Source: Aphanocapsa sp. GSE-SYN-MK-11-07L
Lineage (GTDB): Bacteria; Cyanobacteriota; Cyanobacteriia; Thermosynechococcales; Thermosynechococcaceae
Assembly (NCBI GenBank): GCA_019359715.1
Contig: JAHHGS010000083.1
Span: 1 to 64,000, forward strand
Reading direction: 5' to 3'
DNA: 64,000 nucleotides
Shown here: piece by piece, positions 1 through 64,000 of the stretch
Layout of the letters: every line of letters begins with the position of its first letter
Position numbering within the stretch: position 1 is the stretch's first letter
Notes under the pieces: generated by a model
The model's database searches: none
The model's input: only the letters and a program-made list of their open reading frames with translations
Told to the model about the DNA's origin: nothing
Translations under genes and position numbers: made by a program

Positions 1-248
1 TGTCACCTTTGCTGAAGATGATTGTCGCGTGCGTTCTCTCCACGCTCCTCACAACTTGGCTTTGCTCAGACGCTTGGCTCTCAATGCCCTCAATTGTGAA
101 TCTTCCTGGAAGCGCAGCCTCAAACAAAAGGCTAAGCGGGCGGCGATGGATGATAGCTATATGCTCAAGGTTCTGGCATCCGTGCTTCCACAATCGGCTC
201 GAAATCTAGAACCTAGCTGTCAATAGGGTTTGAGATGCGCTTACCCTG
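1..248 (+). mobile_element. Right end of an ISAs1-family insertion sequence
   Basis: The window opens inside a transposase reading frame and leaves it at about 226. Twenty-two bases later lies a sequence reading TTGAGATGCGCTTACCCTG (about 230-248), which resembles the terminal inverted repeat I associate with ISAs1 elements, whose outer end reads CAGGGTAAGCGC. The other terminus lies outside the window, so the inverted repeat and any target duplication (candidate TTTAGGAC at 249-256) cannot be confirmed here. The transposase match is strong; the exact element boundary is inference. Confidence 0.7.
2..226 (+). CDS. ISAs1 family transposase, C-terminal part (cut by window edge)
   Basis: The frame is open from base 2 and ends at TAG 224-226, giving about 74 residues. 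It begins VTFAEDDCRVRS, continues with HAPHNLALLRRLALN, then KRSLKQKAKRAAMDD and YMLKVL. This is the conserved tail of ISAs1-type DDE transposases, where the block after the catalytic glutamate reads D(V)TF.ED..R.R...APHN and is followed by the KRSL..K.KRA.MD.DY stretch. It would catalyse cut-and-paste movement of its own element. The catalytic DDE residues lie upstream of the window, so whether the element is intact cannot be judged. Confidence 0.85.
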   Translation, partial: VTFAEDDCRVRSLHAPHNLALLRRLALNALNCESSWKRSLKQKAKRAAMDDSYMLKVLASVLPQSARNLEPSCQ

Positions 249-454
249 TTTAGGACAATTATATCATCTATAACTATAACTATATCTAAGACTGTCTAGA
301 AATTAGTCTCTAAGTGTATAGGTAAATTTAACTTGCAACTACTTACCCAACGAAACAAGTTAAACCTTCTATATGAAAAATTGATTGAAGAAGAATTGGA
401 AACTTCACAGGTTTAGTTAGTAAAAAAACTGGCTACCAAGGTAACAATCCTCAA

Positions 455-506
455 TTTTTTCATGTATTCTACCTCAGGAGTTTTTTCATGTGTTCTACCT
501 CAAGGG
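455..506 (+). repeat. 26-bp tandem duplication over the start region of the next gene
   Basis: Bases 455-480 and 481-506 are two head-to-tail copies of a 26-base unit that begins TTTTTTCATGT and continues TTCTACCTCA. They differ at only a few positions, mainly in the last four bases. Each copy contains an ATG. The second ATG (488) opens the long frame, and the AGGAG closing the first copy (476-480) sits seven bases upstream of it as a ribosome binding site. The first ATG (462) is in another frame because 26 is not a multiple of three. Confidence 0.85.
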
Positions 507-1201
507 TTAATGAAGTGGCTGAATCTATTGTTTCAGAAACTCAAGATCCAACATTTCCGATTGACAAAAATCTACTCCAACCAGAGTTTATTGAAATAGA
601 ACCAGGTTTTAGACCCCAACCCTCAAAGCCAGACGATATCAGCGCGGAGGTTAGGCTGTGTATTCAACAACGGTGGAGTCATGAAAGACTGGAATCTGCG
701 CTGCAAGACTCACTTTGGCATGGTGACAAGTTTAAGATTCCGTCGTTAGTGTTTGTCAATGGTCAACAAATCCCTTCCTATTCTGTCAAGCATAACTATC
801 CGCTGAGTCAAATCGACAAGATTGAGCATGAAATCCTGGAGCGAATTCAACAGGAAGAACAGGCGGCGGCTGAACGGAACCCAGAGATAAATTTTAGTGG
901 CAGATGGTTAATGCTCAGGCCTGGAGAATCCGCGACTGAGGGGTTGGGTTTTAAGGTCGCACTGCCTAACCTGAGTTTACTAGGATCTTTTGTCGCTAAA
1001 TATCGGATCTGTAGCTGTGGTGATTTTGGCACTCAGTACGGCATTAATATTACCGATATGTCTAGCCTCATCAGCTCTGAGGATGAAGACGAGATCAGAG
1101 TCAATCTAAAAAATAATAGCAATGACCTGCACTTGATCTTGCATGGCTCTACGGTGGCGCAAGGAATGATAGCGATCGACATTGTCCCCCTCCCTGACTA
1201 A
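488..1201 (+). CDS. Hypothetical protein, 237 aa
   Basis: I do not recognise this protein. It has no signal peptide or membrane segment and is acidic overall. Residues about 115-140 form a charged, probably helical stretch (EHEILERIQQEEQAAAERN). Residues 140-237 look like a beta-rich globular domain with IHF-like alternation of strands and a C-terminal LHLILHG. The start is chosen at ATG 488 because AGGAG lies seven bases upstream; that site is supplied by a tandem duplication. The region before it (249-454) is much more AT-rich than the rest of the window and follows an IS end, so local rearrangement is likely. The stop codon TAA overlaps a downstream ATG (TAATG), but the frame that opens there is not convincing. 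Confidence 0.65.
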   Translation: MCSTSRVNEVAESIVSETQDPTFPIDKNLLQPEFIEIEPGFRPQPSKPDDISAEVRLCIQQRWSHERLESALQDSLWHGDKFKIPSLVFVNGQQIPSYSVKHNYPLSQIDKIEHEILERIQQEEQAAAERNPEINFSGRWLMLRPGESATEGLGFKVALPNLSLLGSFVAKYRICSCGDFGTQYGINITDMSSLISSEDEDEIRVNLKNNSNDLHLILHGSTVAQGMIAIDIVPLPD

Positions 1202-1443
1202 TGCATAAATCGGTACGACCTCTATTTGATATTGCTAGGAAGCAATGGGGAAAACATATTGATTCAAGTCAATTCCCATTAGCTCAAAGATGGACTCGAC
1301 AAATCTTTGGCATTGCCGTCCGGCTAGACGGTAGATCGCTTTCAGCGTCACCATTGTTGAGATGGCAAGGTCGCTGTAGTAACGGGAGGCATTGAAGCTG
1401 ACTTAGCAGACCAGAAAGCTGAGTACGATCGTTACTCAGTTCG

Positions 1444-2493
1444 CTAAGACAAAGGCTGACCAACCTGCTCACGGCCGTGGGGTTTGAGTAACTGGGCGAG
1501 ATCGGGGCCGACGGGAATAATACCGCCCGGATTTAACGGAAACAGATTCCCAAAATAATCTCGCTTGACGGCTTCTAAGTTACAGGTGTCTGCAACTCCA
1601 GGTAGTTGATAGAGGTCTTGCAGATATGGGCCTAAGTTTTTGTAATCCTGAATTCGCTGCCGATTGCATTTGAACAGGCTGTAATAGACAATATCAAACC
1701 GAAACAGGGTTGTGAATAAGCGCACATCTGCCAGGGTAGGCTGACTGCCGCAGAGGTAGCGGCTTGTCTCTAAACAGGAGTCAATTTGATCAAGGGTTTC
1801 AAACAGTTCCCGGTAGGCTTGCTCATAGGCGGTTTGGGTTTGGGCAAAACCACAGCGATAGACGCCATTGTTGACAGCGGGGTAGATTTTCTGATTCCAC
1901 TGTTCAATTTGCGATCGCAACTGCTCTGGATAAAGGTCTAGGGTTGGATGTTTGGCAACGGCATTAAAGGCTGAATTGAGAGTGACAATAATCTCCGAAC
2001 TCTCATTGTTGACAATGCTGTTTGTTTCTTGATCCCACAGCACTGGCACCGTGCAGCGTCCGACATAGCCTGGCTCTGCCAGTTCATAGACTTGGCGCAG
2101 GGTGCGACAACCCGCTTCCGGTTGGGTCAGCACCCAGCCCCCATCTTCCGGCGATGGCACAACGATCGAGACGGCGATCGCGTCTTCTAAACCCTTCAGC
2201 GTGCGGACAACCAAGGTACGGTGGGCCCAAGGACAGCCCAAGCCAACGTAGAGTTTATAGCGCCCTGAAACTGGCGGGTAAGGGTGGCCCGGCTCAGCGC
2301 TCGCTCTAAATTGGCTAACTGGGCGAACATAGGCCCCTTGAGCATCACGAGGAGCCATTTGCGACATCATTGTCTGCCACATTGTTGTCCAGACCCGCCG
2401 AACGAGGCTAATCATGAATTTTGGCGGCAGTGACTTGCCCTTTTTCGGCTTGGGGGGTGGACTAGCTACCGTCGATGAAGTGGCTTGAGACAT
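1444..2493 (-). CDS. Xi-class glutathione S-transferase / S-glutathionyl-hydroquinone reductase
   Basis: The 349-residue cytosolic protein has the thioredoxin-like GST fold with the motif GCPWAHR (about residues 88-94), whose cysteine is the redox-active residue of Xi-class (YqjG/ECM4-type) enzymes. These reduce glutathionyl-hydroquinones and related aromatic conjugates using glutathione. The following VPVLWD and NESSEI blocks form the glutathione site, and the C-terminal half is the all-helical domain with the family ending G.IP.GP. A proline- and lysine-rich leader of about 25 residues precedes the domain. It is transcribed opposite to both neighbours and appears to be monocistronic. Family assignment is firm; the physiological substrate is unknown. 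Confidence 0.9.
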   Translation of the reverse strand: MSQATSSTVASPPPKPKKGKSLPPKFMISLVRRVWTTMWQTMMSQMAPRDAQGAYVRPVSQFRASAEPGHPYPPVSGRYKLYVGLGCPWAHRTLVVRTLKGLEDAIAVSIVVPSPEDGGWVLTQPEAGCRTLRQVYELAEPGYVGRCTVPVLWDQETNSIVNNESSEIIVTLNSAFNAVAKHPTLDLYPEQLRSQIEQWNQKIYPAVNNGVYRCGFAQTQTAYEQAYRELFETLDQIDSCLETSRYLCGSQPTLADVRLFTTLFRFDIVYYSLFKCNRQRIQDYKNLGPYLQDLYQLPGVADTCNLEAVKRDYFGNLFPLNPGGIIPVGPDLAQLLKPHGREQVGQPLS

Positions 2494-2662
2494 CGCTTCA
2501 GACCCGATAAATCTACCTATCAGTTAGCATAGCCTGCTCGCTGAGGCGGGCAAAATATTGAGCGAAATTGTAGCCCTGGTAGCCTGAAGCAGCCCAAAAA
2601 TCGGCTAAAACAGAGTTGATAAGCGGATTAATCGGTGATTAAGCACTGTAAGGAGAACGGTA

Positions 2663-3211
2663 ATGACAAACGATGGCTCGAAAGACCTCAAGCAAGGGTT
2701 AACCGGAGCGATTGTGCTCGGCGTTGTCTTGATTTTAGTTGGCGTTGCCGCGATCGCCTTTCCGCTGGCCGCAACCTTGGTGGCAGAAACTTGGGTCGCA
2801 ATTATTTTGGCGATCGCTGGCGTGACCAAGTTAATTTATGCCTGGCAAACTCGCGGTGAAGGCTTTATTTGGAAGCTTTTGCTGAGCCTGCTCTACATTG
2901 GGACTGGACTAGTGCTGTGGCTATACCCGCTGCAAGGGGTGCTGACGCTGACCCTCGTATTAGGCATATTCTTGCTGACCGAAGGCATCATGGAAATCAT
3001 TCTGGGCTTCCAGTTGCGCCCAACCCCCAATTGGGGATGGGTGGTTGGCAATGGCATCATCACGCTGATTTTGGGCGGCATGATTGGGTTTGAATGGCCC
3101 CTAGATGCACCTTGGCTACTGGGGACGCTGTTAGGGATCAGCATTTTGTCAACGGGTGTATCGAGAGTAATGCTGGCCTGGGTTGCCCGCTCTACCCTGA
3201 CCCAAGCTTGA
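2663..3211 (+). CDS. HdeD-family (DUF308) membrane protein
   Basis: This 182-residue integral membrane protein has six hydrophobic segments in the paired arrangement typical of the DUF308/HdeD family, members of which are linked to acid and general stress resistance. The signature pattern G.....G......P, seen in GVVLILVGVAAIAFP near the N-terminus, recurs in the later repeats. The start at ATG 2663 is supported by AAGGAG eight bases upstream. It stands between a divergent GST gene and a SUKH-type gene; the 42-base gap to the latter permits co-transcription. The stress role is from family knowledge and is not evident from context. Confidence 0.85.
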   Translation: MTNDGSKDLKQGLTGAIVLGVVLILVGVAAIAFPLAATLVAETWVAIILAIAGVTKLIYAWQTRGEGFIWKLLLSLLYIGTGLVLWLYPLQGVLTLTLVLGIFLLTEGIMEIILGFQLRPTPNWGWVVGNGIITLILGGMIGFEWPLDAPWLLGTLLGISILSTGVSRVMLAWVARSTLTQA

Positions 3212-3253
3212 GGCGGTCTGATCGCGCCCATCAATACGGAAACAAGGCAGACT

Positions 3254-3781
3254 ATGAGTTACATTTACGGCGACTTTGATCTTGCTGGCTTCTGGCAGGA
3301 GTCAGACTATGCCAGCAAAGAGTATGTGGGAGAGCCTCTCACCGATGAATTGTTAACCACTGTTGAGAGGGAGTTGGGCTATCGGCTACCCAGGGCCTAT
3401 GTTGAACTGATGAAAGTTCAAAATGGCGGTATTCCCGTCAAGAAAAATCATCGTACGCAAGCAGCAACCTCTTGGGCGGAGGATCACATTGCCATCGCAG
3501 GCATTTATGGAATTAACAAAAGCAAGCCATCTTCATTAGGAGGTGAGTCCGGCAGTCAGTTCCGGATCGACCTCTGGGAGTACCCACCCATTGGGGTCTA
3601 CTTCTGCGACTGCCCTTCGGCTGGTCACGACATGATTTGTCTCGATTACCGCTCTTGCGGCCCGGATGGAGAACCACAAGTTGTGCATGTCGATCAAGAG
3701 TGTGATTTCAAAATCACCTTTGTTGCTGAAACCTTTGAGCAGTTTATTCGAGGACTCGAACCAGACGAAAACTTTGACTAA
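3254..3781 (+). CDS. SMI1/KNR4 (SUKH) domain protein
   Basis: The protein has 175 residues. The core reads LTDELLTTVERELGYRLP followed by AYVELMKVQNGG, the classic SUKH opening (an E..LG..LP..Y......NGG pattern), and later strands carry the aromatic-acidic pattern of the family, ending in ETFEQFI. SUKH proteins are commonly immunity proteins against polymorphic toxins, but many are stand-alone regulators. No toxin gene is visible beside this one, so it is best called a stand-alone SUKH protein. The stop codon overlaps the stop of the convergent gene at 3778-3781. Confidence 0.85.
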   Translation: MSYIYGDFDLAGFWQESDYASKEYVGEPLTDELLTTVERELGYRLPRAYVELMKVQNGGIPVKKNHRTQAATSWAEDHIAIAGIYGINKSKPSSLGGESGSQFRIDLWEYPPIGVYFCDCPSAGHDMICLDYRSCGPDGEPQVVHVDQECDFKITFVAETFEQFIRGLEPDENFD

Positions 3782-4179
3782 TCATCTTGGCGGGGAAACC
3801 AGGCAATCATCTCTTTGTCAGGGCAATTGGGTTGTTCTTTGGTTACGCCGTAGGGGTGCATGGCGCAAACCAAAAAGCTATCGCCGTAGGCTTGCCCATG
3901 ATAAAACTGACAGCCTGTACAGGCAGGCTGATCCGCTAAAACAGGATGAATGATTTGCATAAAGGGTTGAGCAGCTTCTTCTACGGCCGCGTCAGCTTCT
4001 AAACAAAGATCTACGATCGGGGCGATCGCTGTTTCAACTGCGGCATCGATTTCGTAAATTGCTTCTTCGATCGCGTCTGCCAGGCGATCGGCAAATTGCT
4101 CTGACTGTTGGAGGGTTTCTTCAACTTGTTGCAGGGTATCCTCAACAAACTGAGAGAATTGTTTCTGCCAAGATTCCAT
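3778..4179 (-). CDS. Conserved cyanobacterial protein with C-terminal cysteine cluster
   Basis: The protein has 133 residues. The first 85 or so are strongly acidic and helical (VEDTLQQVEETLQQSEQF, then repeated AAVE/ADAAVEE), probably a coiled coil. The last 45 carry CTGCQFYHGQAYG, then VCAMHPYG and NCPD, giving four cysteines spaced as in a small metal-binding or Fe-S-like module. I associate this Cys-rich ending with unassigned cyanobacterial proteins. No catalytic function can be given. It overlaps the SUKH gene tail to tail by four bases and lies 53 bases beyond the end of the phasin-like gene on the same strand, so those two could be co-transcribed. Confidence 0.7.
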   Translation of the reverse strand: MESWQKQFSQFVEDTLQQVEETLQQSEQFADRLADAIEEAIYEIDAAVETAIAPIVDLCLEADAAVEEAAQPFMQIIHPVLADQPACTGCQFYHGQAYGDSFLVCAMHPYGVTKEQPNCPDKEMIAWFPRQDD

Positions 4180-4232
4180 AAAAAACTTAGACCTAACTGC
4201 TAGGGAATACTAAGCAAGCAATTCTTGATCTG

Positions 4233-4520
4233 CTAAGCCGGTGACTGAGGCGAGTCATCATCGTCAGCAACTAAAATTTCAATCTGGCGGGGCGGCTGGG
4301 GGGGCGGCGCAGTTGGAGGCTTTCCTGTTTTAACCCAAGTATCAACCCACTGCCGCGACTCTTCGGCGGTCAGTTCGCCGCGCTTGACCAGTTCGGCTGC
4401 CACGTCTTGAGCTTGAGCTTGCAGTTCGGTTACCTTTTCAGCGGCTTTTTCACCCGCGTAAGAGGCGAGTCCAACTCCCAAATAAAAGGCTTTTGTCGCC
4501 AAATCTGTCAGGTCAGCCAT
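4233..4520 (-). CDS. Small phasin-like helical protein
   Basis: About 95 residues from ATG at 4518-4520; the frame also opens eight codons earlier with TTG. I prefer the ATG because MADLTDLATKAFYLGVG is the usual beginning and GGGAG lies ten bases upstream. The middle reads as an amphipathic helix (AEKVTELQAQAQDVAAELVKRGELT), and the segment RGELT.EE...W resembles the phasin/PHA-synthesis-regulator family seen in cyanobacteria. The tail is proline-rich and then acidic (DDDD). Function is not established; a scaffold or surface-coat role is only inferred. Confidence 0.65.
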   Translation of the reverse strand: MADLTDLATKAFYLGVGLASYAGEKAAEKVTELQAQAQDVAAELVKRGELTAEESRQWVDTWVKTGKPPTAPPPQPPRQIEILVADDDDSPQSPA

Positions 4521-4762
4521 GATGTACCCAGCTCCCAAAATCAAGGGACCCGGAGACCACGCCTATTACAAGCATCCCGTATTGCTGCTACTTTCCAGTC
4601 CTGACAAGATTTGGGCGTTGTAATCGCATGGATCCAGGTCTTGTTTTTCAGTTTAACATTGGGCACTTGATAATGGCGGGATGTTTTTTAACCTGTCCCA
4701 GACGGTTCAAAATCATGACAAACTTGAGGACAAGCGTTCGTTGCGATCGATAAGGGAGCACC

Positions 4763-5794
4763 ATGAGTCAGGAGCCACCTCAACCCCAAGAACCACAGCC
4801 GCCCTCAGAGCCAGCTAAACCGCAGGTCAAGTCCTCGACGATTCGCCAAAAATTGGCTCAGGTGTGGCAAACAGCGCAGCCTGTCTTAGTGCAGCTCAGC
4901 ATTGGCTTGCTGGGGACAATCATCCCAGTCTTGCAGTCCGCTCAAACCAAACTAGAGGGAGCTGCGACTGAGCTACCGCCGCCTGATGCCAGAGTCGAAA
5001 ACATATTGACCCGCCTGCGATCGCTGCTGACCCGACTCTGGGAGCTGTGGAAAGGACTACTGCAAGGAGTGCGATCGCGGCTGCCGCAATCCTGGCAGCA
5101 AAAGCTACAAGGGTGGTCTGAACCGGCCTTGACGAGCGCGATCGCTGGGATTGTGCTGCTGGTGCTGTGGACAACCTCAGCTCTAAATCCAGAGCCAGTT
5201 CCACCGCCTAAAATTGCTGCCCGCCCCTCAGTACCAGCGATTAAAGCCCCAGCACCCATCAAACCAGTACCGTCCGTTCAACCCACTCTCAAGCCAACGC
5301 CACCTGTCAAACCTGCCGTTAAGCCAGAGCTACCGAAAGGTGAATCCTCACCGATCGCCGACTTGCCAGTTCAGCCCCCCGTAGTCCCAGCCCCGAAACC
5401 CACCCCCGTTGCTTCTCCTAGCCCCAAACCAGCACCAAGCCCTCAGCCGAAAGCTGCGCCATCTCCACCTCCAGCCGTCGTTAAGCTGACACCAGAACAA
5501 GCCTTGATTGCTGATGTGCAAAGCCAGGTTTCCGGGATTGCCGATCGCTACAGTCAAGGCTTAAGTCAATCTGTGCAGCCCAATTTTGTCGGCAGTCGCC
5601 TCCGGCTTCAGCTTGCGGATGACTGGTACGATCTGAAGCCCGCTCAGCAGGATGATTTAGCCCAAGAAGTCTGGCAGCGGAGCCGTGCCCTTGACTTTAG
5701 TCGGTTAGAAATTTTAGATCGGCAACAGCATTTGCTGGCTCGTAATCCTGTGGTTGGCGATCAGGTGATTATTTTGCAGCGCCAGCCATTGTGA
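4763..5794 (+). CDS. Membrane-anchored protein with proline-rich linker, unknown function
   Basis: The 343-residue protein has three parts. Residues 1-120 are a cytosolic, partly amphipathic segment preceded by a proline-glutamine-rich leader. A membrane span follows at about 125-140 (IAGIVLLVLWTTSAL). Residues 145-240 are a PK/PAP-rich low-complexity linker. The C-terminal 100 residues form a compact domain starting LTPEQALIADVQSQV and ending VIILQR. The layout of cytosolic part, single span, extended linker and periplasmic globular domain resembles envelope-spanning proteins. I do not recognise the terminal domain. AAGGGAG lies eight bases before the ATG. Confidence 0.75.
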   Translation: MSQEPPQPQEPQPPSEPAKPQVKSSTIRQKLAQVWQTAQPVLVQLSIGLLGTIIPVLQSAQTKLEGAATELPPPDARVENILTRLRSLLTRLWELWKGLLQGVRSRLPQSWQQKLQGWSEPALTSAIAGIVLLVLWTTSALNPEPVPPPKIAARPSVPAIKAPAPIKPVPSVQPTLKPTPPVKPAVKPELPKGESSPIADLPVQPPVVPAPKPTPVASPSPKPAPSPQPKAAPSPPPAVVKLTPEQALIADVQSQVSGIADRYSQGLSQSVQPNFVGSRLRLQLADDWYDLKPAQQDDLAQEVWQRSRALDFSRLEILDRQQHLLARNPVVGDQVIILQRQPL

Positions 5795-5889
5795 CAGACT
5801 CGCGATCAGCAATCTGATCTTTCCTGCCCTCTGCCTCTTAACCCTCTAACCCCCATTGATCGAAGCTATCTTATTGGCGATCGATAGAG

Positions 5890-6357
5890 CTAATTTCCAG
5901 TCTTCTGTGCGTCAAAAAACTTTTGCATCACCCTGATTTGGTAAGGATCAGGGTCGGCGACAGCGTGACAATTTTTGACAAATTGAATTGCCTCTCGTAA
6001 GGGCAGGCGCTTTTGATGAACCAGATAGGCCGCGCAAACAGAGGGCGATCGCCCAATTCCAGCCATACAGTGGACGTACATAATCTGTCCCGTTTGCCGC
6101 CAAGCGGTCAAAATTTCTAGAGCTTCCGCAAAATGGTCAGGATCAGGAATCCCACCTGTATAGCCGTCAGGAATGGCGATCCGGTGCCAGAGAAATTGAC
6201 TCGATACTTCGGCTGGCACCGCTAATTCTGCTTCTTCGTTCAGGCAAAGAATGGCTGTAACCCCGATCGTTTTAAGCTTTGCGGCTGAGGCTGCATTTTT
6301 AGGGAAAGAACCCACCGCCAGTTCTTGAGGCAAAATCCAAGCAAACCGGATCGACAT
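5890..6357 (-). CDS. Dual-specificity protein phosphatase
   Basis: This 155-residue cytosolic enzyme carries the cysteine-phosphatase loop HCMAGIGRS (Cys97 and Arg103), the HCxxGxxR(S/T) signature of the tyrosine/dual-specificity phosphatase superfamily. A conserved aspartate upstream (around IPDGY or PDPDHF) is the likely general acid. It would remove phosphate from Ser/Thr/Tyr of proteins or from phosphoinositide- or RNA-like substrates; the substrate is unknown. The window holds a kinase and several FHA readers, so a protein-phosphate role is plausible but inferred. It stands alone on the minus strand. Confidence 0.85.
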   Translation of the reverse strand: MSIRFAWILPQELAVGSFPKNAASAAKLKTIGVTAILCLNEEAELAVPAEVSSQFLWHRIAIPDGYTGGIPDPDHFAEALEILTAWRQTGQIMYVHCMAGIGRSPSVCAAYLVHQKRLPLREAIQFVKNCHAVADPDPYQIRVMQKFFDAQKTGN

Positions 6358-6534
6358 GACAACTCTTCAGGGTGAGGGTGATGACTATACGAGTTTATCT
6401 GCTATCTAGATCATCTTCAGCTTTGTCGCGATCGCCATGTCTCTAAATTCTGAATTGTCAAAACTTGCCATAACAAGAAATTTTGTTGCTGTAGGATAGA
6501 TTTTGCTGACTGTTACCTTATCGCTACAACACTT

Positions 6535-7137
6535 ATGAAATCATCGAATACCGTTTGGCATCAGGCCACGATTACCCGCCAACAGCGAGAAACCCTGAAT
6601 GGTCATCGCAGCGTGATTCTTTGGTTCACGGGGCTATCGGGGTCAGGTAAATCTACCTTGTCCCATGCGGTGGAAGACAGCCTGCACGAGCGGGGCTGCC
6701 GGACGTTTGTGATTGATGGTGACAATGTTCGGCACGGGCTGTGCGCCGACTTGGGCTTTTCCGATCAAGACCGGGTAGAGAATATCCGCCGCGTGGGGGA
6801 AGTGGCCAAGCTGTTTACAGAAGCGGGGGTGATTACCCTAACCGCTTTTATTTCGCCCTTTAGAGTCGATCGCGATCGTGTCCGTAACCTAGTACCAGCG
6901 GGTGATTTTATTGAGATTTACTGCGATTGTCCGCTGGAAATTTGCGAACAGCGGGATATCAAAGGCCTCTACAAGCGGGCCAGAGCGGGAGAAATTAAAG
7001 ACTTTACCGGCATTTCTTCTCCCTATGAAGCCCCCCAAACTCCTGAGTTAGTTGTTCAAACTGGGACTGAATCTCTAGAAGCCTGCGTAACAGAGGTGCT
7101 GACCCTGCTAGTGAACAAAGGGATTCTGCCCAGTTAG
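6535..7137 (+). CDS. cysC: Adenylylsulfate (APS) kinase
   Basis: CysC phosphorylates adenosine 5'-phosphosulfate to PAPS in assimilatory sulfate reduction. The 200-residue protein has the P-loop GLSGSGKST (about residues 33-41), the [11 protein letters not shown] substrate-binding block, the FISPFR motif and the [20 protein letters not shown] loop typical of APS kinases. Length matches the family. A small unrecognised gene follows after 20 bases and may share its transcript. The product PAPS links functionally to the NrnA-like DHH phosphoesterase at 17662, whose family can hydrolyse PAP. Confidence 0.95.
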
Positions 7138-7157
7138 CCCTCACGCCTGCACTCAAC

Positions 7158-7526
7158 ATGAGCGATCATAAATTTGACCCCAATCAAATCGCCGTTCAAC
7201 ATCTGCAACGGTGCAACAATCAAATCAATGGTTACTGGGATGAAGATGAATTTTGTGAAGTTATTACTTTTAACAAGAAGCTTGAGCCAGAGCTGCTGAG
7301 TAGTTCCTTGGGCATCTCATCAGTTGAGGCGGAAAATGCACACTGGCTAAGCCTTAAATTTGCTCTGACTATTAATCCAAACGTGCAGGATTTGCCTGAT
7401 TTACTTCCTAATCAAGAGAAAGAAACATTAGGAGAGTTAACTCTGGTTCTAGATGAGAATTTAAAAGTTGTAGACGAAAATTGGTTAATTGATCTAAACT
7501 CCCCGCATGTTTGGGCTAAATCATGA
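7158..7526 (+). CDS. Hypothetical protein, 122 aa
   Basis: I do not recognise this acidic soluble protein. It starts 20 bases after cysC and may be co-transcribed. Residues 1-45 hold an EVITFNKKLEPELL strand-helix pattern, and the C-terminal half reads GELTLVLDENLKVVDENWLIDL, which suggests a small alpha/beta domain. No metal or nucleotide motif is visible. Base composition is more AT-rich than cysC, so it may be a later addition to this locus. Confidence 0.6.
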   Translation: MSDHKFDPNQIAVQHLQRCNNQINGYWDEDEFCEVITFNKKLEPELLSSSLGISSVEAENAHWLSLKFALTINPNVQDLPDLLPNQEKETLGELTLVLDENLKVVDENWLIDLNSPHVWAKS

Positions 7527-7659
7527 ATCAATCCATGAACAGCGATCGCCCGTTAACTTTTCTGACGAGTTGAAACATCACTAGCCTGCTTTGCTTCAGA
7601 GCTACTAGGCTCAAGATACAGACTGAGTTCTACTACAACTCCGATCCTGTACAGAAATA

Positions 7660-8964
7660 ATGATGTTGAAACGGTCAGCCTGGATTAGTTTATTCACGCC
7701 CTTACTGTTGGGCTTGGGGGGATGCAACGCTGATTCCACCGATCGCCCAGGCACCCTTCAGGTTTGGGTGCATGCTGGGCAAGCGGCTGAGCGGCAGACG
7801 ATTGAACAGCAGGTCAAACGCTTCAATGCCGCTCAGGCAGCCAAGACTAAAGTTGAACTCACCTTCATTCCAGAAGGGTCTTACAATGCCCAAATTCAAG
7901 CAGCGGCCCTGTCTAAAGATTTGCCTGATGTATTGGAATTTGATGGGCCGTTTGTCTACAACTATGTCTGGCAGCAAAACTTAATTCCGATTGATCATCT
8001 AATTTCAGATCAGGTGCGGCAAGATTTACTGCCTTCCATCCTCAAGCAGGGCACCTACAAGGGTCGTCTTTATTCGGTTGGCACCTACGATTCAGGCTTA
8101 GGCTTATATGCTCGCCCTAGCCGCTTAAAAGCCGCTGGAGTGCGGATTCCGACTGGCAATCAGAATGCTTGGACAGCGGCAGAGTTTCAACAGGTGTTGG
8201 CGGCTCTGGCCAAGCAAGATGGCGATCGGCAAGTGCTTGACCTGAAGCTGAACAATCGCGGCGAGTGGCTAACCTATGGATTTTCCCCGCTGATTCAATC
8301 GGCGGGCGGAGATTTGATTCGCCGCAGTGACTATCAATCAGCGGACGGTAGTTTGAACAGCCCAGCGGCAGCAGCGGCCATGCAGCAGCTCCAGGATTGG
8401 GTTAAGCAAGGCTATGTTGATCCCAATATTGACGATGCCGCTTTTACCAGCGGCCGGGTTGCCCTCTCCTGGGTGGGGCACTGGGTTTATCAAGACTATG
8501 CCAAGGCAGTTGGGCAGGACTTAGTCATACTGCCCCTGCCTAATTTTGGTCGAGGCTCAAAAACCAGCCAGGGGTCTTGGAACTGGGGCATCACAACCCG
8601 TTGCCAAGACCCGAAAGCCGCTATGAGGTTTTTAGAATTCTTGCTTCAGCCCGACCAAGTGTTGGCAATGGCCAATGCGAATGGCGCTGTACCGGGGACG
8701 AAACGGGCGATCGCTCGCTCTAAGCTTTACGCCGAAGGTGGCCCCCTGCGCCTATTTGCAACTCAACTGCTCGCCGGACAGACGGTTCCCCGTCCCCAAA
8801 CCCCCGCATATCCGGTGATTACCTCTGCTTTTCAGGAAGCCTTCACCAATATTCGGAATGGGCTACCTGTTAAAACGGCTTTAGATAAAGCTGTCACCGA
8901 GATCGACCTCGATATTCAAGACAACCAAGGCTACCCAAATGTTACTTCTGTCTCCCGTCAATAG
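7660..8964 (+). CDS. Sugar ABC transporter substrate-binding lipoprotein
   Basis: A 434-residue family-1 extracellular solute-binding protein (UgpB/MalE-like). The N-terminus is a lipoprotein signal with lipobox LGLGGC (Cys22), so it is tethered outside the inner membrane. The domain shows the usual opening LQVWVHAG, the segment FNAAQAAKTKVELTFIPEGSYNAQIQA and the conserved PDVLEFDGP block. It captures a sugar or sugar derivative and delivers it to the two permeases that follow. The substrate cannot be read from sequence; cyanobacterial relatives handle glucosylglycerol, sucrose or trehalose. ATG 7663 is an alternative start one codon in. Confidence 0.9.
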   Translation: MMLKRSAWISLFTPLLLGLGGCNADSTDRPGTLQVWVHAGQAAERQTIEQQVKRFNAAQAAKTKVELTFIPEGSYNAQIQAAALSKDLPDVLEFDGPFVYNYVWQQNLIPIDHLISDQVRQDLLPSILKQGTYKGRLYSVGTYDSGLGLYARPSRLKAAGVRIPTGNQNAWTAAEFQQVLAALAKQDGDRQVLDLKLNNRGEWLTYGFSPLIQSAGGDLIRRSDYQSADGSLNSPAAAAAMQQLQDWVKQGYVDPNIDDAAFTSGRVALSWVGHWVYQDYAKAVGQDLVILPLPNFGRGSKTSQGSWNWGITTRCQDPKAAMRFLEFLLQPDQVLAMANANGAVPGTKRAIARSKLYAEGGPLRLFATQLLAGQTVPRPQTPAYPVITSAFQEAFTNIRNGLPVKTALDKAVTEIDLDIQDNQGYPNVTSVSRQ

Positions 8965-9008
8965 GGCATGGTTTAAAAATGTTTCCGACTTCGTTGTTAA
9001 TTGCTTCC

Positions 9009-9081
9009 GCCCCCTAAATCCCCCAGAATTGGGGGACTTCCGAACCATTCAAAGTCCCCCAGAATTTGGGGGTTGGGGGGC
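9009..9081. repeat. REP-like nested palindrome between binding protein and permease genes
   Basis: Two copies of a CCCCCAGAATT(T)GGGGG palindrome lie at about 9020-9035 and 9056-9072, and each can fold alone. The whole 75-base stretch can also fold as one long hairpin: GGGGGACTT (about 9031) pairs with AAGTCCCCC (about 9052), and the outer GCCCCCTAAATCCCCCA pairs with TTTGGGGGTTGGGGGGC. Similar C5AGAATTG5 palindromes are dispersed repeats in cyanobacterial genomes (family knowledge). It lies in the 157-base gap between the binding-protein gene and the first permease gene. Confidence 0.85.
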
Positions 9082-9121
9082 TTTTAAAGATTTTAAGTCA
9101 CACCTTATATCTAGCTGATTG

Positions 9122-10024
9122 ATGCCCCAGACTCCCCGCTTAAAAGACGATACCCAGATCGCTCTAGGGATGGCAGCCCCCGCCTTGATTGGGTTGTTTC
9201 TGTTTGTGCTGCTGCCGTTTGCCTTGGCGGTGGTGCTTTCATTTACCAACCTTAGACTGGGTTCACCCCTGCCCACCCAGTTTTTGGGCTTGGAACAATA
9301 TCGGCGGATTTGGCTTGATCCGAGCTTTCGTCATGCCTTGCTCAACAACAGCCTGTTTGCGATCGTCGTTGTGCCTGTTCAGACTGCTCTGGCCCTAGGG
9401 TTAGCCTTGCTGCTGAATCGTCCGCTGCGGGGAATGGCGCTGTTTCGCACCCTGTTTTTTATGCCAGTCGTGTTTCCAATGGCCTTGGTGGCGGTAATTT
9501 GGACGATTATTTACGCTCCGGGTGCGAATGGAATGATGAACGCCTTTTTAGGATTTGTCAGCTTCGGGGGCTGGACAGCCAAGGATTTTTTGAATGACCC
9601 GGTTTGGGCGCTCCCGGCAATCATGCTGCTGTCGATGTGGCAGGGGGTCGGCTTCCAGATGGTGATTATTCTGGCTGGGCTACAGGCAATTCCGACCAGC
9701 TTGTACGAAGCAGCCGCGATCGACGGTAGTAATCAGTGGAACCAGTTTCGCTACATCACCCTGCCCCAACTGCGGAACACGCTAATTTTTGTCATGTTAG
9801 TCACCACGATCCTATGCTTCCGGCTATTCGATCAGGTGCAAATTATGACCCAAGGCGGGCCGAATGATGCCACCACAACCGTCATGTATGAAGCTGTCAA
9901 AGCCTCGTTTGAGCAGCAAAAAATGGCCAAGGGAGCCGCGATGACCGTGGTGTTTTTCCTAGTGGTGCTAGCAATTACCGTCCTGCAACGAGTTCTGGTC
10001 AAAGAGGAAAAAGCGATCGAGTAA
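9122..10024 (+). CDS. Sugar ABC transporter permease (MalF/UgpA type)
   Basis: About 300 residues with six membrane segments. The EAA loop that docks on the ATPase reads EAAAIDGSNQWNQFRYITLP, matching the EAA...G.........P consensus of binding-protein-dependent sugar permeases. It pairs with the next permease to form the membrane channel. The frame also opens one codon earlier at TTG 9119; ATG 9122 is preferred. It ends four bases before the second permease starts, so the two are translationally coupled or nearly so. Confidence 0.9.
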   Translation: MPQTPRLKDDTQIALGMAAPALIGLFLFVLLPFALAVVLSFTNLRLGSPLPTQFLGLEQYRRIWLDPSFRHALLNNSLFAIVVVPVQTALALGLALLLNRPLRGMALFRTLFFMPVVFPMALVAVIWTIIYAPGANGMMNAFLGFVSFGGWTAKDFLNDPVWALPAIMLLSMWQGVGFQMVIILAGLQAIPTSLYEAAAIDGSNQWNQFRYITLPQLRNTLIFVMLVTTILCFRLFDQVQIMTQGGPNDATTTVMYEAVKASFEQQKMAKGAAMTVVFFLVVLAITVLQRVLVKEEKAIE

Positions 10025-10028
10025 AGCA

Positions 10029-10928
10029 ATGCAAGATTCAAATATTCAGCTCAATCGAACCGATCATTCCCAATCTGAACCTGTGATAATTCGTCAGCGC
10101 CGCAAATGGCTGGGGGCGATCGCCAGCTACCTGCTGCTGACGGTGCTAGCGCTGCTGTTCGTGGCCCCGATTGTGTTTATGATTATTGGCAGTCTCAAGC
10201 CTGACAGCTTGGTGTTGACCGAGGCAGGCACCTTCAAAGCATTTCTGCCTGGGCAAATTTCTTTCCAAAATTATCGAGATGTATTTGAGCGGGTCGATTT
10301 TGCCCGCTTTTTCTTTAACTCACTGTTCATTACTAGTATGATTGTCCTAGCGGGGCTGTTGGTGAATTCGCTGGCGGGCTACGCCTTTGCTCGCTTGCGC
10401 TGGCGAGGGCGATCTGGCGTTTTGCTGCTGGTAATTGCTTTAATGATTATTCCGTTTGAAGCGATCGCCGTCCCCTTATTTTTCCAAGTGACGCTGCTGG
10501 GCTGGCGCAACACCTACATTGCCCAAATTCTGCCCTTCGTCGCTAATGCTTTCTCAATTTATTTGTTTTATACCTTTTTTATTGACTTGCCCAAGGAGCT
10601 GGAAGAAGCGGCCAGAGTAGACGGAGCCAGTACCCTGCGCACGTTTTTTGAAATTATTGTCCCCGTGGCCAAACCTGTGTTTGCGACCGTGGCAATTCTG
10701 ACTTTTTTGACGCAATGGGGGTCGTTCTTATGGCCTTTAATGGTGACGCTAGATGAACAAGTGCGCCCGCTGCCAGTGGCGATTTCTTCCTTCCAGACCT
10801 TGCCGCCAATTCAATGGGGAGACATTATGAGCTTTGGGGTCATGATGGTAGCGCCGATTCTAATTGTGTTCTTGTTGTTCCAAAAGTGGTTTGTCGAAGG
10901 AGTCGCTTCAACTGGAACCAAAGGTTAA
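10029..10928 (+). CDS. Sugar ABC transporter permease (MalG/UgpE type)
   Basis: The 299-residue partner permease has a cytosolic N-terminal tail of about 35 residues and six membrane segments. The EAA loop reads EEAARVDGASTLRTFFEIIVP. The order binding protein, MalF-type, MalG-type is the standard layout. The ATPase is not adjacent: it follows about 2 kb later on the same strand, after three unrelated genes. That suggests an insertion into an ancestral four-gene operon. Confidence 0.9.
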   Translation: MQDSNIQLNRTDHSQSEPVIIRQRRKWLGAIASYLLLTVLALLFVAPIVFMIIGSLKPDSLVLTEAGTFKAFLPGQISFQNYRDVFERVDFARFFFNSLFITSMIVLAGLLVNSLAGYAFARLRWRGRSGVLLLVIALMIIPFEAIAVPLFFQVTLLGWRNTYIAQILPFVANAFSIYLFYTFFIDLPKELEEAARVDGASTLRTFFEIIVPVAKPVFATVAILTFLTQWGSFLWPLMVTLDEQVRPLPVAISSFQTLPPIQWGDIMSFGVMMVAPILIVFLLFQKWFVEGVASTGTKG

Positions 10929-11012
10929 AATCTACGACAGTAAGACAGTGAAAGGGTTCACAGATTCATGCGGTAGAACCAAAATGAAAATTTCAAGCGG
11001 TACAGCAAGCTT

Positions 11013-11669
11013 ATGAGTAATTTCTTGTCTGGGGTAGCAGTTATACTCTCGTTGATTGCTGGTTTAGTCAGTGCTTTTACGGTTTACAAGGCCTCCAATA
11101 TTGAACAGCAAGTTGAGACTTTAAATCAATCTGTCGTGAATCAACAAAAGTCACAAGCAAATCTTGCTCAAGGGGGAATAGCCGAAGCGCCTACTCCTCA
11201 AGACCCAATGTCAATCACTAGCGAAGCTTCACCAGCTCCTACCAATGCGGCCACTAGTATTCAACCGGGTCAGTTTAAACAGCCTGCTATAGAAAATACG
11301 GCAGAGGTGACATTGTTAACCGTTAAACGAATTCAAGATCCAGAGACAGGTGCTCGTGACGTGGTAAATATACAGTTTCGTGTTCGACGAGTTGGACCAA
11401 CTGGTGTTGGTCCTATCATCACTCCCGTTAACACAAAGGCTCGAAATCCTGATACTGGTCAAACTTACGATTCATATCGTACTGCTGGAATTAAAGCTGA
11501 CAAAAAGCCTAGTGAAAATAGAGCAACACAGAGTCTTATTGTGCTTAGATTTAGAGAAACTGCATCTGTGGATGCTTATGTTTGGATGAAAATTCCTGAA
11601 GGGGTAAATATTGTGGATATTTACATTCCAGAGACTCAGCCATTTAGAAACGTCCCGATCGCGAGTTAA
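11013..11669 (+). CDS. Membrane-anchored hypothetical protein, first of a tandem paralogous pair
   Basis: The 218-residue protein starts MSNFLSG, followed by one membrane span (VAVILSLIAGLVSAFTVY), a short glutamine-rich coil (NIEQQVETLNQS) and a flexible Ala/Pro/Ser linker. The C-terminal domain of about 130 residues runs from IQPGQFKQP to IYIPETQPFRNVPIAS and looks beta-rich. It is clearly homologous along its length to the next gene, which is the product of a tandem duplication. The arrangement suggests a domain displayed outside the inner membrane on a tether. I do not recognise the domain. Confidence 0.75.
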   Translation: MSNFLSGVAVILSLIAGLVSAFTVYKASNIEQQVETLNQSVVNQQKSQANLAQGGIAEAPTPQDPMSITSEASPAPTNAATSIQPGQFKQPAIENTAEVTLLTVKRIQDPETGARDVVNIQFRVRRVGPTGVGPIITPVNTKARNPDTGQTYDSYRTAGIKADKKPSENRATQSLIVLRFRETASVDAYVWMKIPEGVNIVDIYIPETQPFRNVPIAS

Positions 11670-11702
11670 CTTAACTGATAAACCTAAAGCACAATCAAGA
11701 GC

Positions 11703-12326
11703 ATGAGTAACTTTTTGTCTGGTCTAGCAGTTATTTTCTCGGTAACGGCCGGTTTATTCAGTGGTTTTGCTGCGTTTCAAGTCTTTAAAGTTGAACAAAA
11801 AGTTGAGACTTCGAGTAGTACTGTTGCCGATTTAGAAAAAACTCAAACTAGCCTCGTCCAGAATAATCCAGCAGTTTCAGCTCCCAGCAATGCTTCATCT
11901 ACTCCTGCCAACATTGCTAGTCCCGCCAACAACGTTGGCATTCAACCCGGTCAATTTGTGCAGCCGACTTTAGGCAATTTGGGCCGCATAGAGTTACTGG
12001 GTGTGAAGCGAATTCAAAATCCAAAAACAGGGACTCGTAATGTTGTGAACGTACTGTACCGTGTCTATCGACTTGCCGAAAAACCAGGCCCCAAGTCTCT
12101 AATCAGTATCAGTCAAACAACTGCCCGAAATCCTGACACGAGTGAAGTCTACAAAGCCTATGGTGAAAGAAAATTTGCGGAAGGCGGAAGTGTGCTTTTA
12201 ACGTTAGTGAAAAAAGACATTCCTGAAGATGGCTATGTCTGGCTCAAGGTTCCTGAAGGAGTTAACGCTCTAGATATCTACATTCCAGAGACACAAGCGT
12301 TTAAGAATGTCCCGATCGCCAACTAG
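11703..12326 (+). CDS. Membrane-anchored hypothetical protein, second of the tandem pair
   Basis: The 207-residue paralogue of the preceding gene has the same plan: MSNFLSG, one span (LAVIFSVTAGLFSGFAAF), a short coil, an Asn/Ala/Pro linker, and a terminal domain from IQPGQFVQP to IYIPETQAFKNVPIAN. The ends are best conserved between copies, and the linkers have diverged freely. It starts 33 bases after its sister. Both genes are more AT-rich than the transporter genes around them. Being inside a sugar-transporter locus hints at a link with uptake or the envelope, but this is inference only. Confidence 0.75.
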   Translation: MSNFLSGLAVIFSVTAGLFSGFAAFQVFKVEQKVETSSSTVADLEKTQTSLVQNNPAVSAPSNASSTPANIASPANNVGIQPGQFVQPTLGNLGRIELLGVKRIQNPKTGTRNVVNVLYRVYRLAEKPGPKSLISISQTTARNPDTSEVYKAYGERKFAEGGSVLLTLVKKDIPEDGYVWLKVPEGVNALDIYIPETQAFKNVPIAN

Positions 12327-12342
12327 CGATCAAGCCTGCTAA

Positions 12343-12843
12343 ATGACGCTCTCAGGCAAGGAAAATCGTCCATTGATTGCAAACGTCAACCCTCGCAATC
12401 CGATCACAATCCGCAAGGCTCAGAACCAAGACGCTGAGAGGATAGCTGTTCTTTGCCAGCAGTTAGATTATCAAGCCTCTCCGCAAGCCGTACTAACCCG
12501 ACTTCAGCACATGCAACAGGATGAACAGCACGTTATCTATGTTGCTGATCTAGGCTCTGAACGTGTGGTTGGTTGGGTTCATGCCCATGTCTGTGATTCG
12601 GTGGTCATGCCCCCGCAAGCCCTGCTGCTGGGGTTGGTTGTCGATCAGAAATATCGCGGCAGTGGAATTGGGCGACGCTTGATGCAACAAGTTGAGCAAT
12701 GGGCATCGGAGCGGAAATGTGATGCGGTTCTGGTTCGCTCTAACGTCAAGCGTCAAGAGGCGCATAGTTTCTATCAAAAAATTGGCTACGCCAATACCAA
12801 GCAATCAAAAGTGTTTTCTAAGGTTTTGAGTCAGAAAATTTAA
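12343..12843 (+). CDS. GNAT family N-acetyltransferase
   Basis: The 166-residue cytosolic enzyme shows the GNAT core: ITIRKAQNQDAERIAVLCQQL at the N-terminus, a central strand LLLGLVVDQKYRGSGIGRRLMQ containing the acetyl-CoA pyrophosphate loop (RGSGIG, the Q/RxxGxG/A motif), and the terminal NVKRQEAHSFYQKIGY block. It would transfer an acyl group from acyl-CoA to an unknown amine. It starts 16 bases after the tandem pair and 45 bases before the ABC ATPase gene, so all may share a transcript. Confidence 0.85.
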   Translation: MTLSGKENRPLIANVNPRNPITIRKAQNQDAERIAVLCQQLDYQASPQAVLTRLQHMQQDEQHVIYVADLGSERVVGWVHAHVCDSVVMPPQALLLGLVVDQKYRGSGIGRRLMQQVEQWASERKCDAVLVRSNVKRQEAHSFYQKIGYANTKQSKVFSKVLSQKI

Positions 12844-12888
12844 GTCGAGTTTTCTGAGATAACTGCCCCTTCATTCAGGACAGAGACG

Positions 12889-14046
12889 ATGGCATCTGTA
12901 TCTTTTCAGGACGTATATAAGGTTTATCCAAATGGCTACAGCGCCATTAAAAAATTGTGCCTAGACATTCAAGATGGTGAATTTCTGGTCTTTGTTGGCC
13001 CATCCGGCTGCGGTAAATCAACGGCGTTGCGGATGCTGGCCGGATTAGAAGACATTTCTGCTGGCAAGCTGCTAATTGGCGATCGCGTCGTTAACGATCA
13101 AACGCCGCAGGAGCGCAATATTGCGATGGTGTTTCAAAATTATGCCCTCTACCCCCACATGACCGTGCGGCAGAATTTGGAATTTCCGCTGCGGATGATC
13201 AAGCTTTCCCCGAAACAGCGGCAAGCTCGAATTGCTGAAGCGGCTGAAAAACTGGGGCTAGCTCAGTTGCTTGATCGCAAACCCAAACAACTCTCAGGCG
13301 GACAGCGGCAACGGGTAGCGATGGGGCGAGCGATCGTCCGCGATCCGGCGGTGTTTCTGATGGATGAGCCGCTGTCCAACTTGGATGCCAAAATGCGATC
13401 GCAAATCCGCACCGAGATTGCCGAATTGCAGGATCGGATGGGCACAACGACAGTCTATGTCACCCACGATCAAGTCGAGGCGATGACCATGGGCGATCGA
13501 GTGGCCGTGATGCGCGGCGGTGAACTGCAACAATTGGCCACCCCCCAAGACCTCTACGACAGCCCCGCCAATGTCTTTGTGGCTGGATTTATCGGCAGCC
13601 CGGCCATGAATATTTTTCCGACCCAGCTACGGAAAACAGCGCTGGGTCTTCTCATGCTTGATGTTGGCGACCAGCGGTTGGCGATTGATCCGGCAGCAAT
13701 CAGCCGTTACTCAACCTTAGCCAACTATCTTGATCAGCCGCTATTGGCGGGCTTACGCCCAGAGGCTTTTTCAGTTGCCGATGCCAATCCTCCCCCCGAT
13801 TCTTGTCTGCAAGTAGAGGTGAAAGCGTTAGAAGCCCTCGGCCACGAAATGATTATTTATGCCCAAGCGCCCGTTGGCATGATTCAGGCTGAAGAGGCGG
13901 CTGGGGCAGAGTCAGACCTTAACACCTCAACTTTAGTGGCTCGGCTGGCGGCCAACCGTAATATTCATGCCCACACCCCGTTGGCTTTGGCGGTCGATGT
14001 CAGCAAGCTCTATCTCTTTACGACTGACTACCAAGCGATCGGTTAG
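12889..14046 (+). CDS. Sugar ABC transporter ATP-binding protein (MalK/UgpC type)
   Basis: The 385-residue ATPase has Walker [10 protein letters not shown] (residues 37-45), Q-loop [10 protein letters not shown], signature LSGGQRQR, Walker [14 protein letters not shown] and switch histidine in YVTHDQ. A C-terminal extension of about 140 residues corresponds to the TOBE/OB regulatory domain found in MalK-like ATPases of carbohydrate importers. It most likely energises the permease pair upstream despite the intervening genes. It ends 13 bases before the stop of the convergent AarF gene. Confidence 0.9.
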
Positions 14047-14059
14047 TCTGCGATCGCAT

Positions 14060-15718
14060 TCAAGGTTTGAATATAAATTCACCGATGACCCAGAGGGCCA
14101 GAAATAGCCCGATCGCTAGCAGGGCTTGGCTCCAGACCAGCGTTATGCCCAAGCTTAAGGTCGAAGCAGCCGTCGAGCGGGCGGCCAGCAGCAGTGCCCC
14201 TGCCAGCATCATCCCAACCGAGACAATGGCGAGGGTTTGTCGGCGCTGAGATTTTCGGAGAGACTGGACGAAATCCTTTGACCCCCGCCAGCGGAGATTA
14301 AAGCCCAACTCCGATCGCTCTAGCCGATCCAGCAGCACCTCTAGCCGCTGCGGAAATTCGCTCAACACCCGCGAATAGTAGAGGGTTGAGCGAGCCGTAT
14401 TGTCCAGCAGATGGGGGCCAAGCAGGCGCTTTTGCAGCGATTTAGCCATCACCGGGCGAGCCACGGTCACAAACGGAAACTGCGGATCAAGGCGGCGGGC
14501 AATTCCTTCCACATTGGCGATCGCCTTGGCAAACAGCCCAATCGTGCCTGGCATCTGAATTTTATTTTCACGAGGAATTCTCAGGGCTTCATTCAGTAAT
14601 TCGGCCAAGTTAATTTCCGATAAGGGTCGGGTGTAGTAGCGGCGGAGCAGGCGATCGAAGGCAGACTCGATCGCCCGAATATCGACCTCTAGCTTCGTAA
14701 ACCCCAACTCTCGCACGGCTTGGGCGACTTGGCGCGGCTGCTCGTAAATAATCCCAATCACCAGGTCAGTGATAATTTCCTGGCTGCGCGGGTCAAGAAT
14801 TGCCACCATGCCAAAATCGAGCAGGGCAATCCGATCAATGTCTGCACCGGGCAAATAATAAAAGTTGCCGGGATGGGGGTCAGCATGGAACGAGCCATCA
14901 ATAAACATTTGCTGCATAATCACCTGAGCGGCCAAGGCTGCGAGAGCTTGCTGACGCGGAGCAGGCAAATTGACATCGGTTAGCTTGATCCCTTCCAGCC
15001 ACTCCAGGGTAAGGACTCGTTCGCTGCTGAGCTGCCAATGAACTTGGGGCGTAATCACCTGTCCTGGTTGCCAAAGATCGCTGTGAGCCAAGTTTTCGCC
15101 CATCTGCTCCGTGTTACGGGCTTCCCGGTTAAAATCTAGCTCTCCCATCAGGCTAGTCCGAAATTCTTCTAGCAAACCCAGCAGATCGTAGGCCTCACCC
15201 AAGCGATCGCTGCTGAACCACTCGGCCAGGGTTTTGAGCACGCCTAAATCTCGCTCAATTACTGGTCGGATGCCGGGGCGCTGAATTTTGATCGCCACCG
15301 CCCGCCCATCCGGCAGCCGCCCCTTGTGGACTTGGGCCAGGGAACCGGCCGCGATCGCGACTGGATTAATTTCGGCAAAGCATTGGCCCACCGGCAAAGG
15401 CAACTCTTGCTCTAAAATTGGCAGCACGTCGCTCCACGGCAGCGAGGGCACATCGCTCTGGAGGCTTTCTAGTGATTTGATATATTCCGGGCCGAGCAAA
15501 TCTGGGCGGGTACTCAAGAGTTGCCCTAACTTAACAAAGGTGGGCCCCAACTCAATTAAAATTTGCTTCAGGACATCGGGCAGGGGCAGTGAAGGGGCCT
15601 GTGGCTTGCTATCAAAAGACAACTGACTGCGAAAATAGCCCCAACCGTTGCGGGCCAGCACTTCGACAATTTCGGTTTCTCGCCGGCCAGAGGTTGCCCA
15701 GTTCTTCAGAGATAGCAT
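14060..15718 (-). CDS. AarF/ABC1/UbiB-family atypical kinase
   Basis: The 552-residue protein has the UbiB/ADCK signature: the KxGQ-type motif in ELGPTFVKLGQLLSTRPD, a nucleotide-binding lysine in AIKIQRPG, HADPHPGNF in the catalytic loop and LDFGMVA as the DFG equivalent. Two hydrophobic segments end the chain (SVGMMLAGALLLAA and LVWSQALLAIGLFLALWVIG). In cyanobacteria and plastids this family supports isoprenoid-quinone and tocopherol metabolism. The hppD gene at 37 kb belongs to the same metabolic theme but is not linked. Substrate is unproven. Confidence 0.9.
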   Translation of the reverse strand: MLSLKNWATSGRRETEIVEVLARNGWGYFRSQLSFDSKPQAPSLPLPDVLKQILIELGPTFVKLGQLLSTRPDLLGPEYIKSLESLQSDVPSLPWSDVLPILEQELPLPVGQCFAEINPVAIAAGSLAQVHKGRLPDGRAVAIKIQRPGIRPVIERDLGVLKTLAEWFSSDRLGEAYDLLGLLEEFRTSLMGELDFNREARNTEQMGENLAHSDLWQPGQVITPQVHWQLSSERVLTLEWLEGIKLTDVNLPAPRQQALAALAAQVIMQQMFIDGSFHADPHPGNFYYLPGADIDRIALLDFGMVAILDPRSQEIITDLVIGIIYEQPRQVAQAVRELGFTKLEVDIRAIESAFDRLLRRYYTRPLSEINLAELLNEALRIPRENKIQMPGTIGLFAKAIANVEGIARRLDPQFPFVTVARPVMAKSLQKRLLGPHLLDNTARSTLYYSRVLSEFPQRLEVLLDRLERSELGFNLRWRGSKDFVQSLRKSQRRQTLAIVSVGMMLAGALLLAARSTAASTLSLGITLVWSQALLAIGLFLALWVIGEFIFKP

Positions 15719-15772
15719 GATGGAAGCGAGAGTCGATTTAGCTCTAGGGTAGCGTTAAAGATTATAAAGATT

Positions 15773-16396
15773 ATGAAGTTACAGTCTAAAACCCTAATTC
15801 TGGCACTAGTTGCAGCCGTAATGGCGGGTGGGGTTTACTTCTACCAACGGCAGTCTGGTGATTCTAGCGCTGAACAGTCGGAGGCCAAGCCGCTGTTTAG
15901 CTTTAAAGAAGCCGATGTCCAGAGCTTGACGGTAAAAACGTCGCAGCAAACGGTGGTGTTTGAGCGATCGCCAACCAAATTTCCTCGCGCCTGGCAGTTC
16001 ACGTCGCCCCAAACTGGGCCGGCCAACGAAGCGGCGATCGCCTACCTACTCAATTTGCTGGCAACGGAAAGCAGCGATCGCAGCCTCACGGTGCCAGCGA
16101 CTCAGCAAAAAGAATTTGGTTTACAGCCGCCCAAAATCACGATTGAGGTCAAACTGGCTAATCAGCAAACCCATCGACTGATTTTAGGCAACCCAACCTT
16201 TGACCAGACCAAGCTCTACGCTGCAACTGATCCACCTGCTTCAACCCAGCCTAACGCCAACGTGCAAATTGTCTCCCTCGATTTTGCCAATGCGGTCAAC
16301 CGCCCGCTGGCCGAGTGGCAAGCCCCCAAAGAACCCCCAAAAGCCAATCCCCCTCCAACCCCGCTGCCAACGGCTAGCCCTCTACCCTCACCCTAA
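15773..16396 (+). CDS. DUF4340 domain protein, membrane anchored
   Basis: The 207-residue protein starts with a signal anchor (TLILALVAAVMAGGVYFYQ) and continues with the DUF4340 pattern: VQSLTVKTSQQTVVFERSP, then WQFTSPQTGPANEAAIAYLLNLLAT, FGLQPPKITIEVKL and HRLILGNPTFDQTKLYA. It ends in a proline-rich tail (PPPTPLPTASPLP). Members of the family are exported and are often found near gliding or ABC-2 type export genes, but none is adjacent here. Function unknown. Its 3' end overlaps by nine bases a short minus-strand frame that follows the ChaN-like gene. Confidence 0.8.
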   Translation: MKLQSKTLILALVAAVMAGGVYFYQRQSGDSSAEQSEAKPLFSFKEADVQSLTVKTSQQTVVFERSPTKFPRAWQFTSPQTGPANEAAIAYLLNLLATESSDRSLTVPATQQKEFGLQPPKITIEVKLANQQTHRLILGNPTFDQTKLYAATDPPASTQPNANVQIVSLDFANAVNRPLAEWQAPKEPPKANPPPTPLPTASPLPSP

Positions 16397-16480
16397 AGGA
16401 CGAGCAACCGCTGGCAGCGCGACCAGCATCACCCATAGCCAAGCCAAGGCAACCGCGAGCAGCAGCCAGCGCAGATTCAT
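16388..16480 (-). CDS. Possible 30-residue membrane microprotein coupled to the ChaN-like gene
   Basis: The ChaN-like gene ends in TGATG: the TGA stop (16480-16482) shares a base with an ATG (16478-16480) that opens a 30-codon frame ending at TGA 16388-16390. The predicted peptide starts MNLRWLLLAVALAWLWVMLV and closes with arginine, proline, leucine and glycine, so it is essentially one hydrophobic helix with a positive N-terminus. Stop-start overlap is the usual arrangement for translational coupling. It also overlaps the end of the DUF4340 gene on the other strand. The length is small enough for chance, so this remains tentative. Confidence 0.35.
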   Translation of the reverse strand: MNLRWLLLAVALAWLWVMLVALPAVARPLG

Positions 16481-17442
16481 CAGCGATCGCTCCAGAGATA
16501 ATCTGCCACGGGGACAGTGGTTTTCTGGCTCAACTCTGGGTCAGGATTGAGCAGAATGGACGACTGCTTGAACGGCTGGTTTGTCTTGGCCATCCGCCGC
16601 TGAACTCGGCTTGGAATGCCGTAGCCGTAGACAAGATGCCCTTGACCAACCAGCACTATCACCTGATAGCCAGGGTTAGCTTGGACAAACTGTGCGATCG
16701 CCGCTGCCATGGTTTCATCCCACAGCACCTGAGCCGCAAAAAAATTCTCAAACCCGGTGCTAGAGGTTTTGCCCTGATGAAATTGCTCATACACCTCTCG
16801 GATTTTGGCTCGGTATGCTGAATTGCTGGTGTCAATCTCGGCAACGGGTGGAATGAACTTTAAATCGGGCGGACTGAGGCTGGCTAACCCCTGCTTGGCG
16901 ACTTTGCGGGTAACTTCTGTTGGAGTATTTAAGGCCAGTAAAGGCAAGCGGTGCTGTTTGGCAAACCGCAGGATTGGGGCGTACAACTGCCAAGAAAATC
17001 CCCAGCGCTGCTCATATTCACTTTGCTGCTGGAACTCGACCTCAGTGAGCTGCCCGGCCACGTAGCGGTCTAAGATTGGTTGGAAGGGACGCTGAAACAT
17101 CTCTAGGGCGATCGCCAATTTTGGGTTTTGCTGATATAGGGCTTGAATAATTTCAAGCTGCGCTTGATGATCTTGCAGACTGTCATGGGTTTCGCCAAGG
17201 TAGATCACTTGAGTTTTGGCGAGGGTTTTCAGCAGCGTCTGCCGCTGATAAACCTGCTGGCTGACAGGGCTAGTAATCTGCTGGCAGAGGGCTGGCGGAC
17301 TCCATAAGAGGGTCATCGTGAGCGAAACGGCCCACAGTCGGGCGATCTGACAAGTACTCTCAACTCTCCGCTTCATTTGGTAAATGCTCTCGCTTTGCAT
17401 CAATCTAGGCCATTGTACGCAACTTAAGAATTGCCACAACAA
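16480..17442 (-). CDS. ChaN-like haem-binding / TIKI-superfamily protein
   Basis: The 320-residue protein has an N-terminal hydrophobic export segment (LWAVSLTMTLLWSPPALC) and the ChaN pattern: VIYLGETHDSLQDHQAQLEIIQAL, then LAIALEMFQRP, PILRFAKQH and, near the end, VLVGQGHLVYGYGIP. ChaN proteins bind haem dimers, and the wider TIKI/EreA group includes proteases with the same GETH..E...GH layout. The gene is on the minus strand, and its stop overlaps the start of a possible microprotein. The first 40 residues look long for a signal, so a later start within the region is possible. Confidence 0.85.
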   Translation of the reverse strand: MLWQFLSCVQWPRLMQSESIYQMKRRVESTCQIARLWAVSLTMTLLWSPPALCQQITSPVSQQVYQRQTLLKTLAKTQVIYLGETHDSLQDHQAQLEIIQALYQQNPKLAIALEMFQRPFQPILDRYVAGQLTEVEFQQQSEYEQRWGFSWQLYAPILRFAKQHRLPLLALNTPTEVTRKVAKQGLASLSPPDLKFIPPVAEIDTSNSAYRAKIREVYEQFHQGKTSSTGFENFFAAQVLWDETMAAAIAQFVQANPGYQVIVLVGQGHLVYGYGIPSRVQRRMAKTNQPFKQSSILLNPDPELSQKTTVPVADYLWSDR

Positions 17443-17661
17443 GCAACCCTTCGTCAGTGAAGTGGATCATTGGGTCAAGCCTTTCGGGCAAGCTAAACTA
17501 TAAGATGTGTGGAGGATTCTGCCTTGGGTTTTAATTCTGGCTTGCGAAAGCTGCACCAAATGCCTAGATTTCTGTAAAGATCAAAGAATCGTCTATGATC
17601 AATTTCGATTCTCTGGTTGTTGTGGAACGTCGGTAGGCCACTTTTAAGTAGATCAAACACT

Positions 17662-18903
17662 ATGCATGCGAGTCCTCTCTCCACTCTCGATAACCTGGTT
17701 GAATTAACTCCCGCACCGATTGAGGTGCCCACTGAACCCACCAATGGTCGAACCAGTCTAGGAGTCACAACTGGCTCAATTCGGACTAATGAACAGCGGG
17801 TTGAAGCCCTGCGTCAGAGCTTAGAGCGCCATCGCGGCGATCGCCAACTGATTTTGCTGCAAGATTTTCCTGACCCCGATGCCCTCTCTTCAGCTTGGGC
17901 CTATAAGCTGATTGCCGATCGGTTTGACATTCAATGCGACATTGCCTACGCCGGCACCCTCAGCCATCAAGAAAATATTGCCCTGGTTCGTCTGACCGGA
18001 CTGCCCCTGCTGCGCTGGCCTTGCCAAGCCGCCAAAAGTAAAGAGCGAGATTTAGGCATGTATCAGGGGTGTGTGCTGATCGATAACCAGGGCACAACCT
18101 GCCAGTTGTCAGAAATCGTTCGCCAAGCTCAACTGCCCGTGATCGCAGTCATTGATCATCACAGCCTGCAAGACGGCGTTCAAGCAGAGTTGATTGATAT
18201 TCGAGTCAACACCCGCGCCACCGCGACGATCATGACTCAATATTTACAAGCGGGGCTGCTGACGCTTGATAGCAGCGTCGCAGAGCACGTTAAATGCGCG
18301 ACTGCCTTAATGCATGGGCTGCGCTCAGACACCAATCGACTCATGCAAGCCCAAGAAGAAGATTTTTTAGCAGCTGCCTACTTGAGCCGCTTTTATGACA
18401 GTCAACTGTTGAATACGGTATTGCTGTCGTCTCGTTCTAAACAGGTGATGGACGTAATTGAGCGATCGCTGAAAAACCGCAGCATTCACAACAATTTTTG
18501 TATTGCTGGGGTAGGCTACCTCCGCTACGACGATCGAGATGCGATTCCGCAAGCCGCCGACTTTTTGGTCACAGAAGAAAATGTGCATACAGCCGTTGTT
18601 TACGGCATTGTCCATGATGAAGATCATGAAGTCGAGCTAATTGTCGGCTCTCTGCGGACAACAAAAATTACCCTTGATCCGGATGAATTTATTAAAGAAG
18701 CGTTTGGGCAGGACATGCAGGGGCGCTTCTTTGGCGGTGGGCGATCGCAGGCCGGCGGCTTCGAGATTCCGATGGGTTTCTTGTCAGGACTGAATGAAAA
18801 CAGCGAGTACGCCAAGCTGAAGTGGAGTGTCTACGACACCCAAATCAAGCAAAAGCTGCTGCATCTGGTCAATCCGGGCAAAAATGTCATTCACACCGGC
18901 TGA
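17662..18903 (+). CDS. DHH-family phosphoesterase (NrnA/RecJ-like)
   Basis: I take ATG 17662; the frame extends to TTG 17617 but the first 15 codons are not convincing. The protein, about 413 residues, carries the DHH motifs: DFPDPDALSSAWA (motif I), VLIDNQG (II) and VIDHHSLQ (III), followed by a DHHA1-like C-terminal half containing GGGRSQAGGFEIPMGF, where GGGR..A.G binds substrate. The NrnA group degrades nano-RNA and dephosphorylates PAP, the by-product of sulfation chemistry. A role in PAP removal would complement cysC in this window. Confidence 0.85.
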   Translation: MHASPLSTLDNLVELTPAPIEVPTEPTNGRTSLGVTTGSIRTNEQRVEALRQSLERHRGDRQLILLQDFPDPDALSSAWAYKLIADRFDIQCDIAYAGTLSHQENIALVRLTGLPLLRWPCQAAKSKERDLGMYQGCVLIDNQGTTCQLSEIVRQAQLPVIAVIDHHSLQDGVQAELIDIRVNTRATATIMTQYLQAGLLTLDSSVAEHVKCATALMHGLRSDTNRLMQAQEEDFLAAAYLSRFYDSQLLNTVLLSSRSKQVMDVIERSLKNRSIHNNFCIAGVGYLRYDDRDAIPQAADFLVTEENVHTAVVYGIVHDEDHEVELIVGSLRTTKITLDPDEFIKEAFGQDMQGRFFGGGRSQAGGFEIPMGFLSGLNENSEYAKLKWSVYDTQIKQKLLHLVNPGKNVIHTG

Positions 18904-19006
18904 TCAAAAAAGCGGTTGTCTAAAATTTGCGATAATTTTTGAGTGATTTGGACAAAGCTTAAATCACTCAAAACTGGTAACTCCTCAAAAAAGCCCCAAC
19001 AAATCA

Positions 19007-19516
19007 ATGTCTGAGTCCGGAACTCGTCTGTACTTAATCCGACATGGGATCGCGGTTGAGCGAGAAATTTTTCATGGCCCGGATAGCGATCGTCCCCTAA
19101 CCGCACAGGGAGAGCAAAAAACCCGCCGCGTTGCTCAACGCCTAAAAGAGCTTAAACTTGGCTTTGATTGCTTATTGACCAGCCCTTTACTGAGGGCGCA
19201 ACAAACTGCCAATATTTTGCAAGCAGAAGGTTTAGCTTCCGCAATTGAGGTCGTTGACTGGCTTGCTCCTGGAGGTGATTTTGGCAGCGGATCAGATTGG
19301 TTAGAAAAAGCCCAAAAGTCCACTCCAAAGTCGATCGCCTTTGTCGGACATGAACCCGACTTAAGTCAATGGGCAGAACTTCTGCTTTCGGAGGAAGTCC
19401 GGCAAATCTTAATCCTCAAAAAAGCTGGAATTATTGGCCTACTGCTGCCAGAAGCAACCTCACCAATTGGCAATAGCTTACTGTTTTGGCTGTCTGCACC
19501 TGGTCTCTTGCTTTGA
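19007..19516 (+). CDS. sixA: SixA-type phosphohistidine phosphatase
   Basis: The 169-residue histidine-phosphatase superfamily enzyme has the catalytic RHG in LYLIRHGIAVER (residues about 7-18), LTAQGEQKTRRVAQRL, the LTSPLLRAQQTANIL motif with its second arginine, and the second histidine in FVGHEPDLSQW. SixA proteins dephosphorylate phosphohistidine of HPt domains and phosphocarriers. No partner is adjacent. The gene stands 100 bases after the DHH gene on the same strand, possibly with its own promoter. Confidence 0.85.
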   Translation: MSESGTRLYLIRHGIAVEREIFHGPDSDRPLTAQGEQKTRRVAQRLKELKLGFDCLLTSPLLRAQQTANILQAEGLASAIEVVDWLAPGGDFGSGSDWLEKAQKSTPKSIAFVGHEPDLSQWAELLLSEEVRQILILKKAGIIGLLLPEATSPIGNSLLFWLSAPGLLL

Positions 19517-19585
19517 CAAATTGCCAACCAATTGAAATAGTGTCACATTGCAACTGCGATCGCAGAGCCTCTGGAGATAATTAAC

Positions 19586-20002
19586 TTACTGACAGTAAGG
19601 CGTTACGTCTACACCGCATTCGTCAACCAGAAAACAGAGGGCCCGAAAGCGGAGCATGACTAGCTCTTCGTAAACAGGATTGAGTTTGCACAGAGCAGGA
19701 ATATGGAAATGCAAACCGAGTAAATCAACATCTCGTTCAAATGGGCATTGAGATGGAATTAACTTACACAAAAACTTGGCTCGGCCGGGATCATTGATGG
19801 GTAAGGCGCTGAGCCAAGAGCGGATAGGATTAAGCGGACGAAATTGGAACTTGGGATGACTAGAAAGATGGGGATCAAGGGAACTAGAATTACCACTACT
19901 CAGCATAATTTCAGACCTAAAGAGAACGCTGAACAATCTAAAGCAACTTAAATCACAGCAGTAAAAAAGAGTAGAAGGCTGCTGCAAGAATGAGTATCGC
20001 AA
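19586..20002 (-). CDS. Mo-dependent nitrogenase C-terminal domain family protein
   Basis: The conserved part spans about residues 55-138 and includes LNPIRSWLSALPINDP, LCKLIPSQCPFERD and a cysteine-containing ending with LCKLNPVYEELVMLRFRALCFLVDECG and a final PYC. This matches the family annotated as Mo-dependent nitrogenase C-terminal domain, which is widespread in cyanobacteria, including ones that do not fix nitrogen. The annotation does not prove a role in nitrogen fixation, and no nif genes occur in the window. The first 50 residues are less convincing; ATG further in (for example at the MLSSGNSS segment) could be the true start. Confidence 0.75.
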   Translation of the reverse strand: MRYSFLQQPSTLFYCCDLSCFRLFSVLFRSEIMLSSGNSSSLDPHLSSHPKFQFRPLNPIRSWLSALPINDPGRAKFLCKLIPSQCPFERDVDLLGLHFHIPALCKLNPVYEELVMLRFRALCFLVDECGVDVTPYCQ

Positions 20003-20526
20003 TTAACAAAAAAATTGAAAGCAGGCTAGCAAAGTCCGCAAAGAACCTCAGTCACTGTGAGTGAAAGTCATTTTGACGGTAATTTACTGAATCAACCGAT
20101 TTGCTCTTAGTCTAAGCGAGAGGATGGAACAATCGGTTCAGGGTTTATACGTAAAAATGACCTCGGAAAACCGAACAATCTGTTCAGGGTTTACACGTAT
20201 AAACAGCCTGAATGATTGATCAACTGATAACGCTGGACTGAAAAAAGAAGTGACTCAACTTAGCCTTAAAAGCCGACTCCGTTTGAACCATACGTACCTT
20301 AAATCAGGAGTGACTTGACCACTTGTATCTCGGACTACCAGATGAGAGAAAATTAAAATGGAATTCACGCTTGGCCGGATTTTGAATAATTTAACTAAGT
20401 AGCAGCTTGCTACTTTAAACCCGCCGGATATATCAAAAATGGCAGCTTTGGCGAGGCTGAAAAACGAACACCAAAGTCACGTCTTCTATTCTAACTTTCT
20501 GATCAAACTCTAACAACATTCATTTC
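20003..20526. other. 524-base intergenic region with direct repeats and a hairpin
   Basis: No protein frame is convincing here. It holds a pair of 27-base direct repeats (listed separately) and a perfect eight-base stem with a three-base loop at 20397-20415 (AAGTAGCA / TGCTACTT), followed by TTAAAC, which could end a short transcript. A palindromic TCACTGTGA lies near 20052. The spacing between divergent genes leaves room for promoters in both directions or a small RNA, but no promoter consensus is clear. Confidence 0.5.
20127..20199. promoter_or_regulatory. Two 27-base direct repeats with internal dyads (operator-like)
   Basis: Bases 20127-20153 and 20173-20199 share 25 of 27 positions. Each reads GAACAATC(G/T)GTTCAGG, followed by GTTTA(T/C)ACGTA, and their starts are 46 bases apart. 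Within each copy GAAC.....GTTC is an inverted repeat, and the following TTTAYACGTA part is near-palindromic; in the second copy it extends to TTTACACGTATAAA. Repeat spacing close to a whole number of helical turns (46 bases, about 4.4 turns) and inner dyads suggest a protein-binding site. They lie 125-200 bases upstream of the minus-strand gene ending at 20002 and about 330 bases upstream of the plus-strand gene at 20527. Confidence 0.55.
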
Positions 20527-21108
20527 ATGACTCTTGCTCCTTGGCGATCGCCCTTAGCTCGCGCCCTCCACCGCAATCGGAGTTTAGCTGCCTCTCGCTA
20601 CCCGCAACTGGCAACCGTCAAACCCGATGGTCGCCCGGCCAACCGCACAATTGTGTTTCGCGGCTTTTGGAGTCAGACCAATCATCTGCAATTTATTACC
20701 GATCAGCGCAGCCAAAAAGTCGAGCAGCTTCAGCACTCAGCCTGGGGCGAACTCTGCTGGTATTTTGGTAAAACTAGAGAGCAGTTTCGCCTAGCAGGCA
20801 AACTCAGTTTAATTACGGCTGCACAGCCCGACCCGTCACTCGCCTCAGCCCGAACCGCGCTCTGGCAAAATTTATCAGACAGCGCTCGCCAGCAGTTTGC
20901 CTGGCCGAATCCCGGTGGCAATTGGCTCGAAAAACCAGCTTTTACTCCAGACCTACCTGATGCCCAGATTCCCCTGCCTAACTTTTGTCTGCTGCTGCTG
21001 GAGCCAACCCAAGTCGATCACTTAGAACTGCGGGGTGAACCTCAAAATCGCTGGCTGTATCAACAGCAGACGAATGGAGAATGGTCGCTCAAGTCGATTA
21101 ATCCCTAA
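20527..21108 (+). CDS. FMN-dependent PPOX-type flavoprotein (Npun_F5749-like)
   Basis: The 193-residue protein has the pyridoxamine-phosphate-oxidase-like split barrel: SRYPQLATVKPDGRPANRTIVFRGF, ITDQRSQKVEQL, and WGELCWYFGKTREQFRLAGKL. These are the FMN-phosphate and isoalloxazine contact regions of the cyanobacterial alr4036/Npun_F5749-type proteins. It is likely an FMN-binding oxidoreductase of unknown substrate and is not true PdxH, since the PdxH C-terminal signature is not visible. It stands alone between a long intergenic region and a convergent MAPEG gene. Confidence 0.8.
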   Translation: MTLAPWRSPLARALHRNRSLAASRYPQLATVKPDGRPANRTIVFRGFWSQTNHLQFITDQRSQKVEQLQHSAWGELCWYFGKTREQFRLAGKLSLITAAQPDPSLASARTALWQNLSDSARQQFAWPNPGGNWLEKPAFTPDLPDAQIPLPNFCLLLLEPTQVDHLELRGEPQNRWLYQQQTNGEWSLKSINP

Positions 21109-21122
21109 GCAGCGATTATCAG

Positions 21123-21539
21123 CTAGGGGCTGATCTGACTGAGACTGAGACCAAACAAAATAAAAGTTGCGGCTGAACCTACCCCAAACATCAGCGATCG
21201 CCCCGGCGGAAAATTCAAAATATAAAAAACTGAGAACAGCAACCGCCCAATCACAAAAGCGATCGCCGCCCCACCGGCCAGGCTGGACTCTACACCCGTC
21301 ACGTAGGCCATCAGGGCGGCGGCTGCATAGAGCATAAATGTTTCAAATGAGTTTTGGTGGGCCCAAGTCGCTCGCTTGCCGTAGTCAGGCAGCTTGTCAA
21401 ATAATGCTCTAGGAGCAGAAAAATCCATGCCCACCTGCCAGCGGGCATAGGCGACTACTCCATAGGGCAAATAAATCAAGACGGCTGCGGCCACAATACT
21501 AGCCAATAGCAAAAATGGCACTGAGAAATTGACACCCAT
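21123..21539 (-). CDS. MAPEG family membrane protein
   Basis: The 138-residue protein has four hydrophobic helices. The segment WAHQNSFETFMLYAAAALMAY matches the MAPEG core (A..N..E..P.F....), in which glutathione-dependent eicosanoid and leukotriene enzymes share the asparagine-glutamate pair, followed by RLLFSVFYILNFPPGRSLMF. Bacterial MAPEG proteins may act as glutathione transferases or peroxidases in the membrane. It ends 14 bases after the convergent PPOX gene. Substrate unknown. Confidence 0.85.
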   Translation of the reverse strand: MGVNFSVPFLLLASIVAAAVLIYLPYGVVAYARWQVGMDFSAPRALFDKLPDYGKRATWAHQNSFETFMLYAAAALMAYVTGVESSLAGGAAIAFVIGRLLFSVFYILNFPPGRSLMFGVGSAATFILFGLSLSQISP

Positions 21540-21685
21540 AAATCTATAGCAATGCTGGAAGCCAGGTTGTGTTTTGAAAGCTTTCCGATCCGAGGCTTTT
21601 AAAGCATAACCGTAATGGGCTGAAGCGCGAAACGCCAGCTATGAGTCAGTGAAAATACTGTTGCGAATTAACCTTAGTCTTAGCC

Positions 21686-23179
21686 ATGCTAAGGTCACGC
21701 ATTGGCTTGCAGTTTGGCAGCCTTGCGGCGGCTGATTGGATAAAGCTTATGTCAGACCTGTTTTTTCTGGCTCAACAAGGAAATACTGAGGCGATCGCCA
21801 GCCTATTAACCGAGCATTTTCAAGCTCAGGCAATCAGCGTTGCCGTGCAGCGTCGGCAGGAATGCCTACAAGTGATGCTAGAGGCTGACCCCGTGCCTGA
21901 GCAGCGGGCGATCGCAGCCGTGGCTCAAATCATTTCTGGCTTGGCAATTCCAGATCTGAAAACGCTGAAGCTGTTTGCCCGCAGACCTAGCGATCGGACG
22001 GTTGCTTGGAGTCAATTGATCCCACTAACGGAAGCCCTGCCAGACAAGATGATCGACCTGCGGCATTTGGCCGGGCAGGGAAATACCGCTGCCATGACCC
22101 GACTACTCAATCAGTCATTGGCTCACAAGCAAATTACGGCTGCTATCACCTACCAAGAACGTGATCTGAAGATTGGCCTGACTGCTCCAACGCTGCCGGA
22201 TCAACAGACCAGCCTCACCTTAATTGCCCGTGAACTCACCCATTGGCATTTGCCAGCCCAAACGATGCTAACCGTGTCTGGTCAAGTGACTGATGCCTGC
22301 TCAATTGATTGGCAGCGGGTTGCACCCCTGGCACAACTTAGTTTGTCTCCTGTCCACTCCGTCTCACCCTCATTAGCTGATGCAGTCTCTTTAGAGCCTT
22401 GGCAAGCCAATGAACCTGTCAAAATTCAATTTCAAAGGCTAGATCCGTCCAGTCTGCGGGCGATCGCGGCTGGCTTATTTCTATCTTTATTGCTGATTGC
22501 CTCTGGACGCTTGTCATTCTTGTTTGGCTATTTGGTGACTGTGGTGCACGAGTTGGGTCATACAGCCTGCGCCTGGTTTTTTGGCTACCCGGCCATACCG
22601 GCCTTTGACTTTATGTTTGGAGGCGGAGTCACGATGCACGGCGATCGCCACCTGATCATCGTTTGGCTAATTTACTTAGGGTTCGGGGGGCTAGCCTACT
22701 TTTATCGCCGCAATCGGCTCACCTCTAGGTTTCTGCTCGGATTGATCATTACGTACACAATCTTTGCCTTTACCGCCATCCACAACATGCTGTTTGTGAT
22801 CATGGGGCATGGCTTTGAACTCCTGTTTGCTGGCATTTTCTTATACCGAGGCTTGAGTGGGTTTGGCTGCCGTCACTCGATTGAGCAACCCCTCTACGGC
22901 ATGGTTGGATTCTTCATTGTCTTTTACGATCTTCGATTTAGCTGGAGACTGATTGCCGACCCAATTGCTCGCGCAGTTTATGAACAAGGCAAAGGGGGAA
23001 TCATTGATAATGATTTGGTGCGCTTAGTCAGGGACTATGTCCCCGTTGATTTATCAGCGATCGCCTGGATATTTTTGATCCTCTCTGCCCTGATCCCCGG
23101 CTTAATTTTTCAGCTTTACCGCCATCAAGCAGTGATGCTGGCTACTTTTAATCGGCTATTTTTGACCAGAGTTGATTAA
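21686..23179 (+). CDS. Membrane HELGH-motif (M50-like) protein with duplicated N-terminal module
   Basis: The 497-residue protein has two parts. The soluble N-terminal part holds two copies of a module of about 90 residues: one opens LFFLAQQGNTEAIASLLTEH, the other LRHLAGQGNTAAMTRLLNQS. Both continue with a strand-rich stretch and end W..L.PL. The C-terminal half has about six membrane segments, with VVHELGHTACAWFFGY in the first membrane region. HELGH is the zinc site of site-2 protease-like M50 proteins. A typical second metal ligand (NxxPxxxLDG) is not seen, so activity is uncertain. ATG 21752 (MSDLFF) is an equally good start. Confidence 0.7.
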   Translation: MLRSRIGLQFGSLAAADWIKLMSDLFFLAQQGNTEAIASLLTEHFQAQAISVAVQRRQECLQVMLEADPVPEQRAIAAVAQIISGLAIPDLKTLKLFARRPSDRTVAWSQLIPLTEALPDKMIDLRHLAGQGNTAAMTRLLNQSLAHKQITAAITYQERDLKIGLTAPTLPDQQTSLTLIARELTHWHLPAQTMLTVSGQVTDACSIDWQRVAPLAQLSLSPVHSVSPSLADAVSLEPWQANEPVKIQFQRLDPSSLRAIAAGLFLSLLLIASGRLSFLFGYLVTVVHELGHTACAWFFGYPAIPAFDFMFGGGVTMHGDRHLIIVWLIYLGFGGLAYFYRRNRLTSRFLLGLIITYTIFAFTAIHNMLFVIMGHGFELLFAGIFLYRGLSGFGCRHSIEQPLYGMVGFFIVFYDLRFSWRLIADPIARAVYEQGKGGIIDNDLVRLVRDYVPVDLSAIAWIFLILSALIPGLIFQLYRHQAVMLATFNRLFLTRVD

Positions 23180-23324
23180 GTTTGTAGATCAAGATTGGGC
23201 GATCGGCGAATCGAGTTTGATCTCAAGGTTGAATGGGTATACTGAGGCTAAGGGGGGTATTTAGGCTTTACAGAGCAGTTTTCAACTGGCAGTTTTGATC
23301 ATGCCGCCCCTGCCAGGTAGATTT

Positions 23325-23879
23325 ATGAGTCAACAAAAGACAGCATTTCACATTTTGACCCTTAAAGATGCCAGCGGGACTCGCTCTGTGGCGCTAGATG
23401 CCGCTACAGTTTCAATTGGGCGCGATCCAAACAATACAATTGTGCTGGTATCGAAAACAGTGTCTCGTCAACATGCAATTTTGCTGCGTTTGCCTTCGCC
23501 GGGCGGTGGCTATCGCTACCGTCTGCTGGATGGTAACTCGGCGGGTAAACCCAGCACCAACGGTGTTATTGTGAATGGCAAACGCTGCTCTGCCCATGAC
23601 CTTAACAGTGGGGATGCCCTCATGTTTGGTGGCCAGGTAAAGGCCTCATACCAAATTTTACCGGCTGACCAAGCTAAGTTTGCAAAATACATGAACGTTG
23701 ATTCTTTAGACTTTCATAGTATTAAGTTAGAGCCGATTAATTCTAAGGCAACTTTTATTGCTGAAGAACTAGATCAAACCCCAGTGCCAAATCAGAAAAA
23801 CAAGGCCTCAGATGCTCTGCTAGAAGAAGACGATTTTGAACTAACGGAGTTGTTTTGCGACAAATTTCGGAAGCCTTAG
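23325..23879 (+). CDS. FHA domain protein, sister 1
   Basis: About 184 residues from ATG 23325; ATG 23301 and TTG 23295 are in frame upstream, but the later start gives the same length of leader as its sisters. The FHA domain has the phosphothreonine-binding residues in SIGRDPNNTIVL and TVSRQHAILLRL, then STNGVIVNGKRC. A linker FHSIKLEPINSKATFIAEELD follows, then an acidic tail; there is no membrane span. It is one of three related proteins here (also 24103 and 57408) that share the order FHA, then the FxSIK-type segment. It should read phosphothreonine on a partner protein. Confidence 0.8.
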   Translation: MSQQKTAFHILTLKDASGTRSVALDAATVSIGRDPNNTIVLVSKTVSRQHAILLRLPSPGGGYRYRLLDGNSAGKPSTNGVIVNGKRCSAHDLNSGDALMFGGQVKASYQILPADQAKFAKYMNVDSLDFHSIKLEPINSKATFIAEELDQTPVPNQKNKASDALLEEDDFELTELFCDKFRKP

Positions 23880-24102
23880 AGTACTACACATCAATTAAAT
23901 CACGCTTGCCAAACTAAACGAACGTAAGTTCAGAGAAGAATGTTGAACCAGAGTATGTTATTGGGAAAAACAGTCCAAAATAATTTAAGCAATAGTTCTC
24001 AGCTTGTCGCAGATCAAAAAGAACGATCGTCTAGGACTATTTTATTGATGATGGTGGTATTCAAGATTGAGGGGAAACTCTCCCTTAAATTCAAAGGTTG
24101 AT

Positions 24103-24765
24103 ATGACTGAAAAAATTTGCGAGCGTCATGTGCTAGTTGTTGATGATGAGAATGGCAGGCGTTCCATTGCGCTGGATGCAGCTACCTACTCTTTAGGACG
24201 TGATCAAACCAACGCGATCATGCTGGAATCTAAGTCGGTGTCTCGCCAGCATGCCCTATTGCTGCGCCTACCGGTGCCCGAAACGGCTGGCTATCGCTAT
24301 CGGTTGGTGGATGGGAATTCGGAAGGTCGCCCTAGTGTGAATGGCGTCATGGTGAATGGGAAAAGATGTTCTTCCCATAACTTGGCGAATGGTGATGTGA
24401 TTGTGTTTGGTCGGTTTGTTAAAGCGTCTTACATGATCGTTTCGATGGGGCAAGCAGAGTTCATCAAATACCTAGACATGATTAATTTCCAAAGCATTAA
24501 GTCAGAGCTAACTAATGCGAAGGAGACAATCGTCGGCGTTGACTTTGATCCGGCAGAGCTAGAGCAGAAGGTTGTGCAAGCAGAAGCTCAGTCTCAACCG
24601 CAACCTGACTCACAGCCTAAGCTTGCTAATCCTAAAGTCTGGTTGATCGGCGTTGCTGGAATTATGGTCGGATTAATTTTTGGGGGAATAGTTTTTCTTA
24701 CCACTGGGCAATTGACGCCTCAGCCGCCTGAGCAACCAGCCAATCCTCCCACCGCTCCCAGGTAA
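24103..24765 (+). CDS. FHA domain protein with C-terminal membrane span, sister 2
   Basis: About 220 residues from ATG 24103 (the frame opens earlier at TTG 24067 without good support). The FHA domain includes SLGRDQTNAIML, SVSRQHALLLRL and SVNGVMVNGKRC, then FQSIKSELTNAKETIVGVDFDP. Unlike sister 1 it ends with a membrane helix (VWLIGVAGIMVGLIFGGIVFL) and a proline-rich tail, so the FHA domain faces the cytosol and is anchored. It lies 224 bases after sister 1, suggesting tandem duplication followed by divergence. It is followed on the same strand by a pseudokinase gene. Confidence 0.8.
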   Translation: MTEKICERHVLVVDDENGRRSIALDAATYSLGRDQTNAIMLESKSVSRQHALLLRLPVPETAGYRYRLVDGNSEGRPSVNGVMVNGKRCSSHNLANGDVIVFGRFVKASYMIVSMGQAEFIKYLDMINFQSIKSELTNAKETIVGVDFDPAELEQKVVQAEAQSQPQPDSQPKLANPKVWLIGVAGIMVGLIFGGIVFLTTGQLTPQPPEQPANPPTAPR

Positions 24766-25001
24766 ACTGGCGATCGCACTTAAGCAATCTTTACCCCTGA
24801 TTTTTCCTTGATTTAGTCACTTCAAACACCTGCTCACAATAACCCGGAAGCTGCTTGGAACTCGGCTGACAGAGCAACGGTCTGAACTTTAAACCAGGCT
24901 GGTTAAAGGATCGATTGCTACGGTTTTCACAACCAGCATAAGACTGCTATATTGTCCTGTACAAGCCGCTATTTTCTCTGCTTAAACAGGCATCTGCGAT
25001 T

Positions 25002-26957
25002 GTGATCGACCATCTCATTGCCAATCGCTATCGTGTTTTAAAGCGAATCTTTACGACTGAAGGTTACGCTCAGCTCTACATCGCTGAAGATACCGGGCAA
25101 CTAGGTCAGCCGCTGTGCATCATTGAGCATTTTAACCTGGCTGACCTCGCGTATGTGGGGCTGAATATTGATTACTGGGTTAAAACTCAACTGGAAGCGC
25201 TGCAAGCCCTCAGCGCTCACACGCTGATTCCTGATTTACTCGATTATGTTCAGGCAGGTGAAGAGCTTTTTATTGTCAATCAATTTGTCGAAGGGCGCGC
25301 CCTCAAAATGGCGGTTGCGCCAGAGTATCGTTGGCCAGAAGCTCAAGTCATTAACTTGCTGGCAGAGATCCTCAACATTCTGGCTTTTGTGCATCAGCAG
25401 GGCATGATCCACGGCAATATCAAACTAGAGAGCATTGTCCGCCGTCAATCAGACTACAAACTGGCTTTAGTCGGGTTTAGTTTGGCGATGCAAACAAAAG
25501 CTCAAGCGGGTAGACAGCAGCGGCAGCTCTTAAAAGCTGCGGTTGCGACTGCCTCCAGATTTGAGACGACAACCGATCGCCAGCTTCACTCACTTTACGG
25601 CAATGACATTTACAGCTTGGGAATCGTTGGGATTCAAACCCTGACTGGCTTCAGCCATGAGCAAATTGATCAATTAGACCGCGATCCAGACACGGGCGCA
25701 ATTGGCTGGGCTGAGCACGCAGAGGTTAGCCCCGATCTAGAACAAATCCTCAATACAATGGTGCAGCCGCGCAGCCAGGATCGATATCAATCGGCAACAG
25801 AAGCGCTGCAAGCTTTACAGCACCTGCGCGGCTTTAATTTACCCGGACAATTTCCCCCCACCGGACTGAGTGATCGTCCTGATCGTCGAGCCAGACAGTC
25901 CATGTTTGGCCAATTGCTGAGTTCCGATCAACTGCTAGAAATTAATTCTCTTGCCCCTGGTCAGGCAATCCCGCAGACCACTCGCTTAAGGGCGCTGAGA
26001 TCGCAGCAAAAGCAGGAAATTCATCCCCTCAAACGCCCTGCAATTTTGATCGGTTTGGGCGCAATGGCAACGTTGTTGGCTGGGCTAGCGGCAACCCTGG
26101 CCAGCAACCCCAACCCCAATTGGCCTAGCGTGCTGGCCCAAGCTAGAGCGCAGCGAGCGGCCAATGATTTTCCGGGCTGTTTGAGCCAAGCGGGCAAAGT
26201 TCCATCCAGTTCCAGATTGTACGATGATGCCCAGGTATTAATCATTCAGTGTCAACTAGAACCCGCGCAAAAACTGGCGGCGGCGGGTCAATTGCCGCAG
26301 GCGATCGCGGCGTTGCTAAAAATTTCGCCTACTAGCCGTGCCTACAGGCAAGCACAGCAAGTTTTGGGTCAATGGTCAGATCGACTTCTGGTTAAGGCAA
26401 CAGACCACTACCGCAACGGCAACTTGGCAGCGGCGATCGGATTGGCCCAGAAAATCCCCTCGACTAGCTCCGTCAGGAAGCAGGCCCAAGAGGCGATCGC
26501 CCTTTGGCAACGCGAGTGGCGCACCAACTCAGACAATCTTGCCTTTGCTCGGCAAGCCCTTAGCCAGGGTAAGCAGCAGCAAGCCATTAGCTTGGCAAAT
26601 AGAGTAACGCTGCTCGGCCAGCCAGTGCCGGAGACTTCAGTCTACTGGCAACAACAGGTGAGTCCAATTCTTAAAACTGCTCGCACGGTGGCTGCAACTC
26701 CTAGCCCTAGTGCTGCGGTAACACCTAGCCCCAAACCAGAGGCGAGTCCGTCTCCCAAGCCACCTCCGCCTGTTACCAGTGATGCTCCGCCACCGCCAAG
26801 CCTAGACGATTCCCCGCCAGAGCCATCGGTTGATCTGACTGAACCCCCCGCGGCAACTTCCGAGCAGGGTTCAGCCGACCTGGCCAGTCCGACGCCCCAA
26901 AATAGTCCGGCGATCGCGGTTACAGAAGAAGCCCCTGCTCCCCCCGCCTCGCCCTAA
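25002..26957 (+). CDS. Ser/Thr kinase-like membrane protein lacking catalytic residues (pseudokinase)
   Basis: The start is GTG 25002 (reads MIDHLIANRYRV, the usual opening for cyanobacterial kinases). Residues 10-275 keep the kinase fold (NDIYSLGIVGIQTLTGF is the subdomain IX block), but the active-site residues are gone: the glycine loop reads TTEGYAQLY, the ATP-lysine position reads CIIEHF (Glu42 in place of Lys), the HRDxKxxN loop reads HGNIKLES (Asp replaced by Asn139), and DFG reads VGF (157-159). A membrane span follows at about 346-367, then helical repeats rich in ALxxG, then a proline-threonine tail. It probably acts as a binding or scaffold receptor. Confidence 0.8.
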   Translation: MIDHLIANRYRVLKRIFTTEGYAQLYIAEDTGQLGQPLCIIEHFNLADLAYVGLNIDYWVKTQLEALQALSAHTLIPDLLDYVQAGEELFIVNQFVEGRALKMAVAPEYRWPEAQVINLLAEILNILAFVHQQGMIHGNIKLESIVRRQSDYKLALVGFSLAMQTKAQAGRQQRQLLKAAVATASRFETTTDRQLHSLYGNDIYSLGIVGIQTLTGFSHEQIDQLDRDPDTGAIGWAEHAEVSPDLEQILNTMVQPRSQDRYQSATEALQALQHLRGFNLPGQFPPTGLSDRPDRRARQSMFGQLLSSDQLLEINSLAPGQAIPQTTRLRALRSQQKQEIHPLKRPAILIGLGAMATLLAGLAATLASNPNPNWPSVLAQARAQRAANDFPGCLSQAGKVPSSSRLYDDAQVLIIQCQLEPAQKLAAAGQLPQAIAALLKISPTSRAYRQAQQVLGQWSDRLLVKATDHYRNGNLAAAIGLAQKIPSTSSVRKQAQEAIALWQREWRTNSDNLAFARQALSQGKQQQAISLANRVTLLGQPVPETSVYWQQQVSPILKTARTVAATPSPSAAVTPSPKPEASPSPKPPPPVTSDAPPPPSLDDSPPEPSVDLTEPPAATSEQGSADLASPTPQNSPAIAVTEEAPAPPASP

Positions 26958-27017
26958 CCTCTGCCATCATCTAGCGTTCACGGTTCACCGATTCAAATTT
27001 GAGCAGCGAGGCATTGC

Positions 27018-27653
27018 GTGTCACTCCAAGTCATCTCTATTCCCCCGGCGAGTGGTCATGCCGCCCAAGCTGTGATTGTGATACTTCACGGTTGGGGAGC
27101 GAACGCGGCTGATTTAGCTCCTTTGGCAGAATTTTTGAATTTGCCAGACTATCAGTTTTATCTGCCGAATGCTCCTTGGCCCCATCCCCAGGTTGCGGGC
27201 GGACTAATGTGGTACGACCTCTGGCAAAATCAGCAAGGGTTACCAGAAAGCCGTCACCATCTCAAAACTTGGCTGACGGACTTACCCAGCTTGACCGGAT
27301 TGCCCCTCAAACAGACTGTTTTAGCAGGGTTTTCTCAGGGTGGGGCAATGACCTTAGATGTGGGGCTAAATTTGCCTCTAGCTGGCCTGATTAGCTGGAG
27401 CGGCTATTTGCATGCACCAGTCTTCGGCTCTGCTGTCTCAGAAGGAATCGCCAACTCCGCATATCCACCAGTCTTGATGGTGCATGGTCGGCAAGATGCG
27501 GTTGTTCCCCTCGCTTTGGCTCACCAAGCTCAGGCTAGCCTGAATCTAGCCGGAGTCTCAGTCCAATACCATGAGTTTGAGATCGGGCATGAGATTCTAC
27601 CAGACGTTCTTTCCCTCAGTCGTGAATTCATTCAAACCGTGCTGGGCCGCTGA
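27018..27653 (+). CDS. Alpha/beta-hydrolase carboxylesterase (phospholipase/carboxylesterase family)
   Basis: The start is GTG 27018. The 211-residue enzyme has the oxyanion-hole HGWGANAADL, the nucleophile elbow GFSQGG (Ser in a GxSxGG context), an aspartate in VHGRQDAVVP and the catalytic histidine in FEIGHEILP. This order matches the acyl-protein-thioesterase/YpfH family. It hydrolyses esters or thioesters of short or medium acyl chains; the true substrate is unknown. It lies between the pseudokinase gene and the convergent phoU gene, nine bases from the latter. Confidence 0.85.
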   Translation: MSLQVISIPPASGHAAQAVIVILHGWGANAADLAPLAEFLNLPDYQFYLPNAPWPHPQVAGGLMWYDLWQNQQGLPESRHHLKTWLTDLPSLTGLPLKQTVLAGFSQGGAMTLDVGLNLPLAGLISWSGYLHAPVFGSAVSEGIANSAYPPVLMVHGRQDAVVPLALAHQAQASLNLAGVSVQYHEFEIGHEILPDVLSLSREFIQTVLGR

Positions 27654-27662
27654 GCCGGAGCG

Positions 27663-28331
27663 CTACTTGCGCTCACCCGTCACAATGTAGGCGACGCGCT
27701 GCCCAATGTTTGTAGCATGGTCTGCCATCCGTTCGAGGTGACGAATCACCAACACCATCAGTAAAATTGGCTCAATTGACCCCTCAACCGTCGTTTTGTG
27801 AGCCAGTTGTTCGTACAGAAACTGATAGTCGGCATCAACCGCATCATCTTTCACCTTCACCTGTAAGCCTGACTCGGCATCTAGGTCGGTCAGGGCAGCC
27901 AAACTCATGACCAGCATGGCCTGACAGCGCTCTGACATTGCATTCGCTCGCTCCATGCACTGGAGAGCCGGGTACATAAATAAACGAACGGCAATTTCGC
28001 CGATATCTTTGGCATAGTCGCCAATCCGCTCTAGGTCTTTCACAAGCTGCATCAGTGTGCTCAATAACCGCAGATCGCGGGCGACCGGCCCCTCAAGCGT
28101 AATTAACTTAACGCAGTCCAGCTCAATTTGGCGATAGAGCTGGTCAATTTGCTTATCTTGTTTGGCAATTTGACCAGCGGCAGTTAGGTTTCGCTCGAAC
28201 AAAGACTGATGAGCCAGCCAAAACGAATTTTCCACCAAAGCTCCCATCCGTAAAACATCGGCTTGAATCCGCTTTACCTGCCGATCAAATTGGAGCCGAA
28301 TCGGCTTAGGATTAGGAGTTTCAAATGTCAT
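27663..28331 (-). CDS. phoU: Phosphate signalling complex regulator PhoU
   Basis: The 222-residue protein is two PhoU helical domains in tandem. Characteristic blocks are RMGALVENSFWLAHQSL, DRLYRQIELDCV-like and LRLLSTLMQLVKDLERIGDYAKDIGEIA in the first domain, and LVIRHLERMADHATNIGQRVAYIVTG in the second. The E/DxxxD metal-binding repeats that coordinate iron or zinc clusters are kept (LERIGDYAKD and LERMADHATN). It represses the phosphate two-component system and controls Pst uptake when phosphate is ample. No pst or phoBR-type (sphSR) genes are present in this window. Confidence 0.95.
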   Translation of the reverse strand: MTFETPNPKPIRLQFDRQVKRIQADVLRMGALVENSFWLAHQSLFERNLTAAGQIAKQDKQIDQLYRQIELDCVKLITLEGPVARDLRLLSTLMQLVKDLERIGDYAKDIGEIAVRLFMYPALQCMERANAMSERCQAMLVMSLAALTDLDAESGLQVKVKDDAVDADYQFLYEQLAHKTTVEGSIEPILLMVLVIRHLERMADHATNIGQRVAYIVTGERK

Positions 28332-28852
28332 GAGAGCGATAAAACTATTAGTTAAAAGTTAAAAATTGCAGTCCCAGATAGTTAACACTCTAACCTCACT
28401 CTTTGGGATTGAAGCAGATCGAAAAATAGGATTAGGCAGAACTTAGGAGATTTCTGGCAAAAAAGTTAGCCGCTGGCTTCGACTACGCTCAGCCAGCCGT
28501 GCCCTGAGCGCAGCCGAAACCAGCCGTGCCCTGAGCGCAGTCGAAGGGCACGGCTCGAAGGGTAAAATCTTTCTAAGAAATCTCCTCAATCGGCTATTAA
28601 CTTTGGCTAGATCATATAGCCTGATGATTTGAGCGCTAAACACAATCTTGCCCCCGATCGACAATGGCGATCGATGACTGGTCTAGTATGGAGGGGTGAC
28701 GTGGATCAGCCATGCATAGGTAGACGTGGGGATCTTCAAGGATTTTCAGGCGGAGCAAATTTGACCTCTAAAATACCTTCTTAGTAGCGCCAATCGCTGA
28801 CAGTCGGGCATTTGTCGATATTTTTTAAGAGCCGTCCCTTTGGCAAACCTGC
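28332..28852. other. 521-base intergenic region with dispersed palindromic repeats
   Basis: This gap lies between divergent phoU and the gene at 28853. It contains a block of tandem 26-base repeats and matching inverted copies (28475-28562, listed separately). A 74-codon frame on the minus strand through the repeats is an artefact of their sequence. AT-rich stretches near 28346-28372 in front of phoU hold two TTTAACT half-sites. Beyond about 28600 I see no further structure. Confidence 0.6.
28475..28562. repeat. Dispersed repeat cluster with TGCCCTGAGCGCAG core
   Basis: Two copies of a 26-base unit, CCAGCCGTGCCCTGAGCGCAG then YCGAA, lie head to tail at 28493-28518 and 28520-28545. A partial copy precedes them (GGCTTCGACTACGCTCAGCC, 28475-28494, in inverted sense), and GGGCACGGCTCGAAGGG follows (28546-28562) as an inverted half. 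The core CCTTCGACTGCGCTCAGGGCACGGC is a common dispersed repeat in cyanobacteria and other phyla (general knowledge). It can fold into several alternative stem-loops and is non-coding. Confidence 0.85.
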
Positions 28853-29623
28853 ATGTTCTCCCAGTTCCAAAGTCGATATCCAGCCGGTAGCCTGACCAGT
28901 GAATTGTTGCAAATTCATGAGGGCAGTTTTGTTGTGCGGGTCACGTTGCAGGTTGGGGGTGCAGCATTGGCAACCGGCATGGCAGCCGCTTCGACAATTG
29001 AGGAGGCGGAAGATCAGGCTCGCCTCCGGGCACTAGGAGTTTTGGGGATTTATCCGTCTGGATCAAGCTATCAGACGCAAGCTCAATTGATGGCAGCCGA
29101 TGAAGATTTTTCATCAGACCCACCTGCTCGCCTGAATCCGGCTAGAAATCGCGCTTCAACCTTTCGGGCAGCTCGTGATCAGCAAGCGCAACCAGATCAA
29201 CAAGCAGAATGGGAATTTCCATCGACTAATTTTGAGCCTGAGCTAGACGATCATTTATTTAGGCCAGCCGAGCCGCCTGGCTCAAATGGGGGACGGCAAG
29301 GTCTGCCCAAACACAGTCTCGATCCGTCTGAAATCGCTGCTCAAGAATCAGCTCAGCCAGAAAAGCGGAAACCTGCCCGCGATCGCAGCAGTGCTGCCAA
29401 GCCGATGATGGCAACCCCTGAGCCAGCCCCCTTAGACCTTTCTGACATCATTGCTCAAACCAGTGTGGAACTCAAACGCTTGGGCTGGAATGAATCTCAG
29501 GGACGTAGCCACTTGCAGCGGGCCTATGGTAAGCGATCGCGCCAGCAGCTAACCGATGATGAACTCTTGGATTTTCTCCAGTATTTACAGCATGAGTCCT
29601 CACCGGAAGAACCCTCGTTCTAA
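28853..29623 (+). CDS. Conserved protein with Rad52/dsRBD-like N-terminal segment
   Basis: The 256-residue protein has three parts. The N-terminal 65 residues read FVVRVTLQVGGAALATGMAAAS then TIEEAEDQARLRALGVLGI, a strand-strand-helix pattern like that of Rad52/ERF-type or double-stranded nucleic-acid-binding folds. Residues 70-195 are disordered and charged. The end, residues 200-250, reads ELKRLGWNESQGRSHLQR then AYGKRSRQQLTDDELLDFLQYL, a helical motif shared, as I recall, with cyanobacterial Rad52-like proteins. A role in single-strand annealing or RNA/DNA binding is an inference, not an assignment. Confidence 0.6.
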   Translation: MFSQFQSRYPAGSLTSELLQIHEGSFVVRVTLQVGGAALATGMAAASTIEEAEDQARLRALGVLGIYPSGSSYQTQAQLMAADEDFSSDPPARLNPARNRASTFRAARDQQAQPDQQAEWEFPSTNFEPELDDHLFRPAEPPGSNGGRQGLPKHSLDPSEIAAQESAQPEKRKPARDRSSAAKPMMATPEPAPLDLSDIIAQTSVELKRLGWNESQGRSHLQRAYGKRSRQQLTDDELLDFLQYLQHESSPEEPSF

Positions 29624-29860
29624 AGTCCAATTCAGGTTCTCTCACCCAGCCAGGTGAAAACTCTGGCTGTTGCCGGATCCGCTCAGATTTCGGTATATCC
29701 ACGGTTTCAACTTCATCCCCTTTTCTCGTTTACTAAAGAGAGTAATGTTGTCTGTTCTGTAATTACTAGCTGTGCTCTGCTTTTATTGCTCGATCGCTAC
29801 TGACAAGATTTATCATGGGCCAGTGGCCCTGACTGGCAGCATTTTTAGTGAGTGTGTGCA

Positions 29861-31444
29861 ATGAGTTACTGCCTAAATCCAGCCTGCACTAGCCCAGAAA
29901 ATGCTGACGTACTTAAGTTTTGTCAGTCCTGTGGCACTCAAATCCTCCTGCGCGATCGCTATCAAGCGAGTCGAATTCTAGGGAGAGGCGGTTTCGGCAC
30001 CACCTTTTTGGCCGTTGACCAAGGCTTACCAGGGCAACCCACCTGTGTGATTAAGCAATTGCGCCCGGTGGTGACTGCCCCCCACATTTTAGAGATGGCG
30101 CGATCGCTGTTTCAGCGCGAAGCGACCACCCTCGGTAAAATTGGCAACCATCCTCAACTGCCCCGGCTGCTGGACTACTTCGAGCTAGAGCAAGAATTTT
30201 ATTTGATTCAGGAATATGTCAGCGGTGCAACCCTGCAACAAGAGGTGAAACGCTCTGGGCCGCTGAGTGAAGCTGCCACGAAGCAAGTTTTGCGAGAAGT
30301 GCTGCCAATTCTGGACTATTTGCACGGCAACGAGGTGATTCATCGTGATATTAAGCCTGCGAATCTGATTCGGCGCAATATTGATAATCGGTTCGTGCTG
30401 ATTGACTTTGGTGCGGTCAAAGATCAGGTTAATCAGGCGATGGCTGACAACCCAGAAGAGCACAGCACACTGACGGCTTTCGCAGTGGGGACACCTGGGT
30501 TTGCGCCGCCTGAACAAATGGCAATGCGCCCAGTCTATTCGAGCGATCTTTACGCTTTGGGCGTTACCTGCTTGTACTTGCTCACAGGTAAATCTCCCAA
30601 GGATCTCAATTACGATCCGGTTACAGGTGAATTGCTCTGGCGAGATTTTGTCAAGGTCAGCAGCCATTTCTCTAGTATTTTGACCAAGATGCTAGAAGTC
30701 TCAGTCCGCCATCGCTACCAGTCGGCGGCTGAAATTTTGCGCGTTTTAGACCTAGAGTCTCAGGCTCAGCAGCTCTCTCAGGAGATGGCGAGTCAGGCTG
30801 GAGAACCCGCTCGCTCTGCCTTTGCTGCACCTCGGGCTGCTTCGCCAGCCAGTCGCTCGGCAGGAGCAATTCGATCGCAGCAGGCTCGCTTAGAAGCATC
30901 GGGACTAACGCGAATTACGCCGCATCAGCCGCCTAGTAATCGCCCCGGCGCAGTGCCTGGCACTCGAACAACTTTGCGCCAAGGGGCGATCGCCGCCACG
31001 ACGGTTCCGCAACGAGAGCACTTAGATGCTTTTCAGTTAGTGACGGCCTATAACAAGGGCCGGCGAGACTTTACCAACCTGACCTTGCCGAATTTGGTGC
31101 TTCGCAAAGCCAATTTAGTAGAATCGATTTTTCACCAAGCTCAGCTCGCCAACGCCGACTTGCGGGGCGCTAACTTGTACAACGTCAATTTTGGGCGAGC
31201 CAATTTGAATAAGGCTAATCTGAAGGACTGCAATCTGGCTAGAGCATATCTCAGCTTTGCTGACCTAGAAGGTGCTGACCTGCGCGGGGCCGACCTGACC
31301 CACGCCTCGTTGAGTAATGCCAACCTGCGCGGAGCCAATCTCTGCGGTGCAAATCTAACCGGGGCAACCATCAGCGAGGAGCAATTAGCCCAATCCCGCA
31401 CCAACTGGACAACAACCTTACCCCACGGCAGGCGATCGCGTTGA
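29861..31444 (+). CDS. Ser/Thr protein kinase with N-terminal Cys motif and pentapeptide repeats
   Basis: The start is ATG 29861 (the frame also has GTG 29852). Of 527 residues, 1-25 hold a zinc-ribbon-like CLNPACT...CQSCG. The kinase domain (34-300) is intact: GRGGFG (41-46), Lys65 in CVIKQL, HRDIKPAN (161-168) and DFG (182-184). After a Ser/Ala-rich linker, about 100 residues form pentapeptide repeats (A(D/N)L(R/x)GA units such as ANLRGANLCGAN). This architecture is that of SpkB-type kinases of cyanobacteria, implicated in oxidative stress. It is the nearest active kinase to the FHA proteins and the pseudokinase. Confidence 0.9.
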   Translation: MSYCLNPACTSPENADVLKFCQSCGTQILLRDRYQASRILGRGGFGTTFLAVDQGLPGQPTCVIKQLRPVVTAPHILEMARSLFQREATTLGKIGNHPQLPRLLDYFELEQEFYLIQEYVSGATLQQEVKRSGPLSEAATKQVLREVLPILDYLHGNEVIHRDIKPANLIRRNIDNRFVLIDFGAVKDQVNQAMADNPEEHSTLTAFAVGTPGFAPPEQMAMRPVYSSDLYALGVTCLYLLTGKSPKDLNYDPVTGELLWRDFVKVSSHFSSILTKMLEVSVRHRYQSAAEILRVLDLESQAQQLSQEMASQAGEPARSAFAAPRAASPASRSAGAIRSQQARLEASGLTRITPHQPPSNRPGAVPGTRTTLRQGAIAATTVPQREHLDAFQLVTAYNKGRRDFTNLTLPNLVLRKANLVESIFHQAQLANADLRGANLYNVNFGRANLNKANLKDCNLARAYLSFADLEGADLRGADLTHASLSNANLRGANLCGANLTGATISEEQLAQSRTNWTTTLPHGRRSR

Positions 31445-31465
31445 TCAGAAAATCATGCGCAACAA

Positions 31466-34303
31466 CTAACGGTTTTGGGCCAGATTCTCAAACCGAGTAT
31501 GTTGAGGTTCAAACAAGAGCTTGACTGTCCCGACTGGGCCATTCCGATGCTTGGCTAAAATCAGTTCGCAGATGCCGCGATCGGGGGTGTCTGGGTTGTA
31601 GTATTCATCTCTATAGAGCAAAATGACCAGATCCGCGTCTTGTTCGATAGAGCCGCTTTCTCTCAGGTCTGACATTAGGGGACGTTTGTTGGTGCGTGAC
31701 TCTACTCCTCGGCTGAGCTGAGAAAGGGCAATCACCGGCACATTTAACTCTCTGGCTAGCCCTTTCAGCGATCGCGTAATTTTCGAGATTTCCTGCACCC
31801 GCCCATCGTTGGCATCGCTGCTGCCCATTAATTGTAGGTAGTCAATTAAAATTAGCCCCAGTCCCTCCGGGCGCTCAGCTTGCAGCCGCCGAGAATTGGA
31901 GCGAATTTCGCCCAGGGATGGATTAGCCGTGTCGTCAATGTAAATTGGCAACTGTGACAACACCCCGATCGCTCGACTGAGCGGCTCCCACTGATGCTGA
32001 CTAATTCGCCCCGCCCGCAGATAGTTGCTGTCAATCCGAGACTCGCTGGCCAACAAACGCTGCACCAGTTGCTCCTTTGACATTTCGAGGCTAAACACAG
32101 CCACGCCAGTTTTATGAATTTCTGAAATTCGACGAGCGATTTGCAGCGACAGGGCCGTATTGTGAACGCAAATATCGTTGGCGACAAAGTTATGGGTTTC
32201 TGGGATGGTCAGGTCATAAACTTGCTGTTCACCCAGCGACTCAATTTCTAAAATCTCATCCCAGTAAATATCGCTATCAGCCAGTTGTTGCAGCGGTAAA
32301 TTCTCCAGCGCGGTTGCTAGCTGCCAAAGCCGCTGCCGGGGCAGGGGCCGCTTACCGACGTGCAGGTTTCCATCGCCCTCAAGCCCAGCTCGTTGGGCTA
32401 AAGATTGCCAAGTTTCACTGCCTTTAGCCGCAGTGAGTTGGGCCCAGACAGCGATCGGAATTAAATCAGTATTGGTTTGATATTTCTTGCTGGCCAGGGC
32501 GGCTTGAGCTTTGGCTAAAGCTGCTTCTTTCCCGAATATGCCGATGTCTGCCATGAAGGTTTTAATCGCCAAAGCATCGGTAATATCTAACTGCCAAACC
32601 GGACGGCGGCTGTTTTGATACTTAACCTGGCGCTGCTTGAGCTTAGCAATAATCCCAAACCGCAGCAGTAAATGTTGAACTTGCCGCGCTAGCTGCTGAC
32701 TGACAGTCGCAAATCCTAGCTGGACTTGACCGCTAGCTAACACCGTTGCCCACCCATCTGTAGCGAAGAGCCGATTCAGAAATAGGGCAATCAGCGATCG
32801 CTCCAAACCAAATACAACCGCCGGAACTGTCTTGGCATGAGCATTCTTGCCCCAAAGACCGAGTTCTTTCAGCCACCGCGTTAGGGAATTCTGCTGGTAC
32901 TGGCTCAAAACCGTCAATCCATCCGGGATCAGCTCCGCTGGATCAACCGCCAACTGCTGACACAACAAATCAAACATTGCTGCTGCTGGCACACACTTTC
33001 CTTGCATCCATTCATAGAGCAAAGAATCGCTCACCCCTAGCCGTTGGGCCAAGTGAGTCACTGACTGTTGCTGCGATCGCAGCAGACTCCGCAAGCGCTG
33101 ACCAAACTCCGATCGCGCTTGCTTGACGTAATCTGGGTTAGCAGTGACAGAAAAACAGGCTGTGCGCGTTCCCTGCGAAGTATCTTGGCGCAGACGAAGC
33201 GGGTCAAACTCAGCCACAGCATCGGCAAAGTCTGCTTGCAGGATCGGATTACCGTTGGTGAAGTTAGGGCAAGTTTTAGTTAAACAGCCGTCCCCAATCA
33301 AGTAAGCCAAGAGTTTGACTTCGCAGGTTCGAAGGGTAGCTTGCCCAAAAATATCCAGTTTACGAGGCAGAGCAATTTTGACTCCTGGCTGAAGTTTGGC
33401 TAACGGCTGCCAGCCCTGAATGGTCAAAAAAGGATGGCTGAGGGTAGTTGTCACAGACCGTCCCAAACGAGTCGTAACTCGAAAGACTGGCTTGATGCCG
33501 TCGTCAATGAAAGCAGAAGGGCAGGTCAAACCAAACCGCCAATTCGGTTGCAAAGTTAATAGCTGAGCCTGCTTTTGCTGATAAATCTGCTCAATGGTGG
33601 CCAAGCTCCCGTCTGCCAGCAAAATTTCTGTGTTAGCCGCCAAGCATTTTCCCATCGAGGGCCGACCGGCCACAATCACCAAATCAGAGCGCTGGAAGCC
33701 TTGGGTCATGGCATCCAGGTCGTAAAAGTTGCAGGATAGCCCCGGCAGCACGTTGCCTAACGATCGCTGCTCTAGCTCAGCAAAGGTGCGGGCCAGAATA
33801 TCCTCGGTTGGGACTAAGCCCTGCTGCACCCGATCTTGAGTCACGCTAAAAATGCTTTGCTCGGCTTGGTCGAGGACTGCATCCAGCGGCGTTGCCGTTT
33901 CGTAGGCCAACTCAGACACCGCTCCAGAAACCTTAATCAACTGACGGCGCAGATATTTGTCCTTAATTAAGGCCGCGTAGCGGTCAATATTAACGGCGCT
34001 AACCGTTCGATCAACCAGTTGAGCAAGTTTGCTGGCTCCACCGACTTTTTTCAGTAAATTGTGGTCTTCTAGCCAGGCCACCACACAGGTGAGGTCAGTC
34101 GGACTGCCTTGGGCGTGGAGGGCCAGCGTCGCCCGATAAATTTCCTGATGGGCCGACAAATAAAACGCCTCTGGGCGAATTAAGTCAGCTACCCGCCCGA
34201 TCGCCTCCGAGTCCAGCAAAATCCCCCCCAAAATTGACTCTTCGGCTTCAACATTTTGGGGTGGCAGGCGATCGCTGGCGATCTGAAAATTCAGTTCTTG
34301 CAC
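31466..34303 (-). CDS. dnaB: Replicative DNA helicase DnaB interrupted by an intein
   Basis: The precursor has 945 residues, and splicing would leave a 449-residue DnaB of normal length. N-extein: residues 1-219, starting MQELNFQIASDRLPPQNVEAE, the N-terminal dimerisation domain and linker. C-extein: from TALSLQIARR, with Walker B LILIDYLQL, an arginine-finger region and RESGSIEQDADLVILLYRDE. The intein interrupts the Walker A motif GRPSMGK/T exactly after the lysine, so ATPase activity depends on splicing. DnaB unwinds DNA at the replication fork. The gene follows rplI, a common cyanobacterial order. Confidence 0.95.
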   Translation of the reverse strand: MQELNFQIASDRLPPQNVEAEESILGGILLDSEAIGRVADLIRPEAFYLSAHQEIYRATLALHAQGSPTDLTCVVAWLEDHNLLKKVGGASKLAQLVDRTVSAVNIDRYAALIKDKYLRRQLIKVSGAVSELAYETATPLDAVLDQAEQSIFSVTQDRVQQGLVPTEDILARTFAELEQRSLGNVLPGLSCNFYDLDAMTQGFQRSDLVIVAGRPSMGKCLAANTEILLADGSLATIEQIYQQKQAQLLTLQPNWRFGLTCPSAFIDDGIKPVFRVTTRLGRSVTTTLSHPFLTIQGWQPLAKLQPGVKIALPRKLDIFGQATLRTCEVKLLAYLIGDGCLTKTCPNFTNGNPILQADFADAVAEFDPLRLRQDTSQGTRTACFSVTANPDYVKQARSEFGQRLRSLLRSQQQSVTHLAQRLGVSDSLLYEWMQGKCVPAAAMFDLLCQQLAVDPAELIPDGLTVLSQYQQNSLTRWLKELGLWGKNAHAKTVPAVVFGLERSLIALFLNRLFATDGWATVLASGQVQLGFATVSQQLARQVQHLLLRFGIIAKLKQRQVKYQNSRRPVWQLDITDALAIKTFMADIGIFGKEAALAKAQAALASKKYQTNTDLIPIAVWAQLTAAKGSETWQSLAQRAGLEGDGNLHVGKRPLPRQRLWQLATALENLPLQQLADSDIYWDEILEIESLGEQQVYDLTIPETHNFVANDICVHNTALSLQIARRISEIHKTGVAVFSLEMSKEQLVQRLLASESRIDSNYLRAGRISQHQWEPLSRAIGVLSQLPIYIDDTANPSLGEIRSNSRRLQAERPEGLGLILIDYLQLMGSSDANDGRVQEISKITRSLKGLARELNVPVIALSQLSRGVESRTNKRPLMSDLRESGSIEQDADLVILLYRDEYYNPDTPDRGICELILAKHRNGPVGTVKLLFEPQHTRFENLAQNR
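32159..33646 (-). mobile_element. Large intein with LAGLIDADG-type endonuclease in dnaB P-loop
   Basis: The 1,488-base in-frame element encodes 496 residues and runs from Cys1 (CLAANTEILL) to the terminal HNFVANDICVHN, with Thr of the host P-loop as the +1 residue. Block B is TTLSHPFLTIQGW (residues 68-80). Two endonuclease motifs are LLAYLIGDG (112-120) and LFLNRLFATDG (288-298). Between them, residues about 187-218 form a helix-turn-helix (VTHLAQRLGVSDSLLYEWM), probably aiding DNA recognition. All splicing residues (Cys1, block B Thr/His, penultimate His, terminal Asn) are present, so it should be active for splicing. Confidence 0.93.
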
Positions 34304-34417
34304 GGGTTAAGGCTGGGCTGAGGATTGTAGATTAACTAACCTCTCATATTTTTGTGAAAGTGTCATGCTTCGCGCTAAACTTCCCCAAAAATATTAGGCT
34401 TGCTTAAATCCATGTCC

Positions 34418-34876
34418 TTACTGAGGGACAACAGCAATTTTAACGACAGCGACAACATCGGAGGTCAGCTTGATTTCAGCCGTGTAGTCACCGATTTTGC
34501 GAATCTCTGGCAGGGTAATGTGACGGCGATCCACCTCTTGCTTAGCTGCTGCCTGAATCGCATCGGCCACATCTTGGCTGGTCACACTGCCAAAAATGGC
34601 GTCGTTCTCGCCCACCTGCATGGCAATTGTCAGGACAGGGATTGCTTCTAGAGCTTTTTTTTGCTTTTCTGCCTCAGCTTTCAGTTCTAGCAGCCGCTGC
34701 CGCTCCTGCTCACGGCGTCGCTCCACCTGCTTGAGTACGCCGGGGGTGGCTTTGTAGGCCATGCCTTGGGGCAGCAGATAATTGCGGGCATAACCGGGGG
34801 CAACTTCTACCAAGTCGCCCATCTTGCCTAATTTGCTGACATCTTGGTTCAGAACCAATTGAGTGCGTTTGCTCAT
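34418..34876 (-). CDS. rplI: 50S ribosomal protein L9
   Basis: I take the ATG at 34876 ([17 protein letters not shown]); the frame extends 13 codons further but without family support. This gives 152 residues, the normal length. The N-terminal domain motif [25 protein letters not shown] is the L9 signature, followed by the long connecting helix ([23 protein letters not shown]) and the C-terminal RNA-binding domain. It is transcribed upstream of dnaB on the same strand and downstream of rsfS, so these form one rightward-to-leftward run. Confidence 0.95.
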
Positions 34877-34924
34877 AATCTTGACTGTAGTGATGAAGGT
34901 CGGTTTACACCGCAAACCTCTATA

Positions 34925-35338
34925 TTAACTTTGAGTTGCCTCTTCTGGAACAAACTCGATCGCCTGGGCATGCCCCCAAAACGCTTCTAGATTATAAAAC
35001 TGGCGCTCTTGCTCCAATAAAACATGGGCAATCACGTCGCCATAGTCTAAAACTACCCAAGAGCAGTCGCTCACCCCTTCCGTATGTTTGGGGGATCGCT
35101 GGTGCCGCTCCGCCGTCGCCGCTTGAATGCTTTGGGCGATCGCCCGCACCTGGGTTTTAGAAAAGCCGGTCACAATCACAAAATACTCTGCCAGATAGGA
35201 CACTTCCCCCACCTCTAGCAGCAAAATGTCGGCTCCTTTGCGATCGTCGGCTCCACGGGCGATGGTCAGGGCAAGCTGCAAACTCGAATCGAAGCTGCTG
35301 AAAGTCGCAAAACTGGGAGAAGAGGATTCAAAGGTCAT
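34925..35338 (-). CDS. rsfS: Ribosomal silencing factor RsfS
   Basis: The 137-residue protein has the RsfS/Iojap pattern: ADDRKGADILLLEVGEVSYLAEYFVIVTGFSKTQVRAIAQSI, then GVSDCSWVVLDYGDVIAHVLLEQERQFYNLEAFW. It binds L14 on the 50S subunit and blocks subunit joining when nutrients are scarce. Its start overlaps the stop of yqeK by four bases (ATGA-type), indicating translational coupling, and rplI follows 48 bases later. Ribosome-related context agrees with the assignment. Confidence 0.95.
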   Translation of the reverse strand: MTFESSSPSFATFSSFDSSLQLALTIARGADDRKGADILLLEVGEVSYLAEYFVIVTGFSKTQVRAIAQSIQAATAERHQRSPKHTEGVSDCSWVVLDYGDVIAHVLLEQERQFYNLEAFWGHAQAIEFVPEEATQS

Positions 35339-36036
35339 AGGTTAAGTTTTTTGGGGGGAGGGGTGGTTAGATCTGAGGACAGTTGCAGGGCCCAATTACG
35401 AGTCAGCACCATGCGGGGGTGAATCAGACGGTGATGGTTGATCAAATGGGCAAAGGTGCGATCGCACACCTGCAACACGGCTTGGTAAAGATTATCCAGG
35501 CAAGCTTGGCGGATGTCCTCTAACTCAGGGCTGGTTCCTCGCCCTGGCTCCAAACTGTCGGCCAAAAAGACAACGCAGCAGAGCTGACTCATCCCAGGCT
35601 GCCCCAGCGTATGATTGCGAACCGCCGCTAAAATTTCGGGGTCGCTGACGGCAAATTCATCTCTAGCCACAATTGCGCTCACATCGGCGTGCAGCAAGTG
35701 CGGGTCAGCCAGATCCACTTCTGTCAGCGCCAATCCTTCAGCCTTGGCCATTGCCAACAGCCGCTCCGGCTCAAAGTACTTGGCCAAGTCGTGGAGTAGA
35801 CCTGCTTGGGCGGCTTTGTCTACCGCTAGCTGGTGATGCTGCGCGAGGGCGATCGCCGTTTGCTCCACTCGTAAAATATGCTGAAGCCTTGGCTTAGGCA
35901 CATTTTGACTTAACCAGCTTAGTACCCGCTCTCTAGGAAGTTCAGGCGTAAAATGGTTGGCTAATCGGCAGGAAGCTTGTTCAACCAGAGTATAAAACTT
36001 GGTAATTTGCTGAGAGTGGGTGAGAGACTTGGGCAT
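35335..36036 (-). CDS. yqeK: HD-domain phosphohydrolase YqeK (Ap4A hydrolase family)
   Basis: The 233-residue protein has the HD metal site: H in LQHILRVEQTAIALA, HD in GLLHDLAKYF and a later D/H region (DPHLLHADVSAIVARDEF, NHTLGQPGMSQL). This is the YqeK family, which hydrolyses diadenosine tetraphosphate symmetrically and is commonly encoded next to nadD or rsfS. Here it is the first gene of yqeK-rsfS-rplI-dnaB. No nadD is adjacent. A cytosolic enzyme of nucleotide stress-signal control. Confidence 0.9.
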   Translation of the reverse strand: MPKSLTHSQQITKFYTLVEQASCRLANHFTPELPRERVLSWLSQNVPKPRLQHILRVEQTAIALAQHHQLAVDKAAQAGLLHDLAKYFEPERLLAMAKAEGLALTEVDLADPHLLHADVSAIVARDEFAVSDPEILAAVRNHTLGQPGMSQLCCVVFLADSLEPGRGTSPELEDIRQACLDNLYQAVLQVCDRTFAHLINHHRLIHPRMVLTRNWALQLSSDLTTPPPKKLNL

Positions 36037-36246
36037 GCAGTCTGTGGATGAGGAGTCACCAATCCAGGCGGCTAAGTGTGAAGGATTGGCTCTATGATAG
36101 ACGCTTCCTCGGTGGAATATAGTGATTTCAAATCAATGTTTGAACATTTGATTGATCCGATGGGTGGTTATGGCAGATGGAATTTGATTTAGAGTAAAAG
36201 TATCTCCTAATTCAAGACTCTCAGGCTAAGCTAGGGCTGTAAGGCA

Positions 36247-36873
36247 ATGGAAGAAAACAGAATGAGCGAGCAGACTCCCTACGAAATGCTGCAAGTATCA
36301 GAAGATGCCACCTTTGAAGAGGTGCAGGCCGCTCGTGATCTGTTGATTGCAGCCACCCAAGAAGAAAAACAGCGGCAGGCAATTGAGACTGCCTATGATG
36401 CGGTACTGATGGATCGACTGCGACTGCGCCAAGAAGGCAAAATTAAAGTTCCCGAGCGGATTCGGTTTGCCGAGCGGCTGACCGAACCTCGCCCACCCAA
36501 AGTGTCGTTACCCAACATTAACCAGTCTCCAGCTTGGTTGCAGCGCCTGCTTGATACTCCAGATCCGCGCGGAATCATGATTTCTGGCGGAGTTTATTCT
36601 GTTTTGGCTGCCCTTTGTTTATACGCTAAGTCAACGGATGCTTTGTCGGTGGTGCTGGCGATCGCCGTCGGGTTTAATATCTTTTGGTTGAATCGTAAAG
36701 AGCGCAAGCTAGGGCGGGCATTTTTGCTGACGCTGATCGCGCTGGTGCTGGGTGTGGCGATCGCGACCGCAATCCTGCAAGGGGTGGCAGCCCCGCTTGG
36801 TTTGGGGCCAGAGCTATTTGTCGGCTTAGTTGTGATGTTTGTTTTTTGGCTAGTGAGCGGCTTTCTCCGCTAG
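36247..36873 (+). CDS. CPP1-like J-domain-like membrane protein
   Basis: The 208-residue protein begins MEENRMSEQTPYEMLQVSEDATFEEVQAAR (the second Met, at 36262, may be the start). The N-terminal 60 residues form the degenerate J-like domain of the chaperone-like CPP1/Cdf1 family, without the HPD of true DnaJ. Three or four membrane segments follow (GGVYSVLAALCLYAKSTDALSVVLAIAVGF, AFLLTLIALVLGVAIATAIL, LFVGLVVMFVFWLVSGF). In plastids CPP1 stabilises protochlorophyllide oxidoreductase. Cyanobacterial members probably act at thylakoid membranes. It is followed by the convergent hppD. Confidence 0.85.
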   Translation: MEENRMSEQTPYEMLQVSEDATFEEVQAARDLLIAATQEEKQRQAIETAYDAVLMDRLRLRQEGKIKVPERIRFAERLTEPRPPKVSLPNINQSPAWLQRLLDTPDPRGIMISGGVYSVLAALCLYAKSTDALSVVLAIAVGFNIFWLNRKERKLGRAFLLTLIALVLGVAIATAILQGVAAPLGLGPELFVGLVVMFVFWLVSGFLR

Positions 36874-36921
36874 GGTCAGCTTTCTGACAAGACTTCAGAC
36901 ACTAAGCCTGGAGCATTTTGC

Positions 36922-38034
36922 CTAGCCTAAGCTGCCGCGTTTGATCTGTTCGCGCTCGATCGCCTCAAACAAAGCGAGGAAATTACCTTCTCCAAACCCC
37001 TCAGCCTGCGATCGCCGCTCAATGATTTCCAGGAAAAAAGTTGGCTGAGCGAATATTGGCTCGGTAAAAATTTGCAGCAGCAAGCGCTGAGGTTGTTCTG
37101 GGTGCCAGTCAACTAAAATTTGCTGCTCTTCTAGTATTTTCAGATCAAGTAAAAGCTTCTCAGGTAAACGCTGGCGGAGATTTTGATAGTAGCTGGCAGG
37201 GGTTTTTAAGAACTGCAACCCACGCTGCCGTAAATCAGCGATCGCCGCCACAATATTGTTGGTTCTTAAGGCAATGTGCTGAATCCCTGAACCACGGTTG
37301 ATATTTAGAAATTCTTGAATTTGGGAACTGGGCGAAGCGGGTTCGTTAATGGGAAACTGGACTGAACCCTGGGGATGAACCAGGACCTGGCTCCGCAGGG
37401 CCGAACGCTGGGTTTGAATTGCAAAGCTGCGATCGCCCCGGAGCCCCAAAACTTTTTCATACCAAGCGATCGCCACGGGTAAATCTGGGTTAGCGACATT
37501 TAGCACACAGTGGTCAATGTGCTGAATCAAAGCCGCAGCCTGATCAGTTTGAACCAACTCTAAACCCGGTAATAAAGGAGTTGAGCCTGTGCGTTGAACC
37601 AGCGTATGTCGCAGGTTGCCCCAGCCTTGAATCTGCGCGAGTTTGAGTTCTCCCCGTTCGGTCGTCTCAACTTGGAGCGGTTGCAACAGCTTTGCCCCAG
37701 CGGCGATCGCCTGATTCAGGATGACAGGCAAATCTGCCACTCGCAGGGCTAGATCTGTCACTCCCACCGCCTGCACGTCTAAAAACTGAGCAACTGGGCT
37801 GTGCTGGCTCAGTGGAGAAGAAAGCGCAAAATAGATGTCACCAATATGGACAATTTCTGTCCGAGTATGAGGCGTAATCTGAGTTCCAACAGCAGCAAAG
37901 CCAATTTCAGAAAACCAATCCCGCCACCGCTGGGCATCCTCAACATAAAAATGGATGTGATCGATATCCATGTTGATTGGTTCAGCGATTCCTGATTCCG
38001 AAACGATAGAGAGAGAGTTTGCAGTTGCACCCAT
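36922..38034 (-). CDS. hppD: 4-Hydroxyphenylpyruvate dioxygenase
   Basis: The enzyme converts 4-hydroxyphenylpyruvate to homogentisate, the first committed step to tocopherol in cyanobacteria. The 370-residue protein holds two VOC-type halves. The iron ligands are two histidines and one glutamate: His in HIDHCVLNV (about 168), His in GIQHIALRT (about 254) and Glu in FLEIIER (about 341). The chain ends ...FGEGNFLALFEAIEREQ, matching the family's gating helix. The first Met (38034) gives 21 leader residues before MDIDHIHFYV; the second (37971) is the more usual start. It is not linked to other tocopherol genes here. Confidence 0.9.
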   Translation of the reverse strand: MGATANSLSIVSESGIAEPINMDIDHIHFYVEDAQRWRDWFSEIGFAAVGTQITPHTRTEIVHIGDIYFALSSPLSQHSPVAQFLDVQAVGVTDLALRVADLPVILNQAIAAGAKLLQPLQVETTERGELKLAQIQGWGNLRHTLVQRTGSTPLLPGLELVQTDQAAALIQHIDHCVLNVANPDLPVAIAWYEKVLGLRGDRSFAIQTQRSALRSQVLVHPQGSVQFPINEPASPSSQIQEFLNINRGSGIQHIALRTNNIVAAIADLRQRGLQFLKTPASYYQNLRQRLPEKLLLDLKILEEQQILVDWHPEQPQRLLLQIFTEPIFAQPTFFLEIIERRSQAEGFGEGNFLALFEAIEREQIKRGSLG

Positions 38035-38217
38035 CCTCTTCGATGCCTCCCCTGAAGCCTACCATGTCAAATCGAAATGTCTGACAGATCGCTATTGCCC
38101 TTAATCTCAGCCGCAAACGCGATCGGTTTGAAGAACCTGTAATCAGGCTGATCAAAACTGCGATTTCTAAATTTGCCTTTGCTTGAACCTCATCTTAGAC
38201 AGACTGCTGCCGAAAAT

Positions 38218-38245
38218 TTCACATTTCTTTACATTTTTGACAAAA
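38218..38245 (+). promoter_or_regulatory. HLR1-like (RpaB) direct repeat upstream of psbD
   Basis: The HLR1 consensus is two (G/T)TTACA(T/A)(T/A) units separated by two bases. Here TTCACATT (38218-38225), two bases, TTTACATT (38228-38235) and a weaker third unit TGACAAAA (38238-38245) follow one another with a ten-base period. The second unit is a perfect match and the first has one mismatch. The third overlaps a TTGACA (38237-38242). RpaB binds such sites in front of high-light and photosystem genes; placement before psbD fits. Confidence 0.55.
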
Positions 38246-38299
38246 TGGCTCTCATCGTAAATTGCACTCTAACGACAATCTCGTGTCAACACCCAGGCG

Positions 38300-38305
38300 T
38301 ATAAT
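38300..38305 (+). promoter_or_regulatory. Candidate minus-10 hexamer for psbD
   Basis: A perfect TATAAT occurs at 38300-38305 in GGCGTATAATGAGAGG, with no strong minus-35 hexamer at the standard distance. A promoter with a weak minus-35, helped by an activator such as RpaB at 38218-38245, is plausible. The transcript would start near 38312 and carry a leader of about 276 bases. Confidence 0.4.
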
Positions 38306-38587
38306 GAGAGGGCGACTAGCGGAACTTGATATTTCGTAAAAATTCCGTTATCTAATTAATTAAGGAATATCAACTCTTTAGGCGTGGAAGCGCTGCCAAT
38401 CTGATCGGTAAGTTGTCAAGCCTGAGGGCATTGCTCTCAAGGTCTTTATGACTGCCGCCTAGGGGTTCTAAGATTAAACTCCAAGGGATTGTTTAGCGCT
38501 TTATCCTTTTGCAGTGCTTTTAACCCCTGCTGAAACAAACGTCAAAATTTGTAACCTGGCAATTTTACTTTAAGAGGGTTTACTTCC

Positions 38588-39646
38588 ATGACCATAGCTG
38601 TCGGACGCGCACAGCCCACGCGGGGATGGTTTGACGTCCTCGACGACTGGCTCAAGCGCGATCGGTTCGTCTTCGTCGGCTGGTCAGGCATCCTGCTGTT
38701 CCCCTGCGCTTTCCTGGCGCTGGGCGGCTGGATGACCGGCACCGCCTTCGTTTCTTCCTGGTACACCCACGGTCTGGCCAGCTCCTACCTGGAAGGGTGC
38801 AACTTCCTGACCGTCGCCGTTTCTACCCCCGCCAACAGCATGGGGCACTCGCTGCTCTTGCTCTGGGGCCCAGAAGCCCAAGGCGACTTTACCCGCTGGT
38901 GCCAACTGGGGGGCTTATGGACTTTTGTCGCCCTGCACGGCGCCTTCGGTCTGATTGGCTTTATGCTGCGGCAGTTTGAAATTGCTCGCCTAGTCGGCTT
39001 GCGTCCCTACAACGCGATCGCCTTTTCCGGGCCGATCGCCGTGTTTGTGAGCGTGTTTCTGATGTACCCGTTAGGACAATCGAGCTGGTTCTTTGCCCCC
39101 AGTTTTGGGGTGGCTGGCATCTTCCGATTTATTCTCTTCTTCCAAGGCTTCCACAACTGGACGCTCAACCCCTTCCACATGATGGGCGTCGCCGGTATTT
39201 TGGGTGGTGCCTTGCTGTGTGCCATTCACGGTGCCACCGTTGAGAACACCTTGTTTGAAGACGGCGAAAAATCGAACACCTTCAGCGCCTTCAACCCCAC
39301 TCAAGCCGAAGAAACCTACTCAATGGTGACGGCCAATCGGTTCTGGAGCCAAATCTTCGGGATTGCCTTCTCGAATAAGCGGTGGCTGCACTTCTTCATG
39401 CTGTTTGTGCCGGTGACTGGCCTGTGGATGGCCTCAATTGGCGTCGTCGGCTTAGCGTTGAACCTGCGGTCTTATGACTTCATCTCGCAGGAAATTCGCG
39501 CCGCTGAAGACCCCGAATTTGAGACGTTCTACACCAAGAATGTTCTGTTGAACGAGGGCATCCGCGCTTGGATGGCCCCGCAAGACCAGCCCCATGAAAA
39601 CCTTAGCTTCCCCGAAGAGGTACTGCCCCGTGGTAACGCTCTCTAG
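38588..39646 (+). CDS. psbD: Photosystem II reaction-centre protein D2
   Basis: The 352-residue thylakoid protein is typical D2: MTIAVGR, then [35 protein letters not shown], and the five-helix reaction-centre core with chlorophyll- and iron-binding histidines ([25 protein letters not shown]). The chain ends LPRGNAL. It binds half of the P680 special pair and quinone QA. The psbC start lies inside its 3' end. Codon use is strongly biased, with almost every codon optimal, as expected for a highly expressed gene. Confidence 0.98.
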
Positions 39647-41015
39647 TAATTCAATTGTCGCGGGTAATCGCGACCAAGAATCCTCAGGATTTGCCTGGTG
39701 GGCAGGTAACGCCCGTCTAATTAACCTCTCTGGTAAGCTACTGGGCGCTCACGTTGCCCACGCCGGCCTGATTGTGTTCTGGGCTGGAGCCATGACTTTA
39801 TTTGAAGTGGCTCACTTCATTCCAGAAAAGCCGATGTATGAGCAAGGCTGCATTTTGCTGCCCCACATTGCCAGCTTGGGCTGGGGGGTTGGCCCTGGCG
39901 GAGAAGTCACAGACATCTTCCCCTTCTTTGTCGTGGGTGTCGTTCACCTGATTTCCTCAGCAGTGCTTGGCTTGGGTGGAATTTACCATGCTGTTCGTGG
40001 GCCAGAGGTATTGGAAGAGTATTCTTCTTTCTTCGGCTACGACTGGAAAGACAAAAACCAAATGACAAGCATTTTAGGCTTTCACCTGATTGTCTTGGGT
40101 TTTGGCGCTCTGCTGCTGGTGATCAAAGCCATGTTTGTCGGGGGTCTATACGACACTTGGGCCCCGGGTGGGGGTGATGTCCGCTTGGTCACAAATCCGA
40201 CCTTGAATCCGGCTGTGATCTTTGGCTATCTCGTCAAATCTCCCTTTGGTGGAGACGGTTGGGCAGTTAGCGTTGACAACCTCGAAGATGTTGTCGGCGG
40301 CCACATCTGGATTGGTTTAATTTGCATCGCAGGTGGGATTTGGCACGTTTTGACTAAGCCATTTGCCTGGGCTCGCCGTGCTTTTGTTTGGTCTGGAGAA
40401 GCCTACTTGTCTTACAGCTTGGGCGCACTCTCCCTGATGGCCTTCATTGCTACCTGCTTTGTCTGGTTTAACAACACGGTTTATCCGAGTGAGTTCTATG
40501 GCCCGACTGGACCAGAAGCCTCTCAGGCCCAAGCCATGACCTTCTTGGTGCGGGACCAACGCTTGGGAGCTAACGTCGGTTCTGCTCAAGGTCCAACTGG
40601 CTTAGGCAAGTACCTGATGCGCTCTCCGACCGGAGAAATTATCTTCGGTGGTGAAACCATGCGCTTCTGGGATTTCCGCGGCCCTTGGCTAGAGCCGCTG
40701 CGTGGCCCAAATGGCTTAGATCTGAACAAGATCAAGAACGATATTCAGCCCTGGCAAGCTCGTCGGGCGGCTGAATATATGACCCATGCACCTTTGGGTT
40801 CTTTGAACTCAGTCGGTGGTGTGGCAACAGAAATCAACTCGGTGAACTTTGTTTCGCCTCGTTCCTGGTTGTCCACCTCTCACTTTGTGCTGGCCTTTTT
40901 CTTCTTGGTCGGTCACCTTTGGCATGCTGGTCGAGCCAGAGCGGCTGTGGCTGGGTTTGAGAAAGGGATTGAGCGGGAAACTGAACCCGTACTCTCGATG
41001 CCCAACCTAGACTAG
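39630..41015 (+). CDS. psbC: Photosystem II CP43 chlorophyll-binding protein
   Basis: The 461-residue protein starts at GTG 39630 ([15 protein letters not shown]), inside the last 17 bases of psbD; a GAGG box sits upstream. The frame opens earlier, but the GTG start is the conserved one in cyanobacteria. CP43 is the inner antenna of photosystem II; it has six membrane helices, chlorophyll-binding histidines, and the Mn-cluster residues of the large lumenal loop in [14 protein letters not shown] (Glu and Arg of the E354/R357 pair). It is translationally coupled to psbD, and a strong terminator follows. Confidence 0.97.
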
Positions 41016-41046
41016 TCCCTGGTTTAAGACGGTCTATTTAAACCAA

Positions 41047-41084
41047 TCAAAAAGAGTTCCTGAAAATTCAGGAACTCTTTTTGA
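41047..41084. terminator. Strong intrinsic terminator after psbC
   Basis: An 18-base perfect inverted repeat lies 31 bases after the psbC stop: TCAAAAAGAGTTCCTGAA pairs with TTCAGGAACTCTTTTTGA. The A-rich left arm and T-rich right arm make it a terminator for transcripts in either direction. It cleanly ends the psbD-psbC unit. Confidence 0.9.
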
Positions 41085-41151
41085 TTTATGGGCTGGATCG
41101 CCGATCATGAAATAAGTGCTGAGATTGCCCGATCGCCAGGAGAGAATCAGT

Positions 41152-42024
41152 TTGAATTTTCAGTCAGTCATCGCCACCTTGCACCAGTTTTGGGCCGATC
41201 GCGGATGCTTAATTGTGCAGCCCTACGACATTGAAAAAGGGGCAGGCACCAAAAGCCCCCACACCTTTTTGCGATCGCTGGGCCCAGAACCGTGGTCAGT
41301 TGCCTACGTTGAACCCTGCCGTCGGCCTGGCGATGGCCGCTATGGCGAGAACCCGAATCGCTACCAGTACTACTATCAGTACCAGGTTTTGATCAAACCT
41401 TCTCCAGATAATATTCAGGATATTTACCTGGACTCCCTGCGGGCTTTGGGAATTCGCCCGGAAGACCATGATGTCCGCTTCGTGGAAGATAACTGGGAAG
41501 ATGCTGCTGTTGGAGCCTGGGGTGTGGGTTGGGAAGTCTGGCTGGATGGGATGGAAGTGACTCAGTTTACCTATTTTCAGCAGTGTGGCGGGCTAGACTG
41601 CCGCCCCGTCTCGATTGAGATTACCTATGGTCTAGAGCGGCTGACCATGTATCTGCAAGAAGTCGATGCGATCGCCAAAATCGACTGGAATGATCACATT
41701 ACCTACGGCGATGTTCACCTGCAAGGGGAAATTGAGCAGTCCACCTATAATTTTGAGGCTTCTAATCCAGAATTGCTGTTCACTCTGTTCGGACTGTATG
41801 AGCAAGAAGCCGAGCAGTTGATTCAAGCGAGTCTGGTTCTACCGGGCTTGGATTACGTGCTCAAGTGCTCTCATACGTTTAATCTTTTAGATGCTAGGGG
41901 AGTAATCTCGGTTACAGAGCGCACCCGCTACATTGGCCGAATTCGCAGCCTGGCCCGCCGGGTGGCCCAGCTTTACGTCAAGCAACGGCAAACTTTGGGG
42001 TTTCCCCTATTGGCCAAGCAATAA
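41152..42024 (+). CDS. glyQ: Glycyl-tRNA synthetase alpha subunit
   Basis: The start is TTG at 41152, supported by AGGAG about nine bases upstream and by the usual beginning (L)[18 protein letters not shown]. The frame extends upstream to GTG 41116, but those 12 codons are not conserved in the family. The 290-residue protein has the class II catalytic motifs [47 protein letters not shown] and [14 protein letters not shown]. It charges tRNA-Gly together with GlyS; no glyS is seen here. It is the first gene after the psbDC terminator. Confidence 0.95.
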
Positions 42025-42067
42025 CGGGCAGTCATAGATGCTTAAATTTTGTGGGGCACTACTGGGG

Positions 42068-42835
42068 CTAGTACAAAAGCAGGGTCAAAACAAAATTAGC
42101 GGCAAACACAAACAGCCAGCCGTTAACCACCGCCGCTTTCGTGGATTTGCTTACCCCTTTCGCACCACCTGTGGTTGTCAGCCCCCAGCCACAGCCTGTA
42201 ATGGCGGCGATCGCCCCAAATACGAAGGATTTCAGCAAAATATTTAGCAGATCAGCCGGGGCTAAGGTCGCCCGTAAATCATTCAGAAAGTCGATCGCAG
42301 ATAGGCCGTAGAACTGCACTCCAGACAAAACACCCCCAACCAGACCGAAGCTCATCGCGATCATCGTCAGGACGGGCAGCATAATGCAGCAAGCAACAAC
42401 CCTTGGCACCACGAGATAATTCACGGGGTCAGTCTGGAGCATATACAATGCATCTAGCTGTTCTGTCACCTGCATTTCACCGATTTCAGCCGCAAAGGCG
42501 GAGCTAACCTCGCCGACAATCAGGCTAGCCACTAAAATGGGAGTCAGTTCGCGGCAGTAGCCCAGAGCAAACGCACCGCCAACTAAGCTATTGGCGCCCA
42601 ATTGCTCCAGTTCTCGACACATTTGCACCGTGAATAGCACTCCGGTAAAACTATTAATTAATAGAACCGCAAATAAAGATCCCCAGCCGACGATCGCCAT
42701 TTGCTCTAACACGTTGCCTCGATGGATTTTTCCCCGCAAGATTCGCATCATGACTTGCCCCAACAAAAACAAACTGATCGAGAACCTGTAAAACCACTGA
42801 TCTTGGGAAATTTGAGAAAAACTAAATTTAGGCAT
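42068..42835 (-). CDS. MlaE-family ABC transporter permease
   Basis: The 255-residue inner-membrane protein has the MlaE/YrbE pattern: VLEQMAIVGWGSLFAVLLINSFTGVLFTVQM, ELTPILVASLIVGEVSSAFAAEIGEMQVTEQLDAL, and DLLNILLKSFVFGAIAAITGCGWGLTT. The EQxDAL segment is the coupling region to the ATPase. Family members move phospholipids between membranes together with an MCE-domain binding protein (MlaD) and an MlaF ATPase. Those partners are not near, so they must be encoded elsewhere. In plants the equivalent is TGD1. Confidence 0.9.
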   Translation of the reverse strand: MPKFSFSQISQDQWFYRFSISLFLLGQVMMRILRGKIHRGNVLEQMAIVGWGSLFAVLLINSFTGVLFTVQMCRELEQLGANSLVGGAFALGYCRELTPILVASLIVGEVSSAFAAEIGEMQVTEQLDALYMLQTDPVNYLVVPRVVACCIMLPVLTMIAMSFGLVGGVLSGVQFYGLSAIDFLNDLRATLAPADLLNILLKSFVFGAIAAITGCGWGLTTTGGAKGVSKSTKAAVVNGWLFVFAANFVLTLLLY

Positions 42836-43135
42836 AGGTTATAGGATCTGCAAGGCACGCATGGCGAGTCGAGTGGGTTGGACAATTTTTTAAATGTTCT
42901 ATAATCCTGTGGTGTGTTGAGAAGTGGATCTATGCAAAATAGAAACGACTCAGACGAAACAGAAGCTGGAAGTCTCCGGTTTCAATTGGAAGCATAGAAC
43001 TAGAAGCAGTTGTAATTTTGTCGATGAAGTCAACAGTGTTGGTTACGATTGTCTTACTAAAAAACAGTCTTGTTCAGCCTAACTGGCCGATCAAGCGCCA
43101 GCCAACAGGTGTCGCTATCAAGGCAGTCTAATTTG
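42836..43135. other. 300-base intergenic region with a promoter
   Basis: This gap lies between the divergent MlaE permease and the FHA-cyclase gene. A sigma-70-like promoter for the rightward gene is present (listed separately). The remaining 220 bases form a leader with several short AT-rich stretches but no recognisable riboswitch or frame. A few bases before the cyclase start is an AAGG box about 12 bases upstream. Confidence 0.5.
42878..42905 (+). promoter_or_regulatory. Sigma-70-like promoter for the FHA-cyclase gene
   Basis: TTGGAC (42878-42883) and a perfect TATAAT (42900-42905) are separated by 16 bases of AT-rich sequence. The predicted start near 42912 is about 225 bases upstream of the chosen ATG. 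TTGGAC is a weaker minus-35 than the minus-10, so an activator may assist. It points rightwards into the cyclase gene. Confidence 0.55.
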
Positions 43136-44344
43136 ATGAGCACTGAACTATCCCTGCTGATGTCGGATCCAGAAGCCCTGAGAAAGTTATCAACTGATCA
43201 GTTGATAACTATTATCTTTCAGCAACAGAAAATTATTGACCAGCTCCAGCGAGAAGCTCACTTAACTTCGGCTGCGATTCCGATTGAGCAGTCTTGGCCC
43301 TCCAGTTTACAGACTTCAAGCAGTCTATTGGCTGCTCTGCCGCATTTGGTAATTAAAACTGAAGCCGGCAGTTATCACCTACCCTTAGTGGGAAATAACT
43401 GTTGGACAATTGGGCGGAGTGAAGATAACGCCGTTGTTCTAACCGATCGCTGGCTGTCCCGCAACCACGCCATGCTGCAATGCATGGGAGTGGGCGAGTT
43501 TTACCTCATTGACTTGGGCAGCCGGAATGGAACTTTTGTGAATGGCCGCCGGGTCAGCGTACCGGTTGCCTTAGAAGATGGCGATCGGCTCACGTTTGGC
43601 CAGACCGAAGTTCTGTTTAATTGCACTCCGATCACGGGTGGCTCACCCTTGGCCGATTCGGGCAATCTGAGTCCGGTGATCGAAAAAGCCTCAACCACCG
43701 CTTTGCTGCACCTGCGGCGGCTGATTTCAGTCTTGGTAGTTGACATTCGCAACTTCACTGTCCTGACCCGCCAGCTAGATGAACGGCTGCTGTCAGAAGT
43801 GATCGGCACCTGGTTCCATCTGGCCGGAGAAATTATTCGTCGCTACGGCAGTTGGGTGGACAAATACATTGGTGATGCGGTGATGGCGGTTTGGATCCAC
43901 AGCACTGATGAGATGAACACCCAAGATAATCAAGAAATGAGACGGATTTTTGATGCGCTGCGGGCCCTGCATGAAATGACAAGTTCCCTCCATTTGCGCT
44001 ACCCCTTACCCTTCCAACTCCGCATTGGGGCTGGCATTAATACGGGCTATGCGATGGTCGGCAATGCTGGTTCGGGCGATCGCCCAGAGTACACTGCCCT
44101 GGGAGACACCGTTAATGCCGCCTTCCGGCTAGAAACCTCCACCAAGCAGTTGGGGCTAGACATTGCCCTTGGCATGACGACCTATCAGCATTTATCGCCA
44201 GAAGAACAAAAGCGACTGGCTTTTCAGCGGCATGTGGTCAATCTGAAGGGATATGATCTGCCCGTCCCCACCTATGCCGGATCTTTTACGGATCTTGATA
44301 CTTTCCTGCAAATTCGGGCCAAGGTAGATGATACGCTTTTTTAA
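43136..44344 (+). CDS. FHA domain-containing class III adenylate cyclase
   Basis: About 402 residues from ATG 43136 (a TTG 43070 start upstream is possible). The N-terminal FHA domain holds TIGRSEDNAVVL, WLSRNHAML and SRNGTFVNGRRV. The C-terminal class III cyclase domain has the metal aspartates in VLVVDIRNFTVL and YIGDAVMAVW, and the purine-facing YTALGDTVNAAFRLE. It should make cAMP (or cGMP) from the nucleotide, with activity gated by phosphothreonine binding of a partner. No membrane span is seen. cAMP would act through a CRP-type regulator, whose perfect site occurs at 58290. Confidence 0.9.
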   Translation: MSTELSLLMSDPEALRKLSTDQLITIIFQQQKIIDQLQREAHLTSAAIPIEQSWPSSLQTSSSLLAALPHLVIKTEAGSYHLPLVGNNCWTIGRSEDNAVVLTDRWLSRNHAMLQCMGVGEFYLIDLGSRNGTFVNGRRVSVPVALEDGDRLTFGQTEVLFNCTPITGGSPLADSGNLSPVIEKASTTALLHLRRLISVLVVDIRNFTVLTRQLDERLLSEVIGTWFHLAGEIIRRYGSWVDKYIGDAVMAVWIHSTDEMNTQDNQEMRRIFDALRALHEMTSSLHLRYPLPFQLRIGAGINTGYAMVGNAGSGDRPEYTALGDTVNAAFRLETSTKQLGLDIALGMTTYQHLSPEEQKRLAFQRHVVNLKGYDLPVPTYAGSFTDLDTFLQIRAKVDDTLF

Positions 44345-44394
44345 TAGGCTGCATATGCACATAACTCGTATTTAAGATTCGGAGGTAGGCAGTG

Positions 44395-44826
44395 ATGCAA
44401 CGATTCGGCCGCTGGTTAAGCCTGTTAGGCTTGGTTCTGATCAGTTTCTGTAGCTTTGGGGGCTGGTTTCAACCTGCAATCGCGGGGGGACTGGGCGTTC
44501 AGCCTGTCACCCTTTTGGCAGTAGAAGAAGTTGACCTGACCAACGTGGTAGATGAAAAGTTGGGAAGTGCCTATGGCAAAAAAATTGACTTGAATAACAC
44601 GAACATTACGGCTTTTTCCCAGTATCGCGGACTTTACCCAACCCTGGCTCGGTTGATTGTCCAGAATGCTCCTTACGAAAAAGTTGATGATGTCTTCGAT
44701 TTACCAGGTCTGAGCGATCGCCAAAAAGAGCTGCTGGAAGCGAATGCTGATAACTTTACGGTCACGTCCGTTGAAGAAGCCCTCGTCGAAGGCGGCGATC
44801 GCTTCAATAATGGCGTTTACAAGTAA
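44395..44826 (+). CDS. psbU: Photosystem II 12 kDa extrinsic protein PsbU
   Basis: The start is ATG 44395, with GGAGG about ten bases upstream (a GTG one codon before is also possible). Of 143 residues, the first 35 or so are a signal peptide ([24 protein letters not shown]) for export to the thylakoid lumen. The mature part shows ANVVDEKL-like [61 protein letters not shown], a helix-hairpin-helix fold, and the ending [11 protein letters not shown]. It caps the manganese cluster on the lumenal side of photosystem II and stabilises oxygen evolution. Confidence 0.96.
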
Positions 44827-44978
44827 GCTCAGTCTTTGCCTAGACAATGCCTAGACAGTAGGGTGTGAGAATTGCCTGATCAACAAGGTTACGGATCATG
44901 GTTTTCTTCCCACTGACTCTCACCTAGTGCTCCTTTGGGAGTCGTGCAGGTAGATGGCTTGCATGAAATACAGATCAT

Positions 44979-45013
44979 TTTTTGCCAGCTTCGCCCCGCG
45001 AGGCTGGCAAAAA
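44979..45013. terminator. Hairpin terminator after psbU
   Basis: An 11-base stem (TTTTTGCCAGC / GCTGGCAAAAA) with a 13-base loop ends in runs of T and A, so it can stop transcripts from either side. It lies 153 bases after psbU and 110 bases before nadB. The preceding stretch holds a small tandem repeat (TGCCTAGACAATGCCTAGACA at about 44838) of no clear use. Confidence 0.75.
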
Positions 45014-45123
45014 GCTTTAACTGGCGGAAGCGTGAAGCGCTATAGTGTGGCATGAGCTGGGTTTGGCGGTTAGGAACTCAATCGTAGCGATGGCCACTGA
45101 GGTTGGAAAGGAGCCTGGAATTA

Positions 45124-46779
45124 TTGGATCAGTTTGATGTTCTGATCATTGGGGCTGGGGCGGCTGGTCTTTACGCGGCCCTCTCAATTGATCGCAACTG
45201 GCGAGTCGGTCTCGTCACGAAAGATACGCTGGCTGAATCCGCTAGCGATTGGGCCCAAGGCGGCATGGCCGCAGCCATCGATCCCAATGATTCGCCGGCT
45301 CTGCACGCTAGCGATACCCTCAAGGCAGGGGCGGGGCTATGCGACCCCCAGGCGGTCGAATTTTTGGTCAGCCAGGCGGCAAAGCAGGTGCAGGCGCTGC
45401 TGGAAATGGGCATTGCCTTTGATCGCCAGGGCGATCGACTCGCTTTCACCCTAGAAGCAGCCCACTCCCGTCCCCGGGTTTTACATGCGGCCGACACCAC
45501 CGGGCGAGAATTAGTCAGCACTCTCACCCATCAGGTGCTCCAGCGCGACAATATTACGATTTTGCCGGAGAGCTTTACGCTCAGCCTCTGGCTTGACCCT
45601 GAGCGGCAAACTTGCCAGGGCGTTTGCTTAGTAGAGCCAGATCAAATTCGCTGGTTGCGCTCCCGAATCGTGGTGCTGGCAACGGGGGGAGGGGGGCAGG
45701 TGTTTGCCCAGACGACCAATCCCACCCTCAGTACCGGCGATGGGGTGGCGATCGCCTGGCGAGCCGGAGCGCAATTGCGAGATTTAGAGTTTATCCAATT
45801 TCATCCGACAGCGCTGACAATCCCCGGCGCACCCAAATTTTTGATCAGTGAAGCCGTGCGGGGCGAAGGGGCCCATTTAGTTGACATCAAGGGGCAGCGA
45901 TTTCTGTTTGACTATGATCCAGCAGGAGAACTCGCTCCCAGAGATCTGGTCAGTCGAGCCATCTATCTGCATTTGCTCAAAACCCAGCACGAGCACGTTT
46001 GGCTAGATTTACGCCCAATTCCTGCTGAAAAAATTCGCCAGCGCTTTCCTAAAATTATGCAGGTCTGCCAAAGCTGGGGAATTGACGTTTTACAGCAGCC
46101 GATTCCGGTTGCCCCAGCCGCCCACTATTGGATGGGGGGAATTGTGACAGATAGCCAAGGAGCAACCTCGATTCCCGGACTCTATGCCGTGGGTGAAGTT
46201 GCAAGCACAGGCGTCCACGGCGCCAATCGACTCGCCAGTAATTCTTTACTTGAATGTTTAGTCTTTGCGGCCCAGCTTGCCCAGATTGAGTTGCCGAGTC
46301 TAAGTCTAGGGTCGGTCTGGCCTCCTGTTACCGTTGAGGGCCAGCTCCCGCCAAACTGGTCATCGGAGCAAGCCAAAATTGCCAACATCCGGCAGGCTTT
46401 ACCCAGCTTGATTTGGCAAAGCGCTGGCATTTGTCGGCAGGCGGATGTTTTACAAGCGGCGATCGCCCAAGTGACGATTTGGAAACAAGAATTTCTCAAT
46501 CTGGCAATGAGTCAATTCATGGTTAGCCTCCAACCGGGGCAGGATCTGGCCCTCTCGCACAAGCCAGCCAACCAGCAGATTCGCCTCTGGAGCGAAACCG
46601 ATAACTTGCTTGATATTGCGGAATTAATTTTGCGGAGTGCCGCGTTTCGGACAGAAAGTCGGGGCAGCCATTATCGGCTCGATTATCCGCAACCAGACCA
46701 GGACTGGCAGGCCCATACGCTGATCCAAAATCAAAATTGGCAGCGATCAATGCTAATTCAGCAGGCGTGCTGCGGCTGA
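45124..46779 (+). CDS. nadB: L-aspartate oxidase
   Basis: The frame opens at 45103, but TTG 45124 has AAAGGAG ten bases upstream and gives the usual beginning (L)[19 protein letters not shown]. NadB oxidises L-aspartate to iminoaspartate, the first step of de novo NAD synthesis. It is an FAD enzyme of the succinate dehydrogenase/fumarate reductase flavoprotein group, shown by the N-terminal [38 protein letters not shown], and [19 protein letters not shown] near the middle. The C-terminal helical domain is present. The stop precedes coaD by 38 bases. Confidence 0.95.
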
Positions 46780-46817
46780 GAGTGGACTATAATGCCCTCA
46801 ATGCTATAGTTGCACCC

Positions 46818-47306
46818 ATGATTGCAGTTTATCCGGGCAGCTTTGACCCGATTACTTTAGGTCATCTTGACATCATTGAGCGGGGTTGCAGGCTATTTGA
46901 GCAAGTGATTGTGGCGGTCTCTCACAATCCAACCAAAACTCCTCTGTTCAGCGTGGAACAGCGTATGCAGCAGATTAGCGATTGTACTCGGCATCTATCG
47001 AACGTCAAGGTTGACAAATTTGAGATCTTGACAGTAACCTACGCTAAAATGCAGCATGCTCAAGTCTTACTGCGGGGGCTGCGGGTACTATCAGACTTTG
47101 AATACGAGCTCCAAATGGGGCATACCAATAAGAGTTTATGTCCAGAGATTGAAACCGTTTTTTTGGTTACATCGAACGAATACAGTTTTTTAAGTAGTAG
47201 TCTGGTTAAAGAAATTGCCAAGTTTGGTGGGGTTGTTACCCATCTTGTACCTTCCAACGTCGCAAGCGATTTAGAAAAATGTTACGCCAAAACATACCTG
47301 GGATAG
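46818..47306 (+). CDS. coaD: Pantetheine-phosphate adenylyltransferase
   Basis: The start is ATG 46818 ([23 protein letters not shown]); the longer frame begins inside nadB. The 162-residue enzyme transfers AMP from ATP to phosphopantetheine in CoA synthesis. TLGH is the nucleotidyl-transferase (H/T)xGH motif and [13 protein letters not shown] the ISS(S/T)xxR/K-type loop. Length is normal. The 3' end overlaps the next gene by 28 bases, so the pair should be translationally coupled. Confidence 0.95.
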
Positions 47307-47962
47307 ATCCTAACCGCGCTGGCTCTGAGCTGACTCCTCGCATCTCTAAATTTGAACCAGAGAGGCTAGAACTTGTGCAGCAAGTGCAGCGACTCGAAGA
47401 AATGATTATTTTAGATGGCGTAAAACTCCCATTGACAGGTCGCAAACTTGTGAATGAAGAGCAGCTCTTGAACCAGCTCACTCGCTTAGAGCAAAGTATT
47501 CCAGAAACAGTTCAAGCGGCAGAGAAGATTTTGCTGCGGCAAGAAGATATGCTGACGCGCGCCAATGAGTATGCCCAAGAAGTGATCAAAACCGCAGAGC
47601 AGCGGGCGACCAAAATTGCCGACGAATTAAGAATTGTCCAACAGGCTGAAATGGAAGCGCAGGAAATTCGGCAGCGGACTCAGCAAGAAGCGAACGCTTT
47701 GCGGCAGCAGGCCCAGCAGGAAGCAGAAGCGATGCGAAAGCAGGCGGTAGAAGATGTTCAGCAGTTGCGCCGCCAGTTGCAGCAAGAGATAGAGGAAATG
47801 AAGCGAACCGCCAGGACAGAGTGCCAGCAAATTCAGGTTGATGCGGATAAATACGCCGATCGCGTCCTGTCTGATCTGGAGCGTCAATTTCAGCAGATGC
47901 AACAGGTGCTGAATAATGGCCGCCAACACCTCAGGAATACACAAGTTCGCCCCCCCAGCTAA
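47279..47962 (+). CDS. Long coiled-coil protein (DivIVA-like)
   Basis: The 227-residue protein overlaps coaD by 28 bases. After about 40 residues it is almost entirely coiled coil: [14 protein letters not shown], then runs of Q/E/R-rich heptads ([27 protein letters not shown]). I do not see a clear lipid-binding DivIVA N-terminus, so DivIVA-like is a structural comparison only. Coiled-coil partners of coaD are frequent in cyanobacteria, as I recall. A cytoskeletal or division role is inferred, not shown. Confidence 0.65.
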
Positions 47963-47974
47963 GGATCAGTCATC

Positions 47975-48307
47975 ATGTCTGAACCGATCGCGCCGATTAC
48001 GCTGCCGCCCTGCAAGAACGCTGATCAGGAGGCGCGCTGGCTACAGGCTAGCCTGCACGACTGGCTCGATCAAGAGTTTCTGCCAGAAGCAGTTAACCAG
48101 CAGATTGCCAGACGAGCTGCCCAAGTTTACCTGCGGCAGCGCCTAGAGGGGGAAAATGATTTGGGGTCGCTGGTGATTGCGATTTTGACTGAAATGCAGG
48201 GGTTTGATTTTTCCCAAAGTTTTTACAGCGAATTTGCGATCGCCAATGCCGTCGGCGATTTACTGCTGAAAAGTCTGGGGATTGATACCTGCTGTGGGGA
48301 TTCTTAA
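47975..48307 (+). CDS. Conserved cyanobacterial hypothetical protein, 110 aa
   Basis: Small soluble protein starting 13 bases after the coiled-coil gene; likely the last gene of the nadB-coaD run. It is helical (ARWLQASLHDWLDQEFLPE, RRAAQVYLRQRLEGENDLGSLVIAILTEMQ, FAIANAVGDLLLKSLG) and ends with a Cys-Cys pair (DTCCGDS). I do not recognise a function. Pairing with coaD and the coiled-coil protein suggests a shared process. Confidence 0.65.
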   Translation: MSEPIAPITLPPCKNADQEARWLQASLHDWLDQEFLPEAVNQQIARRAAQVYLRQRLEGENDLGSLVIAILTEMQGFDFSQSFYSEFAIANAVGDLLLKSLGIDTCCGDS

Positions 48308-48344
48308 ATCAAGGCAGAAGGCAGAAATATCTGCTGTCATCAGG

Positions 48345-48379
48345 TTCAAGCAAGATTAGCAGGGCTAATCTTGCTTGAA
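48345..48379. terminator. Bidirectional terminator between convergent genes
   Basis: A perfect 16-base stem (TTCAAGCAAGATTAGC / GCTAATCTTGCTTGAA) with a three-base loop AGG lies between the hypothetical gene ending at 48307 and rpsN ending at 48413. A flanking AAGGCAGAA (48311) pairs with TTCTGCCTT further out. A/T-rich flanks make it work in both directions. Confidence 0.85.
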
Positions 48380-48412
48380 AAATAAAAATTCTGCCTTAAT
48401 TGGATGAAGCGC

Positions 48413-48715
48413 TTACCAGCTAGACTTAACCACGCCAGGCAGTAAGCCTTCGTGGGCCATTTCGCGCATGACGTGGCGAGATAAGCCAAAATCACGATAG
48501 TAGCCTCTCGACCGACCCGTTAGCCAGCAGCGATTCCGCAAGCGATTGGGGGCACTGTTGAGGGGAAGTTGCTGCAACTGGCGGTGCAAGTCCATCCTTG
48601 CCTGTTGAGATGTTGCTTTAGTGATTTGTTCCTTCAAATCTGCCCGCTTTTGAGCGTACTTATCCACCAATTTCTGGCGTTTTTTTTCCCGCTCAATCAT
48701 GCTCTTTTTAGCCAT
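48413..48715 (-). CDS. rpsN: 30S ribosomal protein S14 (zinc-independent form)
   Basis: The 100-residue protein begins [21 protein letters not shown] and ends with [33 protein letters not shown], the classic S14 ending. The CxxC...CxxC zinc motif of the short S14 form is absent, so this is the longer C-minus type that needs no zinc. In cyanobacteria this is the standard plastid-type S14. It lies alone, outside the ribosomal operons. Confidence 0.95.
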
Positions 48716-48775
48716 GGGTTCTGTGTCGAGTCAATAAATAAATTCAGCATCCTCCATCTTAACGGATTCCTCTGA

Positions 48776-49255
48776 ATGAGTACAAACATAATCTTGCCCT
48801 GGCAAGACCCCGCCGTGATTCGCCATAGCCAGCATTTATGCCAGAGTTTTGCCCACTGGACAGGTCAAAACTTACTAGCATCCCATCACAATCCAGAAAC
48901 GCAAGCTCGTTATCTTTACGAAGCAGCGTTTGCCGTCTTGTCCCATGGTCTAGAAGCTGACCCAATCCTTAACTATGGCAATCAAGTGGCGTTAAACCTG
49001 TGGCAGATGACCTGGCAAGCGTTTACTCAAATGCCTTCGCGGTTGACGGCGGAACCGATGGAGCGAACGGAGCGCGATCGCCTGCTGGCAATGGCGGCTG
49101 CCCAGAACTACATCAGCGGCTACCGAGGGGTCAGAATTGCCAGCACAGGCGCCCGCTTTGAAATTATCGACGCCATGATTTGGGATCTAATCGACCAACG
49201 CGGGCAAAAACTGGGACAAGCCGCCAGGTTCAATCGCTGGCAACCCTACCGATAA
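48776..49255 (+). CDS. MEKHLA domain protein
   Basis: The 159-residue protein consists of the MEKHLA domain only: LNYGNQVALNLWQMTWQAFTQMPSRLTAEPMERTERDRLL, then YISGYRGVRIASTGARFEI. MEKHLA is PAS-like and also occurs at the C-terminus of plant class III HD-Zip factors, where it senses light or redox-related signals. Cyanobacterial stand-alone copies have no known role. It starts 60 bases from divergent rpsN and ends flush against the convergent esterase. Confidence 0.85.
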   Translation: MSTNIILPWQDPAVIRHSQHLCQSFAHWTGQNLLASHHNPETQARYLYEAAFAVLSHGLEADPILNYGNQVALNLWQMTWQAFTQMPSRLTAEPMERTERDRLLAMAAAQNYISGYRGVRIASTGARFEIIDAMIWDLIDQRGQKLGQAARFNRWQPYR

Positions 49256-50521
49256 TCATCGATTCAAGAAAACCCCAGTTTTGTCGGGAAGTGAATCGGG
49301 TTGGTGAACGGCCCAAGCCAAAAATCGTTCGGTGGAGTAGAGGGCAAGCTGATTGCTGACGCCGTTAAAAATGCTGTCAAAGGCATGGTCTGCCCAAGGA
49401 ATCTCCAAGTAAACGGCTCGATTTCCGCTAGCCTGAAGCCGCTCAGACATTGCTCGCCCAAATTTTGCCTCGACCAGATGATCGCGATCGCCATACACCA
49501 GCAAAGTGGGCGGCAGCGAACGAGTGACAAACTGCCACGGTGACGCTTGCTGGTAGCGATCGCCAACTTGCTGGGGAGTGCCGCCCAAATACGATCGCAA
49601 CACGGCTCGAATATCAATTGGATCAGGGCTAGGTAGGTCATAGTAGCCCACCTTTAAATCAACTGGGCCATAGTAGCCAATCACAGCTTTGAACTGGAAC
49701 GGACTGGGCTGATAGCCTGCCAGCATCGCCAATTGACTGCCTGCCGATCGCCCCATGATTGCCATTCTGTCTGGATCAATCTCATATTCAGCGGCTCGTT
49801 GCTGGAGATGAACTAGCGCCGCTTGAAGATCCTCTAACTGGGCCGGAAACTGAAACCGAGGCGCATACCGATAGCCGATCGCCACCACCACGTAGCCCCG
49901 GGCCGCCAGGTATCGACTAAATGCTTCGTTATCGCTCGGATGCCCTGATTGCCAAGCTCCGCCATGCACTACTACTAAGGCGGGGTAGCTGCCAACCTGG
50001 GCCGGTTGATACAAGTTCAACCGGAGTGGAACACGATCAGGGCGGGCAAACTCAATCCCCGTGGTTTGGCGAATTTTGGCGGCGGGAATGCCGCGAAACG
50101 CATCCACGAGAACAAAAGGAGCGGGACGCATTTTTTGCTGAGCTGCGGCTGAGATGCCCTTCAGGTAATCTGCACCGAGCGCAGATGAGATGACAGTCTC
50201 AAATCGCTGATGAGTTCCAGGCAATTGCAAAAGCGGCAGCAGACTGAGCATCAGTGCCAGCAGACTCGCCGCCAAGCCAAATCGATACAGCCAGTGCCGA
50301 CGGAATTTAGCTTGCAGCAGTAGGAGTAGCGCGATCGCATTCCCCACCACTAGCCACGGACTGATCTCCGGCGCACCCACCGACAGGGGTAACAGCAAGA
50401 AAGTAGGAGCTGGAATCACAATCCACGAAGACACAAACAAACCGATGGCACTTAGGGCCATTCGACCCCCAAAGCCGGTCAGCTCGACTATTTGTCTAGA
50501 ATTTTTAGAATTGCTTGGCAC
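49256..50521 (-). CDS. Membrane-anchored alpha/beta-hydrolase esterase
   Basis: Of 421 residues, the first 100 contain three hydrophobic segments (LSAIGLFVSSWIVIPA, LLVVGNAIALLLLLQ-like and FGLAASLLALMLSLLPLLQL), so the catalytic part is membrane-anchored and probably faces the periplasm. The hydrolase domain has HGGAW (oxyanion hole), MGRSAGSQ (nucleophile Ser), YGDRDHLVE (Asp) and WADHAFD (His). It is most like the HSL/BD-FAE esterase-lipase type. Substrate unknown. It converges with the MEKHLA gene with no gap. Confidence 0.85.
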   Translation of the reverse strand: MPSNSKNSRQIVELTGFGGRMALSAIGLFVSSWIVIPAPTFLLLPLSVGAPEISPWLVVGNAIALLLLLQAKFRRHWLYRFGLAASLLALMLSLLPLLQLPGTHQRFETVISSALGADYLKGISAAAQQKMRPAPFVLVDAFRGIPAAKIRQTTGIEFARPDRVPLRLNLYQPAQVGSYPALVVVHGGAWQSGHPSDNEAFSRYLAARGYVVVAIGYRYAPRFQFPAQLEDLQAALVHLQQRAAEYEIDPDRMAIMGRSAGSQLAMLAGYQPSPFQFKAVIGYYGPVDLKVGYYDLPSPDPIDIRAVLRSYLGGTPQQVGDRYQQASPWQFVTRSLPPTLLVYGDRDHLVEAKFGRAMSERLQASGNRAVYLEIPWADHAFDSIFNGVSNQLALYSTERFLAWAVHQPDSLPDKTGVFLNR

Positions 50522-50778
50522 GGCAGCAGCGTTTAGTTTACGAACTCAAAAGCACATCCTAATCATGGGATGACGACTGACCTAGCTGTTGGGCGATCGA
50601 TTTTGCTATCTGACTGAGAATACGCTGAGTTGAGACTGAGAGTTTTGTTGGCATAAACTTAGCTAATTTCTAGTTTTGCTTCACAGCCGCTTCAGTAGCG
50701 CTTGAGATGCTTTGAGCGTTAGTTTGATGATGTTTTGACACATCAAATCATCGTTAAATCTTCTGCTAGGAATTATTA

Positions 50779-51156
50779 ATGAAAATTACTCCATTGCTGA
50801 CAAGTGTTGCCTTAGCAAGTTTGGTTATAGTTTGGGATGCCCCAATCAAAGCGATTAATCCTGCTTTGGTGACAGCATCAGCTCAGTCGATGCAGGACAC
50901 GATGGGTATTAGCACCCAGCAGAAAATTGCCGAGATCACCAAAAATAAGGGTCAAAAAGGCAGCGGCGATCAACTACGGAAATATTTTTTAGGTGACTTA
51001 GAACCGCTTGCTGTCCAACCCGGTGGAGCAGGCATGGTGGTTAATCTCTACAACAAAGCTAGTAATACAACCTTTTCCTACTGTGCGACTTACGACGTGG
51101 TCGTGGCAGTTAAGTCCGGCCGAGTGCCCAAGTTTGCAGCGGCTGAAGTGAAGTAA
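50779..51156 (+). CDS. Exported hypothetical protein, 125 aa
   Basis: A signal peptide is clear (LLTSVALASLVIVWDAPIKA, cleavage likely near residues 24-26). The mature domain of about 95 residues includes ITKNKGQKGSGDQLRKYFLGDLE and a strand-rich end with one Cys (YCATYDVVVAVKSG). I do not recognise the domain. It precedes the periplasmic redox cluster by 116 bases on the same strand and could be part of the same process, though its own promoter is likely given the upstream AT-rich region. Confidence 0.65.
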   Translation: MKITPLLTSVALASLVIVWDAPIKAINPALVTASAQSMQDTMGISTQQKIAEITKNKGQKGSGDQLRKYFLGDLEPLAVQPGGAGMVVNLYNKASNTTFSYCATYDVVVAVKSGRVPKFAAAEVK

Positions 51157-51271
51157 GTGACTCATCCCCTTTGATGAATCTGGGCGTCAGGTCATGATCG
51201 TAGTTGATAGAGGATGCCCTGTTGTTTATGCCACTTGATCCAAATTACGGCGTAACGCCAACCTTAAACCT

Positions 51272-51451
51272 ATGAACTGGAAAATTGCCTGTTTCGCTGT
51301 CGGACTAATCGTCACCGCCAGTTTGACTGCCTGCTCTGGACAGTCTGCAACCACAAATCAGGCGGCTCCCAGTCCTGCCGATGCGATGCAGCAGGGTGGT
51401 GCCATGAAAGGCGATGCAATGAAAGACGACGCGATGAAAAAAACACCGTAG
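51272..51451 (+). CDS. Small MXKDX-repeat lipoprotein
   Basis: The gene encodes 59 residues and is easily missed. It begins MNWKIACFAVGLIVTASLTAC; LTAC is a lipobox with Cys21 the lipidated residue. The mature part ends with a three-fold repeat AMKGD-AMKDD-AMKK, the MxKDx pattern that names the pentapeptide MXKDX family. Such proteins are secreted or lipid-anchored and rich in Met and charged residues, with possible copper or redox links. Its stop lies two bases before the thioredoxin-like gene, so they are co-translated. Confidence 0.8.
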   Translation: MNWKIACFAVGLIVTASLTACSGQSATTNQAAPSPADAMQQGGAMKGDAMKDDAMKKTP

Positions 51452-51453
51452 CG

Positions 51454-52056
51454 ATGAAAAAATCTTTTCTACAGCGACGGCGATTCCTGTTGTGCCTAGG
51501 GCTAGGAGTTGCTGGTACGGCGGTTTTTGGATCGCGGTGGCAACAGATACCTTCAAAGGTGGCGTTCGGAAATGTCGTCCCCAAGGGAATTTCCCCTCCC
51601 AGTCAGCCCCTAGTTGTCCTAGGCGGAAAACCTTTGCCAGAGTTTGAGGGGATTAGTGCCTGGCTCAATTCTGAGCCGCTGACGATCGCCGATCTCAAAG
51701 GCAGCGTTGTTCTAGTGCAGTTTTGGACGTTGGGCTGTATTAACTGCCTGCGCACGTTGCCCTACATGGCTCGCTGGCACCGCCAATATGCCGCCCAAGG
51801 GCTAAAGGTAGTCGGCATTCATACGCCAGAGTTTGCCTATGAGCGAGATTTGAACAACATCAAAAAGGCGATTCAGCAGCACCAAATTACCTATCCCGTG
51901 CCGGTTGATAACGCTTTTAAAACCTGGAATGCCTACAGCAACCAATACTGGCCCCACCTATTTTTGGCAGACCGTCAGGGTCTAATCCGCTACGATCACA
52001 TTGGCGAAGGTGCCTATGACACCACTGAGCAAACCATTCGCAAACTGTTAGGCTAA
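51454..52056 (+). CDS. Exported thioredoxin-like protein of DipZ type
   Basis: The 200-residue protein has an N-terminal twin-arginine export signal (RRRFLLCLGLGVAGTAVFG). The thioredoxin domain has the catalytic pair Cys95 and Cys98 in FWTLGCINCLRTLPYM, followed by HTPEFAYERDLNNIKKAIQ and NQYWPHLFLADRQGLIRYDHIGEGAYD. These are hallmarks of the C-terminal periplasmic part of mycobacterial DipZ. In DipZ the domain is fused to a CcdA-like membrane part; here the CcdA gene follows separately. It likely reduces protein disulfides or methionine-related substrates outside the membrane. Confidence 0.9.
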   Translation: MKKSFLQRRRFLLCLGLGVAGTAVFGSRWQQIPSKVAFGNVVPKGISPPSQPLVVLGGKPLPEFEGISAWLNSEPLTIADLKGSVVLVQFWTLGCINCLRTLPYMARWHRQYAAQGLKVVGIHTPEFAYERDLNNIKKAIQQHQITYPVPVDNAFKTWNAYSNQYWPHLFLADRQGLIRYDHIGEGAYDTTEQTIRKLLG

Positions 52057-52062
52057 AGCGGC

Positions 52063-52233
52063 TTAGCTTAATCGACTTCCAATTAAGTTCCAGTCTGGTT
52101 GGCGAATCTCGCCGTAGCCGCGCAGCAAGGAAAAGCCCGACTGAGCTTTATTCGGAATAAAATCAAGCTGATCAATCAGGGGATGAATCGGTGTTTCCTG
52201 CTCAATTCCAGATCTAAGTGCTGATGAATGCTT
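52063..52233 (-). pseudogene. Start-less 56-codon coding remnant on the minus strand
   Basis: Reading leftwards, an open frame runs from a stop at 52234-52236 to TAA at 52063-52065 with no ATG, GTG or TTG near its beginning. Its end reads IHPLIDQLDFIPNKA then GFSLLRGYGEIRQPDWN, which has the residue mix of real protein. I do not recognise it. It fills the gap between two redox genes and slightly overlaps the ccdA start. Decayed tail of a former gene is my best reading; chance is possible. Confidence 0.3.
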
Positions 52234-52916
52234 CTAACCTATCGATTGGTTTGGCTCTCCTGGGCGGTGTTGTAACCGTCCTTTCCCCCTGTGTGCTGCC
52301 GATTTTGCCAATTTTAATTGGGCGATCGCTGCAATCCGATCGCTACGGGCCAGTTGCCCTAGTTTCTGGGTTGGTGATCGGGTTTGCTGTGGTTGGCAGC
52401 TTGCTGGGCATCACCGCCAGTTGGTTGACGGGTTTGACTAATTTTCTCCGTCAAGTGGCGATCGCCTTGCTGCTGGTTTTGGGCGGATTGGCGATTTTTC
52501 CCACCCTCAGCTATCGGCTATTTGGCTATTTACCAATCGCCCACTGGGTGAAGGAGCAGCCACGAATTGGTCTGGTCGGTGAGTTTTGGCTGGGCACTCA
52601 ACTGGGCTTGCTCTGGACTCCCTGTGCTGGGCCGGTTTTGGGCGGAATTTTAATCCTAGCCACCGCGCATCAGCAGGCCATCAGTGCGTTTGGGCTATTG
52701 GTCGTCTACGGTCTGGGAGCGGCGTTGCCCCTACTGGCGATCGCCTACGGTGGCCGCACCTTTAGCCATCGACTGCTGCAACTGCGCCCCTACAGTGCCA
52801 CCGTGCAGCGGATTGGTGGGCTGATGATTGTGGGGACGGCGATCGCCATTCTGCTGGGTTGGGATACGCAGATTCAGCTTTGGCTTGCCCCCTTGTTTCC
52901 ACGACTCCCTTTTTGA
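52224..52916 (+). CDS. CcdA-type membrane electron carrier
   Basis: The start is ATG 52224 (GTG 52218 is also in frame). The 230-residue inner-membrane protein has six helices and the conserved Cys in VVTVLSPCVLPILPIL and TPCAGPVLGG, the cysteine pair of the CcdA/DsbD membrane domain. It passes electrons from cytosolic thioredoxin across the membrane to a periplasmic thioredoxin, here the gene 170 bases upstream. It may also serve cytochrome c assembly, but Ccs genes are absent from the window. Confidence 0.9.
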   Translation: MNASNLSIGLALLGGVVTVLSPCVLPILPILIGRSLQSDRYGPVALVSGLVIGFAVVGSLLGITASWLTGLTNFLRQVAIALLLVLGGLAIFPTLSYRLFGYLPIAHWVKEQPRIGLVGEFWLGTQLGLLWTPCAGPVLGGILILATAHQQAISAFGLLVVYGLGAALPLLAIAYGGRTFSHRLLQLRPYSATVQRIGGLMIVGTAIAILLGWDTQIQLWLAPLFPRLPF

Positions 52917-52924
52917 GGTTTTAG

Positions 52925-53527
52925 ATGGATGCATCCGTTCCAACTCGGCGCAAAACCAAGTCCCCTCAGCAGGCGTTTCTGGCTAAAACGTTTCACTGGG
53001 TCAACATTGTGGCGCTGGTTTTAATGATCAGCAGTGGGCTGCAAATCTACAATGCCAACCCGGTGTTTGGGGGACGGGGGGGCTGGCATTTCCCCGATCT
53101 GGTGCTGCTGGGGGGCTGGCTGGCGGGTGGGCGAGACTGGCATTTTGCGATCATGTGGGTCTACTCGCTCAACTTGTTCTGGTATGGAATTTATGTTTTT
53201 GTCACCCGCCGCTGGCAGCATCGGTTTGCCAGCAGCAGCGATCTGAAGGCCGTCAAAGCCAGCCAAAACATCAAGCGCAAAAACTATGCTTGGCACCGAC
53301 TGGTTTATACGGCGATCGTGCCAATTTTGCTGTTGGCGATCGCCAGTGGGTTAGCCATGTACAAACCGGCTCAATTACACTGGCTGTCTGGCTTGTTTGG
53401 CAATTGGCAGACCCTGCGGACGGTTCACTTTATCACGGTGCCAATTGTGGTGGGGTTTACGTTTGTTCACTCTGTTATGGCTCTGAGAGCGGGCACCATT
53501 CGCCTTGTCAAATCGATGTTTTTCTAA
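52925..53527 (+). CDS. Di-haem cytochrome b-type membrane subunit
   Basis: The 200-residue protein has four helices with well-spaced histidines: FHWVNIVALVLMISSG near the N-terminus, HFAIMWVYSLNLFWYGIYVF, AWHRLVYTAIVPILLLAIASGLAMY, and VHFITVPIVVGFTFVHSVMAL. This is the pattern of cytochrome b561/thiosulfate reductase cytochrome b subunits, which pass electrons between the quinone pool and periplasmic partners. It lies eight bases after ccdA and 21 bases before the molybdoenzyme, its probable partner. Confidence 0.85.
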   Translation: MDASVPTRRKTKSPQQAFLAKTFHWVNIVALVLMISSGLQIYNANPVFGGRGGWHFPDLVLLGGWLAGGRDWHFAIMWVYSLNLFWYGIYVFVTRRWQHRFASSSDLKAVKASQNIKRKNYAWHRLVYTAIVPILLLAIASGLAMYKPAQLHWLSGLFGNWQTLRTVHFITVPIVVGFTFVHSVMALRAGTIRLVKSMFF

Positions 53528-53548
53528 ACCTAGTTTTCTACTGCACCT

Positions 53549-54298
53549 ATGAGCTTGATTTTGCCTCAGCGATCGCTCTCTCGCCGTCAACTCCTGCAAT
53601 GGTCAGGTCTTTCCGGGGCAGGACTCCTGCTGGGCGGCTGCCAGTCAAGGTTTTTACCTGACAAAATCACTCAAGGTTCAAGGTTTTTAACTGATAAAGT
53701 TGGGCAAATTTCTGAACCCCTTAATCAGAAAATTGAAGCCCTGATGCTCTCGCAACAGCCAGTGCCGGAATTTGCCGCCAGTGAGATCGAACCTGACAAG
53801 CTGCTAATTAATACTTTTGATACCACGCCCCAAATTGACCCAGCTCAGTTTCGGCTGACCGTCAACGGCGAGGTGAACAAGCCAATCCAGCTCAGCCTGA
53901 CAGAGCTGCAAAACTTGCCGCTGACTTCAATGGTGATTCGCCATGTTTGCGTGGAAGGCTGGGCGGCGATCATTCAGTGGGGCGGGGTGCGCCTGCGAGA
54001 TTTGATTCAGTTAGCGCAACCCAAACCAGGGGTGCGCTATGTGTTTTTTCAGTCAGCAGACGGCTACTACGAAAGCTGGGATATTGCTTCCTGCCTGCAT
54101 CCCCAGACCTTGATGGCCTACCAAAAAAATGGGCAGCCCTTGGCGATCGATAATGGTGCGCCGCTGCGGCTGGCTGCTCCAATTAAGCTGGGCTACAAGC
54201 AAAGCAAGTGGGTGACAGGCATTACCCTGCTGAGCGCTCTGCCAGCCCAAACAGGTTATTGGGAGGATCAAGGCTACGAGTGGTTTGCTGGACTTTAA
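53549..54298 (+). CDS. Sulfite-oxidase-fold molybdenum oxidoreductase (MsrP/YedY-like), lipid-anchored
   Basis: The 249-residue protein begins with a twin-arginine signal (SRRQLLQWSG) followed by a lipobox-like LLLGGC, so it may be exported folded and lipid-anchored. The Moco domain shows the metal-binding Cys in IRHVCVEGW, upstream FRLTVNGEVNKP, and the terminal APLRLAAPIKLGYKQSKWVTGI. It matches sulfite-oxidase and MsrP-type enzymes without a dimerisation domain. MsrP reduces methionine sulfoxide of periplasmic proteins using electrons from a membrane cytochrome b (MsrQ); a similar job is inferred here. Confidence 0.85.
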   Translation: MSLILPQRSLSRRQLLQWSGLSGAGLLLGGCQSRFLPDKITQGSRFLTDKVGQISEPLNQKIEALMLSQQPVPEFAASEIEPDKLLINTFDTTPQIDPAQFRLTVNGEVNKPIQLSLTELQNLPLTSMVIRHVCVEGWAAIIQWGGVRLRDLIQLAQPKPGVRYVFFQSADGYYESWDIASCLHPQTLMAYQKNGQPLAIDNGAPLRLAAPIKLGYKQSKWVTGITLLSALPAQTGYWEDQGYEWFAGL

Positions 54299-54582
54299 TA
54301 GGTTGCAATCAGACTTGCCAGCTTCTTGAGCACCTGCAATGCCGCTTGCCATTCCTGAGTCAGCATATAGAGCGAAAACACATCTTCAGTCTCGCCCAAA
54401 ATCTTTAGAATGCGTGGGTAACTCACTATTAGCCACGACTCCGATTGGGGAGCTTTACGAGATTTGCTGATCAGGACTGATGGAACGATCGAGTGGGGTT
54501 GTTCAGTCTTAGTTTCAAGAAAGGCTAAGCAAGTGCGGGCAGAATTGTCATAATAGTTTAAGAAAGATAAAGCAGGAGCACC
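54295..54582 (-). pseudogene. Start-less 95-codon coding remnant
   Basis: Leftward frame open from GGT 54582 (after an in-frame TAA) to TAA 54295-54297, overlapping the stop of the molybdoenzyme gene. It reads smoothly as protein: LSFLNYYDNSARTCLAFLE, then SIVPSVLISKSRKAP, SWLIVSYPRILKILGET and EWQAALQVLKKLA. No usable start codon exists in the first half; the first GTG would yield only 48 residues. I do not recognise the family. Loss of its 5' end by rearrangement next to the macA-like gene is the simplest reading. Confidence 0.5.
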
Positions 54583-54590
54583 TTAACTGC

Positions 54591-55889
54591 ATGGCCATGC
54601 AAGTGCCGATTTTGGGTAAAGTCAAAAACCCCGTCCCTCTGGTGGTTGGATTAATAGCAGCAGGGGTTTTGGCCGCAGGTGGCGCGACCTACCTGGTGGT
54701 TCAAAACTCAACTAAAAACATTGACCTCCAAGCTTATACGATTTCAGCACAGGCAGAGAAAAATCTGACCGTTCGAGTTACCGCTAGCGGGACAGTGGTG
54801 CCGATTCAAACCGTTAACCTGAGTCCCAAGACGGCGGGTCGCTTGGTGCGCCTGTTTGTCGATCAGGGCGATCGCGTCCGCAAAGGGCAGGTGATTGCTC
54901 AAATGGACGACAGCGATGTCAAAGCCCAAGTCGCCCAACTGCAAGCCAACCTGGCAGAAGTCAAATCGCGCCGGGCCGAAACGGTGGCAGGCAATCGCAG
55001 CCAAGAAATTGCCCAGGCTCAGGCGCAAGTTGAAGTGGCTCAGGCTCGCCTCAACTTGAGCAATGCCAAAGTCAAGCGGAATCTCAGCTTGGCTGACCAA
55101 GGGGCAATTTCTCGCGATCGCCTGGATGAACTGATTGCCGATGACGCCAGCGCTAGAGCCAATTTGCGCGATGCCCAAAAGCGGCTTGACCTGTTGCGAG
55201 CTGGCTCTCGCCCGGAAGATATTGCCCAAGCTCAGGCTGCGGTTGCAGCGGCGGCGGCTCAACTGAAAGCCGCCCAAGTCACGCTGAATGATACGGTGAT
55301 CCGGGCTCCCTTTGACGGCATTGTCACCCAGAAATACGCCACTGAAGGAGCCTTTGTGACGCCGACCACGAGCGCTTCGACCACGACTTCCGCTACATCA
55401 ACTTCAATTGTGGCGATCGCTGAAGGACTAGAAGCCCTGGCCAAAGTCCCGGAAGTTGATATTGGTCAAATCAAAGTTGAGCAACCCGTCGAAATTGCTG
55501 CCGATGCTTTTCCGGGCGAAGTGTTCAAAGGAAAAGTGCGGTTAGTGTCGCCGGAAGCGGTGGTTGAGCAAAATGTGACAACCTTCCAAGTCCGCACCCG
55601 GATTATCAGCGGCTTCAACAAACTGCGGTCTGGGATGAACATTGACTTAACCTTTTTGGGGGCAAAATTGCCGAATGCGCTGGTGGTGCCAACCGTGGCG
55701 ATCGTGACTGAAAAAGGACGCACCGGGGTTTACGTTCCAGGCAAAGACAACAAGCCAGAGTTTCGCGCAGTCACGATCGGCTCTTTCCTCCAGGATAAAA
55801 CTCAAGTTCTGTCTGGAATCGACCCTGGTCAGCGGGTGTTCATCGACTTCCCGGAAAACCTCAAGCCCAAGCAAGACGATCAAGAGTAA
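54591..55889 (+). CDS. Periplasmic adaptor of MacA/HlyD type
   Basis: The 432-residue membrane-fusion protein has one N-terminal membrane helix (LVVGLIAAGVLAAGGATYLVV), the lipoyl half-motifs KTAGRLVRLFVDQGDRVRKGQVIAQMDDSD, a long coiled-coil hairpin (ANLAEVKSRR through RDAQKRLDLLRAG) and beta-barrel parts ending VFIDFPENL. In MacAB-type systems the adaptor couples an ABC transporter to an outer-membrane channel. The partner permease follows 10 bases later. The usual ATPase gene is not adjacent. Confidence 0.9.
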   Translation: MAMQVPILGKVKNPVPLVVGLIAAGVLAAGGATYLVVQNSTKNIDLQAYTISAQAEKNLTVRVTASGTVVPIQTVNLSPKTAGRLVRLFVDQGDRVRKGQVIAQMDDSDVKAQVAQLQANLAEVKSRRAETVAGNRSQEIAQAQAQVEVAQARLNLSNAKVKRNLSLADQGAISRDRLDELIADDASARANLRDAQKRLDLLRAGSRPEDIAQAQAAVAAAAAQLKAAQVTLNDTVIRAPFDGIVTQKYATEGAFVTPTTSASTTTSATSTSIVAIAEGLEALAKVPEVDIGQIKVEQPVEIAADAFPGEVFKGKVRLVSPEAVVEQNVTTFQVRTRIISGFNKLRSGMNIDLTFLGAKLPNALVVPTVAIVTEKGRTGVYVPGKDNKPEFRAVTIGSFLQDKTQVLSGIDPGQRVFIDFPENLKPKQDDQE

Positions 55890-55899
55890 AGATTAACCG

Positions 55900-57159
55900 A
55901 TGGACATTCTGGAAAGCGTCAAAATGGCGGTGGCCACCCTGACAGCCAACCGCCTCCGCAGTAGTTTAACCATGCTGGGGATGATTATTGGCAATGCCTC
56001 GGTGATTGCGATGATTGGGGTGGGGCAAGGAGCGCAGCGTTATGCGGCTGGACAGTTCGAGTCGTTAGGGCCAAACACGCTGTTTATCACCCCTGGTTCG
56101 CCAGGAGCCCGCCAGCGCTCCTTTGACGTGCCCAGAAATTTAACTTGGGCCGATGCGAGGGCGATCGCAACGCAAGTGCCATCGGTGAGAGACGTTGCGC
56201 CCCAATTGCAAAGCCAGCAGACCTTAACAGTTGGCAGTCGCAAGCGGTTGACGTTGACGGTGGGCACAACGCCAGATTTTTTGCCGGTGCGCGGGTTTGA
56301 AGTCCACCAAGGGCGCTTCCTCACCTCGGCTGACGTCGAGCGCAACGCGCGAGTTGTGGTTTTAGGCTGTGAAATGGCCGATACCCTGTTTGGCTATACC
56401 GCCTGCAAAATTAAACCGCCTGACGACAGTCCTAGCTCGATTAACCCAATTAATCAGCGAATCCGAATCAGAAATTTATCGTTTCGCATTGTTGGGATTC
56501 TGAAAGAAAAAGGCGCATTTTTAGGTACCAGCCAAGATGATGTTGTCGTGGTGCCGCTTTCAACGATGGCCGGACAGGTGATTGGACAAAGATCTCCGTT
56601 TGGGGTTTCCCTCACCTTTATTTCAGTGGCTGCCCGCAACGAAGCCAGCATCAATGCAGCCGAGTTTCAAATCGCCAATTTGCTGCGTCTGCGCCACAAA
56701 ATTACCAACGAGGATGATTTTACAATTCAGACTCAGAAAGAGGCGCTGCAAATTATTAGTAATATTTCCAGTGCCTTGACAATTATGCTGGCAGCGATCG
56801 CCGGGATTTCTCTCTTGGTCGGCGGGATTGGGATCATGAATATTATGCTGGTTTCGGTTTCAGAGCGAACGCAGGAAATTGGCTTAAGAAAGGCGATCGG
56901 CGCTTCGGAGCAAGATATTTTGGTGCAGTTCATGATTGAGGCAATTATTTTATCGGCGGCGGGGGGTTTGATCGGCACCAGCATTGGAGTTGGAACCGTG
57001 ATCCTGGTCGGCATTTTCACGCCCTTGCAGGCCAGCGTCTCTGTGCCGGCGATTCTGCTGGCGCTTGGGGTTTCAGGCGGCATCGGGCTATTTTTTGGCG
57101 TTCTGCCGGCGCGACGGGCAGCCCAGCTTGACCCGATCGTGGCGCTCCGCAGTGCCTAA
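55900..57159 (+). CDS. MacB/DevC-type ABC permease without ATPase domain
   Basis: The 419-residue protein starts MDILESVKMAVATLTANRLRSSLTMLGMIIGNASVIAMIGVGQG, the MacB/FtsX-family N-terminal helix. A large periplasmic domain (about 80-270) follows, then three helices with the conserved IMLAAIAGISLLVGGIGIMNIMLVSVSERTQEIGLRKAIGA and ending RRAAQLDPIVALRS. It lacks the ATPase half that full MacB has, so a separate ATPase is required; none lies within the window after it. Substrate unknown. Confidence 0.9.
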   Translation: MDILESVKMAVATLTANRLRSSLTMLGMIIGNASVIAMIGVGQGAQRYAAGQFESLGPNTLFITPGSPGARQRSFDVPRNLTWADARAIATQVPSVRDVAPQLQSQQTLTVGSRKRLTLTVGTTPDFLPVRGFEVHQGRFLTSADVERNARVVVLGCEMADTLFGYTACKIKPPDDSPSSINPINQRIRIRNLSFRIVGILKEKGAFLGTSQDDVVVVPLSTMAGQVIGQRSPFGVSLTFISVAARNEASINAAEFQIANLLRLRHKITNEDDFTIQTQKEALQIISNISSALTIMLAAIAGISLLVGGIGIMNIMLVSVSERTQEIGLRKAIGASEQDILVQFMIEAIILSAAGGLIGTSIGVGTVILVGIFTPLQASVSVPAILLALGVSGGIGLFFGVLPARRAAQLDPIVALRSA

Positions 57160-57165
57160 CTAAGC

Positions 57166-57327
57166 CTAGATAATTTTTTTGATCTCTCCCTGCACCCGAT
57201 AAAAACCGCCTCGCCCTGATTCTCGGATTGCTTCAACCAAATAACGTGCGCCAGCTTCCCGCAGCTCTCTGGGAAACCGGAAATTCCAGTCGGGGTGGTA
57301 TCCCGGAGAAACGACTCGAATCCGCAG
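57166..57327 (-). CDS. Small 53-residue protein, no standard start codon
   Basis: Leftward frame between an in-frame TAA (57331-57333 region) and TAG 57166-57168. It reads RIRVVSPGYHPDWNFRFP then RELREAGARYLVEAIRES and GRGGFYRVQGEIKKI, a well-formed basic peptide. The only codon available at its beginning is CTG (57325-57327), six bases after AAGGAAG, a good ribosome binding site. A CTG start is unusual; a lost ATG is possible. I think a short conserved cyanobacterial family exists with this VSPGYHPDWN opening, but cannot name it. Confidence 0.45.
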   Translation of the reverse strand: MRIRVVSPGYHPDWNFRFPRELREAGARYLVEAIRESGRGGFYRVQGEIKKII

Positions 57328-57407
57328 TTAACTTCCTTCTTGAACGCATTGAACAATGATGCCCTAGCTAGTATTAGAAGTTGTTTCCAGAGATGCGGAA
57401 GGTAATT

Positions 57408-58205
57408 TCAAGGGGCAGTTTGCTGTGTCGTTGGGGCTGGAGGCTGAGACTTGTTGCTGACCGCCAAACAAAAGACTGCGCCTGCAAAAGCAACAATCAC
57501 TGCCCCAATTCCAACAATTCGCAGCAGGTCCCGCTGCCCCGACTCTGAGCTTATTGACTCATGGACAGTTTCCTTCAGGTCTCTTTCCTGAACATCTTTG
57601 TAGGCAGGCTGAATCAAAGAAGGGGGGAGATCATCATCGTCGCTATAACCCTCCCCATCTAAAGTCGAACGGTGAGGTAAGGAATCATTGCTCGTTCCAA
57701 CCGCAGCCAGCTCTTTTGCTTTAACAGCCGCTTCTCGCAAAGCAGACAAATCGCCCGTATTGAAATCAGCCCCAACCAAAGTTGCTTTGGGATCAGCTTG
57801 TTTAAACTTGATGCTCTGAAATTCGATCGACTCCAAATACTTGAGGAATTCAGCCTCAGCCATTGCTACAGACATATAAGAGGCTTTGATCTTGCGACCA
57901 AACCCAATCATGTCGCCATTCATCAGCTCATGGGTTGTACAGCGCTGACCATTCACAAAAATACCGTTGGTGCTGGGCTGCCCCTCAGCATTGCCATCGA
58001 CGAGGCGATATTTGTAAGTATTGGTGCCAGGAATTGGCACCCGCAGCAGGATTGAGTGCTGTCGAGAAACAGTCTCAAAGTCTAGCACGATCGCATTGAC
58101 AGAGTCACGCCCAACTGAATATGCCGCAGCTTCCAGGGCGATCGCGTGCCTGCCCTTACCGTCGTTAACAATCAGGACATGCCGCTCCTGCTGTTGATTA
58201 TTCAC
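57408..58205 (-). CDS. FHA domain protein with membrane span, sister 3
   Basis: The 265-residue protein is closely related to those at 23325 and 24103: SVGRDSVNAIVLDFETVSRQHSILLRV and STNGIFVNGQRC in the FHA domain, then FQSIKFKQADPKATLVGADFN. A linker with acidic DDDD follows, and a C-terminal membrane helix (LLRIVGIGAVIVAFAGAVFCLAV) ends the chain. The sisters are 33 kb apart, so the third copy moved or the region was rearranged. A perfect CRP-type palindrome lies 85 bases upstream of its start. Confidence 0.85.
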   Translation of the reverse strand: MNNQQQERHVLIVNDGKGRHAIALEAAAYSVGRDSVNAIVLDFETVSRQHSILLRVPIPGTNTYKYRLVDGNAEGQPSTNGIFVNGQRCTTHELMNGDMIGFGRKIKASYMSVAMAEAEFLKYLESIEFQSIKFKQADPKATLVGADFNTGDLSALREAAVKAKELAAVGTSNDSLPHRSTLDGEGYSDDDDLPPSLIQPAYKDVQERDLKETVHESISSESGQRDLLRIVGIGAVIVAFAGAVFCLAVSNKSQPPAPTTQQTAP

Positions 58206-58289
58206 CTTGCCCCCCCTAAAATCTTATCCGTTAACACGGGTAAACCGTCGAACCATATCCTAACCTTCAACTAGCGCCGTCGCAAAAGC

Positions 58290-58305
58290 TGTGATCTATA
58301 TCACA
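58290..58305. promoter_or_regulatory. Perfect CRP-type (cAMP receptor) palindrome
   Basis: TGTGATCTATATCACA is a full TGTGA-N6-TCACA inverted repeat with no mismatch to the SYCRP1/CRP half-sites. It lies 85 bases upstream of the FHA gene at 58205 (minus) and 103 bases upstream of the unknown gene at 58408 (plus), a standard place for an activator. Cyanobacterial cAMP receptor proteins bind this sequence. A class III cyclase with an FHA domain is encoded at 43 kb. Confidence 0.75.
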
Positions 58306-58407
58306 ATGGGTACAAGATCGATAGCCCTTATTTTTGGGGTATCTTAAGCTTGCCAGGAATGCAATCTAGACTAAAATAGCCTTCTGGTTTTAGGGATACT
58401 CAGATCT

Positions 58408-59433
58408 ATGTTTAACAGTAAAGATTCAGCCATTGCCAAACTGAGTTCCAGGGATCAACAGCTACTAAACCTGATCAAAACTTATCCAGATATTGAAGAT
58501 AAGGCAGAAAAATCCCAGCGTGTTACTCAGCTCCTTTGTTTGGACAAAACCCAAGCCATCCTCAAGTATTTATCTAGGGAAATTACTAGCCAAACCGCCT
58601 TTAGCTTTACGCTCTGGTTGATTGACGCTGAGCGAGTCAGTCTGAATTGGATCTACGACATGGCCTACACCATTTCTACCAATCCAACTCAGCATGATAT
58701 TGACCTCAGCAAAATCTATGAAAGCACTAAAAAGCTTGATGTCTTAGATCTAACAATTATTATTACTGAAACTGAAGACGGCTTAGCGGAAATCAAGCTA
58801 GATAAACTCAACGTTAAGGACTTAGCTAATAGTCTAGATGAAGGGCTAGCGCTAAGCATGTTGACCTGGTTTCTAACCTTTAAGAAAGTCGCTAGCGTTG
58901 ATTTGAGCTATATTTCAGAAATCTCTAAAAATATTAATAGGTCTGAACTCCCGTTAGCTGAAAAAGTAGCTTCTAATCAGTCTGAACCTGTTGTTTCCCA
59001 AGCCCAGCCGCTGTCTGCAATTGGCGAAATAGAATCTAACAAATCATTCGCTGACTACACATTTGAAGACATGCTATTTGCTTTAAATCTGCGATTAGGG
59101 GGTTCAGAAGATCAACTGTTGCCTAGAACCTTAGATAATTTCTTGTTTAAGAAGGTTGTTGACCCCAATGCTGGTTCGGAGAAAGTTGTTTTCCGACCGG
59201 GCTTGAAAGTAACAAAGTATTTATACGATGGCAAAGAGCGCCAGATGGCTAATGTCAACGTATGTAGCACTAAAACCTGGCCACCCGGTGTTTATGCAAT
59301 CCAAAAAGATGAGGATGAAGTTAAGGTGACTCGGCTACCCGGAAATGACTACTTTGAGGTTTTACCGGATGGCCCTGACCCTCATTTGCGGGCATTAACC
59401 ATTTTATCAATGAGCAATGCAGACCCTGTTTAG
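58408..59433 (+). CDS. Unknown soluble protein, 341 aa
   Basis: I do not recognise this protein. It is acidic, without signal or membrane segment. The first half is helical (LSSRDQQLLNLIKTYPDIEDKAEK, TYEST-like and LALSMLTWFLTFKKV). The last 100 residues read as a beta-rich domain (VVFRPGLKVTKYLYDGK, VNVCSTKTWPPGVYAIQKDEDEVKVTRLP). It is AT-rich relative to the psb genes. Its 3' end overlaps the truncated site-2 protease by 17 bases. A CRP-type site lies upstream. Confidence 0.65.
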   Translation: MFNSKDSAIAKLSSRDQQLLNLIKTYPDIEDKAEKSQRVTQLLCLDKTQAILKYLSREITSQTAFSFTLWLIDAERVSLNWIYDMAYTISTNPTQHDIDLSKIYESTKKLDVLDLTIIITETEDGLAEIKLDKLNVKDLANSLDEGLALSMLTWFLTFKKVASVDLSYISEISKNINRSELPLAEKVASNQSEPVVSQAQPLSAIGEIESNKSFADYTFEDMLFALNLRLGGSEDQLLPRTLDNFLFKKVVDPNAGSEKVVFRPGLKVTKYLYDGKERQMANVNVCSTKTWPPGVYAIQKDEDEVKVTRLPGNDYFEVLPDGPDPHLRALTILSMSNADPV

Positions 59434-60298
59434 AGGTGTCAAATCCATTACGCTGTTTCTGTTTGGTGGATTAGCTAGCTTGGAAAAAGAGTCAAAGACT
59501 CCTACCGAGGCTTTTTGGGTGGCGATCGCCGGGCCGTTAGTCAGCTTGCTGATCTCTGGTTTGGTGACAATTGTTGCTGTGGGTACCGGGATTTCGGGGC
59601 CGCTGGCTGCCATTCTGGGGGTGTTGGCCTCTGTCAATATGGCGCTGGCACTGTTTAATCTCATTCCTGGTTTGCCGCTGGATGGGGGGAACATCTTGAA
59701 AGCCGTGGTTTGGCAGGTAACAGGCAACCCCTATAAAGGGATGAAGTTTGCTGGTCAGGTTGGTCAGATCTTTGGCTGGTTAGCGATTGCATCGGGTCTA
59801 TTGCCACTAATTTTGTTCGGCAGCGGCATCAACTTTTGGAATGTGATTATTGGCTGGTTCTTACTACAAAATGCTGGTCAGGCAGCTCAGTATGGCGCTG
59901 TGCAGGATAAGTTGGTCGGGTTAACAGCGGCAGATGCTGTCATTGCAGATAGTCCCATCGTGGTTGATTCTCTGACGCTACGAGAGTTTGCCGATCAGCG
60001 GGTTCTGGACGGCCAGAATTGGCGTAAGTTCTTAGTCACCAATTGCGACGGACAACTGGTGGGCGAGATCACCATAGATGATTTGAAAACCATCCCCAGT
60101 CAACTCTGGTCAGAGACACTGGTGCAAACTGTAATGAAGCTCATTGAGCCATCCTTGACGGTAGAGACTGATGCCAGACCCCAGGATTATTTGGGGTGCT
60201 GTACCTTCTTTACTGTGATAGATGGCACTCAAGAGCATTGTCTTCACTTTGCTGAGTCAAACCAACAGAAGAGTGCCTGCCTGGTCACTCCTGACTGA
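59417..60298 (+). pseudogene. Site-2 protease (M50) missing its N-terminal zinc site
   Basis: The 293-residue frame begins MQTLFRGVKSITLFLFGGLASLEKESKTPTEAFWVAIAGPLVSLL, which is where full cyanobacterial S2P proteins continue after HELGHSLVARxxGI. The first membrane helix and HExxH motif are absent, and the frame starts inside the preceding gene. The second metal site NLIPGLPLDGG is kept, followed by membrane helices and a CBS-like region (LTAADAVIADSPIV, FLVTNCDGQLVGEITIDDL). The last 30 residues do not resemble family ends. It cannot be a zinc protease as it stands. Confidence 0.75.
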
Positions 60299-60571
60299 GG
60301 AGAGCGTTACGACTTTGCCCGGCAAGTGGGCCAATGTCAACAAAATCGCCAGGTTGAGAATCAAAACCCCAATCGCCAGGTGGCCCACGGCAAACGCCAG
60401 GACAGACTCCTTCTGAATCCACGGCAGCAGGAGCATCAGGAGGGCCAGCAGCCCACCTAAACTGAAGCGCACTAGCCATTTGGGAAGCGAAATATCGTGA
60501 TTGAACCGCATCAGCAGATGAATGACGATCGCAAAGGCAGTCGCGTTCACTGACAGATGGCATCCAGGCAT
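60257..60571 (-). CDS. Possible small membrane protein, 104 aa
   Basis: Leftward frame with three hydrophobic segments (TAFAIVIHLL, SLGGLLALLMLLLPW and VLAFAVGHLAIGVLILNLAILLTLA) and few charged residues between. It overlaps the end of the S2P frame by about 40 bases, consistent with a rearranged junction. No family recognised. It could be a real membrane protein or a remnant; the spacing of hydrophobic stretches is better than chance. Confidence 0.4.
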   Translation of the reverse strand: MPGCHLSVNATAFAIVIHLLMRFNHDISLPKWLVRFSLGGLLALLMLLLPWIQKESVLAFAVGHLAIGVLILNLAILLTLAHLPGKVVTLSSVRSDQAGTLLLV

Positions 60572-60693
60572 GGCGCTTTGGGGGGATGTCGATTTGTCTT
60601 GAGTACCCGCGATCTCTCAAGATTAGTCTCCGCCAGCAGCGTTGGCAGGGCAAAGCGGTGCTGGTGATCGCCTTTTTCCCAATTCAGCCAACC

Positions 60694-60987
60694 CTAATAC
60701 CGTCGCCCACCGCCGCTAAAGCTACCGCCAGCGCCTCGGTTATCCTCACGAGGTTTAGCTTTATTGACTCTGAGGCTCCGACCCATCCAGTCAGCGCCGT
60801 CGAGTTCCGCAATGGCTTTATCTTCTTCGGCATCACTGTCCATTTCGACAAACCCAAACCCACGCATCTTCCCTGTTTCGCGATCAGTGGGAAGTTGGAC
60901 TCTTTTGACCGTCCCATATTCAGCAAAAACTTCAGTCAAGTCGGCTTGCGTGACTTGAAAAGAAAGATTCCCAACGTAGATTGACAT
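60694..60987 (-). CDS. RRM RNA-binding protein (Rbp type)
   Basis: The start is ATG 60987 (MSIYVGNLSF); the frame extends three codons further. The 97-residue protein is one RNA recognition motif with RNP2 IYVGNL and RNP1 RGFGFVEM, followed by a short glycine-rich tail (GAGGSFSGGGRRY). Cyanobacterial Rbp proteins bind U-rich RNA, and many are cold-induced. The region upstream (61000-61150) could hold a long leader with cold-responsive control, but none is evident. It stands alone. Confidence 0.93.
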   Translation of the reverse strand: MSIYVGNLSFQVTQADLTEVFAEYGTVKRVQLPTDRETGKMRGFGFVEMDSDAEEDKAIAELDGADWMGRSLRVNKAKPREDNRGAGGSFSGGGRRY

Positions 60988-61152
60988 GATAAACAATTTT
61001 GAGACGAACGAGGCTATGTTTAGCCTTTGAACGCTCCAGATTGGGTTTGCCCTAGCCTTATGCTAGGAGTGAGCGCCACTTGGATTCTGTGACTTGCACA
61101 TTTGAGACTGCAATTTAATAGGGATGTCAATATCAATTCAGCCATGTAAAAG

Positions 61153-61479
61153 TCATTGTCCTGATTTTGAGAAGAAAACAAGATTTACCTTGCCAGTAAT
61201 CGGATGAGTTTGTGCTTTAGCACCTACTTGATAAACCGAGCGAATCAGTTCAGGCCAAAGTACTGTGGTAGGATTGCCTTGGGCAATTACCTGACCTTGG
61301 TTGAGTACATAGAGGCGATCGCAGTAAACGGCTGCCAAATTCAAATCATGGAGAGCTGCAATCGTCGTGATGCTTAATGTTTTCACCAATTCCATGAGTT
61401 CCAGTTGATAACGAATATCGAGGTGATTGGTCGGTTCATCGAGAATTAGAAGTTGCGGTTGTTGGGCGATCGCCCTCAT
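61153..61479 (-). pseudogene. ABC transporter ATPase fragment (FecE-like), N-terminus missing
   Basis: The 108-residue frame begins with MRAIAQQPQLLILDEPTNHLDIRYQLELMELV, that is, at the Walker B region; the Walker A, Q-loop and signature motif are absent. It continues with TIAALHDLNLAAVYCDRLYVLNQGQVIAQG and IRSVYQ, the H-loop and terminal part of the iron-siderophore/haem/vitamin B12 ATPase subgroup. Loss of the first 130 or so residues makes it non-functional. It lies next to a truncated S2P and a Zur-like regulated pair, indicating a rearrangement zone. Confidence 0.8.
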
Positions 61480-61575
61480 CGGGATTCAGAGTGTACTGGT
61501 TTGGCAAACATTAAAGCACAGCAAACGTCATGCTAATGGAATTTAGCACTCAAAACCACGCCCCTTACTATACTT

Positions 61576-62526
61576 TCATCTTTCTTTCGGATATTGGATA
61601 ACCCGCTCACTGCCGCGCTGCCGCGTTTTAGGATTAATGCTGAACAAGCGGATATATTTACCCTGATGCTCATGCAGACAATCTTCTAGAACTGCGATCT
61701 CTTCTGCCTCGCTGGTTGTTTTAATTAGCCCACAGTCAGACCAAGAATTAGCTCGAAATCGCCTTGCATCAGCTTGCTCTATCCCAATGTAATATTTCTG
61801 ATTTAGCAAATTGCGAACCCAGATTAACGCATCAGAATTCAAAAGTGAAGAGCGATGACCATTGCCAGACCCATTCTGTCGCAAAAAGTCTGAGTGTTCG
61901 TTTGATTCATCACGGATGTTTGTAATGCAGACATCATCCTCAGCGCAGAGATACCCCTGCCGCAGTTTTTGATTGATACCAACGACATGACGGGCAAAGT
62001 TTGAATCCGATTCCTGGACATTGGGTAAGCGATCGGCTTGTTGTTGATGGATAATCACTGAGCCAGATGCCACGTATTTACCCGCCGAGATTTCCACATT
62101 TTCGATCAGCGCATGGGACATGACAATACAGCTATCCCCAACACGGGCATTGAATACCGTAGAGCGGAAGCCGATAAAACAGCCATTTCCCACATAAGCC
62201 GGCCCATGAATGAGAGCCATGTGGGTAATGGAGGCATTGTCGCTAATCCACACCGAGTAAAGTTCACCATCGTCTCCCGTGACTCGTCCTTGCTCTAACC
62301 CATGGATCACCACGCCATCCTGGATGTTCACGTTTGCGCCAATGTAGAACGGCATTCCCTCATCGGCTCGAATCGAGACTCCGGGTGCAATGTGAACCTG
62401 CGTACCAATTCGCACATCGCCAATCACATTGGTGAGCGGGTGGATGTAGACACTCGGATCGATCGCTGGCTCAACAAGTTGCTGTGACCAGGGTGTTGGC
62501 GGTGCAGGGATGGTATGGATGTCCAT
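61576..62526 (-). CDS. Short CcmM-like protein: gamma-carbonic anhydrase domain plus one RbcS-like domain
   Basis: The 316-residue protein has the gamma-CA left-handed beta helix: residues 50-180 with [21 protein letters not shown] and [15 protein letters not shown]. Zinc ligands are kept: His75 in VVIHG, His102 and His107 in THMALIHG. Cys194 and Cys200 ([10 protein letters not shown]) match the regulatory disulfide of CcmM. The C-terminus has a single RbcS-like domain (about 226-313: [24 protein letters not shown] to [12 protein letters not shown]) where carboxysome CcmM carries several. It lies outside any ccm cluster, and its promoter region holds a Fur/Zur-like palindrome. Confidence 0.85.
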
Positions 62527-62533
62527 GCTAATA

Positions 62534-62553
62534 TGAGAATGATTATTATTCTA
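62534..62553. promoter_or_regulatory. Fur/Zur-like palindrome between CcmM-like gene and cysS
   Basis: TGAGAATGATTATTATTCTA (62534-62553) is an inverted repeat AGAAT-N7-ATTCT and matches the general AT-rich Fur/Zur box (TGATAATnATTATCA-like). It lies eight bases upstream of the CcmM-like ATG and 48 bases upstream of cysS on the other strand. Zinc-responsive repressors bind such boxes in front of zinc-sparing paralogues. CysS and gamma-carbonic anhydrase homologues are both known members of COG0523/Zur-associated sets. Confidence 0.6.
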
Positions 62554-62600
62554 GATCTTACCCGAAAACATTACTCCAAAGTCGGCAACATTAATCTGTT

Positions 62601-64000
62601 ATGAGTCTTACTGTCTACAACACCCTGACTCGTCATAAAGAACCGTTTACCCCGATCTCGCCAGGTAACGTCACGATGTACTGCTGCGGTGTGACGGTGC
62701 ATGACGATTGCCATTTGGGTCATGCCCGTTCTTGCATTGGCTGGGATGTGGTGCGGCGATATTTACAATGGCGCGGTTATCAGGTGCGCTATGTGCAAAA
62801 CTTCACCGACATTGACGATAAGATTCTGAATCGGGCGAAGGCAGAAGGTAGTTCAATGCAAGCCATTGTCGATCGCTACATTGCTGCCTACTTCAACGAT
62901 ATTCGACAGTTAAACATCCTGGATGCGGATGAATATCCCCGTGTCACCGAGCATATTCCAGCGATTCATCAATTGATTCAGGCGCTTGAAGAAAAAGGCT
63001 ATGCTTATGCCATCAATGGCGATGTTTACTATAGTGTGCGGCAGTTTGCAGACTATGGCAAACTCTCTGGACGACAGCTAGAGCAGATGCAAGCGGGGGC
63101 AGGTGGACGGGTAGACCCCGCTGAGCCAGAGCGTAAGAAGCAAGACCCAGTTGACTTTGTACTGTGGAAATCTGCGAAGCTGGGTGAGCCTGCTTGGGAA
63201 TCCCCTTGGGGACAAGGGCGACCGGGCTGGCATATTGAATGTTCTGCGATGATCCGGGCGCGACTGGGAGAAACGATCGATATTCACGGCGGTGGTGGCG
63301 ATTTAGTGTTTCCGCACCATGAAAATGAAATCGCTCAGTCGGAAGTATTGACAGGTAAGCCTTTGGCAAACTATTGGCTGCACAATGGCATGGTGACAGT
63401 GAATGGCGAGAAGATGTCCAAATCTCTGGGCAATTTCACCACAATTCGAGCGTTGCTGGATGGCAACTGGTCAGAGTATCCACAGCCGATTGACCCGATG
63501 GTGATTCGGTTGTTTGTGCTGCAAGCCCACTACCGAAAACCATTAGATTTTGCCAAGGCGGCGATCGCGGCCGCCGAGAATGGATGGCAAACGCTCAAAG
63601 ATTCGCTGGCATTGGATTTGCAGCAATTGAATTTATCGTCGCCCATTCCCAGTGAACTGGATGCTGAATCGGTCAACCGTTTCCAAACTGCAATGGATGA
63701 TGACTTCAACACAGCGGCTGGACTGGCAGTGCTGTTTGAGCTAGCAAAAGCGCTCAAGCGAGAGTTCAATCTACGCTGCTATCAAGCGGAAAAAGAATGC
63801 TCTGATCTGCAATTTCAGACTTCATTGCAGACGCTCACCCGACTGGCGCAAGTATTCGGCTTAGAAGCCAGTAGAGAGACTGTTTCTGCACCAGAGTTTG
63901 ATGCTATTTGGATTGAATCACTGCTGCAACAGCGGCAACAGGCACGTCAGGAAAAATGCTATGCGGAGAGCGATCGCATCCGCAACGAACTGCAAGCGGT
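62601..64000 (+). CDS. cysS: Cysteinyl-tRNA synthetase (runs past window end)
   Basis: The gene starts ATG 62601 (MSLTVYNTLTRHKEPF) and is open to the last base (about 466 residues visible). The class I signatures are present: MYCCGVTVHDDCHLGHAR (HIGH-type), FTDIDDKI, GWHIECSAM, FPHHENEIAQSE and KMSKSLGNF. These include the usual zinc ligands (Cys in MYCCG, Cys in HIECSAM, His and Glu in HHENE). It charges tRNA-Cys. As it is divergent from the CcmM paralogue across a Zur-like box it may be the zinc-limited copy, although the zinc ligands are retained. Confidence 0.93.
   Translation, partial: MSLTVYNTLTRHKEPFTPISPGNVTMYCCGVTVHDDCHLGHARSCIGWDVVRRYLQWRGYQVRYVQNFTDIDDKILNRAKAEGSSMQAIVDRYIAAYFNDIRQLNILDADEYPRVTEHIPAIHQLIQALEEKGYAYAINGDVYYSVRQFADYGKLSGRQLEQMQAGAGGRVDPAEPERKKQDPVDFVLWKSAKLGEPAWESPWGQGRPGWHIECSAMIRARLGETIDIHGGGGDLVFPHHENEIAQSEVLTGKPLANYWLHNGMVTVNGEKMSKSLGNFTTIRALLDGNWSEYPQPIDPMVIRLFVLQAHYRKPLDFAKAAIAAAENGWQTLKDSLALDLQQLNLSSPIPSELDAESVNRFQTAMDDDFNTAAGLAVLFELAKALKREFNLRCYQAEKECSDLQFQTSLQTLTRLAQVFGLEASRETVSAPEFDAIWIESLLQQRQQARQEKCYAESDRIRNELQA

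Follow-up and report, generated by a model that had tools for sequence, protein, structure and literature searches.

A predicted Zur box shared by divergent genes for a short CcmM paralogue and a second cysteinyl-tRNA synthetase in a cyanobacterium

The divergent gene pair and its spacer

Two divergent genes, short ccmM and cysS2, were found in the window, which is the whole 64-kb stretch of DNA that was analysed. The gene on the minus strand (61576-62526) codes for a short CcmM of 316 aa, with a CcmM-type gamma-carbonic anhydrase (gamma-CA) domain and one SSUL (RbcS-like) domain. It scored 496.8 bits against the CcmM profile, slightly below the 550-bit cut-off for full CcmM, and its domain matches were Hexapep and RuBisCO_small. 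These matches bore out the earlier note, which had described a gamma-carbonic anhydrase with one RbcS-like domain. On the plus strand, cysS2 runs from 62601 to 64000 in the window and ends at position 64055 of contig C83. Its product of 484 aa (CysRS2) was also what that note had called it, a cysteinyl-tRNA synthetase. It is a full CysRS by the equivalog TIGR00435 (539.7 bits, cut-off 340), and the tree placed it as a second copy. The earlier reading implied another cysS and a full-length ccmM elsewhere in the genome, and both were found. The housekeeping cysS at C135 is 63% identical to cysS2, and the full-length ccmM lies at C81 (L125), inside the ccm cluster.

CysRS2 kept the HIGH and KMSKS motifs and the Cys/Cys/His/Glu zinc site. 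The zinc ligands H75, H102 and H107 and the cysteine pair C194/C200 were kept in all of the short CcmM proteins tested (13/13). A loss of zinc ligands in the style of HemB2 or DksA2 was considered for the paralogues and rejected, as the ligands were present in both products, in agreement with what had been claimed before.

A FecE/FhuC-type ABC ATPase remnant was identified by profile match on the minus strand at 61153-61479, outside the conserved unit. The idea that it was left over from a metal importer of the same unit did not hold. The fragment exists, but it is a C-terminal piece with in-frame stops upstream, and it had no counterpart in the related clusters, where its place is taken by hisI2 with COG0523 or by an ABC exporter. 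No close full-length copy was present in the genome, and the best other matches showed 37-49% identity. On sequence comparison, the fragment is regarded as unrelated debris.

The spacer between the two genes (62527-62600, 74 nt) carries the shared predicted operator. The palindrome AGAAT-N7-ATTCT was read directly at the place given for it in the earlier note, with AGAAT at 62536-62540, GATTATT at 62541-62547 and ATTCT at 62548-62552. It overlaps a Zur-type 7-1-7 box, TGAGAATGATTATTA, on the plus strand at 62534-62548, which was assigned by consensus match, matrix scan and conservation. This box lies 8-22 nt 5' of the short-ccmM ATG and 53-67 nt 5' of the cysS2 ATG. Both are part of an extended 21-mer, TGAGAATGATTATTATTCTAG (62534-62554, plus strand), in which two 7-1-7 motifs overlap. 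The window 21-mer is a degenerate TGAGAATGAT-T-ATTATTCTAG and resembles the near-perfect TGAGAATGATNATCATTCTCA of relatives, whose full 21-mer has the same two overlapping motifs and the same palindrome. No sigma-70 promoter was recognised when the 74-nt spacer was searched by consensus.

The cyanobacterial Zur box consensus is TGATAATNATTATCA. Four exact matches to it were found in the genome, and two of these adjoin Fur-family genes. The window box departs from it at 2 of the 14 defined positions, which would favour a chance palindrome between ordinary genes with no regulatory role. However, matrix and shuffle tests favoured a real site. The scoring matrix was built from 19 training boxes of zur, znu, thrS2, COG0523, hisI2, TonB or related genes, and every cysS2 and clade-A ccmM promoter was excluded from it. 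In the scan of the 64-kb window, the spacer site ranked first with 19.2 bits and the runner-up reached 13.1, scores that depend on the consensus because the training sites were chosen by resemblance to it. None of 20 shuffled windows had a site reaching 19.2 bits, and 1 of 20,000 dinucleotide-shuffled spacers matched the score of the window site.

Conservation of the box and of the duplicate genes

The tree of the short CcmM proteins showed two well-supported clades. Clade A includes the window protein, and clade B consists of family f13 and one uncultured bin, with f13 members beside hisI2 in two genomes. A single origin of all short CcmM was not rejected by the AU test (p 0.31). Orthologues of the window protein showed 72-80% identity and occurred across at least four families. 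All complete orthologues have a natural stop after one SSUL, in contrast to the several SSULs of the CcmM scaffold (M58). Their genes lie outside the ccm cluster and adjoin cysS2 or hisI2.

The box was present at 10 of the 10 readable clade-A short-ccmM promoters, which came from 8 genomes, and it lay at -22 from the ATG in 9 of them. Among these ten orthologous sites, the window box and the L045 box had the lowest scores. The full-length ccmM promoters gave no box (0/24), and only one was seen at housekeeping cysS promoters (1/19). In the source genome itself, neither the housekeeping cysS (C135) nor the full-length ccmM (C81) has an upstream box. Chance is a negligible explanation when the box stands at every readable clade-A promoter and is missing from nearly all housekeeping paralogues. 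Because the box is conserved, the chance reading is refuted in practice.

The box was also found at 9 of 11 cysS2 promoters. In genome G006, whose cysS2 promoter is box-less, a NicO-family transporter gene (L085:6182-6952), oriented in the cysS2 direction, separates the box from cysS2. The G372 copy of cysS2 showed no box within 250 nt upstream. The single housekeeping case, L111 in genome G015, has a Zur-like site 121 nt upstream of cysS, and one cysS was found in that genome. This site may be due to chance, may be the box of a neighbour, or may control the sole cysS copy. In family f13, hisI2-ccmM-short and a divergent gene have a box between them (L091:7464-7484 and L092:7881-7901). The divergent gene belongs to an unknown family, and the L092 copy had no Pfam match; the zinc exoprotein ZepA is suggested for comparison.

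The cysS2 clade was separated from the housekeeping cysS in the tree with support 100/100. Ten of the 11 genomes with short ccmM had at least two cysS genes, compared with none of the 13 others (Fisher p 5.6e-6, uncorrected for relatedness). The assembly of the eleventh carrier is incomplete, with short ccmM on a contig edge. Several of the carriers are MAGs. Sequence comparison suggests that short ccmM and cysS2 spread horizontally, because the short CcmM and CysRS2 proteins were more similar between families than the housekeeping copies were.

Zur-type regulators and the genes beside similar boxes

Two Fur-family proteins of the source genome, at C34 and C139, gave the Synechococcus Zur structure 7NE9 as the best match and were assigned as Zur-type regulators. 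An exact box lies upstream of the C139 gene. The region of this gene is duplicated (C27:995-1333 and C139:635-976). The C27 copy has a premature stop, and the exact box is upstream of both copies. The gene at C34 is a third Zur-type gene. In the source genome, a box was also found between znuA and znuCB (C68), and further boxes precede thrS2 and the TonB and COG0523 clusters (C137). The COG0523 cluster at C137 also contains hisI2 and a GTP cyclohydrolase I gene (PF01227). In relatives, the short-ccmM/cysS2 pair lies in or near clusters with hisI2, COG0523, the GTP cyclohydrolase I gene or zur. The assignment of a Zur-type box in the earlier note was thus supported, both by conservation and by the matching boxes beside Zur-type regulator, znu, thrS2 and COG0523 genes.

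The window box also looks like a Fur box, and the site overlaps a Fur-type palindrome. It might therefore be bound chiefly by Fur, or by Fur and Zur together, and the gene pair would then respond to a lack of iron or to metal stress in general. An apparent FurA is encoded at C13, cross-talk within the Fur family was described in Anabaena (PMC6103462), and a similar box at C29 precedes an AraC-TonB receptor unit that is possibly iron-regulated. However, most of the closest box matches, here and in relatives, adjoin zinc genes (zur, znuA, thrS2, COG0523, hisI2), and the position of the pair in or near zinc-gene clusters of relatives also argues against Fur. We consider such a response, with control chiefly by Fur or jointly by Fur and Zur, very unlikely, but Fur may bind the box as a second regulator.

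Downstream of cysS2 and in its orientation, WD40-repeat and FGE-sulfatase-type genes lie at C83:64074-66119 (L025:3575-5620). The WD40 gene may share an operon with cysS2, because it also follows cysS2 in several relatives. Just past the window, a Zur-type box TGAGAATGGTTATCA was observed at C83:66122-66136 (L025:5623), before a Pyr_redox_3 flavoprotein gene, which is three genes past cysS2 and whose product has CCDNDCLC at its end. Boxes were also present at its homologues in relatives (L043, L091, L092). By these sequence features, the flavoprotein is a possible undescribed Zur target.

Possible roles of the gene pair at low zinc

The spacer would be a bidirectional promoter region, and zinc-loaded Zur on the box would block both promoters. 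Upon zinc scarcity, Zur would release the box, and CysRS2 and the short CcmM would be made, the latter with a gamma-CA trimer domain and one SSUL per subunit. In Synechococcus, the divergent znuA and znuC are under a single Zur box (PMC9337993), and by this analogy zinc-loaded Zur on one box should shut both promoters. As a whole, Zur-repressed backup zinc enzymes made from a shared spacer gave the best explanation, with a probability of about 85%. Repression by Zur and induction on zinc starvation are highly probable from the known regulons. The cell probably induces both genes at low zinc, because the arrangement of box and gene pair recurs in several distantly related cyanobacteria.

Similar duplicates are known. 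In Proteobacteria, duplicates of CysRS, ThrRS, HisI and a gamma-class CA were found behind predicted Zur sites beside COG0523 genes, and the zinc ligands of the CysRS, ThrRS and HisI duplicates were conserved (Haas et al. 2009, PMC2770081). The CA of that study was described as gamma-class Cam, whereas the one described here is a cyanobacterial CcmM with an SSUL of the Rubisco-binding type, and it has one box in common with cysS2. The Zur regulon of Anabaena PCC 7120 includes thrS2, hemB2, folE2, COG0523, znuABC and TonB receptors (PMC6103462, PMC4787780). It belongs to the same phylum and has the same kinds of targets, including a spare aminoacyl-tRNA synthetase with the zinc ligands kept. 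However, its list has no cysS2 or ccmM paralogue, and the FolE-type gene here is of the GTP cyclohydrolase I family PF01227, unlike that of Anabaena. No report of a link between ccmM and Zur was found in the open-access literature, a coverage that left out most subscription papers. Zur-linked CysRS and gamma-CA duplicates are thus known from Proteobacteria, and a CcmM-derived one in cyanobacteria appears to be undescribed. A duplicated carboxysome protein in the Zur regulon would link zinc sensing directly with the CO2-concentrating mechanism.

The kept zinc ligands do not explain a gain at low zinc, and this was counted against the backup role. In Anabaena, thrS2 is repressed by Zur, and ThrRS2 has conserved zinc ligands and is active at low zinc, with a zinc affinity that is not clearly higher (PMC4787780). 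Because ThrRS2 keeps its ligands and works at low zinc, ligand retention itself is no argument against a backup role. By the same analogy, CysRS2 likely sustains the charging of Cys-tRNA when zinc is scarce, just as ThrRS2 sustains that of Thr-tRNA.

The short CcmM resembles the beta-carboxysome CcmM (M58; 3KWC, 7O4Z, 6HBA) in its gamma-CA domain with H75, H102, H107 and C194-C200, followed by SSUL1. In contrast to M58, it ends after one SSUL, as in the engineered S. elongatus gammaCAL-1S, and its gene has a Zur box upstream and is outside the ccm cluster. A CcmM with one SSUL thus occurs in nature, and its engineered counterpart is known from earlier work, in which homo-condensation was lost and co-condensation with CcaA was weak (PMC8580825). 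The short CcmM might still act as a scaffold or decoy, a trimer that carries three SSULs and, under stress, dilutes the carboxysome condensates or alters their shape. The SSUL domain is kept, as is an R-x7-D pair that corresponds to the salt bridge R164/D172 (PMC8580825). The second SSUL cysteine was missing in 8 of the 9 clade-A SSULs listed, and the window protein has both cysteines; in the clade-B SSULs listed, both were missing. The failure of gammaCAL-1S, which lost most of its CcaA co-condensation, argues against such a scaffold, as do the tested catalytic residues and the activating cysteine pair, which were kept even where full CcmM had lost the pair. We therefore regard the scaffold or decoy role as unlikely. 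A client rather than a scaffold is suggested, because gammaCAL-1S, which has the same layout, fails to self-condense. From its sequence, the chances are about even that the short CcmM is an active gamma-CA which is brought to Rubisco by the single SSUL and backs up the beta-CA CcaA.

The cysteine pair of the C194/C200 type is needed for the CA activity of CcmM (PMC9120777). The full-length CcmM of the source genome (C81) does not have this pair, nor does that of 6 of the 10 other short-ccmM carriers (three of one genus). Because the pair is missing, the C81 CcmM is probably not an active CA. One beta-CA of the genome has the tail LSPTQADRIY, which is similar to PEQQQRIY, the CcmM-binding peptide of CcaA (PMC8580825). 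The loss of the pair and this CcaA-like tail suggest that the housekeeping CcmM probably acts as a scaffold and CcaA as the enzyme, with the gamma-CA provided by the short paralogue.

Gamma-CAs may use iron (Haas et al. 2009, PMC2770081) or cobalt, and the short CcmM could possibly run on either. A more speculative and rather doubtful extension is that zinc starvation swaps the carboxysome CA. In genomes whose housekeeping CcmM is no longer an active gamma-CA and whose enzyme is the zinc-dependent CcaA, a Zur-induced, Rubisco-docking gamma-CA with one SSUL, perhaps using iron or cobalt, might then take over. If this were true, CO2 fixation would survive low zinc. With this pair, the way in which a photosynthetic cell guards its carbonic anhydrase at low zinc becomes open to experiment. 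Besides the CcaA-like enzyme, the genome encodes two further beta-CAs, which have signal-like N-termini.
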